Below are positions 1 through 64,000 of a stretch of 64,000 nt of DNA, one piece after another (the stretch's first letter is position 1; each line of letters starts with the position of its first letter). This DNA comes from Methanocaldococcus villosus KIN24-T80. Its GTDB lineage: Archaea; AGJL01; Methanococci; Methanococcales; Methanocaldococcaceae. The notes below the pieces were generated by a model. It was not told the DNA's origin. It ran no database searches and saw nothing but the letters and a program-made list of their open reading frames with translations. A program made the position numbers and the translations under genes. The stretch covers positions 124,001-188,000 of the forward strand of contig NZ_AQUK01000001.1 in NCBI RefSeq assembly GCF_000371805.1. Reading direction: 5' to 3'.

Positions 1-361
1 TATCCTTTTCCTTTAAATCCCTAACTGTTATTGTAAATTTATTTCCTTCTTGATCTCCTAAAAGTAAAAACTTAGATTCACCTACTAATTTTAATTTTAA
101 ATTTGGCTCATCCAACCTTAATATACCATATTCTTTTGGTATTGATATATACTGTGTAGTTACTGCATGTCTGTCCTTCAATCCACAATATCCAATATCT
201 TTGAGGGGGATTTTAAATTTCTTAGCTATATATGAAAAAGCTTTAAAGCTTTCTATATTTCTTTTTGTTAATTTATATAAATAACACTTATCTCCTTTAA
301 TCTTATTAAAATCTAATATTTCTTCAACAATAAAATCTTCAGGCTTCATTCTTAGCTTCAT
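1..361 (-). CDS. truD: tRNA pseudouridine synthase D, N-terminal part (cut by window edge)
   Basis: TruD converts uridine 13 of tRNAs (and related sites in archaea) to pseudouridine. About 120 N-terminal residues are visible. They open with MKLRMKPEDFIVEE and contain GYCGLKDRHAVTTQ, the family's catalytic motif, in which the Asp of GLKD is the expected nucleophile. The rest of the gene lies beyond base 1. The ATG at 361 follows a GTGGTAAT ribosome binding site. The gene sits 37 bases downstream of a tRNA gene on the same strand and may be read through from pyrI and that tRNA. The identification rests on the motif and the family-typical N-terminus. Confidence 0.93.
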   Translation of the reverse strand, partial: MKLRMKPEDFIVEEILDFNKIKGDKCYLYKLTKRNIESFKAFSYIAKKFKIPLKDIGYCGLKDRHAVTTQYISIPKEYGILRLDEPNLKLKLVGESKFLLLGDQEGNKFTITVRDLKEKD

Positions 362-398
362 GATTACCACAATTAAAAATAGTGATAAAAATATATAG

Positions 399-471
399 TG
401 GGCCCGGCGGGATTCGAACCCGCGACCTCCGCCTTGTGAGGGCGGCGTCATGGCCTCTAGACCACGGGCCC
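399..471 (-). tRNA. tRNA-Val, anticodon CAC
   Basis: On the minus strand the sequence folds as a full cloverleaf. It has acceptor GGGCCCG pairing with CGGGCCC, a D arm with GG in the loop, anticodon stem CCGCC/GGCGG around loop CTCACAA (anticodon CAC), a 5-base variable loop, and T arm GCGGG-TTCGAAT-CCCGC. The discriminator base is A and the CCA end is not encoded, so it needs the CCA enzyme found at 27.8-29.1 kb. There is no intron. Stems are almost all G-C, as expected in a hyperthermophile. It lies 6 bases after pyrI and 37 bases before truD on the same strand, so co-transcription is likely. Confidence 0.95.
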
Positions 472-477
472 TAAAAT

Positions 478-915
478 TTATTTAAATATTATTTTTTCTA
501 AAAGTCTTTCACAATAATAACATCTAATTTTTAATGGATTTTTACTTTCAACAATAAATTTTCCTTCAACAGGCTCAAAATGAGTTATACAATTTGGATT
601 TGTGCATTTTAATATTCCTTCTATAAGGTCTGGTATTTTTGGTTTTAATTTTTTAACTACTTGCCAATCTTTTATAATGTTTATTGTAACATCTGGAGAA
701 ATTAAAGAGATCTTATTAATATCCTTTTCTTTTAATTCAAATCCTTCTATTTTTAATATATCTTTCTTCTCTTTTTTCTTAGATGGAACATTTATAGCCA
801 AAGTTATGGGTATATGGTTAGGGATATTCAATATTTTATAAACTATTAATGCTTTTCCTGCATCTATATGGTCGATAACAGTACCATCCTTTATTTTCCT
901 AACCTTAAGTTCCAT
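478..915 (-). CDS. pyrI: aspartate carbamoyltransferase regulatory chain
   Basis: PyrI is the non-catalytic, nucleotide-binding chain of aspartate carbamoyltransferase, the committed step of pyrimidine synthesis. The 145 residues match the family length. An N-terminal allosteric domain (MELKVRKIKDGTVIDHI, then the GKALIVYKIL region) precedes a zinc domain with Cys104, Cys109, Cys132 and Cys135 in the CX4C...CX2C arrangement. The catalytic chain pyrB is not in the window. CarA, which supplies carbamoyl phosphate, lies far away at 62.4 kb. The gene is divergent from the DUF169 gene and shares a palindromic TATA element with it. The tRNA-Val gene follows only 6 bases downstream. Confidence 0.96.
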   Translation of the reverse strand: MELKVRKIKDGTVIDHIDAGKALIVYKILNIPNHIPITLAINVPSKKKEKKDILKIEGFELKEKDINKISLISPDVTINIIKDWQVVKKLKPKIPDLIEGILKCTNPNCITHFEPVEGKFIVESKNPLKIRCYYCERLLEKIIFK

Positions 916-940
916 AATTATCTAATATAAATTATTCCGA

Positions 941-956
941 AAACTATATATAGTTT
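941..956. promoter_or_regulatory. palindromic TATA element shared by pyrI and the DUF169 gene
   Basis: AAACTATATATAGTTT is a perfect 16-base palindrome in the 103-base gap between two divergent start codons. Its centre is about 33 bases from the pyrI ATG and about 70 from the DUF169 ATG. Because it reads the same on both strands it could seat TBP in either direction. Its use as a bidirectional promoter is inferred from position only. Confidence 0.5.
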
Positions 957-1018
957 TTCAATCAATTATATTAGTGTATAATGAAACCACAGTTATACAC
1001 AGACATGTAGGTGATAAT

Positions 1019-1711
1019 ATGGAAATAGAAAAAATAAGAGAATATGCTAAAAAGATATATGAATTATTAGGAGAAGATAAGCCATTTGTAGGAGTAAAAC
1101 TTGCTAAATCAAAAGAAGAAATTCCAGAAGGATACAGTGAGATAGAATCTGAAAAGAGACACTGTGAAATGGTTCAGTTAGCAAGATTAGAAAGAAAAAA
1201 GTTCTATGCTACATTAAATAAACATCTATGTAAAGGAGGAGCATATGCTATAGGTTTATTAAAGAATCCTCCTGAACCATTAGCAACAGGAAAGTTATAT
1301 GTCAAGTTAGGAAACTTTAAGGATGAAAATGCTGCTAGAAAGACAGTTGATGCTATACCAAAAGTTAAAGATGAGGTTTATGCCACAGTTTATGCTCCAT
1401 TAGATGATATTGACTTTATACCTGATTCTATAATAGCTATAGTCAAACCTAAGAAAGCTTTAAGATTAGTTCAAGCTTCTCTATATAGGGATGGTGGAAG
1501 ATTTTCAGCAGATTTCTCAGGAATTCAGTCAGTTTGTGCGGATGCTGTTGCAGCTGTAAAAGTTAGAGGAGTTTCAAATATGACATTGGGTTGTAATGGA
1601 TCAAGAAAGTATGCAGGAATAAAAGATGAAGAATTGGTATTTGCTTTCCCTGTAGATGAATTGGAAAAGATAGTTGAAGCTTTAGAACACTTTAAAGAAG
1701 TTTGGGGATAA
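1019..1711 (+). CDS. DUF169 family protein
   Basis: This 230-residue protein of unknown function resembles the DUF169 family (COG2043) common in methanogens. It has the Cys-containing stretch HCEMVQLARLERK, a second Cys in NKHLCKGGAYAIGL, and a C-terminal GVSNMTLGCNGSRKYAGI. I chose the ATG at 1019 because GGTGAT lies three bases upstream. An in-frame GTG at 974 could only serve a leaderless message. No signal peptide or membrane segment is visible. It stands alone between pyrI and thioredoxin. The conserved cysteines could suggest metal or redox chemistry, but that is speculation. Confidence 0.75.
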   Translation: MEIEKIREYAKKIYELLGEDKPFVGVKLAKSKEEIPEGYSEIESEKRHCEMVQLARLERKKFYATLNKHLCKGGAYAIGLLKNPPEPLATGKLYVKLGNFKDENAARKTVDAIPKVKDEVYATVYAPLDDIDFIPDSIIAIVKPKKALRLVQASLYRDGGRFSADFSGIQSVCADAVAAVKVRGVSNMTLGCNGSRKYAGIKDEELVFAFPVDELEKIVEALEHFKEVWG

Positions 1712-1712
1712 A

Positions 1713-1726
1713 TTTTTATATAATTA
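1713..1726 (+). promoter_or_regulatory. probable TATA box for the thioredoxin gene
   Basis: TTTTTATATAATTA lies in the 41-base gap before the thioredoxin ATG at 1753, with its centre about 34 bases upstream. That places transcription start close to the GGTGG ribosome binding site. It is a typical archaeal A/T box, judged by sequence and spacing alone. Confidence 0.45.
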
Positions 1727-1752
1727 ACTTTTAAAATATTTTTGGTGGTATT

Positions 1753-2004
1753 ATGGCTGTTAAGATAGAACTATTTACATCTCCAATGTGTCCTCACTGT
1801 CCTGCTGCTAAAAGGGTTGTTGAAGAAGTGGTTAAAGAGTTTCCTGAAGTTGAAGTTGAATATATAAATGTTATGGAAAATCCAGATAGAGCTATGAAAT
1901 ATGGAATAATGGCTGTTCCTACAATTGTTATAAATGGAGAGATTGAATTTATTGGGGCTCCTACAAAAGAAGCATTAATAGAAGCTATAAAGAAGAGATT
2001 ATAA
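1753..2004 (+). CDS. small thioredoxin/glutaredoxin-like protein
   Basis: This 83-residue thiol-disulfide oxidoreductase of the thioredoxin fold closely resembles the characterised Methanocaldococcus jannaschii thioredoxin (MJ0307 type). The active site is Cys13-Pro-His-Cys16 in SPMCPHCPAAK, and the cis-proline is in GIMAVPTIVING. Its CPHC motif differs from the bacterial thioredoxin CGPC and is glutaredoxin- or DsbA-like. It is expected to reduce cytosolic protein disulfides with electrons from a thioredoxin reductase that is not in the window. GGTGG precedes the ATG. Its last six bases overlap the convergent hydrolase gene. Confidence 0.95.
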   Translation: MAVKIELFTSPMCPHCPAAKRVVEEVVKEFPEVEVEYINVMENPDRAMKYGIMAVPTIVINGEIEFIGAPTKEALIEAIKKRL

Positions 2005-2799
2005 ATTAATATCATACAACTTTTCTATATTCTCTTTATGTATTTTATAGACTTTCTCCTCATCTAATATTCCTTTTTCTAATAATTTTTTTGTTATTCT
2101 TGGGACAGTTTTTATTCCCAAAACTGCTCCAGGTCGAGATAAGTCATCAATATAATCAGTTTCCATAACAAATCTAAGGGATTTTTTTATTATATTTTCA
2201 TTAACCTTATTAGCTAATATTGATGGAAAGATTTTATCATTTATATCAGTGCAAAAGTGTTTTATCACTTTATCTGTATCTAAACCTACCTCTTTTGCCA
2301 TATTATATAAATCATCAAATACTCTTTCAGAAGATTCTGCATGCACCTGTATTGGACAACTTAAATCTTTAGCTAAAGTCATGCAATACTTTAATATATC
2401 ATTTGAAGCATCCCAAACCTCTTTACTAACCTTATAATGTGGTCTCCCAACTTCTCCTAAACCTACAATAAAGTCATAATTTTCCACTAAAGACTTAGCA
2501 TAATCCATAGCTTTAATAATTCTCTCTTTAGCTTCTTCTAATGACATAAACTTTATTAGATATGTTAGTTCAGCTGGATGAACTCCCACTAATCCAAAGG
2601 CTTTAACTTCAGTATTTTTATTTATTCTTTCAACATCTCTAACTAACTGATCCATAGATCTCGTTAAATCCCCATCAAATGTAGGTTTATTCAATACAAT
2701 CATAACCTTTCCTCCAGCATTGTAAAAAATTTTTGCTACTTTTTCAGCACCATAACCTTTTTCATTATCTACATGAATATGATTATCTGTTATTATCAT
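1999..2799 (-). CDS. TatD/PHP-like metal-dependent TIM-barrel hydrolase (COG1099 type)
   Basis: This 266-residue protein is built like an amidohydrolase-fold metal enzyme. It has an N-terminal His-X-His in TDNHIHVD, then [22 protein letters not shown] and [13 protein letters not shown], which give the His, Glu and Asp metal ligands expected of TatD-like hydrolases. The substrate is unknown. The archaeal subgroup is usually described only as a predicted metal-dependent hydrolase. The ATG follows GTGAG. Its start is just 17 bases from that of the divergent CobB/CobQ-like gene, so at least one promoter must lie inside the other coding region. It overlaps thioredoxin by six bases at its 3' end. 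Confidence 0.8.
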
Positions 2800-2816
2800 A
2801 TTCTCACTGTGGTATT

Positions 2817-4223
2817 ATGGACATAGGGATCTTAGATATTAAAGGGGCTTTACCATTATTTGAAGATTTTGGAAACTTACCAACAAAGATCATTGATGAA
2901 AAAAACTATAAAGAGATCAGAGATTTATTAGCATTAATCATTCCTGGTGGAAGTTTAGTAGAAAGTAGAAGTTTTCCTGAGGAAATAAAGAGAGAGATTA
3001 TTGATTTTGATGGATACATTATTGGAATTTGTAGTGGTTTTCAAATTTTAGGGAAGAGGGTTGATGTTGGAAGGAAGAGCCATCCAAAAATAATAGAATG
3101 CTTAGGGTTATTGGATGTAGAATTCTCACCACTGGTTTGTACTGATAGGGTTAAGTTTAAAATAAATAATAAAGTCTTTGGTTCAGGCATTGGTGAAGGT
3201 TTTCACTGTCACACTTATGGAAATATAAAGATATTAGATAAAAAAACAGAGGTTTTAACAGTATCAGAAGTAGAAAAGTTGAATTATAAAATTAATAAAA
3301 AAGAGATAATATCTGGAGCTTTTAAAGGAAAGGTGTTTGGAACAATGGTGCATAATTTTTTAGATAATTTATTTATTAGGGATAATTTTCTTAACTATTT
3401 AAATATAACTGATGAAGAGAGGGAAGAAATATTTGAAAAGAATAAATTAATTAAGGAGGAGCTAAAAAAGAGAGCACTGATATATAAAATAAATAAAAAA
3501 TATGAAAATAATGGTGTTAAAAAGAAAAGAGGCATTTTAATTTTATCTACATCATCAAATAGTGGAAAGACTTTTTTAACTACAGCTATTGTTTCAAAGT
3601 TGTGTGGTAAGGTATTTGTAGCTAAGATAGGAGGGGATGTTAGAGATATTGTTCCCTCTCTTTATCTTATAAGAGAACCTATGACAAAATATAATAGCAT
3701 AAGGATAGGAAAAAGTGGCTGGGTTTCAGTAGAAGAGTTTGTTGATTTTATAAAAAACTCTAATTATGACTATATAATTATTGAAGGGGTTATGGGAGCT
3801 TTTACTGGGGCTATGAAAGGGATAAGTTCATATCAGATAGCTAGAAAATTGAACTTTCCTGTTTATATAGTTGCTACTTGCAATTTGTCTGGAATAGAAG
3901 GGGCATTTGTTGAGGCTCTATCTTACTATTTTATATTAAAAGATATCTTAGATGTTAAAGGTATTATTTTAAATAGAGTCTATGATTTTAATTTATTTGA
4001 GAAACTAAAGAATTTAGCTGAAAATTATGGGGTAAAGTTGTATGCTGTTGAAAAAGTTGATGAAAAGAATATTCCTGAAATTGAGATAGACTATGAAAGT
4101 TTCTGTTTAAATGCCTCTAAGTTAAATATAAATATTGAGATACCAGAAATAGAAATTAAATTAAATGAAGAAGAAGATAATTTTTTATTAAGTGTTGAAA
4201 AGTTTATAAGGAGATTGTTATGA
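2817..4223 (+). CDS. CobB/CobQ-related protein with permuted domains (glutamine amidotransferase then P-loop ATPase)
   Basis: This 468-residue protein starts with a class I amidotransferase domain (residues 1-200). Its nucleophile is Cys72 in GICSGFQ and its catalytic His is His179 in GTMVHNF. A dethiobiotin-synthetase-like ATPase follows, with Walker [10 protein letters not shown] at 244-252 and an EGVMGAFTG segment further on. CobB, CbiA and CobQ have the same two domains in the opposite order. An ATP- and glutamine-dependent amidation is the likely chemistry; the substrate is unknown. I chose the ATG at 2817, preceded by GTGGTATT, because upstream starts run into the divergent gene. It overlaps dapB by ATGA, implying coupled translation. 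Confidence 0.75.
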
Positions 4224-5020
4224 TAAAGGTAGCAGTAGCAGGAGCTTTAGGAAGAATGGGTAGGGAAATAATAAAAGCTATATGTGAGCAAGAAGATATG
4301 AAATTGGTTGCAGGATTTGAAAGAAAGGGACATGAAGATAGAGGAAAAGATATTGGTGAGTTAATTGGTTTAGGAACATTAGGTGTAAAACTCTCTACAG
4401 CAGATGAAATGGACAATGTGTTAAAAGAAACAAAACCTGATGTATTTGTTGATTTTACTATAGCTGATGCATGTGTTAATAATGTAAAAATAGCTGCTGA
4501 AAATAAGGTTAATTTAGTCATTGGAACTACAGGATTTACAGAAGAGCAAAAAAAAGAAATTTTAGAAACTATTGAAAAAAACAATGTTGCTGCAGTTATT
4601 TCTGAAAACTTTGCAATTGGAGTAAATATATTTTTTAAAGTTGTTGAATTTTTAACAAAATATTTAAAAGATTATGATATTGAAATAATTGAAATGCATC
4701 ATAGATATAAAAAAGATGCCCCATCAGGCACTGCTTTAAAGATTGCTGAAATTATTAAGAGTAATAGAGATGTTGAATTAGTATTTGGAAGATATGGAAA
4801 GTGTGAAAGAAAAGAGAATGAAGTTGGAGTCCATGCTTTAAGGGGAGGAGATGTTGTAGGAGATCATATTGTTATATTTGCAGGAGATGGGGAGAGGGTA
4901 GAGATAGTTCATAGGGCATCAAGTAGGAGAGCTTTTGTTAATGGAGTTATATTAGCTATAAGATTTATAGCCAATAAAGATAAAGGAGTTTATAACACTT
5001 TTGATGTGTTAGGGATTTAA
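4220..5020 (+). CDS. dapB: 4-hydroxy-tetrahydrodipicolinate reductase
   Basis: DapB reduces the product of DapA in lysine and diaminopimelate synthesis using NAD(P)H. The 266-residue length is typical. Features seen are the Rossmann motif GALGRMGRE near residue 9, DFTIADA, the conserved GTTGFT, and the catalytic region [17 protein letters not shown] with the expected His, Lys and GTA residues. AGGAG lies six bases before the ATG, which overlaps the stop of the upstream CobB/CobQ-like gene. bioW follows after one base, so these three genes probably form one transcript. Confidence 0.97.
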
Positions 5021-5021
5021 T

Positions 5022-5708
5022 ATGTTTAGTATAAAGATGAGGGCTTCTTTAAATAATAAACACATTTCTGGGGCAGAAAGAATTGTTAAAAAAAATAAAA
5101 TAAAAGAAGTTTCATTAGAATTGATTAATAGAGCATTGAATCATGAAAATGGAGAGCCAGATTTTATTAATATAAAAATTGAGAAGCTTAAAGAAGTTAG
5201 ATATATAAAACATCTTCCCATTGTAACAATTGAATGTAAAAATAAAATTGAGGCAAGAAGTAGAGCTAAGGAGATATTATTAAAAGAAAAAATCCCTGAA
5301 CATGTGATAGATAAAGCATTTAATATTATTGATAAAGGAGGCATGAGAGGAGCAGCAATATTGGATTTTGAAGGAAATAGATTAGATCCTGACAAAGAGA
5401 GAGGTGTTAGGGTTAAAAATATAGATGTTACTGATAAGCTTAGAGAAGAAATAATAAGGAAATATACAGAAAGAACAGCAGATGCTATAGCTATAGCTAC
5501 AAAAGTTATTCATCTTGGGATAATAGCTGAGTTATGTACATCAGACAATAGAAGTTATACAACAGGATATGTAGCTACAAAAAATGGTTACTTTAGGATA
5601 ACTAATTTAAAAAATAAAAATGAACCAGGAGGAAGAGTTTTCTTTGTTAAAAATTTTGATTATGAATTAATTAGAAGATTAGAAAATGAGGCTTATATTA
5701 TTTATTAA
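5022..5708 (+). CDS. bioW: 6-carboxyhexanoate-CoA ligase (pimeloyl-CoA synthetase)
   Basis: BioW activates pimelate to pimeloyl-CoA with ATP, the entry step of one route to biotin. The 228 residues carry the family hallmarks: [16 protein letters not shown] near the N-terminus, [19 protein letters not shown], and [12 protein letters not shown]. It is translated directly after dapB. The biotin synthase bioB sits 31 kb away at 37 kb; bioF, bioA and bioD are not in the window, so the biotin pathway is scattered here. Its TAA stop overlaps the stop codon of the convergent purL gene. Confidence 0.9.
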
Positions 5709-7867
5709 ATCTCCCCCATAATTTTTGGAAATGCTTCATAATAAGCCTTTTTCATATCATCTAATGATAATATTATTTTTTTATCTCTAATCTTTATCTT
5801 CAATTCTTCTCCTCTAATTTTTCCAATAATGTATCCTCCAACTCTCTCCATCACAGTATCTACATCTTTCTCTTTAACAGCTAATATTATTCTACCAGAA
5901 GTTTCAGAAAATAGAAGGATATCTTCTCTTAAATTGTACTTATTATATCCATTCAAATCCACTTCTAAACCTACATTATTCAATATACAAAATTTAGCTA
6001 ATGCTATAGCTAACCCCCCTCTAGAGCAATCTATAGCCTCTCTTATAATTCCTTCATTCTTTAATTCAGCTACTGCATCATATATAACCTTCTCCTTTTC
6101 TATATCTACCCTTGGTACTAATCCATCTTCCATATTATGTATAACTTTATAATACTCACTTCCTCCCATTTCATCTTTAGTATCATTTGTAATTATTAAT
6201 ATTTCATCTCCATCTATTTTACTTATTGAGTTTTCAACATTCTTAACTATCCCTATTAAGGCTATTGATGGTGTAGGATTTATTGGATACTCTTCATTAC
6301 CAATAACTGTCTCATTGTATAAACTTACATTACCTCCAACTACAGGAATTCCAAAATGATAACATGCATCACTTAACCCTCTAACACACTCTTTTAGTTG
6401 CCAAAACCTCTCTGGTTTTTCAGGATTAGCAAAGTTTAGATTATCTAAAAGTGCTAAAGGTTTTCCGCCCACACAGGCAATATTTCTATAAGCTTCAGCA
6501 ACTGCATTCATTGCCCCAACATATGGATTAAGCTTACAGTATCTTGAATTACAGTCAGTGGTTAAAGCTATCCCTATAGGGTATAACTCATCTATTTTTA
6601 AAACAGCAGCTTCTCTACCAGGTTTAACAACAGTCCTTAGCTGAACATCATAGTCATACTGCTCATATATCCATTTTTTTGAGCATATATTTGGTGAGGA
6701 AAGTAATTTTAATATAGTTTTTTCCAAATTAGGCATTTCAGGTTTTTTATCTAATCTCTCTTTTAAGTCTTCTTTCTCTTCTCTATCATAAATTGGAGCT
6801 TCACAAAGTAAATTTAAAGGTAAATCGACAACAACTTTTCCATTATATTTAGCTATTATTCTCTTATTTTCAATAGTCTCTCCAATTACTGAAGCTGGAA
6901 GATCATACTTTTTAAATATATTTATAATCTCTTCTTCAGAGCCTTTTTCTACTGCTAACAACATCCTCTCTTGACTTTCAGATATCATTATTTCATAAGG
7001 TGTTAATGGTTCTCTTAAAATAACTTTATCTAAATATAATAAACACCCTACATAAGGATGACACATCTCTGATGCTGCTCCTGCTAATCCTGCTGCTCCA
7101 AGATCTTTCATTGCTTTAACTTTTCCTGTCTCAACTGCTTCTAATACAGCATCTATTAAACACTTCTCAGCAAACGCATCCCCTATTTGAACACTAGGCC
7201 TATCTTCTTCACTCTCTTCACTTAAATCTTTAGATGCAAAAGAAGCTCCTCCTATTCCATCTCTGCCAGTAGAACCTACTAAAATTAAAGACAGACCTAC
7301 ATCCTTTGCTTTTCCTCTTATGATATTTTCTTCTCTCACTAACCCTATACAAACCACATTTACAAGATTATTATAGTCAAAAGAACTGTCAAACTCACAT
7401 TCTCCTCCAACTGTCGGGACTCCTATTCTGTTTCCATAATCCCCTATACCTCTAACAACTCCATCTATTAGCCATCTAACTTTATCTTTCTCCTTACCAA
7501 ATGGATCTCCAAATCTTAATGGGTCTAATAGGGCTATTGGTTTTGCTCCCATTGAAAGAACATCTCTAACTATTCCACCAACACCAGTAGCAGCACCGTT
7601 ATATGGATCTATATAAGATGGATGATTATGGCTTTCCATAGCCAGTGCTAAGCAAATATTACCTTTTAATCTAATAACAGCTGCATCATCTCCAGGCCCT
7701 ATAATGACATAATCTTTATTTAATGTCTTTGAGAACATTTTCAATAACTTTTTTGAACTCCTATAAGCACAGTGCTCACTCCATAGATTTTCAAACATTG
7801 ATTTCTCAATAATATTTGGCTCTCTTCCTAATTTTGAAATGATGTATTTTAAATCTTTCTCATTCAT
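5705..7867 (-). CDS. purL: phosphoribosylformylglycinamidine synthase subunit II
   Basis: This is the small-type PurL (720 residues), the ATP-dependent synthetase subunit of FGAM synthase in purine synthesis. It works with separate PurS and PurQ, neither in the window. The catalytic His is in [11 protein letters not shown]; the PurM-like ATP sites include GPGDDAAV, and two PurM-like halves can be followed (ESHNHPS in the first, TTDCNSRYC in the second). I prefer the ATG at 7867, four bases after GTGAT, over an in-frame GTG that is part of the ribosome binding site. ndk lies 11 bases upstream, so ndk-purL is probably one transcript. Confidence 0.97.
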
Positions 7868-7878
7868 TCTTATCACTT

Positions 7879-8283
7879 TTAAAGTTCTTTAAAGAAAAAT
7901 TTTATCTCTCTTTCAGCAGAAGCTTTAGAGTCTGATGCGTGGATTACATTTTCTGGTAATTTTAAAGCAAAATCCCCTCTTATGGTTCCTGGATCAGCTT
8001 CATAAGGATCTGTTTTCCCTATTAATTTTCTTATAACTGATATTGCATTTTCTCCTTCAACAACCATAGCCACTATTCTTCCTGAACTCATAAAATTTAC
8101 TAAACTTTCATAAAACTCTTTTCCTATATGCTCTTTGTAAAACTCTTCAGCTTCCTCTCTACTGAGTTTTAACATTTTCATAGCTATTATTTCTAAACCT
8201 TTATCTTCTATCCTCTGTATTATCCTACCTATTAATTTTCTTCTAACAGCATCTGGTTTTATAATTACTAATGTTCTTTCCAT
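7879..8283 (-). CDS. ndk: nucleoside diphosphate kinase
   Basis: Ndk transfers the gamma phosphate of ATP to nucleoside diphosphates through a phospho-histidine. The 134 residues begin [15 protein letters not shown]. The active site is His115 in NVIHASDS, and the nucleotide-binding segments [15 protein letters not shown] are intact. Many homologues have HGSD instead of HASD here. I chose the ATG at 8283, four bases after GTGAT; an in-frame GTG and ATG just upstream overlap that site. It is first in a likely ndk-purL operon. The 73-base gap to dadD holds A/T-rich boxes for both directions. Confidence 0.97.
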
Positions 8284-8356
8284 AAACATCACAAAATTAT
8301 TTTTATATTTAATGATTAATTCTTAAACTTATAAAACTTATTCTTAAGGTGAAATA

Positions 8357-9613
8357 ATGTTGTTAATAAAAAATGTTTATGTTAATGGAAAGAGACAAGA
8401 TATACTAATAGAGGGGAATAAAATTAAAGAGATTGGGGAAGTGAAAAAAGAGGAAGAGATGGAGGTTATAGATGGGAGTGATAAAATAGCTATACCTGGG
8501 CTTATAAATACTCATACACACATCCCAATGACATTATTTAGAGGAGTTGCTGATGATCTTCCTCTTATGGAATGGCTTAATAATTATATTTGGCCAATGG
8601 AAGCTAAGTTAAATGAAGAGATTGTTTATTATGGAACTCTATTAGGATGTATTGAAATGATAAAAACTGGAACTACTACATTTAATGATATGTATTTTTA
8701 TTTAGAAGGTATAGCAAAAGCTGTTAATGAGTCTGGAATAAGGGCGGTTTTGGCTTATGGCATGATAGATCTTTTTGATGAAGAAAGAAGAGAGAGAGAA
8801 ATAAAAAATGCTAAAAAATATATTAAATATATTAAAGATTTAAATAACTCCAGAATAATACCTGCTCTTGGACCACACTCTGCATACACTTGCTCAAAAG
8901 AGCTTTTGGAAGAGGTTAGTAAATTAGCTAAAGAGCAGAATTTATTGATACATATACATATGAATGAAACTTTAGATGAGATAAAGATAGTGAAAGAAAA
9001 AACTGGTATGGAACCATTTAAGTATTTAGATTCATTTGGATTTTTTGATAATAATAATGTTGTAGCTGCACACTGTGTCCATTTAACTGAAGAAGAAATA
9101 GAGATAATAAAAAGGAACAATATCTCTATATCCCACAACCCAATAAGTAATCTGAAATTAGCATCAGGTATAGCCCCAATAGAAAAGCTTCTAAAGAAAG
9201 GTGTTAATATCACATTAGGGACTGATGGCTGTGGAAGTAATAATAATTTAAATCTTTTTGAAGAAATAAAAACAGTAGCCATTTTACATAAAGGAGTTAA
9301 TTTAAATCCTAGGTTAGTAAAAGCTGAAGAAGCTTTTAAATTTGCTACTGAAAATGGAGCCAAGGCATTAAATATAAAAGCTGGAAGAATTGAGAAAGGA
9401 TATTTAGCTGACATAGTATTAATTAAGCTTAACAAACCATTCTTATATCCTAAAGAAAATATCTATTCTCACTTAGTTTATGCATTTAATGGAACTGTAG
9501 ATGATGTTATAATAGATGGAAAAATAGTTATGAGAGATAATAAAATATTAACATTAGATGAAGAGAAAGTTTATGAAAAGTTTGAAAAAGCATATTATAA
9601 GTTAATTGGTTAA
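8357..9613 (+). CDS. dadD: 5'-deoxyadenosine deaminase (amidohydrolase family)
   Basis: This 418-residue enzyme deaminates 5'-deoxyadenosine, the by-product of radical SAM enzymes, and related adenosines in methanogens. That assignment follows the characterised M. jannaschii enzyme (MJ1541), which this sequence closely resembles. Metal ligands are visible as His53 and His55 in NTHTHIPM, then IHIHMNE, AAHCVHLT and LGTDGCGSNN. Its substrate would come from BioB and the radical SAM protein in this window, among others. The ATG follows AAGGTGAAATA. The last 12 bases overlap queC on the other strand. TrzA or MTA/SAH deaminase is the bacterial alternative name. Confidence 0.92.
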   Translation: MLLIKNVYVNGKRQDILIEGNKIKEIGEVKKEEEMEVIDGSDKIAIPGLINTHTHIPMTLFRGVADDLPLMEWLNNYIWPMEAKLNEEIVYYGTLLGCIEMIKTGTTTFNDMYFYLEGIAKAVNESGIRAVLAYGMIDLFDEERREREIKNAKKYIKYIKDLNNSRIIPALGPHSAYTCSKELLEEVSKLAKEQNLLIHIHMNETLDEIKIVKEKTGMEPFKYLDSFGFFDNNNVVAAHCVHLTEEEIEIIKRNNISISHNPISNLKLASGIAPIEKLLKKGVNITLGTDGCGSNNNLNLFEEIKTVAILHKGVNLNPRLVKAEEAFKFATENGAKALNIKAGRIEKGYLADIVLIKLNKPFLYPKENIYSHLVYAFNGTVDDVIIDGKIVMRDNKILTLDEEKVYEKFEKAYYKLIG

Positions 9614-10300
9614 ATATTCTGTTTTATCTTCAACCTTAGCTAACATAAATGCTCTTTTTCTTCTCATACAACTTTCACATTCTCCACAATGTAGAAAATC
9701 TTTACCATTGTCCTTATAACATGAATATGTATATCTTAATACTTCTCCATATTTCTTCTCCAATTCATGGCCTATCTTTACAATTTCCTCTTTACTCTTA
9801 TCATATAAAGGAGCCTCAACTTTAATATCCTTAAGTGTTCCGTATTTTAAAGCATTGTTAAAAGCTTCAATAAATTCTATCCTATTATCTGGGAATGTTT
9901 GACCTTCTTCTTTATTTATTCCTATTATTACCCTATCCATCTCATAAGCTTCAGCAAAACCAGAAGCTATACTCAAAAATATCAAATTCCTTGCAGGAAC
10001 CCAAACAGCTTTCATAGTTTCAAAAGCCTTTTCTGTATTTAACTCTTCTATTTTTATTTTAGGTAATTCCTCATCTGTTATTAATGAACCTTTGTTGAAT
10101 AATTTTACAAATTCTAAGTTAATAATAACATGTTTTATTCCTAAAATTTCACATATCTTTTTAGCAGCAGATACCTCTCTCTTAAATGCTTTTTGACCAT
10201 AGTTAAAAGTTATAGCTGTTACCTCATCATATTCCTCTTTAGCTATCATAGTAGCAACAGTTGAGTCTAAACCACCACTTAAAATAGATACTGCTTTCAT
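9602..10300 (-). CDS. queC: 7-cyano-7-deazaguanine synthase
   Basis: QueC makes preQ0 from 7-carboxy-7-deazaguanine with ammonia and ATP. In archaea preQ0 is inserted at position 15 of tRNA by TgtA, encoded here at 59-61 kb, to form archaeosine. The PP-loop SGGLDST spans residues 8-14. A C-terminal zinc site is formed by the cysteines of YSCYKDNG and HCGECESCMRRK. The 232-residue length is normal. GTGAT lies three bases before the ATG. Its 3' end overlaps dadD by 12 bases. The Toprim gene upstream ends four bases before it, suggesting one transcript. Confidence 0.96.
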   Translation of the reverse strand: MKAVSILSGGLDSTVATMIAKEEYDEVTAITFNYGQKAFKREVSAAKKICEILGIKHVIINLEFVKLFNKGSLITDEELPKIKIEELNTEKAFETMKAVWVPARNLIFLSIASGFAEAYEMDRVIIGINKEEGQTFPDNRIEFIEAFNNALKYGTLKDIKVEAPLYDKSKEEIVKIGHELEKKYGEVLRYTYSCYKDNGKDFLHCGECESCMRRKRAFMLAKVEDKTEYLTN

Positions 10301-10304
10301 TTTA

Positions 10305-10691
10305 TCACATTAATCTTTTATTAATATAAGAGAATAAACTTTCTATATCTCTTATCCCACTATTTGTATATATGAAGATCATCTTTCTATAAAATGTATT
10401 AACCTTTATTCCTCTATGCCTAAATTCCTCTAAAATTGCTTTTGCTAACAATTTTCCTCTTCTATCATAATCTGTTAATAAAATAACTTCTTTTATTCTT
10501 CTTCTAACAAGCTCATCAGCTATTAAATATACAGGAGTTTTCCCAATTATTATATATGTTGCCTCTACACCTAATTTCTCTAAACTTTCAACATCTTTTT
10601 TTCCTTCAACAATTATTGGCTTGTCTTCAGCCTCTATCTTTAACTCTTCTATAATATCCAAAAGTCTTTCAAAATATTCATCCCTTCTCAT
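10305..10691 (-). CDS. small Toprim-domain protein (UPF0292-like)
   Basis: This 128-residue protein is essentially a lone Toprim domain. The first acidic motif is PIIVEGKKD (Glu followed by GKKD), and the DXD motif is LLTDYDRRGK, as in primases, topoisomerases and M5-type nucleases. The archaeal family is annotated UPF0292 and has no established substrate; RNA maturation or DNA cleavage would both fit the fold. It lies between queC and a helical-repeat protein with small gaps on both sides. The ribosome binding site is weak (GGAT), so translation may depend on the upstream gene. Confidence 0.8.
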   Translation of the reverse strand: MRRDEYFERLLDIIEELKIEAEDKPIIVEGKKDVESLEKLGVEATYIIIGKTPVYLIADELVRRRIKEVILLTDYDRRGKLLAKAILEEFRHRGIKVNTFYRKMIFIYTNSGIRDIESLFSYINKRLM

Positions 10692-10701
10692 ATTAGATCC
10701 A

Positions 10702-12678
10702 TTATAAAAATTTTATATACTCTGGTTTAACATTTTTAATTATATCTTTTATTAATTTTCTCTCTTCATATGTTGAAGAATTATATAAAATAATTAATAT
10801 ATATATAAAATCTTCTAACATCTCTCTTTTATATTTACTTAAGTTATATAAAACTTTTAACACCATCCTTCTATTACTATACAACCTCTCTTTTAGGGAG
10901 TATATAAGTTCAGGATAAGTTAATATTATCTTTGTTATAACATCTACAGCATCATCAATATTCTCACTAATTAATATTGGGAATGCTATTTTACTTGGAA
11001 ATTCTTCAAAAAATTTTAATGCTTCTTTTCTTAGCCTTTTATTATATAACATTTCAGCTATTTTAGGAATCAAAAGTTTTATCTCTTCATCACTTAACAG
11101 CTTGTTTTTTAAAAAATGTTTCACAGCAAAAATAAAGGCAAGATAAGTTTGATAGTTATTGGCTAACTTCAGTATTTCCCCTAATTTATCTTTCTTTCCA
11201 AGTAATGCATAGATAATAATTTTATTAGCATCATAAATATCTCCATGTATATTTAAATTTTCAACAATCTCTATTACTTTTTTTGCTTTTTCTTCATCTA
11301 AATTTTTATATTTGTTTTTAATTATTTCAGTTAAATGAGTAATTAGACAGTATTTTTTAACATCTTCTAAGAATTCATCAAAATCTATTAAGCTTAAATC
11401 TTTTGATCCTATAATTTCTATAGTTTTATAAAATTCATAACCTAATTTTTCAGCTATTTTCAAATCTTTATAGTGTATTCTGTTTTTTAAACAGATTTCA
11501 GCTATTATACTTTCAATAATATTTAAAGCTATCTTACATTTCCTTATTTCTTCTTCAATAAATAATAGGTGCCTAAACCCTCCTTTAAATTTTTCCCTAT
11601 CCAATTGATAAATTTTATTTTTAATCTTTTTATGTTCATTTATTAAAAAATCTAAATATTCTTTTTTTGAATATTCTTTTAAGAGTCTAAGTGATGATAT
11701 TTTTACACTCATGTTCATTATCTTTATATTACAAATTGCTTTATTTTCTATATAATCTGCCAATTCCTTATTTGTCTTAATAATCTTTTTTAATTCATTT
11801 ATAGCTGCTGTTTTAGCTTTCCCATTTCCATGACTTAAAAATTTAAATAAAAAATCTACTTTCTTTTTAGAATCATCCATTAATGATATTAGTTTGACTC
11901 CTATAAACTGAAGCTCTTCATCAGAATACAAAAGAGTTTTTAATATCTTGCTATAACACTCATCAGACAGTCTTATATTCTCCCTAACTATCAAATTTAA
12001 AGCTTCTCTTTTATAATTTTTTAAAAGGTTAATAATACAATCTTCTGAAAGGTTATAATTCACATTAAGTTTATAAAATAGTTTTTTTGTTTTTTTATAT
12101 GTATTTTTATCCCATTTACCAAGAATAATTGGTGATAAATGCTCTTTTAATATCTTTTTTTCTTCATCCCCTAATTTATCAACAATTTTTAATAAAATAT
12201 CTACAATACATTTATTTTTATAGATATTCTCTGATAAAATCTCTAAAACTTTTCTATCAATAATCTTTAATATAGCTTTATCTAAGCTATCACAATTAGT
12301 GTATTTTAATATAATTTTTTTATAGAGTGGATTATCAATATGCTCAATAAGGTAATATAAAACTCTATCATCTATATATTTATAACTTTCAACTATAGCT
12401 TCTTCCACTACCTCTTTACCTACCAATTTTTTAATAATAAATTCAGCTTCCTTTGAGATAAATCTGTTACCACTATCTAAACCTAAAAACACATAATATA
12501 AAAAATTCTTCACTATCTCATTATCAAGCCTCTTTAAAACTAATAATCCTCTCCTTAAACTCTCTTTATCTCCTTTATCCAACTCCTTCTTTAATTCTTG
12601 TAAAAGTTCAGGATTTCTTTTAATTTCTTTAGCAACTTTATCATATTTACCATTATTAAAATAGTGCATAAATTCCAT
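10702..12678 (-). CDS. large alpha-helical repeat protein (HEAT/ARM-like), function unknown
   Basis: I do not recognise a named family. The roughly 658-residue protein is almost entirely helical, rich in Lys, Glu, Leu and Ile, and built of irregular helix pairs such as LLQELKKELDKGDKESLRRG and KTAAINELKKIIKTNKELAD, typical of an alpha solenoid used for binding partners. It has no signal peptide or membrane segment. I favour the ATG at 12678, preceded at a distance by AGGG. An ATG at 12729 is also open but would overlap the upstream small gene by 32 bases. It is followed by the Toprim gene after 10 bases. Confidence 0.65.
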   Translation of the reverse strand: MEFMHYFNNGKYDKVAKEIKRNPELLQELKKELDKGDKESLRRGLLVLKRLDNEIVKNFLYYVFLGLDSGNRFISKEAEFIIKKLVGKEVVEEAIVESYKYIDDRVLYYLIEHIDNPLYKKIILKYTNCDSLDKAILKIIDRKVLEILSENIYKNKCIVDILLKIVDKLGDEEKKILKEHLSPIILGKWDKNTYKKTKKLFYKLNVNYNLSEDCIINLLKNYKREALNLIVRENIRLSDECYSKILKTLLYSDEELQFIGVKLISLMDDSKKKVDFLFKFLSHGNGKAKTAAINELKKIIKTNKELADYIENKAICNIKIMNMSVKISSLRLLKEYSKKEYLDFLINEHKKIKNKIYQLDREKFKGGFRHLLFIEEEIRKCKIALNIIESIIAEICLKNRIHYKDLKIAEKLGYEFYKTIEIIGSKDLSLIDFDEFLEDVKKYCLITHLTEIIKNKYKNLDEEKAKKVIEIVENLNIHGDIYDANKIIIYALLGKKDKLGEILKLANNYQTYLAFIFAVKHFLKNKLLSDEEIKLLIPKIAEMLYNKRLRKEALKFFEEFPSKIAFPILISENIDDAVDVITKIILTYPELIYSLKERLYSNRRMVLKVLYNLSKYKREMLEDFIYILIILYNSSTYEERKLIKDIIKNVKPEYIKFL

Positions 12679-12697
12679 ATTATAAACCCTAATGACA

Positions 12698-12922
12698 TTA
12701 AAAGGTTTTTTTACAAACTGAATTTTCATCCATAAATAGATAAGATTTTCTAACTAAATCTTCTATTTCAGTATTTTTTGTTGATATTAAAACCTCATCT
12801 AAAATCCCTTTTTCTTTACATTTTTTCAATATATTTTTGGTCATGAATATTTTAATACCTTCAAATCTAGCTCTTCTATTAATGAGATGAATATCCCGAA
12901 TAACTTCCTCTACCTTCTTCAT
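12698..12922 (-). CDS. small protein homologous to the N-terminal domain of the V4R protein at 31.8 kb
   Basis: This 74-residue protein aligns along most of its length with residues 7-70 of the V4R-domain protein at 31802-32485. Shared features include RRARFEGIKIFMTKNILKK against NRAKFMGIKLTMIKNLLEK, then DEVL against KEVL. It lacks the rest of that protein, including the cysteine-rich V4R domain. The ATG at 12922 is four bases after GTGAT. It heads the likely transcript into the helical-repeat, Toprim and queC genes. It could be a stand-alone partner or dimerisation domain, or a remnant of a duplicated V4R gene. Function is unknown. Confidence 0.7.
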   Translation of the reverse strand: MKKVEEVIRDIHLINRRARFEGIKIFMTKNILKKCKEKGILDEVLISTKNTEIEDLVRKSYLFMDENSVCKKTF

Positions 12923-13018
12923 AAATATCACGGTTAATTATAATTACATCCTCTCATATTTAAACTATTTGTGTATGTAATTATGTGTGTCCTATTAGAA
13001 AATGCAATATCTAAATAA

Positions 13019-13064
13019 ATGTTATTTAATACTATAAAAAGTTTAGAAAATGTTGTTTAATACC
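13019..13064. repeat. two imperfect 14-base direct repeats upstream of rqcH
   Basis: ATGTTATTTAATAC at 13019-13032 and ATGTTGTTTAATAC at 13050-13063 differ by one base and are spaced 31 bases apart. They lie in the 215-base gap between the small V4R-N gene and rqcH, which otherwise shows only A/T-rich promoter-like sequence. They could be a regulator site or chance in AT-rich DNA. Confidence 0.35.
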
Positions 13065-13094
13065 TTCTAAATTATGATATATAAATTTAACTGT

Positions 13095-13110
13095 ATTTTT
13101 ATATAAAAAT
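13095..13110 (+). promoter_or_regulatory. probable TATA box for rqcH
   Basis: ATTTTTATATAAAAAT, a 16-base perfect palindrome, is centred about 35 bases before the rqcH ATG at 13138. It would place transcription start just ahead of the GGTGAT ribosome binding site. Judged from sequence and spacing only. Confidence 0.45.
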
Positions 13111-13137
13111 ATTTTAAAAAAGTAAAGTGGTGATATT

Positions 13138-15138
13138 ATGAAAAATGAAATAACAAATATTGATTTAGCTGCAGTAGTTGAAGAATTACAAATGCTAATA
13201 AATGGTAGAGTGGATAAAGCTTTTTTAATAAACAATGAACAAAATAAAGAGCTAATATTAAAAGTACATGTTCCTGAAAAAGGGAGTAGAGAGTTAGTTA
13301 TAAGTGTTGGGAAGTATAAATATGTCACATTAACAAATTATGAAAGAGAAAAACCCAAACTTCCTCCATCCTTTGCTATGCTACTAAGAAAACATCTAAA
13401 AAATTCTAAAATAACAAAAATAGAACAAATAAATTTTGATAGAATCTTACTTATAGAATTTCAAAATAAATATAAACTTATTGCTGAACTTTTTAAAGAT
13501 GGAAATATCATCTTCTTAGATGAAAATAACACAATCATTGCCCCACTGAGAATAGAAGAGTGGAAAGATAGAAGAATAGCTCCAAAAGAAAATTACAAAT
13601 TCCCTCCACAAAAACCACTCTCTCCAAAAAATTTAGAATACTCTTTAGCTTATGAGTTGTTTGAGGAATATTTCATTAAAAATAGTGATGTGGAGTGTGT
13701 AAGATTACTCTCAAGGATCTTAGGAATTGCAGGAATATATGCTGAAGAGATATGTGAGAGAGCAAATATAGATAAGAAAAAGAAAAATTTGAATAAAGAA
13801 GAGATAAAACAGCTTTTTGAAAAGGCCAAAGAACTCTTCAATGAAGTTTATAATAATAGAAAACCACAGATAATTATAAAAGATGGTGAATATATAGATG
13901 TTCAACCAATAGAGTTAAAGAAATATAGTGATTATGAAAAGAAATATTATAATAGTTTTTTAGAAGCCATTGATGACTATTTTGCAAAATTCTTAGCTTT
14001 AAAAGAAGTTAAGAAAGAGAAATCTAAGTTAGAAGAGGAAATTGAAAAGCATGAGGCAATACTTAGAAGACAGCTTGAAACATTAAAAAAATATAAAGAA
14101 GAGAGTGAAGAAAACAGCTTAAAAGGGGATTTAATATATGCTAACTATCAGTTAGTTGAAGAGTTATTAAATGCAATAAGATTTGCAAGGGAGAGAAAAT
14201 CTTGGGAAGAGATTAAAAAAATTATTAGAGAGAATAAAAATCACCCTATTTTAGGTCTTATAGAAAATATAGATGAGAATTCTGGAAAGATTGTAGTAAG
14301 ATTAAAATCAGAAGATATGGAGGAGAGGGTGGCTTTAGACATAAGAAAAAATGCTTTTGAAAATGCAGAAGTTTATTATGAAAAGGCTAAAAAATTAAAA
14401 AGTAAATTAGAGGGAATAGAAAATGCTATTGAACTAACAAAAAAGAAAATTGAAGACCTTAAAAAGAAAAGTGAAGAAGAAATAAAAGAAATTGAAGAAA
14501 AGAAAATGAAAAAAAAGAAAAGAAAAGAGAGAAAATGGTATGAAAAATTCAAATGGACAGTTATTAATGGTTTCTTAGTTTTAGCTGGAAAAGATGCTAT
14601 AACTAATGAGATATTAATAAAGAAATACACTGATAAAGATGACATTGTTTTTCATGCAGACATTCAAGGAGCTCCATTTACAGTCATAAAGACAGAAGGT
14701 AGGGAGGTTGATGAAGACACTCTTTTAGAGGTTGCCAAATTCTCAGTATCTCATTCAAAAGCTTGGAAGTTAGGTTATGGAGCCATTGATACATACTGGG
14801 TTAAGCCAGAGCAGATATCAAAAACCCCAGAGAGTGGAGAATATTTAAAAAGAGGAGCATTTGTAATTAGAGGTAAAAGAAATTATATAAGATCTGTTCC
14901 TTTAGAGTTAGGAATAGGTGTTATTGAATATGATGGAGAAATAAAAATAACAACTGCTCCACCAAAAACATTAGAGAAGAGTTTTATAAAATATGTGCTA
15001 TTAAAACCGAGTAATAAAGATAAAGGTAAAGTTGTTAAGGAATTAAAGAAGATATTTGAAGATTATGGAATAGATGATGAAGACATTCTAATGGCCTTAC
15101 CACCAGGAGGTTGTGAAATTATTCAACCGAAACCTTAG
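13138..15138 (+). CDS. rqcH: Rqc2/NEMF/RqcH homologue (NFACT protein)
   Basis: This 666-residue protein belongs to the Rqc2/NEMF/RqcH family, which binds split large ribosomal subunits holding a stalled peptidyl-tRNA and, in bacteria, directs C-terminal alanine tailing. In order: an NFACT-N domain starting MKNEITNIDLAAVVEELQ, with the conserved Asp-Arg pair at 101-102 (INFDRILL); a helix-hairpin and long Lys/Glu-rich coiled coil (about 280-480); and the NFACT-R (DUF814) domain starting near WYEKFKWTVINGFLVLAG, with VFHADIQGAPFTVIK. GGTGAT precedes the ATG. Its last 20 bases overlap rad50. The activity in archaea is inferred from the family. Confidence 0.93.
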   Translation: MKNEITNIDLAAVVEELQMLINGRVDKAFLINNEQNKELILKVHVPEKGSRELVISVGKYKYVTLTNYEREKPKLPPSFAMLLRKHLKNSKITKIEQINFDRILLIEFQNKYKLIAELFKDGNIIFLDENNTIIAPLRIEEWKDRRIAPKENYKFPPQKPLSPKNLEYSLAYELFEEYFIKNSDVECVRLLSRILGIAGIYAEEICERANIDKKKKNLNKEEIKQLFEKAKELFNEVYNNRKPQIIIKDGEYIDVQPIELKKYSDYEKKYYNSFLEAIDDYFAKFLALKEVKKEKSKLEEEIEKHEAILRRQLETLKKYKEESEENSLKGDLIYANYQLVEELLNAIRFARERKSWEEIKKIIRENKNHPILGLIENIDENSGKIVVRLKSEDMEERVALDIRKNAFENAEVYYEKAKKLKSKLEGIENAIELTKKKIEDLKKKSEEEIKEIEEKKMKKKKRKERKWYEKFKWTVINGFLVLAGKDAITNEILIKKYTDKDDIVFHADIQGAPFTVIKTEGREVDEDTLLEVAKFSVSHSKAWKLGYGAIDTYWVKPEQISKTPESGEYLKRGAFVIRGKRNYIRSVPLELGIGVIEYDGEIKITTAPPKTLEKSFIKYVLLKPSNKDKGKVVKELKKIFEDYGIDDEDILMALPPGGCEIIQPKP

Positions 15139-18088
15139 AATAATCTTCTTTATAAACTCTTATTATATTATCAGCCACTTCCTCTATCTCTTTATGATGT
15201 GTAATAACTATCATCTGAGGAATATTTCTAATTTTTCTAAATATCTCTATCAATTTTGCCACTCTATTTTCATCTAAATGTATTGTGGGTTCATCAAGTA
15301 TTAAACACTCTAAAGATCCAACTAAAGAGTTTGCTATAGCTAATCTTAAGGACAGAGCTAAAGCTATCTGCTCCCCACCACTTAAATTTTCTATTGTTAA
15401 ATCCCCATTAGGAGATTTTACTATAATATCAAAATTATCAGTTATATCAACAAAACTGTAAGGTAACTCAAACTCTGAAAAAGCTTTATTTAAGTTATTC
15501 CTAATTATTGGAATGAATTTCTTCCTTAAATATCTCTGAAATCCCCCTCTACTATAAATATCTCTAACTCTCTTAAGATAATCAATAAATCTTAATAACT
15601 TTTCTCTTTCAGCCTCCTTCTCTTTTAATTTATTTAATCTCTCCTCTATTTGTTTAATATTATTTTCTAAATTATCAATATCTCTTTCAATCTCTACTAA
15701 TCTTATTTTTAGACTATTTAACTTCTCCTCTTTATCATTCCTCTCATTTTCTATTTTTCTAAACTCTTCTTCAGAATAATTGATTTCATCAAGCCTGTTT
15801 TTTATGTAATTAATTTTATCAACTATTTCATTTATCCTTTTTTTAGTTTCTTCTATTTCATCAATAATCTTATCCTTATCTCCATAAACATTTTTAAACT
15901 TATCAATCCTATCCTTAGCAATTGAATATTTATTATAACCCTCTCTTAACTCCCTCTCTTTCTCTCTATATATTTTTAATTTATTTATCACTTCATTGTA
16001 TCTATCAAAATCTAATTTTAATATTTTTAAATTATTACAAATCTTTTTTAATTCTTCTTTAAGAGATAAAAGTTGATTATACTTACTCAATTTCTCTTTA
16101 AAAATGTCTCTTTGTTTCATTAAATTTTTTATCTCTATTTCAACATCATCTAATCTCCTATTACCAACCTCTTTCCTTAACTCATTAATCTTTTTTATTA
16201 ATTCTTCTTTATTTTTATTCTTCAAAAACTCTTCAGCTAATCTGTAGCTATTATAAAAACTCTCTATTTCCTCTAATCTTTTCTTTTTTTCATTAATTAT
16301 TATATCAATAGGTTTATTATTAATTATATATTTATCCAGATCTATACTATTTATTTCCTTTTCCAACTCTTTAATTAGTTCTTTTTTTCTAACAATTTCT
16401 TTTTCCAAAATCTCATGTCTCTTTAGTTCTTCAATAACCCTTGGTTCTTCTTTTATTATATTTCTTAAATTTTTAATTTTATTATCAATATCCATAAGCT
16501 CTTTCTCAATACATTCTTTTTCATTTTTCTTACTCTTAATTTCCATTTCATTTATTCTTATAAGTTCAGCTTTTTTCTCTTCACTAATCTCAGATTTACA
16601 TAATGGACATTTACCTTTAACATTTTTAAGCTCATCTAACATTTTTTTTAATCTCTTAATCTCATTATTTAATTCTCCTAATTTTTCATTTAACTTATTC
16701 TTTTTCTCATTTAATTCCTCTAATATCTTTTTTACTTCTTCTATTTTTTCTAATTTCCTTTTTAATTCTTCAATATTTCCAATTTTTCTTTCTAATTTTT
16801 CTATTTCCTCTATTAATTCATTCCTCTGTCTAATTAAACTATTCTTTTTTTCTAATAATTTGTAGTATTCAATCTGCTTATTTTTTAATTCTTCTAATTC
16901 ATTTGATAATTTAATATACTCATCAAAATAGATCTTATATTTATTTCTTATAATTTCTTGATTCTCAATTTCATTTAACTCTTTCTCTAATGACTCTAAT
17001 TCCATAATATAACTTCTGATCCTTTCTAATTTATTTATTTCATTTTCATAATAATTTAATCTTTCCTTAATATCTTCTAAATTTTCTTTAATCTCATTTT
17101 TTAATTTTTCAATATTTCTTTCTAAAATCTCCTTTTTACCCAATAAACTGTTATATTCCTTATATTTCCCTTCTAACTCATTCCTCTCTTTTTCTAAATC
17201 ATTAATTTCTTTTTCTATATTTATATATTCATAATAACTACTCTCATTCTCTTTTAACAAATTTTCATATTTATTAAATTCTTCAAAATCTCTCTCTAAT
17301 CTCTCTAACTTTTCATTTAAGATTTTTAACTCTTTCTTTCTTAATTCTAATTTATTAGTTAAATTCATGAATTTTTCTTTTCTATCTAAATATTCCCTAT
17401 ATTTCTCATCTATAACCTTAAACTCTTCTTCTAATTTTTCCAATTTTTCTTTTAATTTCAATTTTTCTCTATATTTTTCTTCTAAAATTTTTTTATTCTT
17501 TTCCAAATCATTTTCTAATAAAATTTTACTCTTCAATTCACCTTCTATCTCCCTTAACCTGTTATTATATTCATTAATAACCTCTTTCATTTTTTCATAA
17601 CATGTTTCAAAATCCTCTATGCCTAAAAGCTTCCCAATAATTTTTAATCTTTCAGAATTTCTTAGATTATTAATTAATTTAGCTATTTCACCCTGTTTTA
17701 TATAAATAGAGTTTAAAAATATATCTTGATCTACACCCAAAATTTCCTTAATTTTGTTATTAACTTCATTAACTCCTCTAGCATATAATGAATTATTTAT
17801 GTAAAGATATGCTCCCCCTCTCCCATTCTCATACTCTCTTACAACCTTAACCCTATTTCCCCTAACTCTAAAAGTTAGCTCAACTCTAACATGTCTCTTT
17901 CCTATTGTTACTATCCTATCATACCCACCAACAACATTAGGACCAAACAGTGCATAAACCATAGCTTCAAATATTGATGTTTTTCCACTACCATTATCTC
18001 CTATAATAGCTGTTAATCCCTCTTTAAACTCTATTTCAGTATTCTTATGACTTTTAAAATTATTTATCTTAATCTTCTCTATTATCAT
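15119..18088 (-). CDS. rad50: DNA double-strand break repair ATPase Rad50
   Basis: Rad50 is the SMC-like ATPase that holds DNA ends together with the Mre11 nuclease. The 989-residue protein has Walker A GDNGSGKTS at 30-38, a Q-loop region IYIKQGEIAKL, very long Lys/Glu coiled coils, and a zinc hook CPLC at residues 494-497 midway. The C-terminal half has signature LSGGEQIALALSLRLA and Walker B CLILDEPT. I place the start at the ATG at 18088, four bases after GTGAT that itself overlaps the stop of the upstream radical SAM gene. mre11 is 24 kb away rather than adjacent. Low-complexity AK-rich DNA reflects the coiled coils. Confidence 0.97.
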   Translation of the reverse strand: MIIEKIKINNFKSHKNTEIEFKEGLTAIIGDNGSGKTSIFEAMVYALFGPNVVGGYDRIVTIGKRHVRVELTFRVRGNRVKVVREYENGRGGAYLYINNSLYARGVNEVNNKIKEILGVDQDIFLNSIYIKQGEIAKLINNLRNSERLKIIGKLLGIEDFETCYEKMKEVINEYNNRLREIEGELKSKILLENDLEKNKKILEEKYREKLKLKEKLEKLEEEFKVIDEKYREYLDRKEKFMNLTNKLELRKKELKILNEKLERLERDFEEFNKYENLLKENESSYYEYINIEKEINDLEKERNELEGKYKEYNSLLGKKEILERNIEKLKNEIKENLEDIKERLNYYENEINKLERIRSYIMELESLEKELNEIENQEIIRNKYKIYFDEYIKLSNELEELKNKQIEYYKLLEKKNSLIRQRNELIEEIEKLERKIGNIEELKRKLEKIEEVKKILEELNEKKNKLNEKLGELNNEIKRLKKMLDELKNVKGKCPLCKSEISEEKKAELIRINEMEIKSKKNEKECIEKELMDIDNKIKNLRNIIKEEPRVIEELKRHEILEKEIVRKKELIKELEKEINSIDLDKYIINNKPIDIIINEKKKRLEEIESFYNSYRLAEEFLKNKNKEELIKKINELRKEVGNRRLDDVEIEIKNLMKQRDIFKEKLSKYNQLLSLKEELKKICNNLKILKLDFDRYNEVINKLKIYREKERELREGYNKYSIAKDRIDKFKNVYGDKDKIIDEIEETKKRINEIVDKINYIKNRLDEINYSEEEFRKIENERNDKEEKLNSLKIRLVEIERDIDNLENNIKQIEERLNKLKEKEAEREKLLRFIDYLKRVRDIYSRGGFQRYLRKKFIPIIRNNLNKAFSEFELPYSFVDITDNFDIIVKSPNGDLTIENLSGGEQIALALSLRLAIANSLVGSLECLILDEPTIHLDENRVAKLIEIFRKIRNIPQMIVITHHKEIEEVADNIIRVYKEDYSKVSVE

Positions 18089-18093
18089 ATTCA

Positions 18094-19386
18094 TCACTTA
18101 ACAACTTCTCCAACAATTATATTATCCTTATTTCTTAAAATTCTAACCTTAACTCTCTTTCCAATAATATCCTCATTTGTATTAATTATTTGAATTACTC
18201 TTCCTCTCTCAGCAGCTAAAACTTCTCCCTTTATTCTCCCATCTAAAATAGCTTTAGTTCTTATAACCTCCCCAACTTTAAAAGGATATGGTAATCTTTT
18301 TCTTCTATGGATTCCAAAATCTTCAGGTCTTAGAATGAGTTTAACATCTAATCCTCTCTTTTTATACTCTATTTCATATTTTTTCAATAACTCATAAAAC
18401 TTCTCAAAATTCCAAACTTTCATTTTTTTAGGTTTTCTTCCAAACTGATAAACTCTACATAGCTGACAACCTAAAATAGGATCTCTTTTATTAGTTAATG
18501 GGTTTATTATATTTTGCTTAACCCTTAAATCAAGATCAACTGCAAAATCTATAACCCTTTTAAACTCTGTATCATTTATATTAGGTAATAGTATTGGAGC
18601 TATTAATAAATGAATTTTTGAGTTTTTTATATATTCAGCTATATCCAATATTTTATTAATATTATAATCCTTCCTACCAGCTAACATCTTAGCCATCTTT
18701 TCATCTATAGCATTAATAGATAAATTAATTCTGTGTAATCCTGCTTCTTCTAACTCATCTATTAGTTTATAATCAAGTACAGTCCCATTACTCTGCATAC
18801 TAACTATTCCCTCTACATTTATATCAGATAAAGCTTGAACTAGATCTACTAAAGGATAATAAAGAGAGGGCTCTCCTTGTCCATCTAAATGAGCTTCTAA
18901 TTTTTTAATTCCTTTATATTCAGCTAATTTTTTATACTCTTTTATTAAATAGTCAATATCTACATAATAGTCATTTTTCCTAGTTTTTGAAAATTCTCCC
19001 TCATCAACTGAACAGAATATACAGTTTAAATTACAACCACAGTGTCCCCTTACTTGAATAATATTTCTCCCTCTCTCTATCAACCCAAAAGCTGTATGTC
19101 CAATTAATGGAAATGGTTCATTTATATAAATAACCCTTCTTTTTGTTATTTTGCTCCTTAAATTATTTGCAATATGGTAAGAGATTAAATTTAATATCCC
19201 CATTTTTAAATTCTCAGCTCTCTTTGGGTGGGTATTTATCTTTATTACACTCTCTTCTATTTCAACTTCTTCATAAGGAATATCTATAGAAACTTCATAA
19301 ATCTTATTTATTTCCAAAATTAACCTATTCCCTTTTGACTTTATGTTAGTTATCATTCTATACTTTGAAAGGTCTAAAGTCACCAT
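18094..19386 (-). CDS. radical SAM protein with C-terminal TRAM domain (COG2100 type)
   Basis: This 430-residue protein contains the radical SAM iron-sulfur motif Cys118-X3-Cys122-X2-Cys125 within [19 protein letters not shown]. It continues with the barrel segments [13 protein letters not shown] and MQSNGTVLD. The last 70 residues ([20 protein letters not shown] onward) form a TRAM-like beta domain, which in other enzymes binds RNA. A second cysteine pair, CQLC, near residue 315 could bind another cluster. The substrate is unknown; a tRNA or RNA modification would fit the TRAM domain. It overlaps cobQ by seven bases upstream and supplies the ribosome binding site of rad50. Confidence 0.82.
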
Positions 19387-20840
19387 ATTATCCTTAAATT
19401 TACATGTTTATCTATAGTTTTAGCTAAGTAGTTTAAATTTCTCTCAATCTCATCTTTATACTTATCTCCTTCAATTCTCTCTAATCCCTTTCTTTCTCTA
19501 ATAATATTTAATATATAATTTCTAAAATCTGAATTTTCAAATATTCCATGAAAATATGTTCCAACAATTAAACCTCTATCTTTTTTTATAGCACCATCAT
19601 ACCCATCTCCACAGTTACCAAACCCTCTAACAATTTTAATAAATGGTTTCTCTTTTGAATATGTATAACCCTCATGTATCTCATAACCTTTTATTAAAAA
19701 ATCTTTATAATAACCTGATGAGTTTTTAGTTATCTTTTCATTACCAAAGATAGTTTTTATATCTAATAAATTCAATCCATTTATATCTTTAACATCTCCC
19801 TCTTTTAAATTCTTATCTAATAATTTCCTACCTAATGTCTGATATCCCCCACATATCCCAATAACTATTCCACCATCTTTTAAAAATTCTCTTATCTTCT
19901 CATCAAAATTATATTCTTTTAATATTTTAACTTCTGTTGTAACTCCTCTACTACCTGGGAGAATGAGAATGTCTCCTGTTATTTCCTCACAGAAATCTAT
20001 TAGTCTTATAAAACTATCATATTTTAAAGGATCAATATCTGTAAAGTTAGATATCTTCTTAAATCTAATAACATTAACTTCCACTCCACTCTTTTTATTT
20101 CCAAAAGATTTAAGCCTTTGAAGAGCTAAACTGTCTTCTTCTGGTAAATAAAAATGTTCATCATATGGTAAGATTCCAATAACTGGCACACCTGTTAGTT
20201 CCTCTATTTTATCTATTCCCTCCTTTAAAACCTCTTTATTACCTCTAAATTTATTTATCACAATCCCTTTTATTAATCTTCTCCAATTTTTTGGAAGTAG
20301 CTTAATAGTTCCATAAATAGAAGCAAAAACTCCTCCTCTATCAATATCAGCAACCAAAATAGCTTTAGCATTGACAGCTTCAGCAACTCTTAAATTAGCT
20401 ATATCATCCTTAAGTAGATTTATCTCACAACAACTACCTGCTCCTTCCATAACAACATATTCATAATTTTCATTTAATATCTCCAAACTTTCCTTTATCT
20501 TTTTAAAGAAGAAATTTTTATTATTCCTATATTCATCATAACTCATATCACCATATGGCCTTCCATGGACTATAACTTGTGAGGTATAATTACCCTTTGG
20601 TTTTAGCAATATAGGGTTAAAATGAACTGAAGGTTCTACCCTTGCAGCTATACTCTGTGTATATTGGGCTACAGCTATTTCTCCGTCTTCTTTAGCTACC
20701 CTTGAATTTAAGCTCATATTTTGAGATTTAAAAGGAGCTACTTTATAACCCTTATTAGCTAATAATCTACAAATGCCTGCTGTTAATACGGATTTTCCAG
20801 CATTTGAAGATGTACCAACAACCATAATAAATTCAGCCAA
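19380..20840 (-). CDS. cobQ: adenosylcobyric acid synthase
   Basis: CobQ amidates four side chains of adenosylcobyrinic acid diamide with glutamine and ATP during cobamide synthesis, needed for methyl transfer in methanogenesis. The 486-residue protein has Walker [10 protein letters not shown] at 9-17, [10 protein letters not shown], the [11 protein letters not shown] loop, and a C-terminal amidotransferase with Cys in [10 protein letters not shown] and His in GTYFHGIF. The start appears to be TTG at 20840, four to five bases after GGTGA; the next in-frame ATG (residue 6) would cut into the first strand. It overlaps the radical SAM gene by seven bases. cobS lies at 44 kb. Confidence 0.96.
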
Positions 20841-20891
20841 AATATCACCAAATTATAATTTATATTAATAAATAATATAAAGGTGAAGATT

Positions 20892-21446
20892 ATGAAGAGG
20901 ATTGATGTTATAAAAAAGATAGTTGATAATGTTGATAAAGAGCTTATAGTGTGTAATATAGGCATCCCTTCTAAGGAGTTATACAGTGTAAAAGATAGAG
21001 AGAGAAATTTTTATATGCTTGGTTCTATGGGGTTAGCATCGTCTATTGGATTGGGGTTAGCTTTAAATATTAAAGAAAAGGTTGTTGTTATTGATGGAGA
21101 TGGATCAATATTGATGAATCTGGGCTCACTCTCCACTATTGGTTATCTCAAACCAAAAAATTTAATTTTAGTTATTATTGACAATTCCTCATATGGATCT
21201 ACTGGAAATCAAAAAACACATACAGCAAAAAACACAAATTTAAAGAGAGTTGCAGAAGCTTGTGGTCTTTGTGCTGTTGAAGTGGATAATATTGATAACT
21301 TTGAAGAAGTGTTTAAATGTGCTTTAAAAAGAGATGAAACATTTGTAATAATAGCAAAAACTATTCCATACAATGAACCGTGTGAAGATATAAACATCCC
21401 ACCTGTTGTTATAAAATATAGATTTATGAAAGCTATACACCCATAA
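20892..21446 (+). CDS. comE: sulfopyruvate decarboxylase beta subunit
   Basis: ComE is the thiamine-diphosphate-binding half of sulfopyruvate decarboxylase, which makes sulfoacetaldehyde for coenzyme M. The 184 residues carry [15 protein letters not shown] and the ThDP/Mg motif from GDG (69-71) through to [16 protein letters not shown] lies just before the ATG at 20892; the GTG at 20883 is inside the ribosome binding site. The alpha subunit ComD, next to comE in M. jannaschii, is not beside it here. Upstream is divergent cobQ and downstream is a convergent membrane protein gene, which it overlaps by 14 bases. A related ThDP decarboxylase subunit is a less likely alternative. Confidence 0.9.
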
Positions 21447-22236
21447 TCATTCTAAATAAATCTCTCATTCCTGGAGCCATGCCAAGTGCCATAATACAGA
21501 GTTTTATTATATTTTTAATATTCTCATCTTCCACTTCTCTATTCACTACATACAAAGCTAACAATACAGCCAATATTTTTATTGGGATAAAAGAAAAAGC
21601 TCCAAAGTGTTCCATGAAAAACCTAGGTATTGGATGTTGTTCCCAATATCCATAAAAAGCTAATCCAACAGCTGTTGCAGAGGCATCAATAGCTTGGCCA
21701 ATAATGGCATAACTATCTATTTTATTTTGGAGAATATTCAATTTTAATATTCTATCTATATAGAATATAGATATGTAAATAACAGCCACTAACATAGCAA
21801 CATAGATTAATGCATCTAAGTGATGTATATGAGTGAGAAATATACTGAAAAAATATAAAAAAATAACAAAACCAATAACAGCTGAAACCTTATAATACTT
21901 CTCCTTAAAGACATATGCTGTTGTTAAAATTGTTATAATAAACAATCCTCCAATAACAAAAACAATTCCAGGGGTAATAGTTAGAAAGCTTCTTTCTATA
22001 TAGCCAAGATCTACTAAAGCTCTTATTAATGCTATTAATATAGAAAATACTATTGAGGGTATAGCAAATTTTTCATCTATTTTTACATTTAATCTTATTA
22101 ATGCTTTATAAAATAGATAGAGAGAAATTGCTAAAATAGCTCCATAAGTTATCTCTTGTATAATGTTATACCCACTTCCAATCTCTGCAGGTTCTATATA
22201 ATATTTATATATAAATTCATACACCTTATCTAACAT
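21433..22236 (-). CDS. DUF63 family integral membrane protein
   Basis: This 267-residue archaeal membrane protein has about seven or eight hydrophobic segments, for example [37 protein letters not shown] and [18 protein letters not shown]. The conserved stretch [21 protein letters not shown] is typical of the DUF63 family. The function is unknown. GTGGAATA precedes the ATG, which overlaps the stop codon of the upstream TPR gene, so the two are probably translated together. Its 3' end overlaps comE by 14 bases. Confidence 0.82.
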
Positions 22237-23189
22237 TATTCCACAAAGTCTTTTTTCTTACTTTCAAATGCTTTCTCATAATGGTTTATAGCTTTATCTA
22301 ACTGACCTTTCCTTTCATAAATTCTTGCTAAGCATATATATGCTTTAACATGATTAGGATATAGCTCAATAACCTTACTATAACATCTTATTGCCCCATC
22401 TTCATCTCCCAATCTTTCCAATAACTGACCTTTAAAGTACCATAAGGCAATATCATCACTTCTTATCTTCAAACCTATGTTAATATATCTCTCAGCCTTT
22501 TCAAGATCTCCTAGAATTAAACTTACTGAAGCTGCATGTCTTACAGCATCTAAAAATTCCATTTTAAGATCATCTATAATCCTACTAAAACATTCTAATG
22601 ATGACTTATAATCCCCTTTCCTTTTTAATATAACACCTTTTAAATATAATGCATTAACATTATTTGGGTTATTCTCTAAAACTTCATCTACATACCTTAA
22701 TGCCTCATCGTATTTTCCAAACTTTCTTAAAACATCAGCCTTTTTAATTTTAATAGCATTAAAATTAGGGTATCTCTTTAAAATTTCATCACAAACTTCT
22801 AAAAGCTTATAATAATCTCCTAAAGCTTCTAAGCATCTTGATTTTATTAATAGGGATATAATTAAATTTCTTACTTTATCTTCATTCTCTTCTAATATTT
22901 TAATACACATTCTGCATTTTCCTTCTTCAGCACCAAATATCATTGCTATAAGTGATAAGATTAGGGCATTATTTTTTAACTTCTCAGAACTTTCAAAAAT
23001 TTCTTTAGCTTCTTTTAATTTCCCTTCACAGAATAATATTATCCCTTTTAATAATAATGCTAATGGATCTTCATTTATCTCTAAAGATTTATTTACATAA
23101 TATAAAGCTTCTAAGTAATTATTTTCCAAAAACAACTCCCAAGCTTTACATAAATAATAATACTGTAGCAATATCTTTTGATTTTCCAT
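22236..23189 (-). CDS. tetratricopeptide repeat protein
   Basis: This 317-residue protein is made almost wholly of TPR helix pairs of about 34 residues, such as [54 protein letters not shown] and [20 protein letters not shown]. Such proteins are scaffolds for protein-protein contacts and the partner cannot be told from sequence. There is no signal peptide. GTGAT precedes the ATG. It is followed directly by the DUF63 membrane protein with one base of overlap, which hints that the two act together. Confidence 0.85.
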
Positions 23190-23196
23190 AATATCA

Positions 23197-24342
23197 CTAT
23201 AATTTAATATAATATACTTTTGTTAATAATCCACCAAACATTACATCAAAATGTTTTATAATATTAAAGTTATTTTTTATTACTGCATCTTTAAATAATT
23301 TACTTTCAGCAGTTATCACAACAATCCTTGAATCACCGTGCATTAAGTTTTTAGCAGAAGATAAAAAGTTGTTATATAACTTCCCTATTAATCTCTTCTT
23401 TCCCATTCTTATACCATATGGTGGATTTGTAACAATAACATCTAAGCTGTTAAAGAACTTATCTAACTCTTCTGCACTTCCATTTAAAAATTTTACTGTA
23501 TCAATAACATTTGCATTTATAGCATTTTTCTTAGCACCCTCCAAATACTCACTGTTTATATCCATACCTACAATTTTATAACTTCTATAATTTTCATTAT
23601 AACAGTTTTTAATTTTATCTAACAATTCATGTCCAAATATCTTAACAAATGAAAAACCATATCTTCTCTCTCTAAATTTTCCAATGGGAATGTTTCTCTT
23701 TATTAATGCTCCTTCTATTGGAATTGTTCCACTACCACACATTGGATCTAAAAGAAATTCTTCATCTTTCCAACCACTTAAATATATTAAAGATGCTGCT
23801 ATTGTAGCATTTAGATGTGCAGGATGGTTATAAACTCTGTATCCTCTCTTATGCAACCCTTCATCTCCTGTAGTATCTATAGCTACCAATAACTCATTGA
23901 AAATAAGTTCAACTCTCACAATAATGTCTGGTTCATCTAAATTGACCTTTAATCTAACACCTTTTTCTGATAGATACCTCTTTATAACTGCTTCTCCAGC
24001 TACTCTACCAATATCTATTGATGTAAAATTATGTTCTCCAACCCTTAATGGTCGGACAGCAAAGCTCTGTTCTTCTTTTATCCAATCTTCCCAATTTATT
24101 TCATAAACTCTTTTATATATTTCATCTAAAGAAATATCTTCCAACACTTCTCTATGCAATAGAATATTTAACCTCTCAATAGTTCTTGAAAAATAGTTTA
24201 TCTTTGCTATAAGCTCCAAATTCCCTTCTAAAAATATTCTTCCCTTTCCCTCCCTTTTTTCTAATATCTTTGCTCCTAAACTTTCTAATTCATTAGCAGC
24301 AATATCCTCCAATCCTGGAGATAGTGTTGAATAAAACTTCAC
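23197..24342 (-). CDS. trm14: tRNA (guanine(6)-N2)-methyltransferase
   Basis: Trm14 forms N2-methylguanosine at position 6 in the tRNA acceptor stem, as shown for the M. jannaschii enzyme MJ0438, which this resembles. The 381 residues start with a THUMP RNA-binding domain (MKFYSTLSPGLEDIAANEL onward). A Rossmann methyltransferase follows, with DPMCGSGTIPIEGAL, MDINSEYLEGAKKNA and the catalytic NPPYG. The start is GTG, overlapping the aksA stop as GTGA, with GAGG seven bases upstream. Related THUMP-RlmKL enzymes acting on other guanosines are possible, but the length and layout fit Trm14. Confidence 0.88.
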   Translation of the reverse strand: MKFYSTLSPGLEDIAANELESLGAKILEKREGKGRIFLEGNLELIAKINYFSRTIERLNILLHREVLEDISLDEIYKRVYEINWEDWIKEEQSFAVRPLRVGEHNFTSIDIGRVAGEAVIKRYLSEKGVRLKVNLDEPDIIVRVELIFNELLVAIDTTGDEGLHKRGYRVYNHPAHLNATIAASLIYLSGWKDEEFLLDPMCGSGTIPIEGALIKRNIPIGKFRERRYGFSFVKIFGHELLDKIKNCYNENYRSYKIVGMDINSEYLEGAKKNAINANVIDTVKFLNGSAEELDKFFNSLDVIVTNPPYGIRMGKKRLIGKLYNNFLSSAKNLMHGDSRIVVITAESKLFKDAVIKNNFNIIKHFDVMFGGLLTKVYYIKL

Positions 24343-25517
24343 CTTATAACCTCTTCAACTATTTTTTTAAATACTTCATCACTTACTTCTATCCCTCTCT
24401 CTCTAGTTTCCTTAACCCTTTTAACAATTTCACAAATTTGTTCTTCTGTAGCATTAATACCCATTAATTTTAATTTATATTCAACAGCTCTCCTACCAGA
24501 GTGCTTACCTAATATAATATTTCTCTTTAAACCAATTTTTTCTGGTAAAAATGGTTCATAAGTTAGTGGGTTGTTTATAACAGCATCAACATGTATTCCA
24601 CTTTCATGAGAGAAAACCAGCTCTCCAATAATAGGCTTATTTTTTGGTAAAGATATTCCTGAATACTTCTCAACAAGTCTACAGAGTTCTGGTAAAACTT
24701 CTAAATTTAGATCTAATTTAACATCATATAAAACAATCAAGCTCATAATAAGCTCTTCTAAAGCTGTATTTCCAGCTCTTTCTCCAATACCATTTACTGT
24801 TGTAGAAACAGCTTTTGCTCCTGCCATAAGACCATAAATAGAGTTAATAACAGCAAATCCAAAGTCATTATGACAATGAACTCCAATATCAATATTTAAG
24901 TATTTTTTTAACATATTAACCATAAAATACATTGCCTGTGGTGTGGATGATCCTGTTGTATCAGCTATATGAACTCTATCAGCTTTATACTCTTCAGCTT
25001 TTTTATGTATTTTTATTAAATCCTCTATTCTTGTTCTTGTCCCATCTTCAGCAGAGAAAGCTACAAAAAGCCCATGATCTTTTGCATACTCTATAGCCTC
25101 TGTAGCCATTTTAATAATCTCATCTAAACTCTTTCCACCAAATTTATATTTTAAATGTAATGGAGATGTTGCTACAAATGTTATAATTCCATCAACATCA
25201 CAGTCAATAGCTGCATCAATATCCTCTTTCCTTGTCCTACAAAGTGCTAAAATATCTGCCTTTAATCCTTGATTGGCTATAGCCTTTACAGCCTCTTTTT
25301 CTTTTTCTGAAACTCTTGGAAATCCAGCTTCAATTTGATCTACACCAAGCTCATCTAATTTTATAGCTATTTCTAATTTTTGATCTTTAGTAAAACAAAC
25401 TCCTGGAGTTTGCTCTCCATCTCTTAATGTAGTGTCGTAAATAATAATATCTTTAAGACATAACTTTGGATTATATGGACATGGAGCTTTCCAATCATTT
25501 TCAAAAAGGAAATCCAT
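24339..25517 (-). CDS. aksA: homocitrate synthase family enzyme of coenzyme B synthesis (AksA)
   Basis: AksA condenses 2-oxoglutarate with acetyl-CoA and then lengthens the chain in the route to 7-mercaptoheptanoyl threonine phosphate (coenzyme B). The 392-residue protein belongs to the LeuA/NifV family, with IYDTTLRDGEQTPGV, the catalytic HxH in IGVHCHNDFGFAV, and VNGIGERAGNTALEE. The C-terminal part (GELVFSHESGIHVDA, LGKHSGRRAVEYKL) is family-typical. The N-terminus DWKAPCPYNPKL matches methanogen AksA rather than LeuA or CimA. Its stop overlaps trm14. GGTGA of the rio2 3' end precedes its ATG. Pathway partners AksD, AksE and AksF are not here. Confidence 0.88.
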   Translation of the reverse strand: MDFLFENDWKAPCPYNPKLCLKDIIIYDTTLRDGEQTPGVCFTKDQKLEIAIKLDELGVDQIEAGFPRVSEKEKEAVKAIANQGLKADILALCRTRKEDIDAAIDCDVDGIITFVATSPLHLKYKFGGKSLDEIIKMATEAIEYAKDHGLFVAFSAEDGTRTRIEDLIKIHKKAEEYKADRVHIADTTGSSTPQAMYFMVNMLKKYLNIDIGVHCHNDFGFAVINSIYGLMAGAKAVSTTVNGIGERAGNTALEELIMSLIVLYDVKLDLNLEVLPELCRLVEKYSGISLPKNKPIIGELVFSHESGIHVDAVINNPLTYEPFLPEKIGLKRNIILGKHSGRRAVEYKLKLMGINATEEQICEIVKRVKETRERGIEVSDEVFKKIVEEVIR

Positions 25518-25520
25518 AAT

Positions 25521-26399
25521 CTATTCACCTACAACATATTTATATATCTCATCAGGATCTGCTTTTATTTTATACTTTTTAAAATACCTCACTATATTAT
25601 TTATATCTCTTTTTAAATAAAATTCTGCATCTGGATGACCTTTTGTAATTGCCTGTGGCCAGTCAATAATAACAAAATCTAAGTTCTCATCTAATAAAAT
25701 GTTAAACTCTGAAAGATCTCCATGAATATAGCCAATTTTATAAGCCTTTTTAATTTCTTCAATAATTTTGTTAAACAATTCTTCTATCTCTTCCTTACTC
25801 ATTAACTTTTCTAAATCCAAAACCTTTAACTCCTCTCCAGTAATTTTACCCATAATTATAGCATGCCTATTCTGGGCTATTGGTTCTGGAACTTTTACTG
25901 TTGGAAAGAGTTCATTTAATATCTCAAACTCTCTTTCAGCAGTAAGTCTTGACATATAAAGCCAGCTGATATGATGCTTATTTGAAACAAATTCTCTATA
26001 CCTCTTACCTCTTGTAAAACATGTTCTGCCATGTTTATGAAACTTTAAAACAGCTTCCCTATCATCTGATAATAGAACATTATAAACATCCCCCTCTTTT
26101 CCAACACCTAATTTATTTCCTATAGCTTTTAATATCCCTTTTTTATATAGTGCATCTATAGCTAATGCATCATAACCTCCAAATGACACAGCATAACCAT
26201 AGATAGATCTAACTACAAATTCAAATTTATTAAGTCTTTTTAACCTATATAAAACATCTTTTTCTGGCATTTTTGCTTTTTTTACAATTTCATCAATTGG
26301 CACCCACTCATGATGTCTCATAGAGATCTCTATAATTCTTAATATCTTTAAATCTTCATCAGTAGCTTGTTTTAAATAATTTAATAATTTTTTTATTAT
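25521..26399 (-). CDS. rio2: Rio2 serine/threonine kinase, apparently starting at ATA
   Basis: Rio2 is an atypical kinase/ATPase that acts in maturation of the small ribosomal subunit. A winged-helix domain leads into the kinase domain with GVGKEGDVYNVL, HGDLSEFNILL and IIDWPQA. The first ATG in frame (26321) would remove the first helices of the winged helix. The frame stays open upstream for 26 codons with sensible residues (IIKKLLNYLKQATDEDLK and so on). It begins at ATA (26399), four bases after AGGTGA, but contains no ATG, GTG or TTG. Length from ATA is 292 residues. The GTG inside the ribosome binding site is in another frame and meets a stop at once. Confidence 0.85.
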   Translation of the reverse strand: MIKKLLNYLKQATDEDLKILRIIEISMRHHEWVPIDEIVKKAKMPEKDVLYRLKRLNKFEFVVRSIYGYAVSFGGYDALAIDALYKKGILKAIGNKLGVGKEGDVYNVLLSDDREAVLKFHKHGRTCFTRGKRYREFVSNKHHISWLYMSRLTAEREFEILNELFPTVKVPEPIAQNRHAIIMGKITGEELKVLDLEKLMSKEEIEELFNKIIEEIKKAYKIGYIHGDLSEFNILLDENLDFVIIDWPQAITKGHPDAEFYLKRDINNIVRYFKKYKIKADPDEIYKYVVGE

Positions 26400-26407
26400 G
26401 TTCTCAC

Positions 26408-27808
26408 CTATATTTCCTTTAATAAGCTTAAAAATTTCTTAGTTTTCTCCTTCTTAACTTTTCCAAATTTTTCTAACTTTTTAATATCTATTTTATCTTT
26501 TAAAATTTCTTTTATTGGCTCAATTAATGCTATCTTTTTTAGCAAATCTTCAATCTCTTCTTTTTTAAATTTATATTTCTCAACCATGTCCCAATCATAG
26601 AAGAGATATAGAAGAACCCCTCCAATATTTTTTAAACCAATATTAAACTTAGGTAATAACTCTTCTAATTTAAACTTTGTATCTAACAAATCAGCTTTTT
26701 TCTTATCCATCCAAAAGAGATAACCTTTATTTGGTGATACCATAATTGATGGGAAAAGAAAACTTCTTGCCCTTTCATCTGGAGTTTTATATAGATAAAA
26801 TTTAAAAACATCTTCTGAAAATTCCCTAAAAATTATCTCTTTAGCTACCTCTTTAGATACTTTATTTCTTATTTCAATAGCTCTTTTTAATGGAATAATA
26901 AGCTCTTCATCTTCTATTAATCCCTCATTTTCTAAAATTCTTTTTAATTCAAGCTCTTTAAGTTTCTTTTCTTCCAACTGTCTTATGTCTAAAATTCCTC
27001 CACACACTTCTTCCTTTTCATCTTTAAATTTATTCAATATCATATAATATTTCTCTAAATAATTTCTTTCCTCTTTAGATAATAGTTTCTTTAATCTCTT
27101 CTCAATTTCTCTCTCAACTTCAGTTTTATAAGCTTTTATATATCCAATAGCTAAAACTCTTCTAACATATTGATCATCTATAATTTTATTTTTAGAGTAA
27201 TTTCTTTTTATTGATGTAATTATAGCATTTCCATACTTTTCTTTTATATATTTCTCATAATTCTTATCTTCTACTCTAACTCTCTTAAACTCTCTTTTCC
27301 CATTTTTGAAAATTATAAGTGATACTGTATATGATGTTAAAACCCCCTTACCCTTAGGTTCTAACATATCTAAGAATTCTTTATATATTGAAATTAAATA
27401 TGGAGGTAATTCAAAAAGATGTTCCTTATAAGCCCCATCTAAAGGTAAATTTGGTGGTAGTCTTTTATTACCAATCTCATCTACAAGATGAGCTAAAGCT
27501 ATTTTATGGGCAGTTAAAGCATGTTTTACTCTTTCTAATACTCCTTTTTTTTCTCCAGCTATTCTTCTAAGATAAGAGCTATATGTTGCCAGTTCCTGTA
27601 AACTCTCACTATCAACTAACTTTACTTTTCCAACATTTTTATATGGATTGTCAAACTCTAAAAACTCCATTTTTGATTTTAATTCCTGCAAAATTTTTAT
27701 ATTATCCTTTAACTTTTTTATAATATCATCTAAGTTATTTTTTTCAAAATCTATTTTAATATTATCTAAAAATTCATTAGCCTCTTTTATTAAGTTGCTT
27801 GTTTCCAA
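26408..27808 (-). CDS. archaeal protein of unknown function, probably DUF530
   Basis: This 466-residue, Lys/Glu-rich protein resembles the methanogen family DUF530, though I am not certain of that name. It has an N-terminal helical region, a central conserved stretch (ATYSSYLRRIAGEKKGVLER, then KRLPPNLPLDGAYKEHLF), a CGGILDIRQ site, and a mixed C-terminal region with RARSFLFPSIMVSP. No catalytic motif is evident. The start appears to be TTG at 27808, which follows GTGGTG and overlaps the cca gene by 19 bases. Its TAG stop overlaps the ribosome binding site of rio2. Its position between cca and rio2 would suit an RNA-related role. Confidence 0.65.
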   Translation of the reverse strand: METSNLIKEANEFLDNIKIDFEKNNLDDIIKKLKDNIKILQELKSKMEFLEFDNPYKNVGKVKLVDSESLQELATYSSYLRRIAGEKKGVLERVKHALTAHKIALAHLVDEIGNKRLPPNLPLDGAYKEHLFELPPYLISIYKEFLDMLEPKGKGVLTSYTVSLIIFKNGKREFKRVRVEDKNYEKYIKEKYGNAIITSIKRNYSKNKIIDDQYVRRVLAIGYIKAYKTEVEREIEKRLKKLLSKEERNYLEKYYMILNKFKDEKEEVCGGILDIRQLEEKKLKELELKRILENEGLIEDEELIIPLKRAIEIRNKVSKEVAKEIIFREFSEDVFKFYLYKTPDERARSFLFPSIMVSPNKGYLFWMDKKKADLLDTKFKLEELLPKFNIGLKNIGGVLLYLFYDWDMVEKYKFKKEEIEDLLKKIALIEPIKEILKDKIDIKKLEKFGKVKKEKTKKFLSLLKEI

Positions 27809-29070
27809 AGAATAACACCACTTTTAATATCAATATGTTTTGGTTTTGAAATATTTTTTATTTTTCCTTCAATGATATCCTTAAACAGCTCTAATATGTG
27901 GCAGTATTTTCTTTCAGTAAATGCATATAATTTACAACCTTTAATAAATACTTTATCATACTTCTTTATAAACTTCTCCACCCTCTCCTTTTCAAACACT
28001 TCAGGGCCATCTCTCAACTTAATTTTAGGTAATTGATAAACTAAAAACTCCCACTCTATATATGCATAATCACTGTCAGTATAACATTTACAGTTTAAAA
28101 TTTTGAACTCATTTTGTTCTATTAATTTATTTAAGCTCTTTTGAAATTTCTCTAACTGAGGATATATGATATCATCAACTTCTGTCTTAGGAAATTTCAA
28201 AGTTAAAATAAATCCTTTATCTCTATTTTCTAACTTTTCTTCTAATTTTTTATAATAATCATTAAAAAACTCTTCATTCATATTTTTTAAAAACTCTCTT
28301 GCAAAAAAGATAAATTTACAATAATTTTCTCTACTTAAAGGAGCTGCAACATTTCTATTTAAATCTACAGGATCATAAACTATCAAAGGCTCATCAAATT
28401 CCCTAAATTTTGGATTTTTATATAGCTCAAATATATCATTTAAAATAATCTTCTTTCTCTCACCCCAATCCTTTGCATCATTTAAAAGATTTAAAAAACT
28501 TTTATAATGTAAAATTAACAATTCACACAGGTATCCAGAAAAACCTTTTGTTTTTACATCTGAACCATACAAATTTAAAGATTTCAAAAATGCTTTTAAT
28601 AATCTTACTTCATCACATAACTTCTCATCCAATCTTTCAATTAAAAATTTATGATGCAAGGGAGTCCTATCAACAGCAGAAATTATTTTTTCTCCAAAAT
28701 TTATTTTATAACATGGAACTATATCAACCTTATATTTTCCAACAATTCCTTGAATATATGGGTGTGAAGCATAGTTTATTTGACATTTTCCATTTAACCT
28801 CTTTATAACTTCTTTTCCTATATCTAAAGCTATAACTTCCAACTCATCTATAGAAACTGATTTGTCAAATAATATAAATATATCTATATCATGGTCTCCT
28901 TTTAAATGAGTATTTCTTGCAGATGATCCTAACCAAAGAGCTTCTAAAATATTATAACCCTTCTCATTTGCTACATCATAGATATTTTTTATAACATTTT
29001 CAGCAAGATTACTAATTTCTTTTATTTCTTCTTCTGTAGGTCTAATTCTTTTTAAAATCTCTTCTAACAT
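27790..29070 (-). CDS. cca: CCA-adding enzyme (archaeal class I tRNA nucleotidyltransferase)
   Basis: This enzyme adds or repairs the CCA end of tRNAs, and is needed here since the tRNA in this window does not encode CCA. The 426 residues have the class I signature [21 protein letters not shown], giving the GS motif and two catalytic Asp residues, followed by the third Asp in [10 protein letters not shown] helical neck and tail domains follow, typical of archaeal enzymes. The ATG lies seven bases inside the end of the shikimate kinase gene, with GGGG as ribosome binding site. The 3' end overlaps the DUF530-like gene. Confidence 0.96.
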
Positions 29071-29903
29071 ATTTTAGCCCCTTCATTATTTGGTTTTGTT
29101 ATAATAACTTTACCATATTTTTTCCAAACTTCTTTGACCTTTTCTCCATTTTCAGCTATTGCTACATAACTTGGCCCTGTACCTGATAAACCAGCTGTTA
29201 TAGCTCCAGCTGATAGGGCATCAATAATAATATTTGTAGGGAAATTTAATGCAGAGGCATACAATATTCCATTTAAAAATAAGGCCTTGAAATAATCTCC
29301 TTTAAGTGCATAGTTAAAAGCTATTTTTACATAATCTTTTATTAACTTCATTCTGTCAACATCAACATTTTTTTTATAGTTTGGTAGAAGAATAATAATG
29401 TCCAAATCCTCTTTTAACTTATCTCTTTTTATTATCAACCTCTTTAAATTATCTGTCACTGTTATTCCTCCATAATAAGAGGCTGTAGCATCATCATAAG
29501 CTCCAGTTACAGTTAAATTTTCATCAAAACATGATTTTATAGCAAGATTTAAAACAAGTTCATCATCTATTTTCTCTCCTAAGGCATCAAAAGTAGCTAA
29601 TACAGTAGCATTAGAAACTGCAGAACTACTACTTAAACCAGATTTTATAGGAATTTCTGTTTTTGTTTCTACATATGCTGAATAGTCCAACCCAAAGTAT
29701 TCTAATACATTCTTTACACACCTCTCTATTAAATTTGGTTTTATATTAGCATCTAAAACTTTACCCTTAACTATATTTTTTCCATCATCTATTAACCTTA
29801 CTTTAGCATAAACCTTTAAATCTACTCCAAAAGCTGAACCTTTACCTATAGATATAGCATTAATTATTGTCCCAGAAGCTAAGGCATAAGCTGACCCTTC
29901 CAT
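29064..29903 (-). CDS. archaeal shikimate kinase (GHMP type)
   Basis: This 279-residue kinase phosphorylates shikimate in aromatic amino acid synthesis. The archaeal enzyme is of the GHMP kinase family and unrelated to bacterial AroK. Visible are [20 protein letters not shown], the ATP-binding motif [29 protein letters not shown] and the C-terminal [12 protein letters not shown]. The ATG follows GTGGGATT and overlaps the end of the nuclease lipoprotein gene by 25 bases. Homoserine or mevalonate kinase are alternatives within the superfamily, but the N-terminal [13 protein letters not shown] favours shikimate kinase. No other shikimate pathway gene is present. Confidence 0.9.
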
Positions 29904-30418
29904 AATCCCACTCTATTTTTTTTAGCCTCTTCTTCAAGCATTAAAAACTCATGTAACATTTTAAACCTAGTTCTATATACTCTTGCATAACCATACTTTA
30001 TTAATTCCTCATTAAAATTTACCCACTTATCTCCCTTTTTATAATAAATGTAAGCTAAATATCTTCCATACCTATCTTTTCTTGGAGCTAATGGATCAAA
30101 AACAATCTTTACTTCTTTTCCATAAAGTTTTTTATAGGCAAATTCTTTAGCTCGCTCTCCCCAGAATTTTAAATATGTTAGATTAGTTATTGGTGTTCCA
30201 TTGTATAAAATATATTCATAAGGATTATTCTCCTTACTTATTTCAGGAGTATCTACTCCTAAAAGTCTGATTTTCCAAAGTTCTCCATTTACTAAAACAT
30301 AAACTGTATCTCCATCAACAACTTTAACTACCCTTCCATAATAACAAGAATATTCATTATAAGTTATACAACCTGATAATGTTAAAAAAAGAATTAGAAA
30401 AATAGTTAATATTCTCAT
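29879..30418 (-). CDS. thermonuclease-like (SNase) lipoprotein
   Basis: This 179-residue protein has a short hydrophobic signal ending in a lipobox (LTLSGC, Cys17), so it should be anchored outside the membrane. The rest is a staphylococcal nuclease fold. [21 protein letters not shown] and [12 protein letters not shown] supply the equivalents of the nuclease active-site Arg, Asp, Glu and second Arg, so it is probably an active calcium-dependent nuclease. A role in digesting environmental DNA or RNA is inferred. It follows hisG by 17 bases and overlaps shikimate kinase by 25 bases. Confidence 0.9.
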
Positions 30419-30435
30419 TTAAATTCCCCCTAAAT

Positions 30436-31305
30436 TTATAATATTCTTTCTATTGGCACAATTAATATATCTCTTGCACCTAATGCATGTAGTTTTGGGA
30501 CTAAGTTGAATATTTCATCCTCATCAACAACAGCATGAACAGCAACAATATTATCATCTGATAAAACTTCTGATACTGTAGGCCCAGCTAAACCAGGAAT
30601 AATTTTCTTTATCTCATCTATTTTGTCTTTAGGGGCATTCATCATTATAAGTCTCTTTTTCTCAGCATATAAAGCACTTTTTATAGCTAAAACAATTTTA
30701 TTTATCTTTTCTTTTTTATATTTATTATTTAAACTATTTTTATTAGCTATTAATCTTGTTGTAGATGTTAATATTTCTTCTATAACCTTTAATCTGTTTA
30801 ATCTTAATGTAGTTCCTGTAGATGTTAAATCTGAGATTAAATCTGCCACTCCTATAAAAGGAGCAATTTCTGTAGCTCCAGTAAGTTCTATAATTTCAAC
30901 TTTTTTATTTAATTTCTCAAAAAACTTTCTAGTTATATTTGGAAATTCTGTAGCTATTTTCATCCCATCTTTTATATCATCTACCTTCTCTATTCCTGAA
31001 TCTTCTGGGGCAGCTATAACAAGTTTTGCATATCCAAAATTTAAATCTAATAAAAACTCTACCCTATCCTCAACACCTCTCTCTAATATGAGATCATAAC
31101 CTGTTATTCCAATATCAGCGATTCCATCTGCAACAAACTCAGGAATATCTCTTGCCCTTGCAAACATAACTTTTATATTTTCATCAACAGTATTAGCAAA
31201 TAAACTCCTACTTTTAGCTGTTATTTTTAATCCAGCTCTTTCTAATAACTTCATTACAGGTTCATATATCCTCCCTTTATTTGGCAAAGCAAACATTATT
31301 TTCAT
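30436..31305 (-). CDS. hisG: ATP phosphoribosyltransferase (long form)
   Basis: HisG catalyses the first step of histidine synthesis, joining ATP and PRPP, and is usually feedback-inhibited by histidine. The 289-residue length marks the long form, with a C-terminal ACT-like regulatory domain ([20 protein letters not shown]). Family features are [25 protein letters not shown] and the PRPP-binding region [19 protein letters not shown] lies three bases before the ATG. It starts inside the end of the UPF0058 gene (four-base overlap), and the nuclease gene follows. No other his gene is in the window. Confidence 0.96.
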
Positions 31306-31610
31306 TTTATCACATTTTGAATTTTGTTTCTTTTCCTTATAATATCTTTTTTAATCTTTTCTCCACTGTTCTTTAATAGATTATGAACACTTCTTGGAAT
31401 TTTACCATTTTCTGCTAAGATTTTAGCTATAATACTTGAAAGTAAAAATATAGCATATATATGCTCAGCTTTTGTTCTATGTATATGATGTGGATATATG
31501 CTTAACTCATCATACTCTTTAAATTCCTCAAAGTAACCATAATTTTTTTCTATGTATTTTTTTAAATATACTAAAAGTTGGTGTAATTGGATTAGCTCAT
31601 CTTTATTCAT
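31302..31610 (-). CDS. UPF0058 family protein
   Basis: This 102-residue archaeal protein of unknown function has the family's opening [21 protein letters not shown] and the His-rich [20 protein letters not shown]. It looks all-helical and soluble. I chose the ATG at 31610 since GGTGATCTC precedes it; an upstream GTG in the same frame is weaker. It probably starts the long minus-strand transcript through hisG and beyond. The 191-base gap on its upstream side, shared with the V4R gene, holds only A/T-rich boxes. Confidence 0.78.
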
Positions 31611-31801
31611 GAGATCACCGAAACTATAAACCATAAATTATTTATAATTATTTTTTGTATAAAAGTTTTAAAGTAGCTTGAAAAGTAATTTTAAATTTTA
31701 TTAAATAACCTTCATATATATTAGGAAATTATCTTCATATTTAACCGTAAAAAGTTGGAAGTAACATTAACTATTTAAACTTAATAGAATGTGTGATTTA
31801 A

Positions 31802-32485
31802 ATGGCTAATGCAACAGCTATAGTGGAAATGTTGAGGATTATTGATAACAGAGCAAAATTTATGGGTATTAAATTAACAATGATTAAAAATTTACTAGAA
31901 AAATATAAAGATAATAAAGAACTACTGAAGGAAGTTTTAAAAGAAACTGAAGGGACAAAATTACATGATCTTATTTTAGAAGCGTGTCCCTATTTGAGAG
32001 ATTTAGATAAAGAAATAAAAGCTGAAGAAGCAAGAATAAAAATTAGTGCAGAAGAAGAAAAACCATTAAAATTAGAAGATTATGGTTTTGTAGGGAAAGT
32101 TTCCTTATTGGCATATATAAGAGAATATATGAGAAAATATTATTTAAGAGCAAACACAAAAAAGGTTTTTTATCAGATTGGAAAAGATTATGCTATTTTA
32201 TTAAATATTAATAATTATGATGAAATGAAAAAGTTTATAGATACTGAATTTGGAGAAATGGAAATAGAAAAACCTGAACCATTGACAATAATTGTTAGAG
32301 ATAATAAAGAGTGTAAAAATTGTACTTCTCCAGAACCAGTTTGTTATGTTACTGCAGGGTTTATTGCTGGCTGTTTAGAGAATATTGTTAATAGAAAATA
32401 TATTGTTGATGTTGTTGAAAAAAAATGTTTAGCTGTTGGAGATCCATACTGTTTATTTGTAGCTAACAGAACTGTAATATTATAA
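31802..32485 (+). CDS. V4R-domain protein
   Basis: This 227-residue protein has two parts. Residues 1-75 form a helical domain (IDNRAKFMGIKLTMIKNLLE) that recurs as the free-standing small protein at 12.7-12.9 kb. From about 95 on lies a V4R (4-vinyl reductase) type domain ending with PVCYVTAGFIAGCLENIV and EKKCLAVGDPYCLF, whose cysteines and small-molecule-binding fold are typical. V4R proteins bind hydrophobic ligands or act in tetrapyrrole and signalling contexts; the ligand here is unknown. GTGAT is four bases before the ATG. It is a single-gene transcript between two minus-strand runs. Confidence 0.82.
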   Translation: MANATAIVEMLRIIDNRAKFMGIKLTMIKNLLEKYKDNKELLKEVLKETEGTKLHDLILEACPYLRDLDKEIKAEEARIKISAEEEKPLKLEDYGFVGKVSLLAYIREYMRKYYLRANTKKVFYQIGKDYAILLNINNYDEMKKFIDTEFGEMEIEKPEPLTIIVRDNKECKNCTSPEPVCYVTAGFIAGCLENIVNRKYIVDVVEKKCLAVGDPYCLFVANRTVIL

Positions 32486-32487
32486 AC

Positions 32488-33015
32488 TTAATCAGATTTC
32501 CAAATTACTGAAAAATCTTTTAAAAGAGTTTTAATCCTATTTATTTCTCCTTCTATTAATATTTTATCCTTCTCTTCACTATATTCAAATATTACTCCAT
32601 ACCACTCTCCTAACTCTCCTAATCTCTCAATAGCTATATCTTTCTGCAACTTTATCCTAACTCTTTCAACATTTCCTTTTCTTAGAACCTCTTTATTATA
32701 ATTTGACTTTGATATTGGAAAACTTACTTCTAACTCCCCTCTAATGGCTTTATTAAGTTTATTTAAATAAATATTCATTAATTCTTCATCACAAAGTGTG
32801 AATAGCTTAGATTGAATATTATTTAAAACTTTTTCAATTTCAATCAATAGCTTAGCATCTACATGTGGATCAAGTAGGTAATAGGATATCATTGAATTAG
32901 CCAACCTTAGTTTATCAAATACATCTTCAGGTACAGGGATATTTTTATTAACTAGTTCAGCTGACATTTCTGATAAAACTACCCATATTTTTTCTAAATT
33001 TCTAGCATCTTTCAT
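32488..33015 (-). CDS. methanogen protein of unknown function (DUF2096-like)
   Basis: This 175-residue protein resembles the methanogen family DUF2096; the name is tentative. The N-terminal half is helical (KIWVVLSEMSAELVNKNIPV, then ANSMISYYLLDPHVDAKLL). The C-terminal half (KGNVERVRIKLQKDIAIERL onward) alternates like a small alpha/beta domain. No catalytic residues stand out. It overlaps the upstream 90-residue gene by ATGA, so translation is coupled. It faces the V4R gene with two bases between stop codons, the only convergent pair in the window without overlap. Confidence 0.6.
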   Translation of the reverse strand: MKDARNLEKIWVVLSEMSAELVNKNIPVPEDVFDKLRLANSMISYYLLDPHVDAKLLIEIEKVLNNIQSKLFTLCDEELMNIYLNKLNKAIRGELEVSFPISKSNYNKEVLRKGNVERVRIKLQKDIAIERLGELGEWYGVIFEYSEEKDKILIEGEINRIKTLLKDFSVIWKSD

Positions 33016-33284
33016 TTCCTGCCCTCTAAATATCTTTTAATTATAAGCTCACTGTCATAATTTAAAGTAACATTTATTTTTGAAAGATTTTCTTTTATTT
33101 TTTCTAAGCTTTCCAAGAATTCAACATGATAGCATGTAGTATTATCTATATTAAAAATAGCTACAATATCATCATCCTTCATCTCTCTATTCTCAATAGC
33201 TGCTCTAACCTTAACAAAATCTCCATATCCTGAATTTATGGCCTCTTTAACTGATAATATAGCTATTAATTTAGCTACAAACAT
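33012..33284 (-). CDS. small protein of unknown function (possibly DUF749)
   Basis: This 90-residue protein begins MFVAKLIAILSVKEAINSGY and contains VAIFNIDNTTCYHVEFLESL. It may belong to the methanogen family DUF749, but I cannot be sure. It looks soluble with mixed alpha/beta structure. GTGGGATT precedes the ATG. It is sandwiched between the DUF2118-like gene (one-base gap) and the DUF2096-like gene (four-base overlap), so the three are likely made together. Confidence 0.6.
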   Translation of the reverse strand: MFVAKLIAILSVKEAINSGYGDFVKVRAAIENREMKDDDIVAIFNIDNTTCYHVEFLESLEKIKENLSKINVTLNYDSELIIKRYLEGRK

Positions 33285-33285
33285 A

Positions 33286-33762
33286 TTAATCCCACTTTTT
33301 ACCTTCTGGTAATATATAGAATATATAATTTTCTCTTTTTGAAGGAACTTCTTTTAAAAATAGAACAATTCCAGTTTCTGGAGTATTTACAAATCTAATA
33401 TCTCCTTTTCTGCTTTGCAAAGCTGCTAATCTATGCCCTTCTAAAACCCTACAACCAAAATCTACTATTGGATAAACTTTATAACCCTCAGCAGGAATTT
33501 CTAAAAGTTTTGTTCCCTTTTTAATATATGTTATCTGCTTAACTTCCCCAACCTCATAATACATTAACATATCACAAACAACAGTTCCCATTAATACATA
33601 TTCATCAAAATCATCATATATAACCTCATATAACACCTTTCCATCTCCACTGTATTCTTCTCCTTCCTCTAAAAACTTTATAACTTTCCCATCTCTCTCA
33701 ACTACCACTCTATCCTTTTCAGGTTTTTTTGGATTCTCTACAAATAATTTAGGAAATCTCAT
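33286..33762 (-). CDS. DUF2118-like protein
   Basis: This 158-residue archaeal protein of unknown function is probably DUF2118. The middle and C-terminal parts (VVCDMLMYYEVGEVKQITYI, KGTKLLEIPAEGYKVYPIVD, TPETGIVLFLKEVP) look like a beta-rich, biotinyl-domain-like fold, but I see no biotinylation lysine motif. The start is the ATG at 33762, six bases after GGTG, and it overlaps the stop of the prenyl synthase gene as TGATG. An in-frame GTG inside the ribosome binding site was not used. Confidence 0.65.
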   Translation of the reverse strand: MRFPKLFVENPKKPEKDRVVVERDGKVIKFLEEGEEYSGDGKVLYEVIYDDFDEYVLMGTVVCDMLMYYEVGEVKQITYIKKGTKLLEIPAEGYKVYPIVDFGCRVLEGHRLAALQSRKGDIRFVNTPETGIVLFLKEVPSKRENYIFYILPEGKKWD

Positions 33763-34712
33763 CAGTAGCACCTTGATATTATGAATTTTGCTAAATCTTC
33801 TAAAGGTTTTCTTCTATCTTTATCAAAGATTTTTAAAGCATCTATTGCCTCTATTGTTTTATTCTCCATTAAATTTTTAGCATACTCTATAGATGGTCTT
33901 AATATTTCAATAGCCTCACCAATTTCCTCTTTTGTTATATCTTTTTTTCCTAACAATGATTTTAACCTATTTTTTTTATCTTCCTCTAATGTTGATAAGG
34001 CATGAATAATAATAATTGTCTTCTTACCTTCTCTTATGTCACTTCCTACAGGTTTTCCTAACTTTTCTTCATCAGCTATCAAATCTAAAACATCATCCTG
34101 TATTTGAAAGGTCAGACCAATATTTTCAGCATATTTTTCTATAGCTTTCATCTCTTCATCATTAAAATCTCCCATTACAGCTCCTATTTTAGCAGCTGCT
34201 TCTATTAAAGCTCCAGTTTTTTTTCTGATCATATCTAAATACTCCTCCAAACTAACACTATCCTTCTCTTCAAATTCCATATCCATAGCTTGGCCTTCAC
34301 AAACATAAACACATGCGTCAGCTAATATTTTTAAAACTTCATGAGCTTTCCTATTATCTTTTATATTGGCAACTGCTTCAAAAGCTTTAGCATAAAGTAA
34401 ATCTCCAGCTAATATAGCCATAGCATTACCATAAACCTTATGAACAGTTGGTTTTCCCCTTCTTAAATCATCATTATCCATTATATCATCATGTATTAGA
34501 GTATAGTTATGTATAAGCTCTACTGAAACAGCTGCTGGTAAAACCTCTGACAAATTATCTTTCTTTAATTTATATACTAACACACAGAGATAAGGTCTTA
34601 ATCTCTTTCCTCCAGATAAAAGTAAGTGATTGGCAGCACTGTAAAGTTTATTGTTCTTATTTACATATTTTTTTAATTCTTCATCTATTAAACTCAATAT
34701 CTCCCTATCCAT
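33762..34712 (-). CDS. idsA: geranylgeranyl/farnesyl diphosphate synthase
   Basis: This trans-prenyl synthase builds the isoprenoid chains of archaeal ether lipids from IPP and allylic diphosphates. The 316 residues contain GGKRLRPYL, the first Asp-rich motif HDDIMDNDDLRRG and the second QIQDDVLD. The product length (C15 or C20) cannot be fixed by eye. GAGGGG lies five bases before the ATG. It overlaps hypF by eight bases upstream and the DUF2118-like gene by a base downstream. Confidence 0.94.
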   Translation of the reverse strand: MDREILSLIDEELKKYVNKNNKLYSAANHLLLSGGKRLRPYLCVLVYKLKKDNLSEVLPAAVSVELIHNYTLIHDDIMDNDDLRRGKPTVHKVYGNAMAILAGDLLYAKAFEAVANIKDNRKAHEVLKILADACVYVCEGQAMDMEFEEKDSVSLEEYLDMIRKKTGALIEAAAKIGAVMGDFNDEEMKAIEKYAENIGLTFQIQDDVLDLIADEEKLGKPVGSDIREGKKTIIIIHALSTLEEDKKNRLKSLLGKKDITKEEIGEAIEILRPSIEYAKNLMENKTIEAIDALKIFDKDRRKPLEDLAKFIISRCY

Positions 34713-36954
34713 TTTTTCCCCTCTCTTTTATGTAATATATAGCCTGTCCAAAACTGACTCCTCCATCACCATTAGGTACATTTCTATGATAGATAAAATT
34801 ATACCCCTCTTCATTAGCCCTTTCATATATCCTTTCAGTGATTACTCTATTATAAGACACCCCTCCTGTTAACCCAATTGTATTAATTCCATATTTTTCA
34901 GATAACTTTTTAAATATTTCAAATAAACCATCTGCTATATAAAGATGAGCATAATATGCTATCTTTCCTTTACTCTCACCATTTATTAACATTTCATAAC
35001 ACTGCTTTATCATATCTGTTGTAATTAATATATTATTTTTAATCCTAGGTTCAACCTCTACATCATCTTTTTTTACTTCTGCCTCTAACCTAATAGCTGG
35101 TTCTCCATCATATGTTTTCTCTAAACATATTTCTAAAAGTGCTGATACAGCATCTAACACTCTTCCTGTAGAAGTGGTTATTGGACAATTTATCTTTTTC
35201 TTGAGTTGAAACTCTAATATTCTTAACATATTTTCAGGGAAATATTTGGACATGAACTCTAAAGCCTCTTCTTTAATGGCTTTATATAGAATAGAGAATA
35301 GCATTCTTGCCGGATATTTTACAGCTAAATCCCCGCCAAGCTGATACTGTTCTTCCAAATGAGAAACTCTCTTTATCTCTCCATCTCTATATAGTAACAC
35401 TTCTCCTCCCCATACATTTCCATCTAACCCATAACCCATCCCATCTAAAGCTAAAATTATTGCATCCTCAAAATAGTTATTATCCCCTAAGAGGGAATAA
35501 GCATGAGCAAAATGATGCTGAACTCTTATTAAATCACAGTCAAAAATTTCCTGTAATTCTTGAGCAAGCTTTGTTGAATTATATGTTGGATGTAAATCAC
35601 AGGCAATAACATCAACTTTTTTTGTATTTGTTAATTCTAAAAGCCTAAATATAGCCTCTTTTAAGTAGAGAAATGTTTCATATTTAGCTGTGTTTCCTAT
35701 ATACTGTGAAAGATAAAAATTATCTCTTTTAGCTAAACAAACACAGCTATTCAACTCTGCACCAAGACAAAGGATAGTTTTATTATTATCTAACTTAACT
35801 TTAACAGGTTCTGGAGCATAACCTCTAGATCTTCTTAAAAACACAATTCTATCAGCTACTTTTTTAACAACACTGTCATCACATCTATTTACAATCCTTC
35901 TATTGTGTAGTAAAAAATAGTCAGCTATTCCATTCATTTTATTTAATATATCCTCATTATCCTTAACCATAGGCAATCCTGGAAGGTTGGCAGAAGTGAA
36001 AACATAGGCTATAGCTTTATTGAAAAGTAGATAGTGTAATCCAGAATATGGAAGCATAACTCCAATTGTATCTAAATTTGAAACATATTTTGATATATAT
36101 TTATCATACCCCTTTCTTTTCTTTAAAACAACTATTGGCCGTCTATTTGAAATTAAAACTTCTCTCTCTAATTTAGATATGTATGCAAATTTTTCTACAT
36201 TTTCTAACATACTCATAATAGCAAATGGCTGAGATTTTCTATTTAGTCTCTCTCTAAGTGTTAATACAGGTTCATCTTCAGTTATACAACATAAGTGACA
36301 TCCACCAATTCCTTTTACAGCTACTATATAACCCTCCTCTAAAAGTTTCACAGTTTCTCTTATAGCTTCATCTCTTTCATAAAGAGTTTCATGACCATCA
36401 GTGAGATAAACATGAGGCCCACAATTTGGACAGCATGTGGCTTGTGCATGGAATCTTCTATCCAATGGATTTTCATACTCTTTTAGACATTCTTCACATA
36501 ATGGAAATTCTCTCATTGATGTATTCTCCCTATCATAGGGTAACTTTTCTATAATTGTAAATTTTGGTCCACAGTTTAGGCAGGCAGTAAATGGATATCT
36601 AAACCTTCTATCTTTTTTATTAAACATCTCTCTTAAACAATCTTCACAAATACTTAAATCAGCAGGAATAATTCCTATATCTTCTTTACCATTAGAACTT
36701 TTTAAAATGTAAAAATCATCAATATCCAAATCTTCAATTTCTTCAGTTTCAATTTCATCTATTTTAGCAATTTCTGGTTTTTTTGTTATTAGATCATTAA
36801 TAAATCTCTCTATATTGTTCCCTTTGACAACAATTTCTACATAATTTCCACAGTTTTTAACATATCCTTTTAGATTATACTTTTTAGCTAATCTGTAGAC
36901 AAAAGGTCTAAAACCTACTCCTTGAACAATACCTTTTACAATAATCCTTATCAT
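34705..36954 (-). CDS. hypF: carbamoyltransferase HypF (hydrogenase maturation)
   Basis: HypF makes the carbamoyl group that becomes the cyanide ligands of NiFe hydrogenases. Domains in order over 749 residues: acylphosphatase (KGIVQGVGFRPFVYRL); two zinc fingers (CEDCLREM, CLNCGPKF, CEECLKEY, CCPNCGPH); a YrdC-like domain; and a Kae1-like domain with VQHHFAHAYS and ALDGMGYGLDG. I chose the ATG at 36954, which overlaps the bioB stop as ATGA with GGGAG upstream, rather than an in-frame TTG. A hydrogenase protease (hycI) is 4.3 kb further upstream in the same minus-strand run. Confidence 0.97.
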   Translation of the reverse strand: MIRIIVKGIVQGVGFRPFVYRLAKKYNLKGYVKNCGNYVEIVVKGNNIERFINDLITKKPEIAKIDEIETEEIEDLDIDDFYILKSSNGKEDIGIIPADLSICEDCLREMFNKKDRRFRYPFTACLNCGPKFTIIEKLPYDRENTSMREFPLCEECLKEYENPLDRRFHAQATCCPNCGPHVYLTDGHETLYERDEAIRETVKLLEEGYIVAVKGIGGCHLCCITEDEPVLTLRERLNRKSQPFAIMSMLENVEKFAYISKLEREVLISNRRPIVVLKKRKGYDKYISKYVSNLDTIGVMLPYSGLHYLLFNKAIAYVFTSANLPGLPMVKDNEDILNKMNGIADYFLLHNRRIVNRCDDSVVKKVADRIVFLRRSRGYAPEPVKVKLDNNKTILCLGAELNSCVCLAKRDNFYLSQYIGNTAKYETFLYLKEAIFRLLELTNTKKVDVIACDLHPTYNSTKLAQELQEIFDCDLIRVQHHFAHAYSLLGDNNYFEDAIILALDGMGYGLDGNVWGGEVLLYRDGEIKRVSHLEEQYQLGGDLAVKYPARMLFSILYKAIKEEALEFMSKYFPENMLRILEFQLKKKINCPITTSTGRVLDAVSALLEICLEKTYDGEPAIRLEAEVKKDDVEVEPRIKNNILITTDMIKQCYEMLINGESKGKIAYYAHLYIADGLFEIFKKLSEKYGINTIGLTGGVSYNRVITERIYERANEEGYNFIYHRNVPNGDGGVSFGQAIYYIKERGKNG

Positions 36955-37859
36955 AATAACTCCCAATCTTTAATCATTTTTAAATCATCTTTTAAGTTTC
37001 TCCCTTTAGTAGTTAAATAATCCCCTACCATTAATCCATCTAAAGCTAATAAGGCATAGCTTTGATAATCTCCTAAAAATAACCTACCTCCTGCCAATCT
37101 AATTTCACAATCTTTTAAAATTAGCTTAAAAATGGCTATAGTTTTTAATATTTCATTTACACTTAGAGGTTTAATTACCCCTCTCTTTAATAAATCATAA
37201 GCTTTAGTTCCTTTAATTGGGTGTAGAATGTTTATTGGAACACTATCAACACCTAAATCTTTTAGCTCAAAAGCTAATTTTATTCTATCTAAATAACTCT
37301 CTCCTAAACCAATAATTCCTCCACTACAAACTTCTAAATTTAAAGATTTAGCATCCTTAATAACTCTTACCTTATCCATATAACTGTGGGTTGTGCATAT
37401 ATTTTTAAAATAATCTTTGTTTGTTTCTAAGTTATTATGTATTCTAACATCTAAATCTTTTAATATTCTTAATTTTTCTTTATCTATTAACCCTAAAGAA
37501 CAACAAATTTTTAAGCTTGTTTCATCTTTTAACAGTTCAATAGTTTCAACTATTTTATTAAATTCTTCATCATTAACTTTCTTCCCACTAACCACTATAC
37601 TAAATCTATTCACAATCCCATCATATTTAAGGGCATATTCTAAGATCTCATCTTTACTCTTAAGCTTGTAAATAGGGATGGATGTATTATGATAGATAGA
37701 TTGAGAGCAGAATATACAATTTTCTTTGCATTTTCCACTTTTTGCATTTATTATAGCACAAAGGTCTATATCTTTTTTAGTTTTCTTTTTATAAGCTAAG
37801 TATAAAAGATCAATAGTTGATAGAGTATTATATAATTCAATAGCCTTTTCAATATTCAT
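36951..37859 (-). CDS. bioB: biotin synthase (radical SAM), variant auxiliary-cluster ligands
   Basis: BioB inserts sulfur into dethiobiotin. The 302-residue protein has the radical SAM motif Cys44-X3-Cys48-X2-Cys51 (GKCKENCIFC). It matches E. coli BioB further on: VCSGGIIGLGE with Cys178 (E. coli Cys188), PINILHPIKGT, and IRLAGGR with the first Arg equivalent to Arg260. The position of E. coli Cys97 is Ser87 (NRFSIVV), and the Cys128 position is a tandem Cys119-Cys120. The auxiliary cluster must therefore differ from the E. coli one. The ATG at 37859 follows AGGG. It overlaps hypF by four bases. bioW is at 5 kb. Confidence 0.88.
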   Translation of the reverse strand: MNIEKAIELYNTLSTIDLLYLAYKKKTKKDIDLCAIINAKSGKCKENCIFCSQSIYHNTSIPIYKLKSKDEILEYALKYDGIVNRFSIVVSGKKVNDEEFNKIVETIELLKDETSLKICCSLGLIDKEKLRILKDLDVRIHNNLETNKDYFKNICTTHSYMDKVRVIKDAKSLNLEVCSGGIIGLGESYLDRIKLAFELKDLGVDSVPINILHPIKGTKAYDLLKRGVIKPLSVNEILKTIAIFKLILKDCEIRLAGGRLFLGDYQSYALLALDGLMVGDYLTTKGRNLKDDLKMIKDWELL

Positions 37860-37861
37860 AT

Positions 37862-38485
37862 TCAAACCCTTTCAATTCTAAAAATAACTACTGGGATTTC
37901 AACAAGTCTCTTTTTATGAAATTTGTATATAGCAGGTATTTTAAAATTTGTTTCATATATGTGTGTTATTCTTCCCCTACCTTTAACATAATTTATAATA
38001 AAATCTTTTGTAGGGTAGTTGTGAATAGTGTAAATAACATCCCCTAACTCTAATGCCTTATCTATAAAAATTCTATCAGCATGTCTCTTTTGGGCACCAA
38101 ATGGTGGATTTTGAATTACTACTCTTTTTAAATCTTTATCTTCCTTAAGAATAGCATTTAAAAACTCTTCATCAACTTCTCTAATATCCATACAGTAAAA
38201 ATCAATATCTAAATTAAGATATTCAGCATTTTTTTTAGCAACCTCTATAGCCTCTTTGTCAATATCAATACCTATAACCCTCTTAGCCCCTAAAAGCTTA
38301 CAACCTATAGCCAATCTTCCACTACCACAACCAAAGTCTAAAGCAATATTATTATAAAAATCATCTTTAGCAAAAAATAGAATTTCAGAAGCAAGCTTTC
38401 CTGGGATAGTATATTGTTCCAACTCTGGTTTTTTTGTATGAGTTTTTAAACTATCTAAAATCATCTCTAAATGTTTCATTTTCAT
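37862..38485 (-). CDS. METTL5-like RNA N6-adenine methyltransferase
   Basis: This 207-residue Rossmann methyltransferase closely follows the layout of eukaryotic METTL5, the small-subunit rRNA m6A enzyme. It has LEQYTIPGKLASEILFFA at the N-terminus, DFGCGSGRLAIGCKLLGA, IDIDKEAIEVAKKNA, the catalytic NPPFGAQKRHAD, and YKFHKKRLVEIPV near the end. An rRNA adenine target is inferred by analogy. METTL5 needs the partner Trm112, not seen here. The ATG overlaps the leuS stop as ATGA. It ends two bases before the bioB ATG. Confidence 0.85.
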   Translation of the reverse strand: MKMKHLEMILDSLKTHTKKPELEQYTIPGKLASEILFFAKDDFYNNIALDFGCGSGRLAIGCKLLGAKRVIGIDIDKEAIEVAKKNAEYLNLDIDFYCMDIREVDEEFLNAILKEDKDLKRVVIQNPPFGAQKRHADRIFIDKALELGDVIYTIHNYPTKDFIINYVKGRGRITHIYETNFKIPAIYKFHKKRLVEIPVVIFRIERV

Positions 38486-41268
38486 TCTTCCACATATATA
38501 GCAGGTTTAAATGGGATTGCAAATCTCTTTTTATTAGCCTTATCCTCTCCATTTATTATTATTTCAGTGTTAAATTCTTTTTCTAAGAACTCTTTTGCCT
38601 CATTTAATACTTTAACCTCATCTATAACTTCAGCTTTCATTTTTATCAATTGATTTACAAGCTTAGCAACTTCTTTTCCAAGCTTTCTAAACCTTTCATC
38701 TTTCATTATTATTGGCATGATTTCTTTTACAGTCTTTCCTTCATTTTCTTTAATTATTCTTAAAACTTCATATTTCCAATCATCTGCAGTATATATATAA
38801 ATCCTCCTTGGTTTTATTTTTGCCACATTTATAATTTCTTTTATATCCTCAATCAACTGCTTTATATACTCCTCTCCCAATTCTATCTCATCATTTATCA
38901 ACTCCTCTTTAACTTCTGGCAATTTAGTTAGAGAAACAAATCCTTCTCTACCCATCATTTCCCAAATCTCCTCACATATATGAGGAGTGAATGGAGCCAT
39001 TAATCTAACAACAACATCTAAATATTCCAATAAAACCTCCCTATTATCTCCTCCTCTCTTTTTATACCATTTGATATCATCATCTAATAGTTGGTATAAT
39101 AACAATCCAGCCTTTCTTAATTCAAATTTATCCATTAATTTATAATATTCTCTAACAGATCTGTATAGCTTAGATAATAACCATTTATCTATATAACTTT
39201 CATTACTTTCCTTTTTTTCTAAAACTTCTTTAGCAAATATATAAAGCCTTTCTAAAATCCTTTTAGTCTTTTCCAATTCATGATATTTAATATCAGCATC
39301 TTGTGGTAGCTCAGCACATGTTGCTATATAAAATCTTCCTACATCTGCTCCAAACTTTTCAGCAACCTCTAAAACTGGTAGTAATGGTCCTTTGGACTTT
39401 GATAACTTTTTCCCTTCTATTGTTACATAACCATTAACAACAATCCCTCTTGGCCAAAGATCCTCAGGGAATATAGCTACATGATTGAATATGTAGAAAG
39501 TTAGATGATTTGGTATTAAATCTTTAGCTGAACATCTCCAATCTACTGGATAATAATAGAGGAACTCTTCCCTCATCTTTTTAATAGTTTCTTTATCTAT
39601 CTTTGTTTCTTCAGATATCTTATTTAAATCTCCTTTACCCAAAAACACATAATCAAAAAGCTCTAAAGTTAGCTGTTCTGGTTTTATATTTAGTTCATTT
39701 ATATATTTTGCTATAGTATAGTAAGCGGGGTATATTGTAGAATCTGATAAACTTTCAATTATCCAACCCTCTTCAAATGGAAACTCTGTCCCTAACCCCC
39801 TTCTTCTTACACAAGCCTTATCTTTCATCCAATCAATCATTTCATGGAATACTTCTCTTAGATAATCTGGGATAAACTCCATTTTATCTACACATTTGTG
39901 TGCTAGTTCTTTCCAATGCTCATCAGAATATTTTATAAACCATTGACCTTTAACCATTTTAACTATACATTTTGTTCCACACCTACAAACAACATTTTCT
40001 TCACTAAACTCATAAAATGTTTCAGCCAATCCTTTTTCAATAAAATCTTTTGTTAGCTTATCCTTTATATCTTTAACAGCTAATCCACTGTATTCAAGAC
40101 AATTTTCATTCAAAATTCCCTTGTGATATTCATCCTTATATAACCTCTTTGTAGCCTCATCTAATTTATCTCTATCCTCTTGACTCTCTATTTTTAATTT
40201 ATCAATAATATCCTTTGCTGGAATTTCACTGTAGTTGGGAACCTTAATCAATGGGATAATTTCAACTTTATCTAATAAATTTAAGTCTTTTAATGCTATA
40301 TAGTCATAAGGGGCGTGGGCAGGAACAGACATAACCACTCCTGTCCCTACACCTGTTTTAACAAACTTAGCAGGATATATTTTAACTTTCTTATTAGTTA
40401 TTGGATTTAAAACCTCTTTTCCTAACAACTCTTCTCCTTTAAATTCTTCTAATATTTCAACCTTCCTATTTTGATGTTTTAATTTTTCAGCACACTCTTT
40501 TGATACTATCCAAATCTCCTCTTTACCACTATCTTCATTTAAAACTTTGGCTTTAACATATGTCTCATTAGGATTTACCCATATATTAGAAACTCCAAAT
40601 ACTGTTTCTGGCCTTAAAGTGGCTGCTGGTAAAATAATGTCTCCCAACTTGAACTTAATTAATACATATTCTACCAATGTGGCATTCTCCCCATGTAATA
40701 GATCATGATCTTCAACAGGGTTGTCACATTTTGGACAGTATCTAACAGGGTGTGAGCCTTTAACAATATACCCTTTTTCTTTTAACTTATGAAATTGCCA
40801 AACAATAAATCTTTTAAATGCTTCATCATCAGTTTTAAAGTTTCTTCTCCAGTCTAAACTAAAACCCATCTTTTTAAAAGCTTCTTCAGCCTTTTTTGAA
40901 AAATATTCAACTATCTTTTCTGGGGTAGTTAAAGTTAGAAGTGTTTCCATAGGTATGCCATGAAGTTTGTTATAAGCTTCTAATGTTTTTTCATCCCTAT
41001 TCTTTATCAATTCTGCTAAACCTAATATTGGTGTTCCAGTTACATGATAACCAAATGTCCAAAGAACATTTTTTCCTTTCATTCTCTGATATCTTGCTAT
41101 AACTTCAGGGATTGTAAATGTTCTTAAATGTCCTGCATGTAAAACACCATTTAAGTATGGAAAAGCAGCAGTTATAAAAAACTTCTCTCTGTTATCAGGA
41201 TCAGCATTAAATATCTTAGCTTCCTCCCATTTTTTCTGCCATTTTCTTTCAATTTCCTTTAAATTCAT
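38482..41268 (-). CDS. leuS: leucyl-tRNA synthetase
   Basis: LeuS charges tRNA-Leu. The 928-residue archaeal-type enzyme has HAGH at 44-47 and the KMSKS equivalent KLSKS at 621-625. It has a CP1 editing domain with TLRPETVFGVSNIWVNP, zinc-type cysteines (RYCPKCDNP, VVCRCGTKC), and a C-terminal anticodon-binding region and extension. GGTGA lies four bases before the ATG. It shares one base with the end of hycI and overlaps the METTL5-like gene by four, so it is within a compact operon. Confidence 0.98.
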   Translation of the reverse strand: MNLKEIERKWQKKWEEAKIFNADPDNREKFFITAAFPYLNGVLHAGHLRTFTIPEVIARYQRMKGKNVLWTFGYHVTGTPILGLAELIKNRDEKTLEAYNKLHGIPMETLLTLTTPEKIVEYFSKKAEEAFKKMGFSLDWRRNFKTDDEAFKRFIVWQFHKLKEKGYIVKGSHPVRYCPKCDNPVEDHDLLHGENATLVEYVLIKFKLGDIILPAATLRPETVFGVSNIWVNPNETYVKAKVLNEDSGKEEIWIVSKECAEKLKHQNRKVEILEEFKGEELLGKEVLNPITNKKVKIYPAKFVKTGVGTGVVMSVPAHAPYDYIALKDLNLLDKVEIIPLIKVPNYSEIPAKDIIDKLKIESQEDRDKLDEATKRLYKDEYHKGILNENCLEYSGLAVKDIKDKLTKDFIEKGLAETFYEFSEENVVCRCGTKCIVKMVKGQWFIKYSDEHWKELAHKCVDKMEFIPDYLREVFHEMIDWMKDKACVRRRGLGTEFPFEEGWIIESLSDSTIYPAYYTIAKYINELNIKPEQLTLELFDYVFLGKGDLNKISEETKIDKETIKKMREEFLYYYPVDWRCSAKDLIPNHLTFYIFNHVAIFPEDLWPRGIVVNGYVTIEGKKLSKSKGPLLPVLEVAEKFGADVGRFYIATCAELPQDADIKYHELEKTKRILERLYIFAKEVLEKKESNESYIDKWLLSKLYRSVREYYKLMDKFELRKAGLLLYQLLDDDIKWYKKRGGDNREVLLEYLDVVVRLMAPFTPHICEEIWEMMGREGFVSLTKLPEVKEELINDEIELGEEYIKQLIEDIKEIINVAKIKPRRIYIYTADDWKYEVLRIIKENEGKTVKEIMPIIMKDERFRKLGKEVAKLVNQLIKMKAEVIDEVKVLNEAKEFLEKEFNTEIIINGEDKANKKRFAIPFKPAIYVEE

Positions 41269-41711
41269 TATTTCACCATCTTTATTATCTCCTTTAAAAC
41301 CTTTTCTGCTATTTTTTTTGTTTCATTACTCATATCACAAAAATCAATAACTCTTGGCCTTATTCCAATAATGGTCAGATCAAAATCTATAAAATTTTTT
41401 AAATATTTTATTATGAAAGATATTGGAAGGTTATGTGATGATAATAAGAGATTATCTATTTCATCTAACTTTATAATTCTATAATCCTCATTTATTAATG
41501 CACAATCTACTATAATAATATGTTTTGGCTTTAACTCTTTAATAATATCAGTATAAGCCTCTAATGAGGTTCTTGCATTTATTATACATAAATTATCTTT
41601 TTTAAATATATCTCCTTCCCCATTAAAGTACTCTATCAACCTTTTAGCTATATAACACCCTACAGCATCATCTCCTCTAAGCTCATTACCTATACCAATT
41701 ACAACTTTCAT
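41268..41711 (-). CDS. hycI: hydrogenase maturation protease (HycI/HyaD family)
   Basis: This 147-residue endopeptidase would trim the C-terminus of a NiFe hydrogenase large subunit after nickel insertion. It has MKVVIGIGNELRGDDAVGCYI, the family's N-terminal GNxLxxDDGxG-like motif with a nickel-sensing Asp, and IIIVDCALI with the second Asp. The later His is in SSHNLPISFI. Which hydrogenase it serves cannot be told. GTGAG is four bases before the ATG. With hypF and the AIR-synthase-like gene nearby it suggests a loose hydrogenase-maturation neighbourhood. Confidence 0.88.
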   Translation of the reverse strand: MKVVIGIGNELRGDDAVGCYIAKRLIEYFNGEGDIFKKDNLCIINARTSLEAYTDIIKELKPKHIIIVDCALINEDYRIIKLDEIDNLLLSSHNLPISFIIKYLKNFIDFDLTIIGIRPRVIDFCDMSNETKKIAEKVLKEIIKMVK

Positions 41712-41716
41712 CTATC

Positions 41717-42793
41717 TCACATAAAATTTTTATAGAAATTATCTACAATATCTCTCCAATCTTCATTATTAATTAATTTTCTATATAAGAGATACACAAA
41801 TTCTCCATTTAACTTGTTATTATTTGCATATTTAATTAAAAGCTCTTTAATATCCAATGTTTCTACAGTATCAATTTCATCAAAAATTTTCTCTTCTACT
41901 GGTATAAGTTTATTTATTAATATTTTATCTTTTATTATATCTAACCTATGCCTTAACTCCTCTTTTATCTTTCCTATTAATATTGGCTTTTTCTTTGCAT
42001 TATTAATCTCTTTAATAACTTCTAATAAATCTTTTTCAGTTTTTATCTCAGCTTTTATAATATCCCTACACTCTAAATTTATCTTATCTACATCACTAAT
42101 GTCTATATCTCCTTTACTGAAATCTACTAAATAGAATCCTTTACCATCCTTTTTATAACTTTCATACTCATCTATCCTTATAATCTCTGTAGATCCTGCA
42201 TAAGCTAATATGCCATCATTAAACCTTTCTAAAACTCTATTATGAACATGGCCTAATGCGTAGTAGGAAAAAGAGGGCAACTCATTAATTTCTAACTCAT
42301 AATCATAAGGTAAATATTTATTAATACCCTGATGTAGTGCAAGTATTTTTTTCTTATATCCTGCTCCTTTTATTTCAAATTCTTTTATCTTATTCCTCAA
42401 CTCTTCCTTTTTATTGAGATTATGGTAATAGGTGCCAGCTATAAATATATCCCCCTCTAAAACATATCCATTTAAGATCTTAACATAATCCTTTAATAAA
42501 ATAATAGGACTTTTCCTATTTCTCCTTCTTGGCATTTCATGATTTCCAGCAACAATATAAACCCTTATTCCCATATCTTTTAACTTCCTAAACCCTTCTA
42601 TAGCAATCCTTAAAGCTTCTATTTGTGGTCTCAAATCATTAAAAAGATCACCAGAGTGAATAACAAAGTCAGGTTTTATTTCAATAATTTTATCTATACA
42701 TTCATTAAAATTTTCATATATATCCATCTCTCTCTCATCTAAGTTATAATGCCTATAACCTAAATGATTATCTGCTATATGTACAAACTGCAT
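41717..42793 (-). CDS. mre11: DNA double-strand break repair nuclease Mre11
   Basis: Mre11 is the manganese-dependent nuclease that works with Rad50 in end resection. The 358 residues carry all phosphoesterase motifs: FVHIADNHLGYRHYN (Asp8, His10), IHSGDLFND, VAGNHEMPR, ALHQG and YYALGHVHNR. A C-terminal capping and Rad50-binding part follows. Here it is separated from rad50 (15-18 kb), whereas the pair is adjacent in M. jannaschii and many archaea. hycI follows after five bases. Its start faces that of the AIR-synthase-like gene 58 bases away. Confidence 0.96.
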   Translation of the reverse strand: MQFVHIADNHLGYRHYNLDEREMDIYENFNECIDKIIEIKPDFVIHSGDLFNDLRPQIEALRIAIEGFRKLKDMGIRVYIVAGNHEMPRRRNRKSPIILLKDYVKILNGYVLEGDIFIAGTYYHNLNKKEELRNKIKEFEIKGAGYKKKILALHQGINKYLPYDYELEINELPSFSYYALGHVHNRVLERFNDGILAYAGSTEIIRIDEYESYKKDGKGFYLVDFSKGDIDISDVDKINLECRDIIKAEIKTEKDLLEVIKEINNAKKKPILIGKIKEELRHRLDIIKDKILINKLIPVEEKIFDEIDTVETLDIKELLIKYANNNKLNGEFVYLLYRKLINNEDWRDIVDNFYKNFM

Positions 42794-42851
42794 GATCTCA
42801 ACCTAAAAGATTTTATTGATATCATAGATATAAAACCATTTAGGTGGTAAC

Positions 42852-44195
42852 TTGGATATTGAAGGATATGTTAGAAGATGTTTAAGAAAGAATATTCCAG
42901 AAGAGAAGATTATTGAAGATGGTTTTAAGAGAATAGTTGAAATAAAAGAAGATGAAGAATTTGCTAAAAAATTAATAAAAGCTGTATTGGAAGAAGTAAA
43001 AATTTCAGAAAAAGCTTTGAATGTTGAGGATAAAAATTTAAAAATTATATTAAACTATCCAAAAGCTAATGTTAAAATGGGTGAATTTGGTGTAGGTAGT
43101 AGAGGAGAAGGAGATTTCTTTGTTCATAGAGAGATTGCAAGAATAATAGAAAGTACAAATACAGTTTCTTACACTTCAGCCAAAGATCAGGATGATGCAG
43201 GGATTGTTAAAGTTGATAAAGCTAAATACATTGTTGCAGCTGTAGATGGAACACATTCAAGGCTTAGTGAATTTCCTTTCTTAGCAGGCTTTCATGTAGC
43301 AAGAGCAGCATTAAGAGATGTTTATGTAAAAGGGGCTAGAGGAATTGCCTTATTAAGTGATATTCATTTAGCTGATGATGGAGATATTGGAAAGATATTT
43401 GATTTCACAGCTGGGGTTTGCTGTGTTTCTGAAGCTTTAAATATTCCCCTAATAGGAGGCTCTACTCTTAGGGTTGGAGGGGATATGGTTATAGGAGATA
43501 GGATGGTTTCTTCTGTTACAGCTATAGGGGTGATTGATGATTATGAGCCTACAGTTAGAAAGAGGGCAAAAGAAGGGGATGTTATTTTAATGACAAAAGG
43601 TAGTGGAGGAGGAACAATAACAACAACCGCTATATTTTATGGATATTATGATGTAATTTATGAAACTCTTAATGTTGATTTTATAAAAGCTTGTGAGAAG
43701 TTAATTGAAACTGGCTTGATAAAAGAGATTGATGCTATGACAGATGTAACTAATGGAGGAGTTAGGGGAGATGCTTATGAGATATCTAAAAGCTCAAATG
43801 TTTCATTAGTATTTTATAAAGATAGATTATATAATACAATAAATGAGAAGGTATTAAACATGCTTTTAGAATTAGACATTGATCCCTTAGGAGTTTCTAC
43901 TGATTCATTAATGGTAATATGCAATGAAGACATTGCTGATGAAGTGAAAAAATTGATAAATGCTATAGAAGTGGGTTATGTTGAGAAAGGTAATGAAAGT
44001 TATATTATTGAAGATAATAAAAAGAAACCATTAAAACCTATGTTTAGAGAGTCTGCATACACTCCTGTAAAAAAGGTTGTTGGAGAGAAAAAACCTAAAA
44101 ACTTTGAAAAAATGAAAGAAATGATAAGATCAGCATGTGATGAAGCTATAAAGAAGAAAGATTATGTTCTAGAGTTAATAAGAAAAAGAGGATAG
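42852..44195 (+). CDS. AIR synthase-related protein (PurM/HypE/SelD superfamily)
   Basis: This 447-residue protein has an N-terminal helical region of about 80 residues followed by a PurM/HypE-like ATP-binding fold. Visible motifs are TSAKDQDDAGIVKVDKAKYI, AVDGTHSRLSEFP, ALLSDIHLADDGD and TKGSGGGTITTTAI. Relatives include HypE, SelD, ThiL and methanogenesis marker 2, so ATP-dependent activation of a carboxyl, carbamoyl or similar group is likely; the substrate is unknown. The start is TTG at 42852, five bases after AGGTGG, with no nearby in-frame ATG. Its last 50 bases overlap cobS on the other strand. Confidence 0.75.
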   Translation: MDIEGYVRRCLRKNIPEEKIIEDGFKRIVEIKEDEEFAKKLIKAVLEEVKISEKALNVEDKNLKIILNYPKANVKMGEFGVGSRGEGDFFVHREIARIIESTNTVSYTSAKDQDDAGIVKVDKAKYIVAAVDGTHSRLSEFPFLAGFHVARAALRDVYVKGARGIALLSDIHLADDGDIGKIFDFTAGVCCVSEALNIPLIGGSTLRVGGDMVIGDRMVSSVTAIGVIDDYEPTVRKRAKEGDVILMTKGSGGGTITTTAIFYGYYDVIYETLNVDFIKACEKLIETGLIKEIDAMTDVTNGGVRGDAYEISKSSNVSLVFYKDRLYNTINEKVLNMLLELDIDPLGVSTDSLMVICNEDIADEVKKLINAIEVGYVEKGNESYIIEDNKKKPLKPMFRESAYTPVKKVVGEKKPKNFEKMKEMIRSACDEAIKKKDYVLELIRKRG

Positions 44196-44904
44196 CTATT
44201 AAATTGATAACCCTACTAACTTCATTTGTTGCCCCTAATACATCCCCATTAACCCCTCCAAACTGTCCTTTAGCTAATTTTGCCATAAATAATCCCAATA
44301 ACACAGATATGATTATAGCTAATGAAACAGCTTTTCTACCTGTGCTATCAAATATTAACAATAAGGGAAGTGATAGAATAAGAGCTAGAGCTAAGAACTT
44401 TTCATCAGCTCTTTTAACAAAATATTTTCCAGTTCCTTCCTTTAATGGATTGCCAAAAGATGCACAGCTTAAAAGAGAAAGTTTAGAAAGCACCTCTACT
44501 GCTAATAGATATAGAGGATTTATTTTTAATATATAATATATTGAAACTACAGTGGTTATTATGTAAAATACTCCAAAAGATAATCCAAAAGTGCCAACAT
44601 AAGGATCTTTCATAATCTTTAATTTTGTTTTTCTATCAGCTATAACCATCAACCCTTCTCCAAAGTCTAATAAACCATCAAAATGATGAAAACCATTTAT
44701 AAATTCAATAGTAAACAGGATTATACATGAAAGAAGTAAAGGAGGCAAAGGTAAGAAAGAGAGAAAATAAGAGATGGCCCCATATATATATCCAATAATT
44801 ACAACTAAATAAAAGTGTTCAGCTATTGTATCAAAGTTGAAATCTTCAACATTTATTGGAAATCTCGTAAAGAATGATAGCATTAATTTAAAAGCCCTTA
44901 TCAT
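44146..44904 (-). CDS. cobS: adenosylcobinamide-GDP ribazoletransferase (cobalamin synthase)
   Basis: CobS joins adenosylcobinamide-GDP to alpha-ribazole (phosphate) to finish cobamides, at the membrane. The 252-residue protein has about six hydrophobic segments. It has the conserved opening KLMLSFFTRFPI, the motif GFHHFDGLLDFGEGLM that should bind Mg, the DPYVGTFG loop, and GQFGGVNGDVLGATNEVSR. GTGAT precedes the ATG. Its 3' 50 bases lie antisense to the end of the AIR-synthase-like gene. DUF357 ends four bases upstream and is probably co-transcribed. Confidence 0.94.
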   Translation of the reverse strand: MIRAFKLMLSFFTRFPINVEDFNFDTIAEHFYLVVIIGYIYGAISYFLSFLPLPPLLLSCIILFTIEFINGFHHFDGLLDFGEGLMVIADRKTKLKIMKDPYVGTFGLSFGVFYIITTVVSIYYILKINPLYLLAVEVLSKLSLLSCASFGNPLKEGTGKYFVKRADEKFLALALILSLPLLLIFDSTGRKAVSLAIIISVLLGLFMAKLAKGQFGGVNGDVLGATNEVSRVINLIAILFFLLTLEHNLSSL

Positions 44905-44908
44905 AATA

Positions 44909-45202
44909 TCACTTAGCTAATGTAAATCTTTTGTCATCATCCCCAACATTAAACAATCCTAATCTAACACCTGCATCTATCCATCCATAAGCATAATTTA
45001 ATGAAGCAAATGCATTAACATAATCTCCTTTTTCTTTAAAAGATTTTGCATCTTTATAATAACTTTCTATCATTAAAAGAAAGTCTTTAGCCACATCATA
45101 TAAAAGACTTCTTTTTGGAGGCATGCCATTTTTTATTATTTTTATAGCTTCTTCTGTCATTTTAAAATATTTTTCTAATTTTTCATCAGTGATTTCCCTC
45201 AT
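44909..45202 (-). CDS. DUF357 family protein
   Basis: This 97-residue, all-helical protein of unknown function has the DUF357 pattern: [40 protein letters not shown] and [20 protein letters not shown], rather like a single TPR-like helical hairpin. The ATG at 45202 is chosen because GGTGA lies four bases upstream; a start further upstream is less likely. It leads into cobS. The 100 bases between it and porG hold promoters for both directions. Confidence 0.78.
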
Positions 45203-45236
45203 ACTCTCACCAAATTTCGTCAATTGCTAAATTTTC

Positions 45237-45252
45237 CAAAAGTTTATATATG
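45237..45252 (+). promoter_or_regulatory. probable promoter of the por operon
   Basis: The A/T box CAAAAGTTTATATATG follows an A-rich BRE-like stretch. Its TTTATATA core is centred about 56 bases before the porG ATG at 45303. Transcription would start near 45272, leaving a leader of about 30 bases that carries GGTGG. Spacing and sequence are the only evidence. Confidence 0.5.
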
Positions 45253-45302
45253 GCTTTTTTTAATAATTGTTAATGATTTATAATGATAGATTTGGTGGTT
45301 GT

Positions 45303-45839
45303 ATGATAGAAATTAGATTTCATGGTAGAGGAGGACAAGGAGCTGTTACTGCTGCAAGAATATTAGCTAAAGCTGCTTTTTATGATGGAAAATATTGTCA
45401 AGCTTTTCCTTTTTTTGGTGTGGAGAGAAGAGGAGCTCCTGTAAAGGCTTTTACAAGGATTGATGATAAACCTATAAGGTTGAGATGCCAAATATATGAA
45501 CCTGACTATATAGTTGTTCAAGATTCCACATTATTAGATGTTGTTAATGTTTTTGAAGGTTTAAAGAAAGATGGTGCTGTTATTATAAACACTGTTAAAG
45601 ATATGGAATTTGATTATAAAACTTATTGCATAGATGCAACAGGTATAGCTTTAGAAGTTTTAGGGGTACCAATTGTTAATACAGCTATGGTTGGGGCTTT
45701 TGCAGGAGCTACAAAATTAGTAAGCTTAGAATCTATAAAAAAAGCTATTTTAGAAACATTTAGTGGAAAGTTAGGGGAAAAAAATGCATTAGCTGCTGAA
45801 AAAGCATATAATGAAATAATAAAGAAGTATGGTGAGTAA
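45303..45839 (+). CDS. porG: pyruvate:ferredoxin oxidoreductase gamma subunit
   Basis: PorG is one of four core subunits of the enzyme that makes pyruvate from acetyl-CoA and CO2 (or the reverse) with ferredoxin. The 178 residues have [21 protein letters not shown] and [20 protein letters not shown], both hallmarks of the gamma domain. The ATG at 45303 follows GGTGG by four bases. It is first of porG-porD-porA-porB-porE-porF, all closely spaced on one strand, the order known from methanogens. Confidence 0.96.
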
Positions 45840-45841
45840 CT

Positions 45842-46102
45842 ATGGTTAATATAGCTGCTATTATATATGAACCAGGTAATTCAGTTAGAAACAAAACAGG
45901 AGGATGGAGAACTTTTAGACCAATATTAGATATAAAAAAATGTATAAAATGCGAAAAATGTTATATTTTCTGCCCAGAAGGAGCAATACAAGAAGATATT
46001 GATGGAAACTTTATAATAGATTATGATTATTGTAAAGGCTGTTTAATCTGTGAGCATGAATGTCCAGTTAAGGCAATAACAAGAGTCAGAGAAGAGAAAT
46101 AA
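45842..46102 (+). CDS. porD: pyruvate:ferredoxin oxidoreductase delta (ferredoxin) subunit
   Basis: This 86-residue subunit carries two [4Fe-4S] clusters through CIKCEKCYIFCPEG and CKGCLICEHECPV, and passes electrons from the PorB active site to external ferredoxin. The N-terminus PGNSVRNKTGGWRTFRPI is typical of PorD. GGTGAG from the end of porG serves as ribosome binding site, with a two-base gap. Confidence 0.96.
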   Translation: MVNIAAIIYEPGNSVRNKTGGWRTFRPILDIKKCIKCEKCYIFCPEGAIQEDIDGNFIIDYDYCKGCLICEHECPVKAITRVREEK

Positions 46103-46115
46103 AAAAGGTGGAATA

Positions 46116-47258
46116 ATGAAAAAAGTTATAACTGGTACTTCAGCTGCTGCTGAAGCTGTTAGATTAGCTGATGTTGATGTTATAGCTGCTTATCCTATAA
46201 CCCCTCAAACTACATGTGTTGAAAAATTAGCTGAATTTATTGCTAATGGAGAACTTGATGCTGAATATATAAAAGTTGAAAGTGAACATTCAGCAATGGC
46301 AGCATGTATTGGGGCTGCTGCTACTGGGGTTAGAACATTTACAGCCACTGCATCACAAGGTTTGGCTTTGATGCATGAACTACTCTTTATTGCTGCAGGT
46401 ATGAGGTTACCAATTGTAATGCTTGTAGCAAATAGGGCTCTTTCAGCTCCAATAAACATTTGGTGTGATCATCAAGATTCAATATCTCAAAGAGATACAG
46501 GATGGATACAGATATATGCTGAGAGTAATCAAGAAACTTTAGATAGTGTGATTCAAGCTTATAAAATAGCAGAGAATGAAAATGTTCTACTTCCAGTTAT
46601 GGTTTGTATTGATGGGTTTATTTTAACTCACACTGTTGAACCTGTTGAAATTCCAGATGAGAAAAAAGTTAGGGAATATCTAGGTGTTTATGAACCAAAA
46701 CATGCCTATCTTGATCCTGATAGACCAATAACTCAAGGGCCTGTAGGTGTACCAGAGTGTTATATGGAAACTAGAAAACAGATTGAAAAGGCTATGGAAA
46801 ATGCTAAAAAGGTTATAAAAGATGTGAATGAAGAATATTACAACATATTTGGCAGAAAATATGGAAATGGATTAGTTGAAGCCTATAATTTAGAAAATGC
46901 TGATACAGTATTAGTCGCTATGGGGTCTGTCTGTGGTACAATAAAAGATGTTATTGATAAAATGGAAAATGTTGGATTATTGAGAGTTAGATGCTTTAGA
47001 CCATTTCCTAAAGAAGACATTAGAAAATTCTTAGAAAATGCTGAAAATATAGCTGTTATTGATAAAAATATTTCTTTAGGATTTAATAAAGGAGCTTTGG
47101 GTATTGAGATATCCTCAGTATTAAAAAATAAAAAGATTTGTAATTATATTGCAGGTTTAGGGGGAAGAGATGTTAGAATAGAAGATATTAAATTTATTAT
47201 AGACCATGTAAGAAAGGCAGATGATGATGAAACTGTTTGGGTTAACTGTAAAGAGTGA
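46116..47258 (+). CDS. porA: pyruvate:ferredoxin oxidoreductase alpha subunit
   Basis: PorA (380 residues) forms the pyrimidine-binding ThDP domain. It has [52 protein letters not shown] and the CoA-side region around [15 protein letters not shown]. These features distinguish pyruvate from 2-oxoglutarate or indolepyruvate enzymes, together with the porGDABEF setting. The ATG follows AGGTGGAATA. It ends just ahead of porB, whose ribosome binding site lies immediately after its stop. Confidence 0.96.
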
Positions 47259-47272
47259 AAAAAGGTGAAATA

Positions 47273-48160
47273 ATGCAATATCCTAGAATTGAATTATTTG
47301 CTCCTGGACATAGAGGCTGTGCAGGATGTGGGGCAGCTATAATTGTTAGACAGATATTAAAAGTGGCAGGAAAAGATACAATAGTAACTACTCCTACTGG
47401 ATGTTTAGAAGTTTTTTCCACACCATACCCAGAAACTTCTTGGAAAGTGCCTTGGATACATGTTGCATTTGAATGTGCAGGAGCTGTAGCTAGTGGGATA
47501 GAATCTGCTATAAAAGTTCTGAAAAGAAAAAGAGGAAAATTTAAAGATAGAAAAATAAATGTTATAGCAATAGGTGGGGATGGAGGGACAGCAGATATAG
47601 GTTTTCAGTCTTTGAGTGGAGCTATGGAAAGAGGGCATAATATATTATATATTATGTATGATAATGAAGCATATATGAACACAGGAATTCAGAGAAGTTC
47701 TGCTACTCCACTATATGCTTCAACAACAACAACTCCTGCAGGAAAAATTAGTAAAGGAGAAGATAGACCTAAAAAAGATATGGCTATGATAATGGCAGCT
47801 CATGGAGTTCCTTATGTCGCCACAGCTTGTGTTTCTTATCCAGATGATCTTATGAGAAAAGTAAAAAAAGCACTATCTATAGAAGGTCCAAAGTTTATTC
47901 ATGTACTTCAACCATGTACAACTGGTTGGGGTTTTCCTCCAGAAAAAACTATTGAAATAGGTAGATTAGCTGTAGAAACTGGAGTGTTTCCATTGTATGA
48001 AATAGAGTATGGAGAGTTTAGATTAACATATAGACCAGCTAAAAGAAAACCAGTTAAAGAATATATAAGAGCCCAAAAGAGATATAGGCATTTAACTGAT
48101 GAAGATATTGAGAGATTACAAAAATATATTGATGAAAAATGCAAACTATTAGGTTTATAG
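47273..48160 (+). CDS. porB: pyruvate:ferredoxin oxidoreductase beta subunit
   Basis: PorB (295 residues) binds the ThDP diphosphate, Mg and the proximal [4Fe-4S] cluster. Seen are [12 protein letters not shown] (two cluster cysteines), [16 protein letters not shown] (the ThDP GDG motif), [15 protein letters not shown], and further cysteines in VATACVSYP and VLQPCTTGW. The ATG at 47273 has GGTGA four bases upstream; a GTG at 47255 in the same frame belongs to the porA end and is unlikely. Confidence 0.96.
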
Positions 48161-48168
48161 GTGATTAG

Positions 48169-48654
48169 ATGAAAAAAGTAATGATGACAAATTTTCTATG
48201 TGATAACTGTGGAGATTGTGTAAGAGCTTGTATGGAAGTTAATAAAGTTTCAAGAATATATATAATTGAAAAAGATAAAAAATTTGTTCCAATAGTTTGT
48301 CAGCACTGTGCATCAGCTCCATGTAAAGAAGTTTGCCCTGTTAATGCCATCTATCATGAAAATTCTGTTGTCAAGTTAGATCTTGATAAATGTATAGGCT
48401 GTGGATTGTGTGCATTAGCTTGTCCATTTGGAGCTATAGTTATTGATGATAAGGCATATAAATGTGTATTATGTAAAGAAACCGCATGTGTTAAAGCATG
48501 TTCAAAAGGTTGTTTAGAGATTGTTGAGGTTAATGATATTATTAATTTAAGAAAAGAAAAAGCTTCTGAATTGTTTGTAAAAATAAAAGTTAATGGTAGT
48601 AAGAAAGGAGAAATAATAGATAAGATAGTAGCTAATGCAAAGATTCAGATCTAA
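48169..48654 (+). CDS. porE: PorE, polyferredoxin-like electron carrier of the por operon
   Basis: This 161-residue iron-sulfur protein has four cysteine clusters: [39 protein letters not shown] and CVLCKETACVKACSKGC. Together these could hold four [4Fe-4S] centres, as in HycB- or DMSO reductase-type electron carriers. In Methanococcus, PorE and PorF are reported to carry electrons to PorGDAB. Its codons 73-90 are identical at DNA level to codons 60-77 of porF. GGTGAT precedes the ATG. Confidence 0.9.
   Translation: MKKVMMTNFLCDNCGDCVRACMEVNKVSRIYIIEKDKKFVPIVCQHCASAPCKEVCPVNAIYHENSVVKLDLDKCIGCGLCALACPFGAIVIDDKAYKCVLCKETACVKACSKGCLEIVEVNDIINLRKEKASELFVKIKVNGSKKGEIIDKIVANAKIQI
48385..48438 (+). 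repeat. 54-base perfect direct repeat, copy in porE
   Basis: The stretch coding for [18 protein letters not shown] in porE is base-for-base identical, third codon positions included, to 48844-48897 in porF, 459 bases downstream. The flanking codons differ. Homology of the cluster motif alone would not keep every synonymous site. Confidence 0.95.
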
Positions 48655-48666
48655 TTTGGTGAAGAG

Positions 48667-49065
48667 ATGATAGATATTAAGAAATGTGTGGGATGTAGAA
48701 GATGTGAAATGAGTTGTCCAATAAATGGGATAATATTTTTGGATTATCCAATAAAATGTTTTCACTGTGAAAAAGCTCCTTGTTTAGAAGTTTGCCCAGA
48801 AAATGCAATTGAAAGGATAAATAATAAGGTAGTAATTATTAAAGATAAATGTATAGGCTGTGGATTGTGTGCATTAGCTTGTCCATTTGGAGCTATAAGA
48901 ATGGGAAAAGTTGCTATGAAATGTAATGGATGTTACAAGTTGGAGAAGGAGATATGTAAAACAGTATGCCCTACAGGAGCTATTAACGATTTAGAAAATA
49001 TAATTAATGAAAAATTAAAAATGAGTAACGAAAGATATAGAATAATACACCTATACAGTAGGTAA
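48667..49065 (+). CDS. porF: PorF, polyferredoxin-like electron carrier of the por operon
   Basis: This 132-residue iron-sulfur protein has four cysteine clusters: [41 protein letters not shown] and [17 protein letters not shown]. It is a paralogue of PorE, shorter at the N-terminus, and shares with it a 54-base identical DNA segment. It is expected to pass electrons between the oxidoreductase and an external carrier. GGTGA precedes the ATG, 12 bases after porE. It is the last por gene; uppP follows after five bases. Confidence 0.9.
48844..48897 (+). repeat. 54-base perfect direct repeat, copy in porF
   Basis: This is the second copy of the segment at 48385-48438. It codes for the same 18 residues spanning one ferredoxin cysteine motif. 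The offset of 459 bases (153 codons) keeps the reading frame. Confidence 0.95.
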
Positions 49066-49070
49066 AGTTT

Positions 49071-49844
49071 ATGAGCATTCTAGAAGCTATTGTTCTAAGT
49101 TTTGTTGAAGGCCTAACAGAATTTCTTCCAATATCTTCAACAGCCCATCTCATAGTTGTATCTTACTTTCTACATTTACCTCAAAATAGTATTAATATTA
49201 ATTTTGAAATTACTATACAATTAGCTGCCATCTTAGCTGTTATTTTTTTATATAATAAAAAACTCTATTATGATTTAGAGATATGGAAAAAGGTTGTTAT
49301 TTCATTCATCCCTATAGCTATATTAGGCTTTCTATTCCATAAACAGATTTATAAACTTTTTAATATTTACATTGTAGCCTTAGCATTTATTATTGGTGGT
49401 TTAGCATTTATAATAATAGAGAAGTTTTATAAAGTGGAGTGTAAAATAAATAGTTTGGAGAAAGTTGATTATAAAAGAGCATTAATTATTGGATTATTTC
49501 AATGTCTAGCCCTAATTCCTGGAACTTCAAGATCAGGAGCTACAATAATTGGTGGAATGTTATTAAAATTAGATAGAAAAACTGCTACTGAATTTTCCTT
49601 CCTTTCAGCAATACCTGTTATGTTATCAGCAACAATTTTTAGTTTATACAAAAATATTGATAAAATTGGAAATTCAGACATTACAGTGCTAATAATAGGC
49701 TTTTTTATGTCATTTATAACTGCAATCTTTTCTGTAAGATGGTTATTAAATTATGTAAGAACACATAATTTTATTCCATTTGGAATATATAGAATAATAT
49801 TTGGGCTATTTTTACTTATCCTTTACTCAACTGCCCTCCAATAA
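49071..49844 (+). CDS. uppP: undecaprenyl-diphosphatase family protein (UppP/BacA)
   Basis: This 257-residue membrane phosphatase recycles polyprenyl diphosphate carriers; in archaea the natural substrate is probably a dolichol-type diphosphate used in glycan assembly. It has the catalytic motifs EGLTEFLPISSTAHLI and LIPGTSRSGATIIGGM, and about eight hydrophobic segments. It starts five bases after porF with an AGGTAAAG site, so it is probably carried on the por transcript though unrelated in function. Its last 29 bases overlap the RecJ-like gene on the other strand. Confidence 0.93.
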   Translation: MSILEAIVLSFVEGLTEFLPISSTAHLIVVSYFLHLPQNSININFEITIQLAAILAVIFLYNKKLYYDLEIWKKVVISFIPIAILGFLFHKQIYKLFNIYIVALAFIIGGLAFIIIEKFYKVECKINSLEKVDYKRALIIGLFQCLALIPGTSRSGATIIGGMLLKLDRKTATEFSFLSAIPVMLSATIFSLYKNIDKIGNSDITVLIIGFFMSFITAIFSVRWLLNYVRTHNFIPFGIYRIIFGLFLLILYSTALQ

Positions 49845-51096
49845 TTTCATCAACTCTTTTTAAAAATTCCTCAATTTTATCTTTTGGTATAGTTGCTCCT
49901 GCAGCAATATTATGCCCTCCTCCAGATCCATCAAACTCTTTAGCTACTGCCATAGCCTCATTTAAATCTAAACCCCTTTCAATAAGCTCTTTATTTCCCC
50001 TAGCAGAGAATTTAGCTATATCTCCTTCTATATAGTATCCAATAACAGGTTTATCTTCAGCTAAAATACTTGCTATAATCCCAATAAAACCCTTTTTTCC
50101 TTCAAAATAGTAAATATTTTTTAATTTTCTAAGTTTTGTTTCTTTTATTTCTTTTATTAACTTCTTTTTATACTCCCACAATATTTCATACCCTCTCTCT
50201 ATGCATTTATCATCTTCTAACCCTATTCCAATACCCACACCAAACAAACCATGCCTACCTACAGAATTTAACATCTCTGATAGTAAAAATGCATCTTTAA
50301 CTTTATGATTTATAATAATCCTATTAATTTTTAATCTATCAGCTTTAGGGTATTTAAATATAAGTGCTGATATTAACTTTTTACTTTCATCCCAAGTTAG
50401 CTCTTTCTTCTCTGGATCAATGTTTAAACTTTTTAAAAAATTGTATGCTTTTACTTCTGAAGCTAAATCTGGGATATAAGGTTTTGTACAATATGCAATA
50501 GCTTTGTAGAGTTCTATATTATACACATTATAAATTATATCTTCAAAGATTTTAATATGCCTATATTCTCTTGCTTCATTAACAATAAACTTATTTATCC
50601 CTAACAGTGGAGAATACTGCATATCTCCAATAATCCCCACAATAGCTAATCCACTTAAGTCATAATATTTATAAGCCCTTGCTAACAAATAACACATTCC
50701 ACTAGCTGTGGCTTCCTTAGCCCCATCAATGCCAAATATATGAGGATTTAGCTGGATAATATCTTTAACATGAGTTTCCTTTATAGCTGGTGGGTGATGA
50801 TCAATTATAACTCCTCTTATATCTTTATTTAAGAGCTCTTCTATCTGCCCACTACCCATGTCAGCAAATATATAGAAATATTTATTACTCAATTTATCAA
50901 TAACATTTTTAGATAAGTGTTCAACAACAGTAATCTGAAAAAGCTTGTTCTCTCTCAACAAAAGCTTAGCCAATATACTCCCTGAGGATAGCCCATCAGG
51001 ATCATGATGGGTTACAATTCTAACATACTTCTGCTCATTAATCCTCTCTTTAATATCCTCTATAACCTTTTCCATCTCTGTCAATTTCTCTAACAA
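49816..51096 (-). CDS. RecJ-like DHH-family nuclease/phosphoesterase
   Basis: This 426-residue DHH-DHHA1 protein has HDPDGLSSG (residues 31-39), ADMGSGQ, IDHHPPA and GIIGDMQ as metal ligands. A C-terminal DHHA1 domain has GSGGGHNIAAGA. Archaeal relatives include RecJ-like exonucleases and GINS-associated nuclease, linked to the CMG helicase, as well as RNA-directed ones, so the polarity and substrate are open. The start is TTG at 51096, four bases after AGGTGA; an ATG seven codons on is possible. It faces the LarE-like gene with 17 bases between start codons and overlaps uppP by 29 bases. Confidence 0.87.
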   Translation of the reverse strand: MLEKLTEMEKVIEDIKERINEQKYVRIVTHHDPDGLSSGSILAKLLLRENKLFQITVVEHLSKNVIDKLSNKYFYIFADMGSGQIEELLNKDIRGVIIDHHPPAIKETHVKDIIQLNPHIFGIDGAKEATASGMCYLLARAYKYYDLSGLAIVGIIGDMQYSPLLGINKFIVNEAREYRHIKIFEDIIYNVYNIELYKAIAYCTKPYIPDLASEVKAYNFLKSLNIDPEKKELTWDESKKLISALIFKYPKADRLKINRIIINHKVKDAFLLSEMLNSVGRHGLFGVGIGIGLEDDKCIERGYEILWEYKKKLIKEIKETKLRKLKNIYYFEGKKGFIGIIASILAEDKPVIGYYIEGDIAKFSARGNKELIERGLDLNEAMAVAKEFDGSGGGHNIAAGATIPKDKIEEFLKRVDEIIGGQLSKG

Positions 51097-51113
51097 ACTT
51101 TCACCTGATTGTT

Positions 51114-51842
51114 ATGATAAAGCTAGATAAATATAAGGGTAAAAAGATTATTGTAGCTTATTCTGGAGGTTTAGACAGTTTAGTCTTAGCAATACTGCTA
51201 AATAAAGTGGCTGACATTTTATGTGTTTTTATAAAAACCCCATATATATCTAACTATTCATTAAATAATGCTATTTATTATGCAGAGAAATTTAATTTAA
51301 AGTTAAATATAATTTATGTTGATAAGATAATTAAAAATGATGAAAATAGATGTTATTACTGTAAAAAGATGTTCTTTGAAATTTTAAATAATGAGAAGGA
51401 AAAGTTAGGTTATGATATGGTTGCTGATGGTACTAACTATGATGACATTTTTGAAGATAGGAAAGGTTTGAAGGCCAAAGAAGAGTTAAATATAATTTCC
51501 CCATTTGTTGAAGCTAAAGTTAGAAAAAAAGATATTATTGAATATGCTAAAAAATTAAATATTGATATTCCAAAGGATTCATGCTTATTAATGAGATTTC
51601 CAATAAATAGAGATATTAAGAAAGAAGATTTAAAGAGAATAGAGGAGTTAGAGGAATTTTTAAGGAAATTTTTATTTGGTGTTATTAGAGTTAGAGATTT
51701 TAAAGATTTTGCTGTAATTGAAGTAGATGACTTAAATTCTATTATAAAAAACAGAGAAAAAATTATTAATAAATTTAAAAAATATTATAAAAAAGTATAT
51801 TTAGACCTTGAAGGTTATTCCCATAAAGCTCCTTCTAAGTAA
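51114..51842 (+). CDS. LarE-like ATP-dependent sulfur transferase (PP-loop)
   Basis: This 242-residue PP-loop protein has SGGLDS at 17-22, then NRCYYCKKMFFEIL (Cys80, Cys83), ADGTNYDD and PKDSCLLMRFP. Cys157 in the last motif lines up with the sacrificial Cys176 of LarE, which gives up its sulfur to a nicotinate-derived cofactor. CXXC and the sacrificial cysteine together suggest either LarE chemistry or cluster-bound sulfur transfer. No other lar genes are present, so the acceptor is unknown. The ribosome binding site is poor. Its 3' end overlaps the RNA ligase by 28 bases. Confidence 0.78.
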   Translation: MIKLDKYKGKKIIVAYSGGLDSLVLAILLNKVADILCVFIKTPYISNYSLNNAIYYAEKFNLKLNIIYVDKIIKNDENRCYYCKKMFFEILNNEKEKLGYDMVADGTNYDDIFEDRKGLKAKEELNIISPFVEAKVRKKDIIEYAKKLNIDIPKDSCLLMRFPINRDIKKEDLKRIEELEEFLRKFLFGVIRVRDFKDFAVIEVDDLNSIIKNREKIINKFKKYYKKVYLDLEGYSHKAPSK

Positions 51843-52972
51843 GCCTTTATCTTATCTGAAGTTTTATTATAAACCTTACCAATAAGAACTTTTAACCTAT
51901 CCTCCTTTCTCTCTATATTTTTAATTTTTATTATCATTTTCATCTTTCTCATAAAATCTAAAAACTCTGAAAAATCATTCTCTGAATCAAATATGAGCTC
52001 AAAGTCTTCAGTTATTCTTTCTCCTTTTGCTACTTTTTCTATAGCTTCAACCATTGGGAAAAGAATAGATTTTCCTATATCTATAGCCCTAATTTCTCTA
52101 TCCTCTAAACACTCTCCAAATTCATAACTCATAAATCCTTCTCTAATTACCCTACTAAACATAAAATCTAAACCTAAATCAAAAAGGAAATAAAATGCTT
52201 CTTTTAAATCTTGACAATTGATAAAGTGTGTTGTATATTTTAATGGTTCAACAGACATATCAGGATCTTTTAAAACAACCCCTTCCCTTCTTTTATTATT
52301 TAATTCAATAATGATGTCTTTAATAACCTCATGAGCTTTATCTTTATCTACTATATCAATAGGTCTAACATGTGGAAGATTATAATTTTCACATAACTTC
52401 AATCTATCTTTTATTGGTAGTGATCTATTGTTCTCCCTTTCTTTAATATCAAAAATAAAGAATGCCAAATTTTCTACATCATTTTCAGCTTCTTCATAAT
52501 AAAAGGGCACATATGGATTATTTTTTCCTATCATCTCCCCACATAACATATAATGTTCATATTCATCTAAGATTTCTAATTTTAGATATTTCTTAACCTT
52601 TTTTGTTGTAAATGGACATACATATCCACTTCTTGTTAATGCCAAAATTTCATCATCTATCTTAGCCACTCTAATGTTATATCCATTTAATTTTTCTTCT
52701 ATAACAACTTTGTCTATAAAATGCTCTTTTATTGTTGGATAAAGTGTTAAAGCTCTATAAGTCTTTGGATAACCTCTAATAATATCTAACTGCTCATTTA
52801 ATATTACCACTGTCCCCTTTTCTATGTTTTTAAAATTCTTCTTAAATAACAAATATCTGATATTTTTAAATTCATCCTCTCTAATAATTTTCTTTTTAAA
52901 AGCCTTATTTAAATCTTTTATTGAAATATTTAATTTTCTTGCAATATTTTCCAAGCTGTATGTTTTGACCAT
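51815..52972 (-). CDS. ATP-dependent RNA ligase (Rnl3 / Pab1020 family)
   Basis: This 385-residue RNA ligase belongs to the archaeal family described from Pyrococcus and Methanothermobacter, which adenylates, ligates and circularises RNA. The nucleophile is Lys94 in IEEKLNGYNIR. Further nucleotidyltransferase motifs are LCGEMIGKNNPY, FFIFDIKE and EGVVLKDP, followed by a C-terminal dimerisation and helical region. GGTGA precedes the ATG. The physiological substrate is not established. The PIN-domain RNA ligase partner family is encoded 1.1 kb away on the other strand, supporting a joint role. Confidence 0.92.
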   Translation of the reverse strand: MVKTYSLENIARKLNISIKDLNKAFKKKIIREDEFKNIRYLLFKKNFKNIEKGTVVILNEQLDIIRGYPKTYRALTLYPTIKEHFIDKVVIEEKLNGYNIRVAKIDDEILALTRSGYVCPFTTKKVKKYLKLEILDEYEHYMLCGEMIGKNNPYVPFYYEEAENDVENLAFFIFDIKERENNRSLPIKDRLKLCENYNLPHVRPIDIVDKDKAHEVIKDIIIELNNKRREGVVLKDPDMSVEPLKYTTHFINCQDLKEAFYFLFDLGLDFMFSRVIREGFMSYEFGECLEDREIRAIDIGKSILFPMVEAIEKVAKGERITEDFELIFDSENDFSEFLDFMRKMKMIIKIKNIERKEDRLKVLIGKVYNKTSDKIKAYLEGALWE

Positions 52973-53013
52973 ATTTTCACCATAAATATCATTAATGTTA
53001 TAAACAACTAAGC

Positions 53014-53029
53014 TATTTATATATAATAA
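53014..53029 (+). promoter_or_regulatory. probable TATA box before the lipoprotein-zinc ribbon-PIN gene cluster
   Basis: TATTTATATATAATAA lies in the 84-base gap between the divergent RNA ligase and lipoprotein genes, centred about 36 bases before the lipoprotein ATG at 53057. It would start the transcript that runs through the zinc-ribbon, PIN and later genes. Evidence is sequence and spacing only. Confidence 0.45.
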
Positions 53030-53056
53030 ATATTTTAACTAATTTAATGTGGGATA

Positions 53057-53512
53057 ATGAAAAGTAGGATAATTTTATTATTGGCCATACTCTTTCTCTG
53101 TGGCTGTGTTGCTAAGAAATATCCTGATGTGTTGTATCAAGAATATCATGTTGTTAAGGTAGAAAATTTAACTATAGGTAATCAAAAGACTGTAATTGTT
53201 TATCAGGTAAAATCTGAAATAAAGGAAAGAGCCAGCCCATATGATTTAGATGCTGATAGTAAAAGAGATATTGGGGCAATAGTATATTATGTTTTTAAAA
53301 ATACGGATGCAGATGTTGTTCAAATAATTTGCTACTATGCAGGAAGTGGAGAAATGCAATTATATTATAAATTCAAAATAGATAGAAAAAATGCTAAACT
53401 TTCAGGAATATTGGATGCAAATGAAAATAATCTTTATGAAATGGCCTTGTTTTCATATTCAAAACTTAAATATCTTGGAGATCTTTGGATAAATACAAGA
53501 TTGAAATGTTAA
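53057..53512 (+). CDS. predicted lipoprotein, function unknown
   Basis: This 151-residue protein starts with a basic-hydrophobic signal and a lipobox (LFLCGC, lipidation at Cys17), so it should be tethered to the outer face of the membrane. The mature part is about 134 residues, likely beta-rich, with RDIGAIVYYVFKNTDADVVQ and GSGEMQLYYKFKID. I do not recognise a family. GTGGGATA lies directly before the ATG. It is first in a run leading to the zinc-ribbon and PIN proteins, which look cytosolic, so shared function is doubtful. Confidence 0.75.
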   Translation: MKSRIILLLAILFLCGCVAKKYPDVLYQEYHVVKVENLTIGNQKTVIVYQVKSEIKERASPYDLDADSKRDIGAIVYYVFKNTDADVVQIICYYAGSGEMQLYYKFKIDRKNAKLSGILDANENNLYEMALFSYSKLKYLGDLWINTRLKC

Positions 53513-53525
53513 AAGGTGAAGCTAT

Positions 53526-54098
53526 ATGGGAAAAGTAGTTCCATTAACTGATGAAGAGAAGATGAGTATAGTTTCAGGTTTAAGAAGTTCAGTTCCTGCA
53601 ACAAGATTGGTTACTTTAAGAAGATTACAAGATCTTGCCTCAAGAAAACCTGAAACTATATTATATTTAGATGCCTATGATAAGGTTACATTAAATGAGA
53701 TTTTAACTCTTTTAAATCATATAGCAGAATATGATCCAGATGAGATTTTAAGAAGAGAAGCTGTTATAACCATGGAAGCTGTAAAAAAAGCCCTTGGATT
53801 TAAGTTCTCTGAAGTTATTCCTACTTGCACTAACTGTGGGAATCCTATTGATGTGGGTTGGGATTATTGTGTAAATTGTGGGGCTGAAATAGATAAGATG
53901 GAACTTGAAGACATAAAGAGATGTCCAAATTGTAACAAATACATTTTTGAAACTTGGAAATTCTGTGCTCATTGCAAATATAAGCTTAGAGAGGAGGAAG
54001 AAGTTATAACAAGATGTCCAAGATGTAAACGACCTGTTGATCCTGAATGGTTAGTTTGTCCATACTGTGGTTATAGGCTGAAAAGAGTAAATAAATAA
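53526..54098 (+). CDS. protein with N-terminal helical domain and three zinc ribbons
   Basis: This 190-residue protein has a helical N-terminal part (about 1-95, ATRLVTLRRLQDLASRKPET, HEAT-like). Six CXXC pairs follow, forming three ribbons: CTNCG/CVNCG, CPNCN/CAHC and CPRC/CPYCG. Such arrays usually bind nucleic acid or protein partners. GGTGA precedes the ATG. It is followed after 13 bases by the PIN-domain RNA ligase partner, so it may be a third component of an RNA ligase system; this is inference from position. No enzyme motif is visible. Confidence 0.8.
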   Translation: MGKVVPLTDEEKMSIVSGLRSSVPATRLVTLRRLQDLASRKPETILYLDAYDKVTLNEILTLLNHIAEYDPDEILRREAVITMEAVKKALGFKFSEVIPTCTNCGNPIDVGWDYCVNCGAEIDKMELEDIKRCPNCNKYIFETWKFCAHCKYKLREEEEVITRCPRCKRPVDPEWLVCPYCGYRLKRVNK

Positions 54099-54111
54099 AT
54101 TTGTGATAATG

Positions 54112-54780
54112 ATGCAGAAACAGAGATTTTGTATTGATACTAGTGCATTTACTGAACCTTCTGTAAGAAAGGCTTTAGGATTTAAAACTATAACAGAACT
54201 CACTGATAGATTATTAGATTTGATAGCTGAAGCAAGAATAAAACTTAATATCTCCTGCCATATTCCCTATCCTTCTGTATATAAAGAACTTTTAGGATTT
54301 TTAGAAAGTGAGAATTGTCCAAGAAATGTTATAGTTAAGGTAGATACATGGTTAATAAAAAAGACACCTAATAGATATGAGATAAAAATTCCCTCTGAAA
54401 TATTTTATGAATATATAAAAGATTTAAGGGAGAGGATAAATAAAGGTATGAGGATTGGAGAAGAACATATAGTTAAATCATCTGAAGCTGTGTATGATTT
54501 AACAAAAAGACATCCAAATTTAAGTAAGAGAGAGATTATAAATAAGGTTTTATCAAAAACAATAAATACATTTAGAAATAAATATAGAAGTGCTCTAAGA
54601 GTAGGAACTTTAGATAGTGCTCCTGATTTGGATGTTTTGCTTTTAGCTAAAGAACTTGATGCTGCTGTTGTAGCCAGTGATGGAGGGATTGAAAAATGGG
54701 CACAGAGATTAGGTTTAAGGTTTGTTAATGCTGCAGACTTTCCTTTTATGCTTGAAGAATATTTAAGGCACTATAAATAA
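54112..54780 (+). CDS. RNA ligase partner protein with PIN-like domain (MJ_0950 family)
   Basis: This 222-residue protein matches the archaeal family named for its co-occurrence with the Rnl3-type RNA ligase. The opening RFCIDTSAF (Asp9), VYKELLGF, APDLDVLLLAKEL and VASDGGIEKWAQRL give the four acidic positions of an active PIN-domain nuclease. A cleaving partner to a ligase would fit RNA repair, splicing or circularisation. I place the start at the ATG at 54112, four bases after GTGAT; the ATG just before is possible. It sits between the zinc-ribbon gene and a DUF356-like gene on one strand. Confidence 0.87.
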   Translation: MQKQRFCIDTSAFTEPSVRKALGFKTITELTDRLLDLIAEARIKLNISCHIPYPSVYKELLGFLESENCPRNVIVKVDTWLIKKTPNRYEIKIPSEIFYEYIKDLRERINKGMRIGEEHIVKSSEAVYDLTKRHPNLSKREIINKVLSKTINTFRNKYRSALRVGTLDSAPDLDVLLLAKELDAAVVASDGGIEKWAQRLGLRFVNAADFPFMLEEYLRHYK

Positions 54781-54795
54781 AAACACGGTGAAAAT

Positions 54796-55155
54796 ATGAC
54801 TCTAATTTTAATTAGAGGGGATAGTTTTGAAAAATTAAAAAATGCTTTGGCTGATGTTGATAGACATGCTGATCTAACAATTATTGGAAAACCAAAAATT
54901 ATTGTTCCTGAGGCTGCTGATGAAATATTAGCCACTATTTTAGGAGAAGTAAAAAAGCCCTGTAAAACTGCATGTTTAGCAAAAATAGCTGAAAAAGCCC
55001 CTAAGGCTATAGATAGAATAAGAAAGATTCATCCTCCTGCCCATATTGTTGTTATTAGTGAAAGATATGGAGAGATATATTATAAACTTTTAGATGACTT
55101 TCCAAAATTACCTGTTTTAAAGGGATATTACAAATCAAAGAAAAAGAAGAAATAA
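54796..55155 (+). CDS. small conserved protein, probably DUF356
   Basis: This 119-residue methanogen protein probably belongs to DUF356. It has MTLILIRGDSFEKLKNALAD, KPKIIVPEAADEILATIL and KAIDRIRKIHPPAHIVVISE, and ends in a Lys-rich tail (KSKKKKK) that could bind nucleic acid. Two cysteines (KPCKTACLAKI) are conserved-looking. The function is unknown. GGTGA lies four bases before the ATG. It is probably on the same transcript as the PIN protein. Confidence 0.7.
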   Translation: MTLILIRGDSFEKLKNALADVDRHADLTIIGKPKIIVPEAADEILATILGEVKKPCKTACLAKIAEKAPKAIDRIRKIHPPAHIVVISERYGEIYYKLLDDFPKLPVLKGYYKSKKKKK

Positions 55156-55175
55156 TCTTAAGGGTGGTTTTTTAT

Positions 55176-55700
55176 ATGACATATCCAACATTAGTTGAGA
55201 TAAAATTAGAAAAAGACAAACTTTTTGAAATTGGGGAAAATAAAGTTAATGAATTACTAAAAATTAGAACAAAATTAGAAACATTAAGAAAAAATAATGG
55301 AGATATTGATGAAATTATAGCATTGGAAGATAAAGAAAATCAGCTGATTTCTGAAATTTCTAAGATAGATTTAATGATAAAAATTTTGGAAATTGTTGAA
55401 TTTATTATAGAAAGTGGATTATTTGAAAAATATTTAGACATTTTAGAAAAAAATATTGAATATGATGAGTTATTGGATATAGTTGTTAAAAATAATCTCT
55501 GTGTAAAAAAAACATGTTTAGAAATTTATAAAAGACTGGGATTAAATGATAAAAATATTTTAAAAAATATAGAAGCATTGGAGGAATGTGAAGAGGATCA
55601 TGAAGAACCTACATATATTAAAAATATTATCAGGAGAATAAATAATTTAAAATCAAAAATATGTGATGAGGGAAACAATGAAAAAGGTAGGGAAAGTTAA
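55176..55700 (+). CDS. helical protein of unknown function upstream of ileS
   Basis: I do not recognise this 174-residue protein. It looks wholly helical with coiled-coil stretches (NELLKIRTKLETLRKNNGDI, ALEDKENQLISEISK) and an acidic end (ECEEDHEEP) before a basic tail. Two cysteines sit at NNLCVKKTCLEIYKRLG. The ATG at 55176 is used; it follows GGTGG by eight bases, and a GTG within that site is less likely. Its last 23 bases overlap the start of ileS, so the two are translationally linked. Confidence 0.65.
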   Translation: MTYPTLVEIKLEKDKLFEIGENKVNELLKIRTKLETLRKNNGDIDEIIALEDKENQLISEISKIDLMIKILEIVEFIIESGLFEKYLDILEKNIEYDELLDIVVKNNLCVKKTCLEIYKRLGLNDKNILKNIEALEECEEDHEEPTYIKNIIRRINNLKSKICDEGNNEKGRES

Positions 55701-58700
55701 TTTTAGAGAGTTAGATAAAAAAATAAAGAAATTTTGGGAGGAGAATAAGATATATGATAAAGTTAAAGAGAAAAATAAGCATAATAAAGAGTTTTATTTT
55801 TTAGATGGACCTCCATATTGTTCTGGAAGAATACATTTAGGAACTGCTTGGAATAAGATCATAAAAGATACTTATTTAAGATTTAAAAGAATGCAAGGTT
55901 ATAATGTTTTAGATAAAGCAGGATGGGATATGCATGGATTGCCTATAGAAGTTAAAGTTGAACAAGAGTTTGGTATTAAGAGTAAAAAGGAGATTGAAGA
56001 AAAAATTGGAGTTGAAAAATTTATTGAAAAATGTAAAGAGTTTGCATTGAAACATAAAGAAATAATGGAAAATCAATTTAAAAATTTAGGAGTTTGGTTA
56101 GATTGGGAAAATGCATATATGCCTATCACTAAAGAATATATGGAAATTGGATGGTGGAGTCTAAAGAAAGCCCATGAAAAAGGATTATTGGCAAAAGAAT
56201 TAAGGGTTGTGTATTGGTGTCCTCGCTGTGAAACTGCATTGGCAGAGCATGAAGTTAGAGGGGAATATAAAGAGAGAGTAGATCCATCTGTATATGTTAA
56301 ATTTAAATTAAAAGATGAAGATGCATATTTAATAATATGGACTACAACTCCTTGGACATTAGTGGCCAATATTGCAGTTTCTGTTCATCCTGAATATGAT
56401 TATGCATATGTAAAATTAGAGAATGGAGAGAGATGGATTATTGCTAAAGAGTTAGTTGAAGATGTTATGAAGAAAGCTAAAATAGATAAATATGAAATAG
56501 AAAAGATTGTTAAAGGTAAAGATTTAGAATATAAAAAATATATACATCCATTATTAGAGGAAGTAGAAAGACAAAAAGAGTTTGCTGAAAAGGCACATTT
56601 TGTTATTTTAGGAGACCATGTTAGCCTAGAGGCAGGGACAGGATTGGTTCATACAGCACCTGGACATGGAGAAGAGGATTTTGAAGTGTGTAAAAATTAT
56701 AACCTACCTATTTACTCCCCAATAGATGATCAAGGAAGATATACTGAAGGTAAATGGGAAGGAATGTTTGTTAAAGATGCTGATCCTCTAATAATTGAAA
56801 CTTTAAAAGAAAAAGGATTATTAGTATATGCTGGGAAAATTAAGCACAGTTATCCACACTGCTGGAGATGTAAAACACCTTTATTGTTTAGAGCTACTGA
56901 ACAATGGTTTTTAAAAATATCAAAAATAAAAGATCAAATAATTGAACATGCTAAAACAGTAGAGTGGATCCCAGATTGGGTAGAAACTAGATATATTAAT
57001 GGAGTTAAGTATGTAGGAGATTGGAACATATCAAGACAGAGGTATTGGGGTATACCACTACCAATATGGGTTTGTGAAAAGTGTGGAAAATATATTGTTA
57101 TTGGTTCAATAGAGGAGTTAAAAAATAGAATGATTAATAATGTAGAGATAAATGATCTACATAAGCCTACAGTAGATAAGATTATCTTAAGATGTGATTG
57201 TGGAGGAGAAATGAGAAGAATTAAGGATGTGTTAGATGTATGGTTTGATTCAGGATTAGCCCCATATGCATCAATAAATTCAAAAACTCTAAAAAAAGCT
57301 GATTTTATTACAGAGGGTAATGATCAAGTCACAAAATGGTTTTACTCCCAACATGCCTTATCAGAAATTGTTTTTAATGATGTCCCTTATAAAAAATGTT
57401 TAATGCATGGATTTACTTTAGATGAGTATGGAGAAAAGATGAGTAAAAGCTTAGGAAATATTGTAGATCCTGATGATGTTGTTGAAAGATATGGGGCTGA
57501 TATTTTAAGATTCTATTTACTATCAGCTAATAAAGTTTGGGAGGATTTGAGGTTTGTTTGGAGTGAAGTTGATGATGTTTTAAGCTTATTCAACACACTA
57601 TGGAATGCTTATGCATTTGCAGTTAATTATATGGTATTAGACAACTTTAAACCAGATGACAAGTATTTCAAATATCTAAAAGATGAAGATAGATGGATAA
57701 TAAGTAAAGTTAATAGTTTGGCAAAATTAGCTATTGAAAACTTAGAAAAGCCATATTTCCATACATATACATGGGCTATTAAAGATTTCATTTTAAATGA
57801 TTTAAGTAGATGGTATATTAGATTAATAAGAGATAGAACTTGGATAGAGGGAGAAGATAATAATAAGTTTTCAGCATATCAAACATTATATTATGTTCTT
57901 TTAAAATTAGCTAAAATTATTGCTCCTGTTGCTCCACACACCGCTGAAGCTATCTATCAGAATTTAAGAACTGATGATATGGAAGAGAGTATTTTTATGT
58001 ATAGTATAGATGTAGATGAATCACTTATAGATAAAGATCTTGAAAAGGAAATGGAAATTGTTAGGAGTATAGTAGATGCTATTTATAGAGTGAGAGATAG
58101 AATAAAATATACATTGAGATACCCTATTAAAGAGATTACTATTACAGGAAATGAAGAAGTTAGAAAGGCTGTAGAAAAATTTGAGTATATTATAAAAGAC
58201 CAAGGAAATGTTAAAGAAATAAAGTTTGGAGAAGTTAGTGGAAAATACATAATTAAACCAAATTATAGAGAACTTGGAAAGAGATACAAGAGTGATGTAC
58301 CAAAAGTAGTAAATATATTAAATAACTTAGATGGGAAATGGTTGTTAGAAAAATTAAAAGAAGGTTCTGTAATTATAGATGGTTATGAGATTAAGCCAGA
58401 ATATGTTGATATAAAATTAGAATTGCCTGAAAATATTGCTGGAGAAGACTTTGGAAGAGGAACAATATATGTAAATACAGAAATGACTGAAGATTTAATA
58501 AAAGAAGGGCTTACAAGAGAGATAATTAGAAGAATACAAGCTATGAGAAAAGATTTAGATTTGGATATTAATGATAAGATAAAAGTAAAAGTTGAAGGTA
58601 TTGAGTTAGAAAATAAAGATGTTATAGAAAGAGAAGTTAGAGGGAAATTTGAAGATATAGAAGATTATGATTATATGAAAGAGTGGGAGATAAAAACACC

Positions 58701-58749
58701 AAATAAAAAAGTGCATAATGTAAAAATATATATTAAGGTTGAAAAATAA
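55678..58749 (+). CDS. ileS: isoleucyl-tRNA synthetase
   Basis: IleS charges tRNA-Ile. The 1023-residue enzyme has the HIGH-type motif HLGT at 53-56, KMSKS at 587-591, a CP1 editing domain ([15 protein letters not shown]), zinc cysteines ([28 protein letters not shown]) and an archaeal C-terminal region. I chose the ATG at 55678, which has GAGGG upstream; earlier in-frame GTG and ATG codons overlap that site. Its start lies inside the end of the upstream helical protein gene and its 3' 17 bases overlap fucA. Confidence 0.98.
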
Positions 58750-59272
58750 GTTTTAGGAGTGTTAGCTTGGCCATCTCTTCTAAAACTTCTACTTTTATAT
58801 AAGCTGATTTTAAACTATCTCCTAAACACACAACTCCATGATTTTTTAATATAATAACATCTTCATCTCTTTTAGCTACAGCTTCAGCCAATTCTAAACT
58901 TCCAGCTTCATAGTAATCAACATACCCCACATTTAAAAATTTTCCTTCAGGAGTTAATAATTCTATTTTTTTATCAATTATTGAAAGGAAAGTTGAAATT
59001 AAAGAGTGGGTGTGTATTATAGCTTTAACATCTTCTCTATTCTTATATATGTATAAATGCATAAATCTTTCTGATGTGGGATTTCCTTTAATAACATTCC
59101 CATCAATATCCATTTCAGCTATATCCTTCTCTTTTAAAAAACCTAATATTGAACCTGTAGGGGTTAAATATATCTTACTCCCCTCTCTAACAGAAACATT
59201 ACCTCCTGATCCTACTACATATTTTCTTTCATATAGGAGATGGCATATTTTTATAAACTCTTTTTTATTCAT
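58733..59272 (-). CDS. fucA: L-fuculose-phosphate aldolase family (class II aldolase)
   Basis: This 179-residue zinc aldolase cleaves or forms fuculose-1-phosphate type substrates. The M. jannaschii homologue (MJ1418) has been proposed to supply lactaldehyde for coenzyme F420. Seen are [22 protein letters not shown], the zinc-binding [11 protein letters not shown] and the last His in [18 protein letters not shown] precedes the ATG. It overlaps tgtA by eight bases upstream and ileS by 17 at its 3' end. Related aldolases for other phosphorylated sugars cannot be excluded. Confidence 0.88.
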
Positions 59273-61211
59273 AAATTCCCCCTCTAACTTTAACAGCTAA
59301 GCCATTGTTAAACTCTCTCATTTCCACTCCATTTAAAATATTTGTTCCATAAGCTAGCAACTCATCATTTTCATTAACAACAATAACCTCCTCATAAGGC
59401 CTCAGCTCCTCATCAGCATCAACAATAAATTTTGCAAATACATTTCTTCCTTTTTTTACAAATGGTTCAGCTTCTTTATTTACTACCACTCTATATTTTG
59501 GAAAGGGGATTTTTTCCCATAAAAGTTTAGCCCCTAATTTAGAAGGGATCAAAAAGTTATCATGACTTCTAATGGAAAAGAGTAAATCTCCATTTTCATT
59601 TAATACTTTCCTCAACCTTCCTGTGTTCTTACTTCTAATAACTCTAACATTTACACCTTCTAATATATCATATCCATATTGATATTGAAGCATTTTCCTA
59701 ATTCTATAAGCATTAGAATCAAAATCCTCAGAAAATAGGCTAGTGTAATAATTATAACTCCTTATATCTAAAATATTTTCCTCACCTATCTTTTTTCTTA
59801 ACCAATTAATAAACTCCTCTATGAATCTATCATTAATATTTTTTTCAAAATCATATAACTCCGGAGCTTCATGCTGTGAGAGTGGGTATATAGTGTCTAT
59901 ATAGTATGGAATTAATCCAAAAATAGGATGTTTTATTAAAATATCTACATCTGTCTTCACAATATTGATATGCTCACTATATGGTCTTTCCACTTTAGAG
60001 GATATGTTAGTAATATAAACTTTATTATACTTAATTCTCTTTAATCTTTTTTTATGTCTTAATACTTCTGGCCTATAAAGTGATTCTATACCAGTATAAA
60101 AGAAAGCTGATTTTTTTGTAACTGGATCAAACTTCTCTATATACTCCATATAATTTTTTAAAATCCTATAAGCTTCTAAAAGCTTTGGATGAGCTCTAAC
60201 TCTTTTTTCAACAAATTCCCATAATGATCCTTCTTTAATAGCCTCTTTTATCTTATTTATCTCTTCAAAAGTTACATATAAATTGTGTTCAGCTAATAAC
60301 CTTTCTCTCTCTTTTTCATCTAAATTATAGAGTTCATTTGGTTTATATTCTAAACATACAGGACAACTACATGGAAATTCTTTAAGATCTTTCATCTCCT
60401 CTAAATGTAATGTTCCTGTCTCTGTTAAATATCTTCCATCTTTAGCATATAAAGAATATGCAGCAGAATCAAAAAGATCACATCCTAATAAAACTGCTAA
60501 AGAGAAAAACATTGGATGCCCACAACCAAATAGGTGAATTGGTTTATTGTTTGGTAAATACATTTTGGAATTTATTATTATTTCAACAACTTCTCTAAAT
60601 CTATAGCTTTCCATTAGTGGTACAACAGCACCTATTGGGTAGATATCAAAGTTTAATTTGCTCATCTCTATAGCTGATTTTTTTCTTAAATCTAAATATG
60701 TAGAACCTTGAATTGTTCCATTTAATAATAACCTATAACCTCTCTCTTCCCTTAATTTTATAGCTTCTTTTGCTCTTCTTAATGTCTCTTCTAAATCTCT
60801 CTCAGCCTTTTCTTTATCAACATCTGGAGGGGTAGGAATATCTAAGATTGTTCCTACATCAACTCCTATTCTCTCTTGAAACTCTATAATTTCATTAGGC
60901 TCAACATCTATTTTTCCATAAACACTGAGTTGATAAGACCCACTATCTGTAACAACAATCTTATCAAAATTTAATAATTTATGCACTCCCAATTTTTCAG
61001 CAATTTCTCTTAAAAATTTGTTTTTATATATTATATATGAATTTGTTATAACTATATCAGCAAGTTTTTTTATAAAATCTATTGGAACACTCTGTTTTTT
61101 TGGATTTGGGTGCACAACAGGCATTATTGTTGGAGTTTCTATCTTCTTATTATTTATCTCTAATAAGCAAACCCTTCCCATCCCATCTCTATACTTTATT
61201 TCAAATCTCAT
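59265..61211 (-). CDS. tgtA: archaeosine tRNA-guanine transglycosylase (one-chain form with PUA)
   Basis: TgtA exchanges guanine 15 of archaeal tRNAs for preQ0, made by QueC (9.6-10.3 kb here). The 648 residues comprise a TIM barrel with [13 protein letters not shown] and [11 protein letters not shown], the zinc-binding CSCPVC with a following His (AEHNLYVTF), and C-terminal domains ending in PUA ([20 protein letters not shown]). All are in one chain, so no split TgtA2/ArcS fragment is involved. AAGGGATAAT precedes the ATG. Later conversion to archaeosine needs ArcS or another enzyme not in the window. Confidence 0.97.
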
Positions 61212-61287
61212 ATTATCCCTTTGAGCTTATTTATAACAAAAATTATAAATTAATTATATAATATAATTTAGCTTCTGGGTGATATGT

Positions 61288-62415
61288 TTGAATTTAGATA
61301 GGTATAAAAACTTAAAGAGGCAAAATAGAGAAACAATTAATTTAAATCCTATACAAAGAGGAGGAGTAATTCCTTCAGAGGCTAAAAAGGCAATATATGA
61401 ATTTTGGGATGGATATAGTATTTGTGACTTTTGCCATGGTAGGTTAGATGAAATTGACAATCCTCCAGTAAGAGATTTTTTAAATGATTTATCAGAATTT
61501 TTGAATATGGATATAGTTAGACTAACCCATGGAGCAAGAGAAGGAAAATTTATAGTTATGCATGCATTATGTAAAGAAGGAGATTATATTGTATTAGATA
61601 AAAATGCTCACTATACAAGCTATTTAGCAGCAGAAAGGGCTAAATTAAATATAGCTGAAGTAGGATATGAGAAAGAGTATCCTATATATAAGATAGACTT
61701 AGAAAGATATAAAGAGGTTATTGATGAATTGGAGGACAAGAATAAATCTATAGGTTTAATTTTATTAACACATGTTGATGGGAATTTTGGTAATTTAAAT
61801 GATGCTAAAAAGGTTGGAAAGATAGCTAAAAGTAAAGGTTATCCATTTCTCTTAAACTGTGCTTATACAGTAGGAAGAATGCCCGTAGATGGGAAAAAAT
61901 TAAAGGCAGATTTTATAGTAGCATCAGGACACAAAAGTATGGCAGCTTCAGGACCAATAGGTGTGCTAGCATTTAATGAAGAGTTTTCTGAAGTGATTAA
62001 GACATCTAAAAGATATCCTATAAAAGAAGTAGAATTTTTAGGTTGCACAAGTAGGGGTTTGCCATTAATAACATTAATGGCTTCATTTCCTTATGTGGTT
62101 AATAGGGTTAAGTATTGGGAGGATGAAATTAAAAAAACAAGATATGTTGTTGATGAGCTTGAAAAAATAGGATTTAAACAGCTTGGAATTAAACCAAAAG
62201 AACATGATTTAATAAAATTTGAGACACCAATATTAGATGAAATTGCTAAAAGAGACAAAAGGAAAGGATACTTTTTTTATGATGAGTTAAAGAAGAGAGG
62301 GATTACTGGAATTAAGCCTGGAGTGACTAAAGAGGTTAAAATGAGTGTTTATGGTTTAGAATGGGAGCAAGTTGAATACGTTGTTAATGCCATAAAAGAA
62401 ATAGTTAATAGGTGA
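61288..62415 (+). CDS. pscS: O-phosphoseryl-tRNA:cysteinyl-tRNA synthase (SepCysS)
   Basis: SepCysS converts phosphoseryl-tRNA(Cys) to cysteinyl-tRNA(Cys), the main cysteine route in many methanogens. This 375-residue PLP enzyme has NPIQRGGVIPSEAKKAI, the active-site cysteines Cys46 and Cys49 in ICDFCHGRLDE, a third Cys in FLGCTSRGLPL, and the PLP lysine in ASGHKSMAASGP. The start appears to be TTG at 61288, four bases after GGTGAT; an ATG at 61284 is out of frame. carA follows after six bases. SepRS is not in the window. Confidence 0.93.
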   Translation: MNLDRYKNLKRQNRETINLNPIQRGGVIPSEAKKAIYEFWDGYSICDFCHGRLDEIDNPPVRDFLNDLSEFLNMDIVRLTHGAREGKFIVMHALCKEGDYIVLDKNAHYTSYLAAERAKLNIAEVGYEKEYPIYKIDLERYKEVIDELEDKNKSIGLILLTHVDGNFGNLNDAKKVGKIAKSKGYPFLLNCAYTVGRMPVDGKKLKADFIVASGHKSMAASGPIGVLAFNEEFSEVIKTSKRYPIKEVEFLGCTSRGLPLITLMASFPYVVNRVKYWEDEIKKTRYVVDELEKIGFKQLGIKPKEHDLIKFETPILDEIAKRDKRKGYFFYDELKKRGITGIKPGVTKEVKMSVYGLEWEQVEYVVNAIKEIVNR

Positions 62416-62421
62416 GCTGAT

Positions 62422-63465
62422 ATGGAAGCTGTATTAGTTTTAGAAGATGGAACTGTTTTAAAAGGTTATGGATTTGGGGCAGAGAAGGAAGTTTATGGAG
62501 AGCTGGTGTTTACAACTGTTATGACAGGTTATGTAGAGGTATTAACTGATCCATCTTATAAAGGTCAAATTGTTGTAATGACTTACCCTTTAATTGGAAA
62601 CTATGGAGTTTCTGAGAGATGGTTTGAATCTGATGGAATAAAGGTTGAGGGGTATGTTGTTAGAGAAGCTACATCTGATAGTATAAAAGAGTTCTTAAAA
62701 TCATATGACATTCCAGGCATTGAGGGAATAGACACAAGATTTTTAACAAAAAAGATCAGAAGTGGAGGGGTAGTTAAGGCCTGTTTAAAAACTGGTGAAA
62801 AAATTGGAAAAGATGAAATAGAAGAGATTAAAGAAAAAGTTAAAGATTATAAGGATATATCTGAAATTGATTTAGTACCATTAGTATCCACTAAAAAAGT
62901 TATAATTCATAAACCTGATAAAGTAAAATATAGGTGTGTTTTAATTGACTGTGGGGTAAAGAAGAATATAATTAATAATTTATTAAAGAGAAACTGTGAG
63001 GTAATTCAAGTACCTTATAACACAAGCTATGATAAAATTTTAGAATATAAACCAGACTTTGTTCTTATTTCTAATGGTCCTGGAGATCCAAAAAGGTTAA
63101 AAGAGGTTATAAAAACAATAAAATGTTTATTTGGTCACTTACCTTTAACAGGTATTTGTTTGGGAAATCAATTATTAGCCTTAGCTTTAGGAGGAGACAC
63201 TTATAAAATGAAATTTGGTCATAGAGGAGGAAATCATCCTGTTAAAGATTTAAGGGATGGAAAGGTTTATATCACCTCACAAAACCATGGATTTGCTGTT
63301 AAAGATGTTGATGCTGACATTATATTTAAAAATTTAAATGATAACACAGTAGAAGGTATTGCTGATAAAGATATCCTTTCTGTTCAATTCCATCCAGAAG
63401 CTAGACCAGGACCAAGAGATACTGAATTTATATTTGATCAGATGGTAAAGCTTATTAGAAGATGA
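62422..63465 (+). CDS. carA: carbamoyl phosphate synthase small subunit
   Basis: CarA hydrolyses glutamine and passes ammonia to CarB for carbamoyl phosphate, used for arginine and for pyrimidines (with PyrB/PyrI). The 347-residue protein has the N-terminal dimer domain ([20 protein letters not shown]) and a class I amidotransferase. That domain shows [10 protein letters not shown], the nucleophile in [16 protein letters not shown] and the His-Glu pair in [18 protein letters not shown] lies before the ATG. CarB is not in the window. It follows SepCysS closely, but the functions are unrelated. Confidence 0.97.
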
Positions 63466-63488
63466 TTTTTTCTTTTATTGGTGGAAAT

Positions 63489-64000
63489 ATGGTTAAAAAG
63501 AACATAAAATGGATAAAAAAAAGAAAAAGGGATTTATATTATAAATTAGCAAAAAAATTAAATTATAGATCAAGGGCTTCATTTAAATTAATGCAATTAA
63601 ATGAAAAATTTAATATTATAAAACCAGGAAATGTTGTTTTAGATTTAGGTTGTGCTCCTGGAGGGTGGATGCAAGTTGCAAGAGAGATTGTGGGAGAAGA
63701 GGGATTTGTTATAGGGATAGATTTACAAAAGGTTAAACCATTTAAATATAACAATGTTATAGCCATAAAAGGAGATTTTACATTAGAAGAAAATTTAAAG
63801 AAGATAAAAGAGCTTATTCCAAATGAAGATAAGAAAGTTGATGTAGTTATTAGTGATGCTTCTCCAAACATTAGTGGTTATTGGGATTTTGATCATGCAA
63901 GATCAATAGATCTCTGTAAAACAGCCTTACAAATAGCTACAGAAATGCTAAAAGAGAGAGGAAATTTTTTAGCTAAAGTGTTTTATGGTGATATGGTTAA
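63489..64000 (+). CDS. rlmE: 23S rRNA 2'-O-ribose methyltransferase RlmE/FtsJ family (cut by window edge)
   Basis: RlmE (FtsJ) methylates a ribose 2'-O in the A loop of large-subunit rRNA. About 170 residues are visible: [16 protein letters not shown] (first catalytic Lys), [16 protein letters not shown] (SAM motif), [18 protein letters not shown] (catalytic Asp) and FLAKVFYGD (second Lys). A 2'-O-methyltransferase for tRNA of the same fold is the alternative. GGTGG precedes the ATG at 63489. The 3' end lies past base 64000. Confidence 0.93.

Follow-up and report, generated by a model that had tools for sequence, protein, structure and literature searches.

The rio2 gene of Methanocaldococcus villosus KIN24-T80 probably starts at an AUA codon, and AUA, AUC or AUU (AUH) stands at this position in most genomes of the order Methanococcales. 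The lack of a standard start codon, the Shine-Dalgarno (SD) spacing, codon conservation, coding constraint and the order-wide distribution make it highly probable that AUH initiation of rio2 is real and maintained by selection. The first-pass annotation of this locus had proposed that AUA is a genuine initiator, that an ATG had recently mutated to ATA or that the sequence is in error; only the first of these survives comparison across the order. Archaeal initiation has been described with AUG, GUG and UUG (review PMC7531240), and our search of open-licence texts turned up no account of archaeal rio2 starting at AUH. Coordinates refer to the window, a 64,000-nucleotide stretch of the M. villosus genome, unless a contig is named.

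The rio2 start region

The rio2 frame runs from stop to stop across 25521-26438, with a TAA stop codon just before 26438 (Table 1). The first-pass annotation had described the ATG at 26321 as the first in-frame ATG, with 26 open codons upstream of it that contain no ATG, GTG or TTG. These observations hold, and the absence of standard start codons extends back to the preceding stop. ATA 26399 lies 26 codons 5' of this ATG, in a region that reads ...AAATATAGGTGAGAAC ATA ATA AAA AAA TTA TTA AAT... in the 5' to 3' direction. As originally noted, four bases (GAAC) separate ATA 26399 from AGGTGA (26409-26404), which is a proper SD for rio2 because the 16S rRNA of this genome ends in GGAUCACCUCC. 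The GTG contained within the SD is in another frame and soon meets a stop (GTG AGA ACA TAA), also as described.

Table 1. Features of the rio2 start region, in window coordinates
Feature	Coordinates	Strand	Remarks
rio2 coding sequence	25521..26399	minus	292 codons plus stop, counted from ATA 26399; supported by Pfam and human RIO2 numbering
Proposed initiator codon ATA	26397..26399	minus	SD gap of 7 nt, the genome mode; AUA/AUC/AUU in 31/36 Methanococcales genomes
Second ATA, alternative initiator one codon on	26394..26396	minus	Spacing of 10, unlikely; MAFFT places AUH of other genera here
Shine-Dalgarno AGGTGA	26404..26409	minus	Complement of 16S 3' end GGAUCACCUCC; SD at same site in all genera
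N-terminal codons (26) lost with an ATG start	26322..26399	minus	Two predicted winged-helix helices (AlphaFold); purifying selection
Internal Met27, first in-frame ATG, probably not the start	26319..26321	minus	Without preceding SD; three Methanococcus-type genomes have another codon here
DUF530 gene upstream of rio2	26408..27823	minus	TAG stop overlaps rio2 SD here; coupling distance not kept in relatives

The first-pass annotation had also judged the spacing of ATA 26399 to resemble that of ordinary starts. We compared it with 262 starts of the genome, all conserved in another Methanocaldococcus genome, by measuring the distance from AGG to the start codon. This distance was 7 nt in 102 of these, 8 in 63, 9 in 43, 10 in 12 and 11 in one. 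ATA 26399 lies at exactly the modal distance of 7, and the next codon, ATA 26396, lies at 10. Start codon usage among 345 comparable conserved starts was AUG in 286 (83%), UUG in 46 and GUG in 13.

We looked for other features that might explain an AUA start. ARAGORN identified only tRNA-Met (CAU) and tRNA-Ile (GAU) among the relevant tRNAs – the AUA-reading tRNA-Ile is not resolved by this program – and one of the CAU tRNAs is presumably the initiator. A special initiator tRNA that reads AUA was rejected, as the ARAGORN list contains no UAU anticodon. AUH would thus rely on its first two bases for pairing with the initiator. No RNA structure was predicted over the rio2 start and no conserved regulatory fold was found there. 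The stop codon of the upstream DUF530 gene lies 8 nt before ATA 26399 and overlaps the SD, which is not the case in most relatives; upstream distances in relatives range from overlap to hundreds of bases, which argues against translational coupling as a general cause of the AUH start. The 14-base palindrome that the first-pass annotation reported (ATAGAGATCTCTAT, 26320-26333) does occur, but relatives do not share it and it is thus probably due to chance.

AUH start codons across the Methanococcales

Rio2 is present in all 36 Methanococcales genomes examined, which span five genera (genus names of relatives were assigned from sequence and gene content). The codon 7 to 9 nt from the SD is AUA in 19 genomes, AUC in 11 and AUU in one; of the other five genomes, four have GUG and one is ambiguous, and AUG stands at the site in none. 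A check of congeners for ATG or GTG, proposed in the first-pass annotation, instead found ATA at SD+7 or +8 in 14/14 genomes of the window's genus. In sister genera, ATA is found in G024, G028, G027, G030 and G015, ATC in G016, G031, G033, G035 and all seven Methanococcus-type genomes, and ATT in G020. Mapping start codons onto a Rio2 tree requires ~8 changes of state, none of them to AUG. From these patterns we conclude that the AUH start is ancient in Methanococcales, being ancestral or near-ancestral.

Consistent with AUH serving as the initiator, 25 of the 31 AUH genomes have no in-frame ATG, GTG or TTG in the interval from the preceding stop to AUH. In-frame stop codons adjoin the site in many species, as in TAA AAA ATC (L035), TAA ATT ATC (L033, L036) and TAA GGT GAG AGC ATA (L012). 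Where the stop directly abuts AUH, an upstream standard start is impossible, and this counters the idea that AUH is no more than a conserved isoleucine codon inside the gene. In two Methanocaldococcus genomes (G003, G011) the rio2 SD is overlapped by an in-frame ATG, and the SD is weak in four Methanococcus-type genomes (GTG/GTGA only).

GTG is the start codon in G017, G029, G032 and G034, and in G014 the ATA at +7 is preceded, two codons earlier, by a GTG. Five species of one subclade (L017, L018, L019, L021, L037) carry an in-frame GTG, four of them without AUH at the expected spacing – implying that rio2 can dispense with an AUH start. This subclade provides a natural comparison set for rio2 regulation.

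Codons upstream of the internal ATG encode part of Rio2

We found coding-type evolution in the 25 codons 5' of the internal ATG, but not in the codons before AUH. Pairwise pN/pS was compared between codons 2 to ~12 and the six codons before the start, short stretches that give rough values. In Methanocaldococcus, pN/pS was 0.30 inside the proposed gene and 0.77 before it. Two groups within a second genus gave 0.34 and 0.07 inside and 1.05 and 1.11 before the start, and two Methanococcus-type groups, with few sites, gave 0.17 and 0.69 inside and 0.31 and 0.88 before. The contrast between coding and upstream sequence is clear in the larger groups.

Membership in the Rio2 family of atypical kinases/ATPases is well supported. 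The window protein scores 70 bits against PF09202 (cut-off 27) and 185 bits against PF01163 (cut-off 22), with Rio2_N spanning residues 12-87 and RIO1 residues 104-281. The catalytic HGDLSxxN and DxPQ motifs are invariant (H226, D228, L229, S230, N233, D246, P248, Q249). Counting from ATA 26399, residues 9-275 align to residues 9-275 of human RIO2, whose own start codon thus falls at the same position. The best fold matches of an AlphaFold model are RIO2 structures; its kinase lobe is poor (pTM 0.49), and helices 2-11 and 14-26 lie in a block with pLDDT of 78-95. A start at ATG 26321 would remove both of these helices, as the first-pass annotation had anticipated for the winged-helix domain.

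Rio2 genes from outgroups have a standard start (ATG/GTG/TTG) at the aligned place in all 59 readable cases, including Methanopyrus-like (ATG GTG GAG AGG GTG), Thermococcus-like (ATG GTA AGC AAA) and Thermoproteota-like (GTG ATT AAG AGC) sequences. We infer that the N-terminus of the Methanococcales protein lies at the AUH codon.

A two-genome survey identifies hflX as a second candidate

To assess how rare such starts are, we compared contig 1 of the window's genome (G000) with 1.2 of the 1.33 Mb of a congener (G010), pairing open frames reciprocally and searching both genomes for conserved residues that precede the first ATG/GTG/TTG. The survey covered ORFs of at least 60 codons and non-standard starts without a standard codon within ~5 codons downstream. 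Twelve cases were flagged among ~994 gene-like pairs, and rio2 and hflX were left after screening. The flags set aside were three selenoproteins read past UGA (HdrA, FwdB-type and SelD), two frameshift genes, one tRNA overlap, one antisense shadow of valS and three ORFs in which an ordinary ATG follows within a few codons.

The hflX gene, which like rio2 encodes a ribosome-associated protein, lies 5 kb before the window (contig 1, 118961 onward; L078:18961) and seems to start at ATA. Its start region reads GGAGGGGATAAA ATA AGA GCA, with 26 codons free of standard starts, and that of G010 reads GAGGTGATCAGCTT ATT AAA GCA, with 12 such codons. Other congeners mostly have AUU at SD+7, with exceptions – in several, an in-frame ATG overlaps the SD, in another an ATG lies near it, and the sister genus has GTG. 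We regard hflX as a probable second case of an AUH start, weaker than rio2.

Two further genes on contig 1 appear to involve changes of frame. A flaC/arlC-like flagellar accessory gene (~1078000) switches frame at a run of nine As in both genomes, from MNIKD...KKK in one frame to KKKEEVKTEE in another, likely reflecting programmed frameshifting or slippage. A putative VWA/Mg-chelatase-like gene (716345-717275) appears to begin ATGRGCTAAAAAAAAAC in both genomes, as if frameshifted; Mg chelatase frameshifting has been suggested in Methanocaldococcus (PMC8211752).

Possible roles of the AUH start

Several precedents bear on what an AUH start might do. In archaea, aIF1 destabilises complexes formed on non-AUG mRNA (PMC6237735). 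In bacteria, IF3 represses infC (ATT/ATC start) and sigR (GTC start) (PMC5472188). In yeast, UUG initiation rises relative to AUG when immature 40S subunits take part in translation (PMC6934326). By analogy, an AUH codon on the gene for a 30S maturation factor may establish a negative feedback that responds to immature or low-stringency 30S subunits.

Under such a model, the ordinary initiator tRNA (CAU) would read AUA 26399 with a third-position mismatch, placed by the good SD. Mature 30S subunits together with aIF1 would normally reject AUH, keeping Rio2 synthesis low. When 30S maturation lags, less stringent immature subunits would translate and AUH initiation would rise, yielding more Rio2 – the ATPase that matures 30S subunits – in an infC-like negative feedback. 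Selection against AUG probably preserves the AUH start, and it may be weak or stringency-sensitive initiation that is selected. We favour this mechanism; its feedback step, which draws on work in yeast and bacteria, is a tentative proposal. It is also conceivable, if somewhat speculative, that rio2 and, in Methanocaldococcus, hflX form a sensor of start-codon stringency in Methanococcales that makes assembly and rescue factors when 30S fidelity is low. Such a sensor, if real, would be an independently evolved archaeal counterpart of IF3 autoregulation.

A simpler explanation, to which we give close to an even chance, is that AUH initiation does occur but serves solely to hold a low-copy assembly factor at a low, constant level, with no feedback. 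Constant low expression accounts equally for the absence of AUG, and the four species that changed to GUG likewise adopted a weaker start. However, the genome also uses the weak starts UUG (46/345) and GUG (13/345), yet AUH has been kept in five genera, and the sole other candidate, hflX, is ribosome-associated as well. Sequence alone does not distinguish constant low expression from feedback. Methanococcus maripaludis, whose genus carries the AUC version of the rio2 start, has genetics.

Among known systems, bacterial infC (encoding IF3; AUU/AUC) resembles rio2 in that a gene of the initiation and ribosome apparatus has a conserved start with a third-base mismatch. As in infC, the non-standard start of rio2 has been long maintained – AUH across five genera and never AUG, at SD spacing in 31 of 36 genomes, 25 of these without an upstream standard codon. 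Unlike infC, rio2 is archaeal, start selection there is based on aIF1, and Rio2 is an ATPase of 30S maturation, not the factor that discriminates between start codons; infC is autoregulated, whereas comparable control of rio2 is suggested by analogy. Streptomyces sigR (PMC5472188) shares with rio2 a genus-wide non-standard start, a strong ribosome binding site and likely misannotation by gene finders, but it has a first-and-third-base mismatch (GUC), encodes a stress sigma factor and is demonstrably acted on by bacterial IF3. In the yeast Rio1/Nob1/Pno1 checkpoint (PMC6934326), a RIO kinase governs release of immature small subunits and immature subunits loosen start choice, though no non-AUG start in the RIO genes is involved.

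The presence of AUH starts across an order, on a universal gene of ribosome maturation, would mean that a third-base mismatch is put to productive use by archaeal ribosomes. It would also suggest that start-codon fidelity can serve as a regulatory input in archaea, one that could tie Rio2 output to ribosome accuracy. Gene finders probably truncate Rio2 in Methanococcales genomes.

Alternative start sites

We also considered other positions at which rio2 translation could begin. The true initiator could be the neighbouring AUH codon (ATA 26396 in the window), as in the MAFFT alignment the AUH codons of other genera fall on the second isoleucine codon of Methanocaldococcus. We consider this improbable, as spacings of 10-11 nt are rare (12 and 1 of 262), and the start would be AUH regardless.

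Translation from the internal ATG 26321, with the upstream frame open by chance, is very unlikely. This is the first standard in-frame start, and automatic annotation would probably pick it. However, no SD precedes it, the upstream codons are under purifying selection and encode two confidently modelled winged-helix helices in a protein matched from residue 9 of human RIO2, and three genomes (G021, G025, G026) have no ATG at the equivalent position.

Initiation at an upstream out-of-frame ATG or GTG followed by a frameshift, or readthrough of a stop, is less probable still: a few species (L008, L014, L025, L028) have an ATG that overlaps the SD or is close to it, but the upstream codon is not conserved, and in several species it is missing or directly followed by a stop (GTG TAA in L035 and L036). 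Finally, a sequencing error or recent mutation in this strain is ruled out by sequence comparison – ATA is one base away from ATG, but it is found throughout the genus, and the other four genera mostly have AUA, AUC or AUU.
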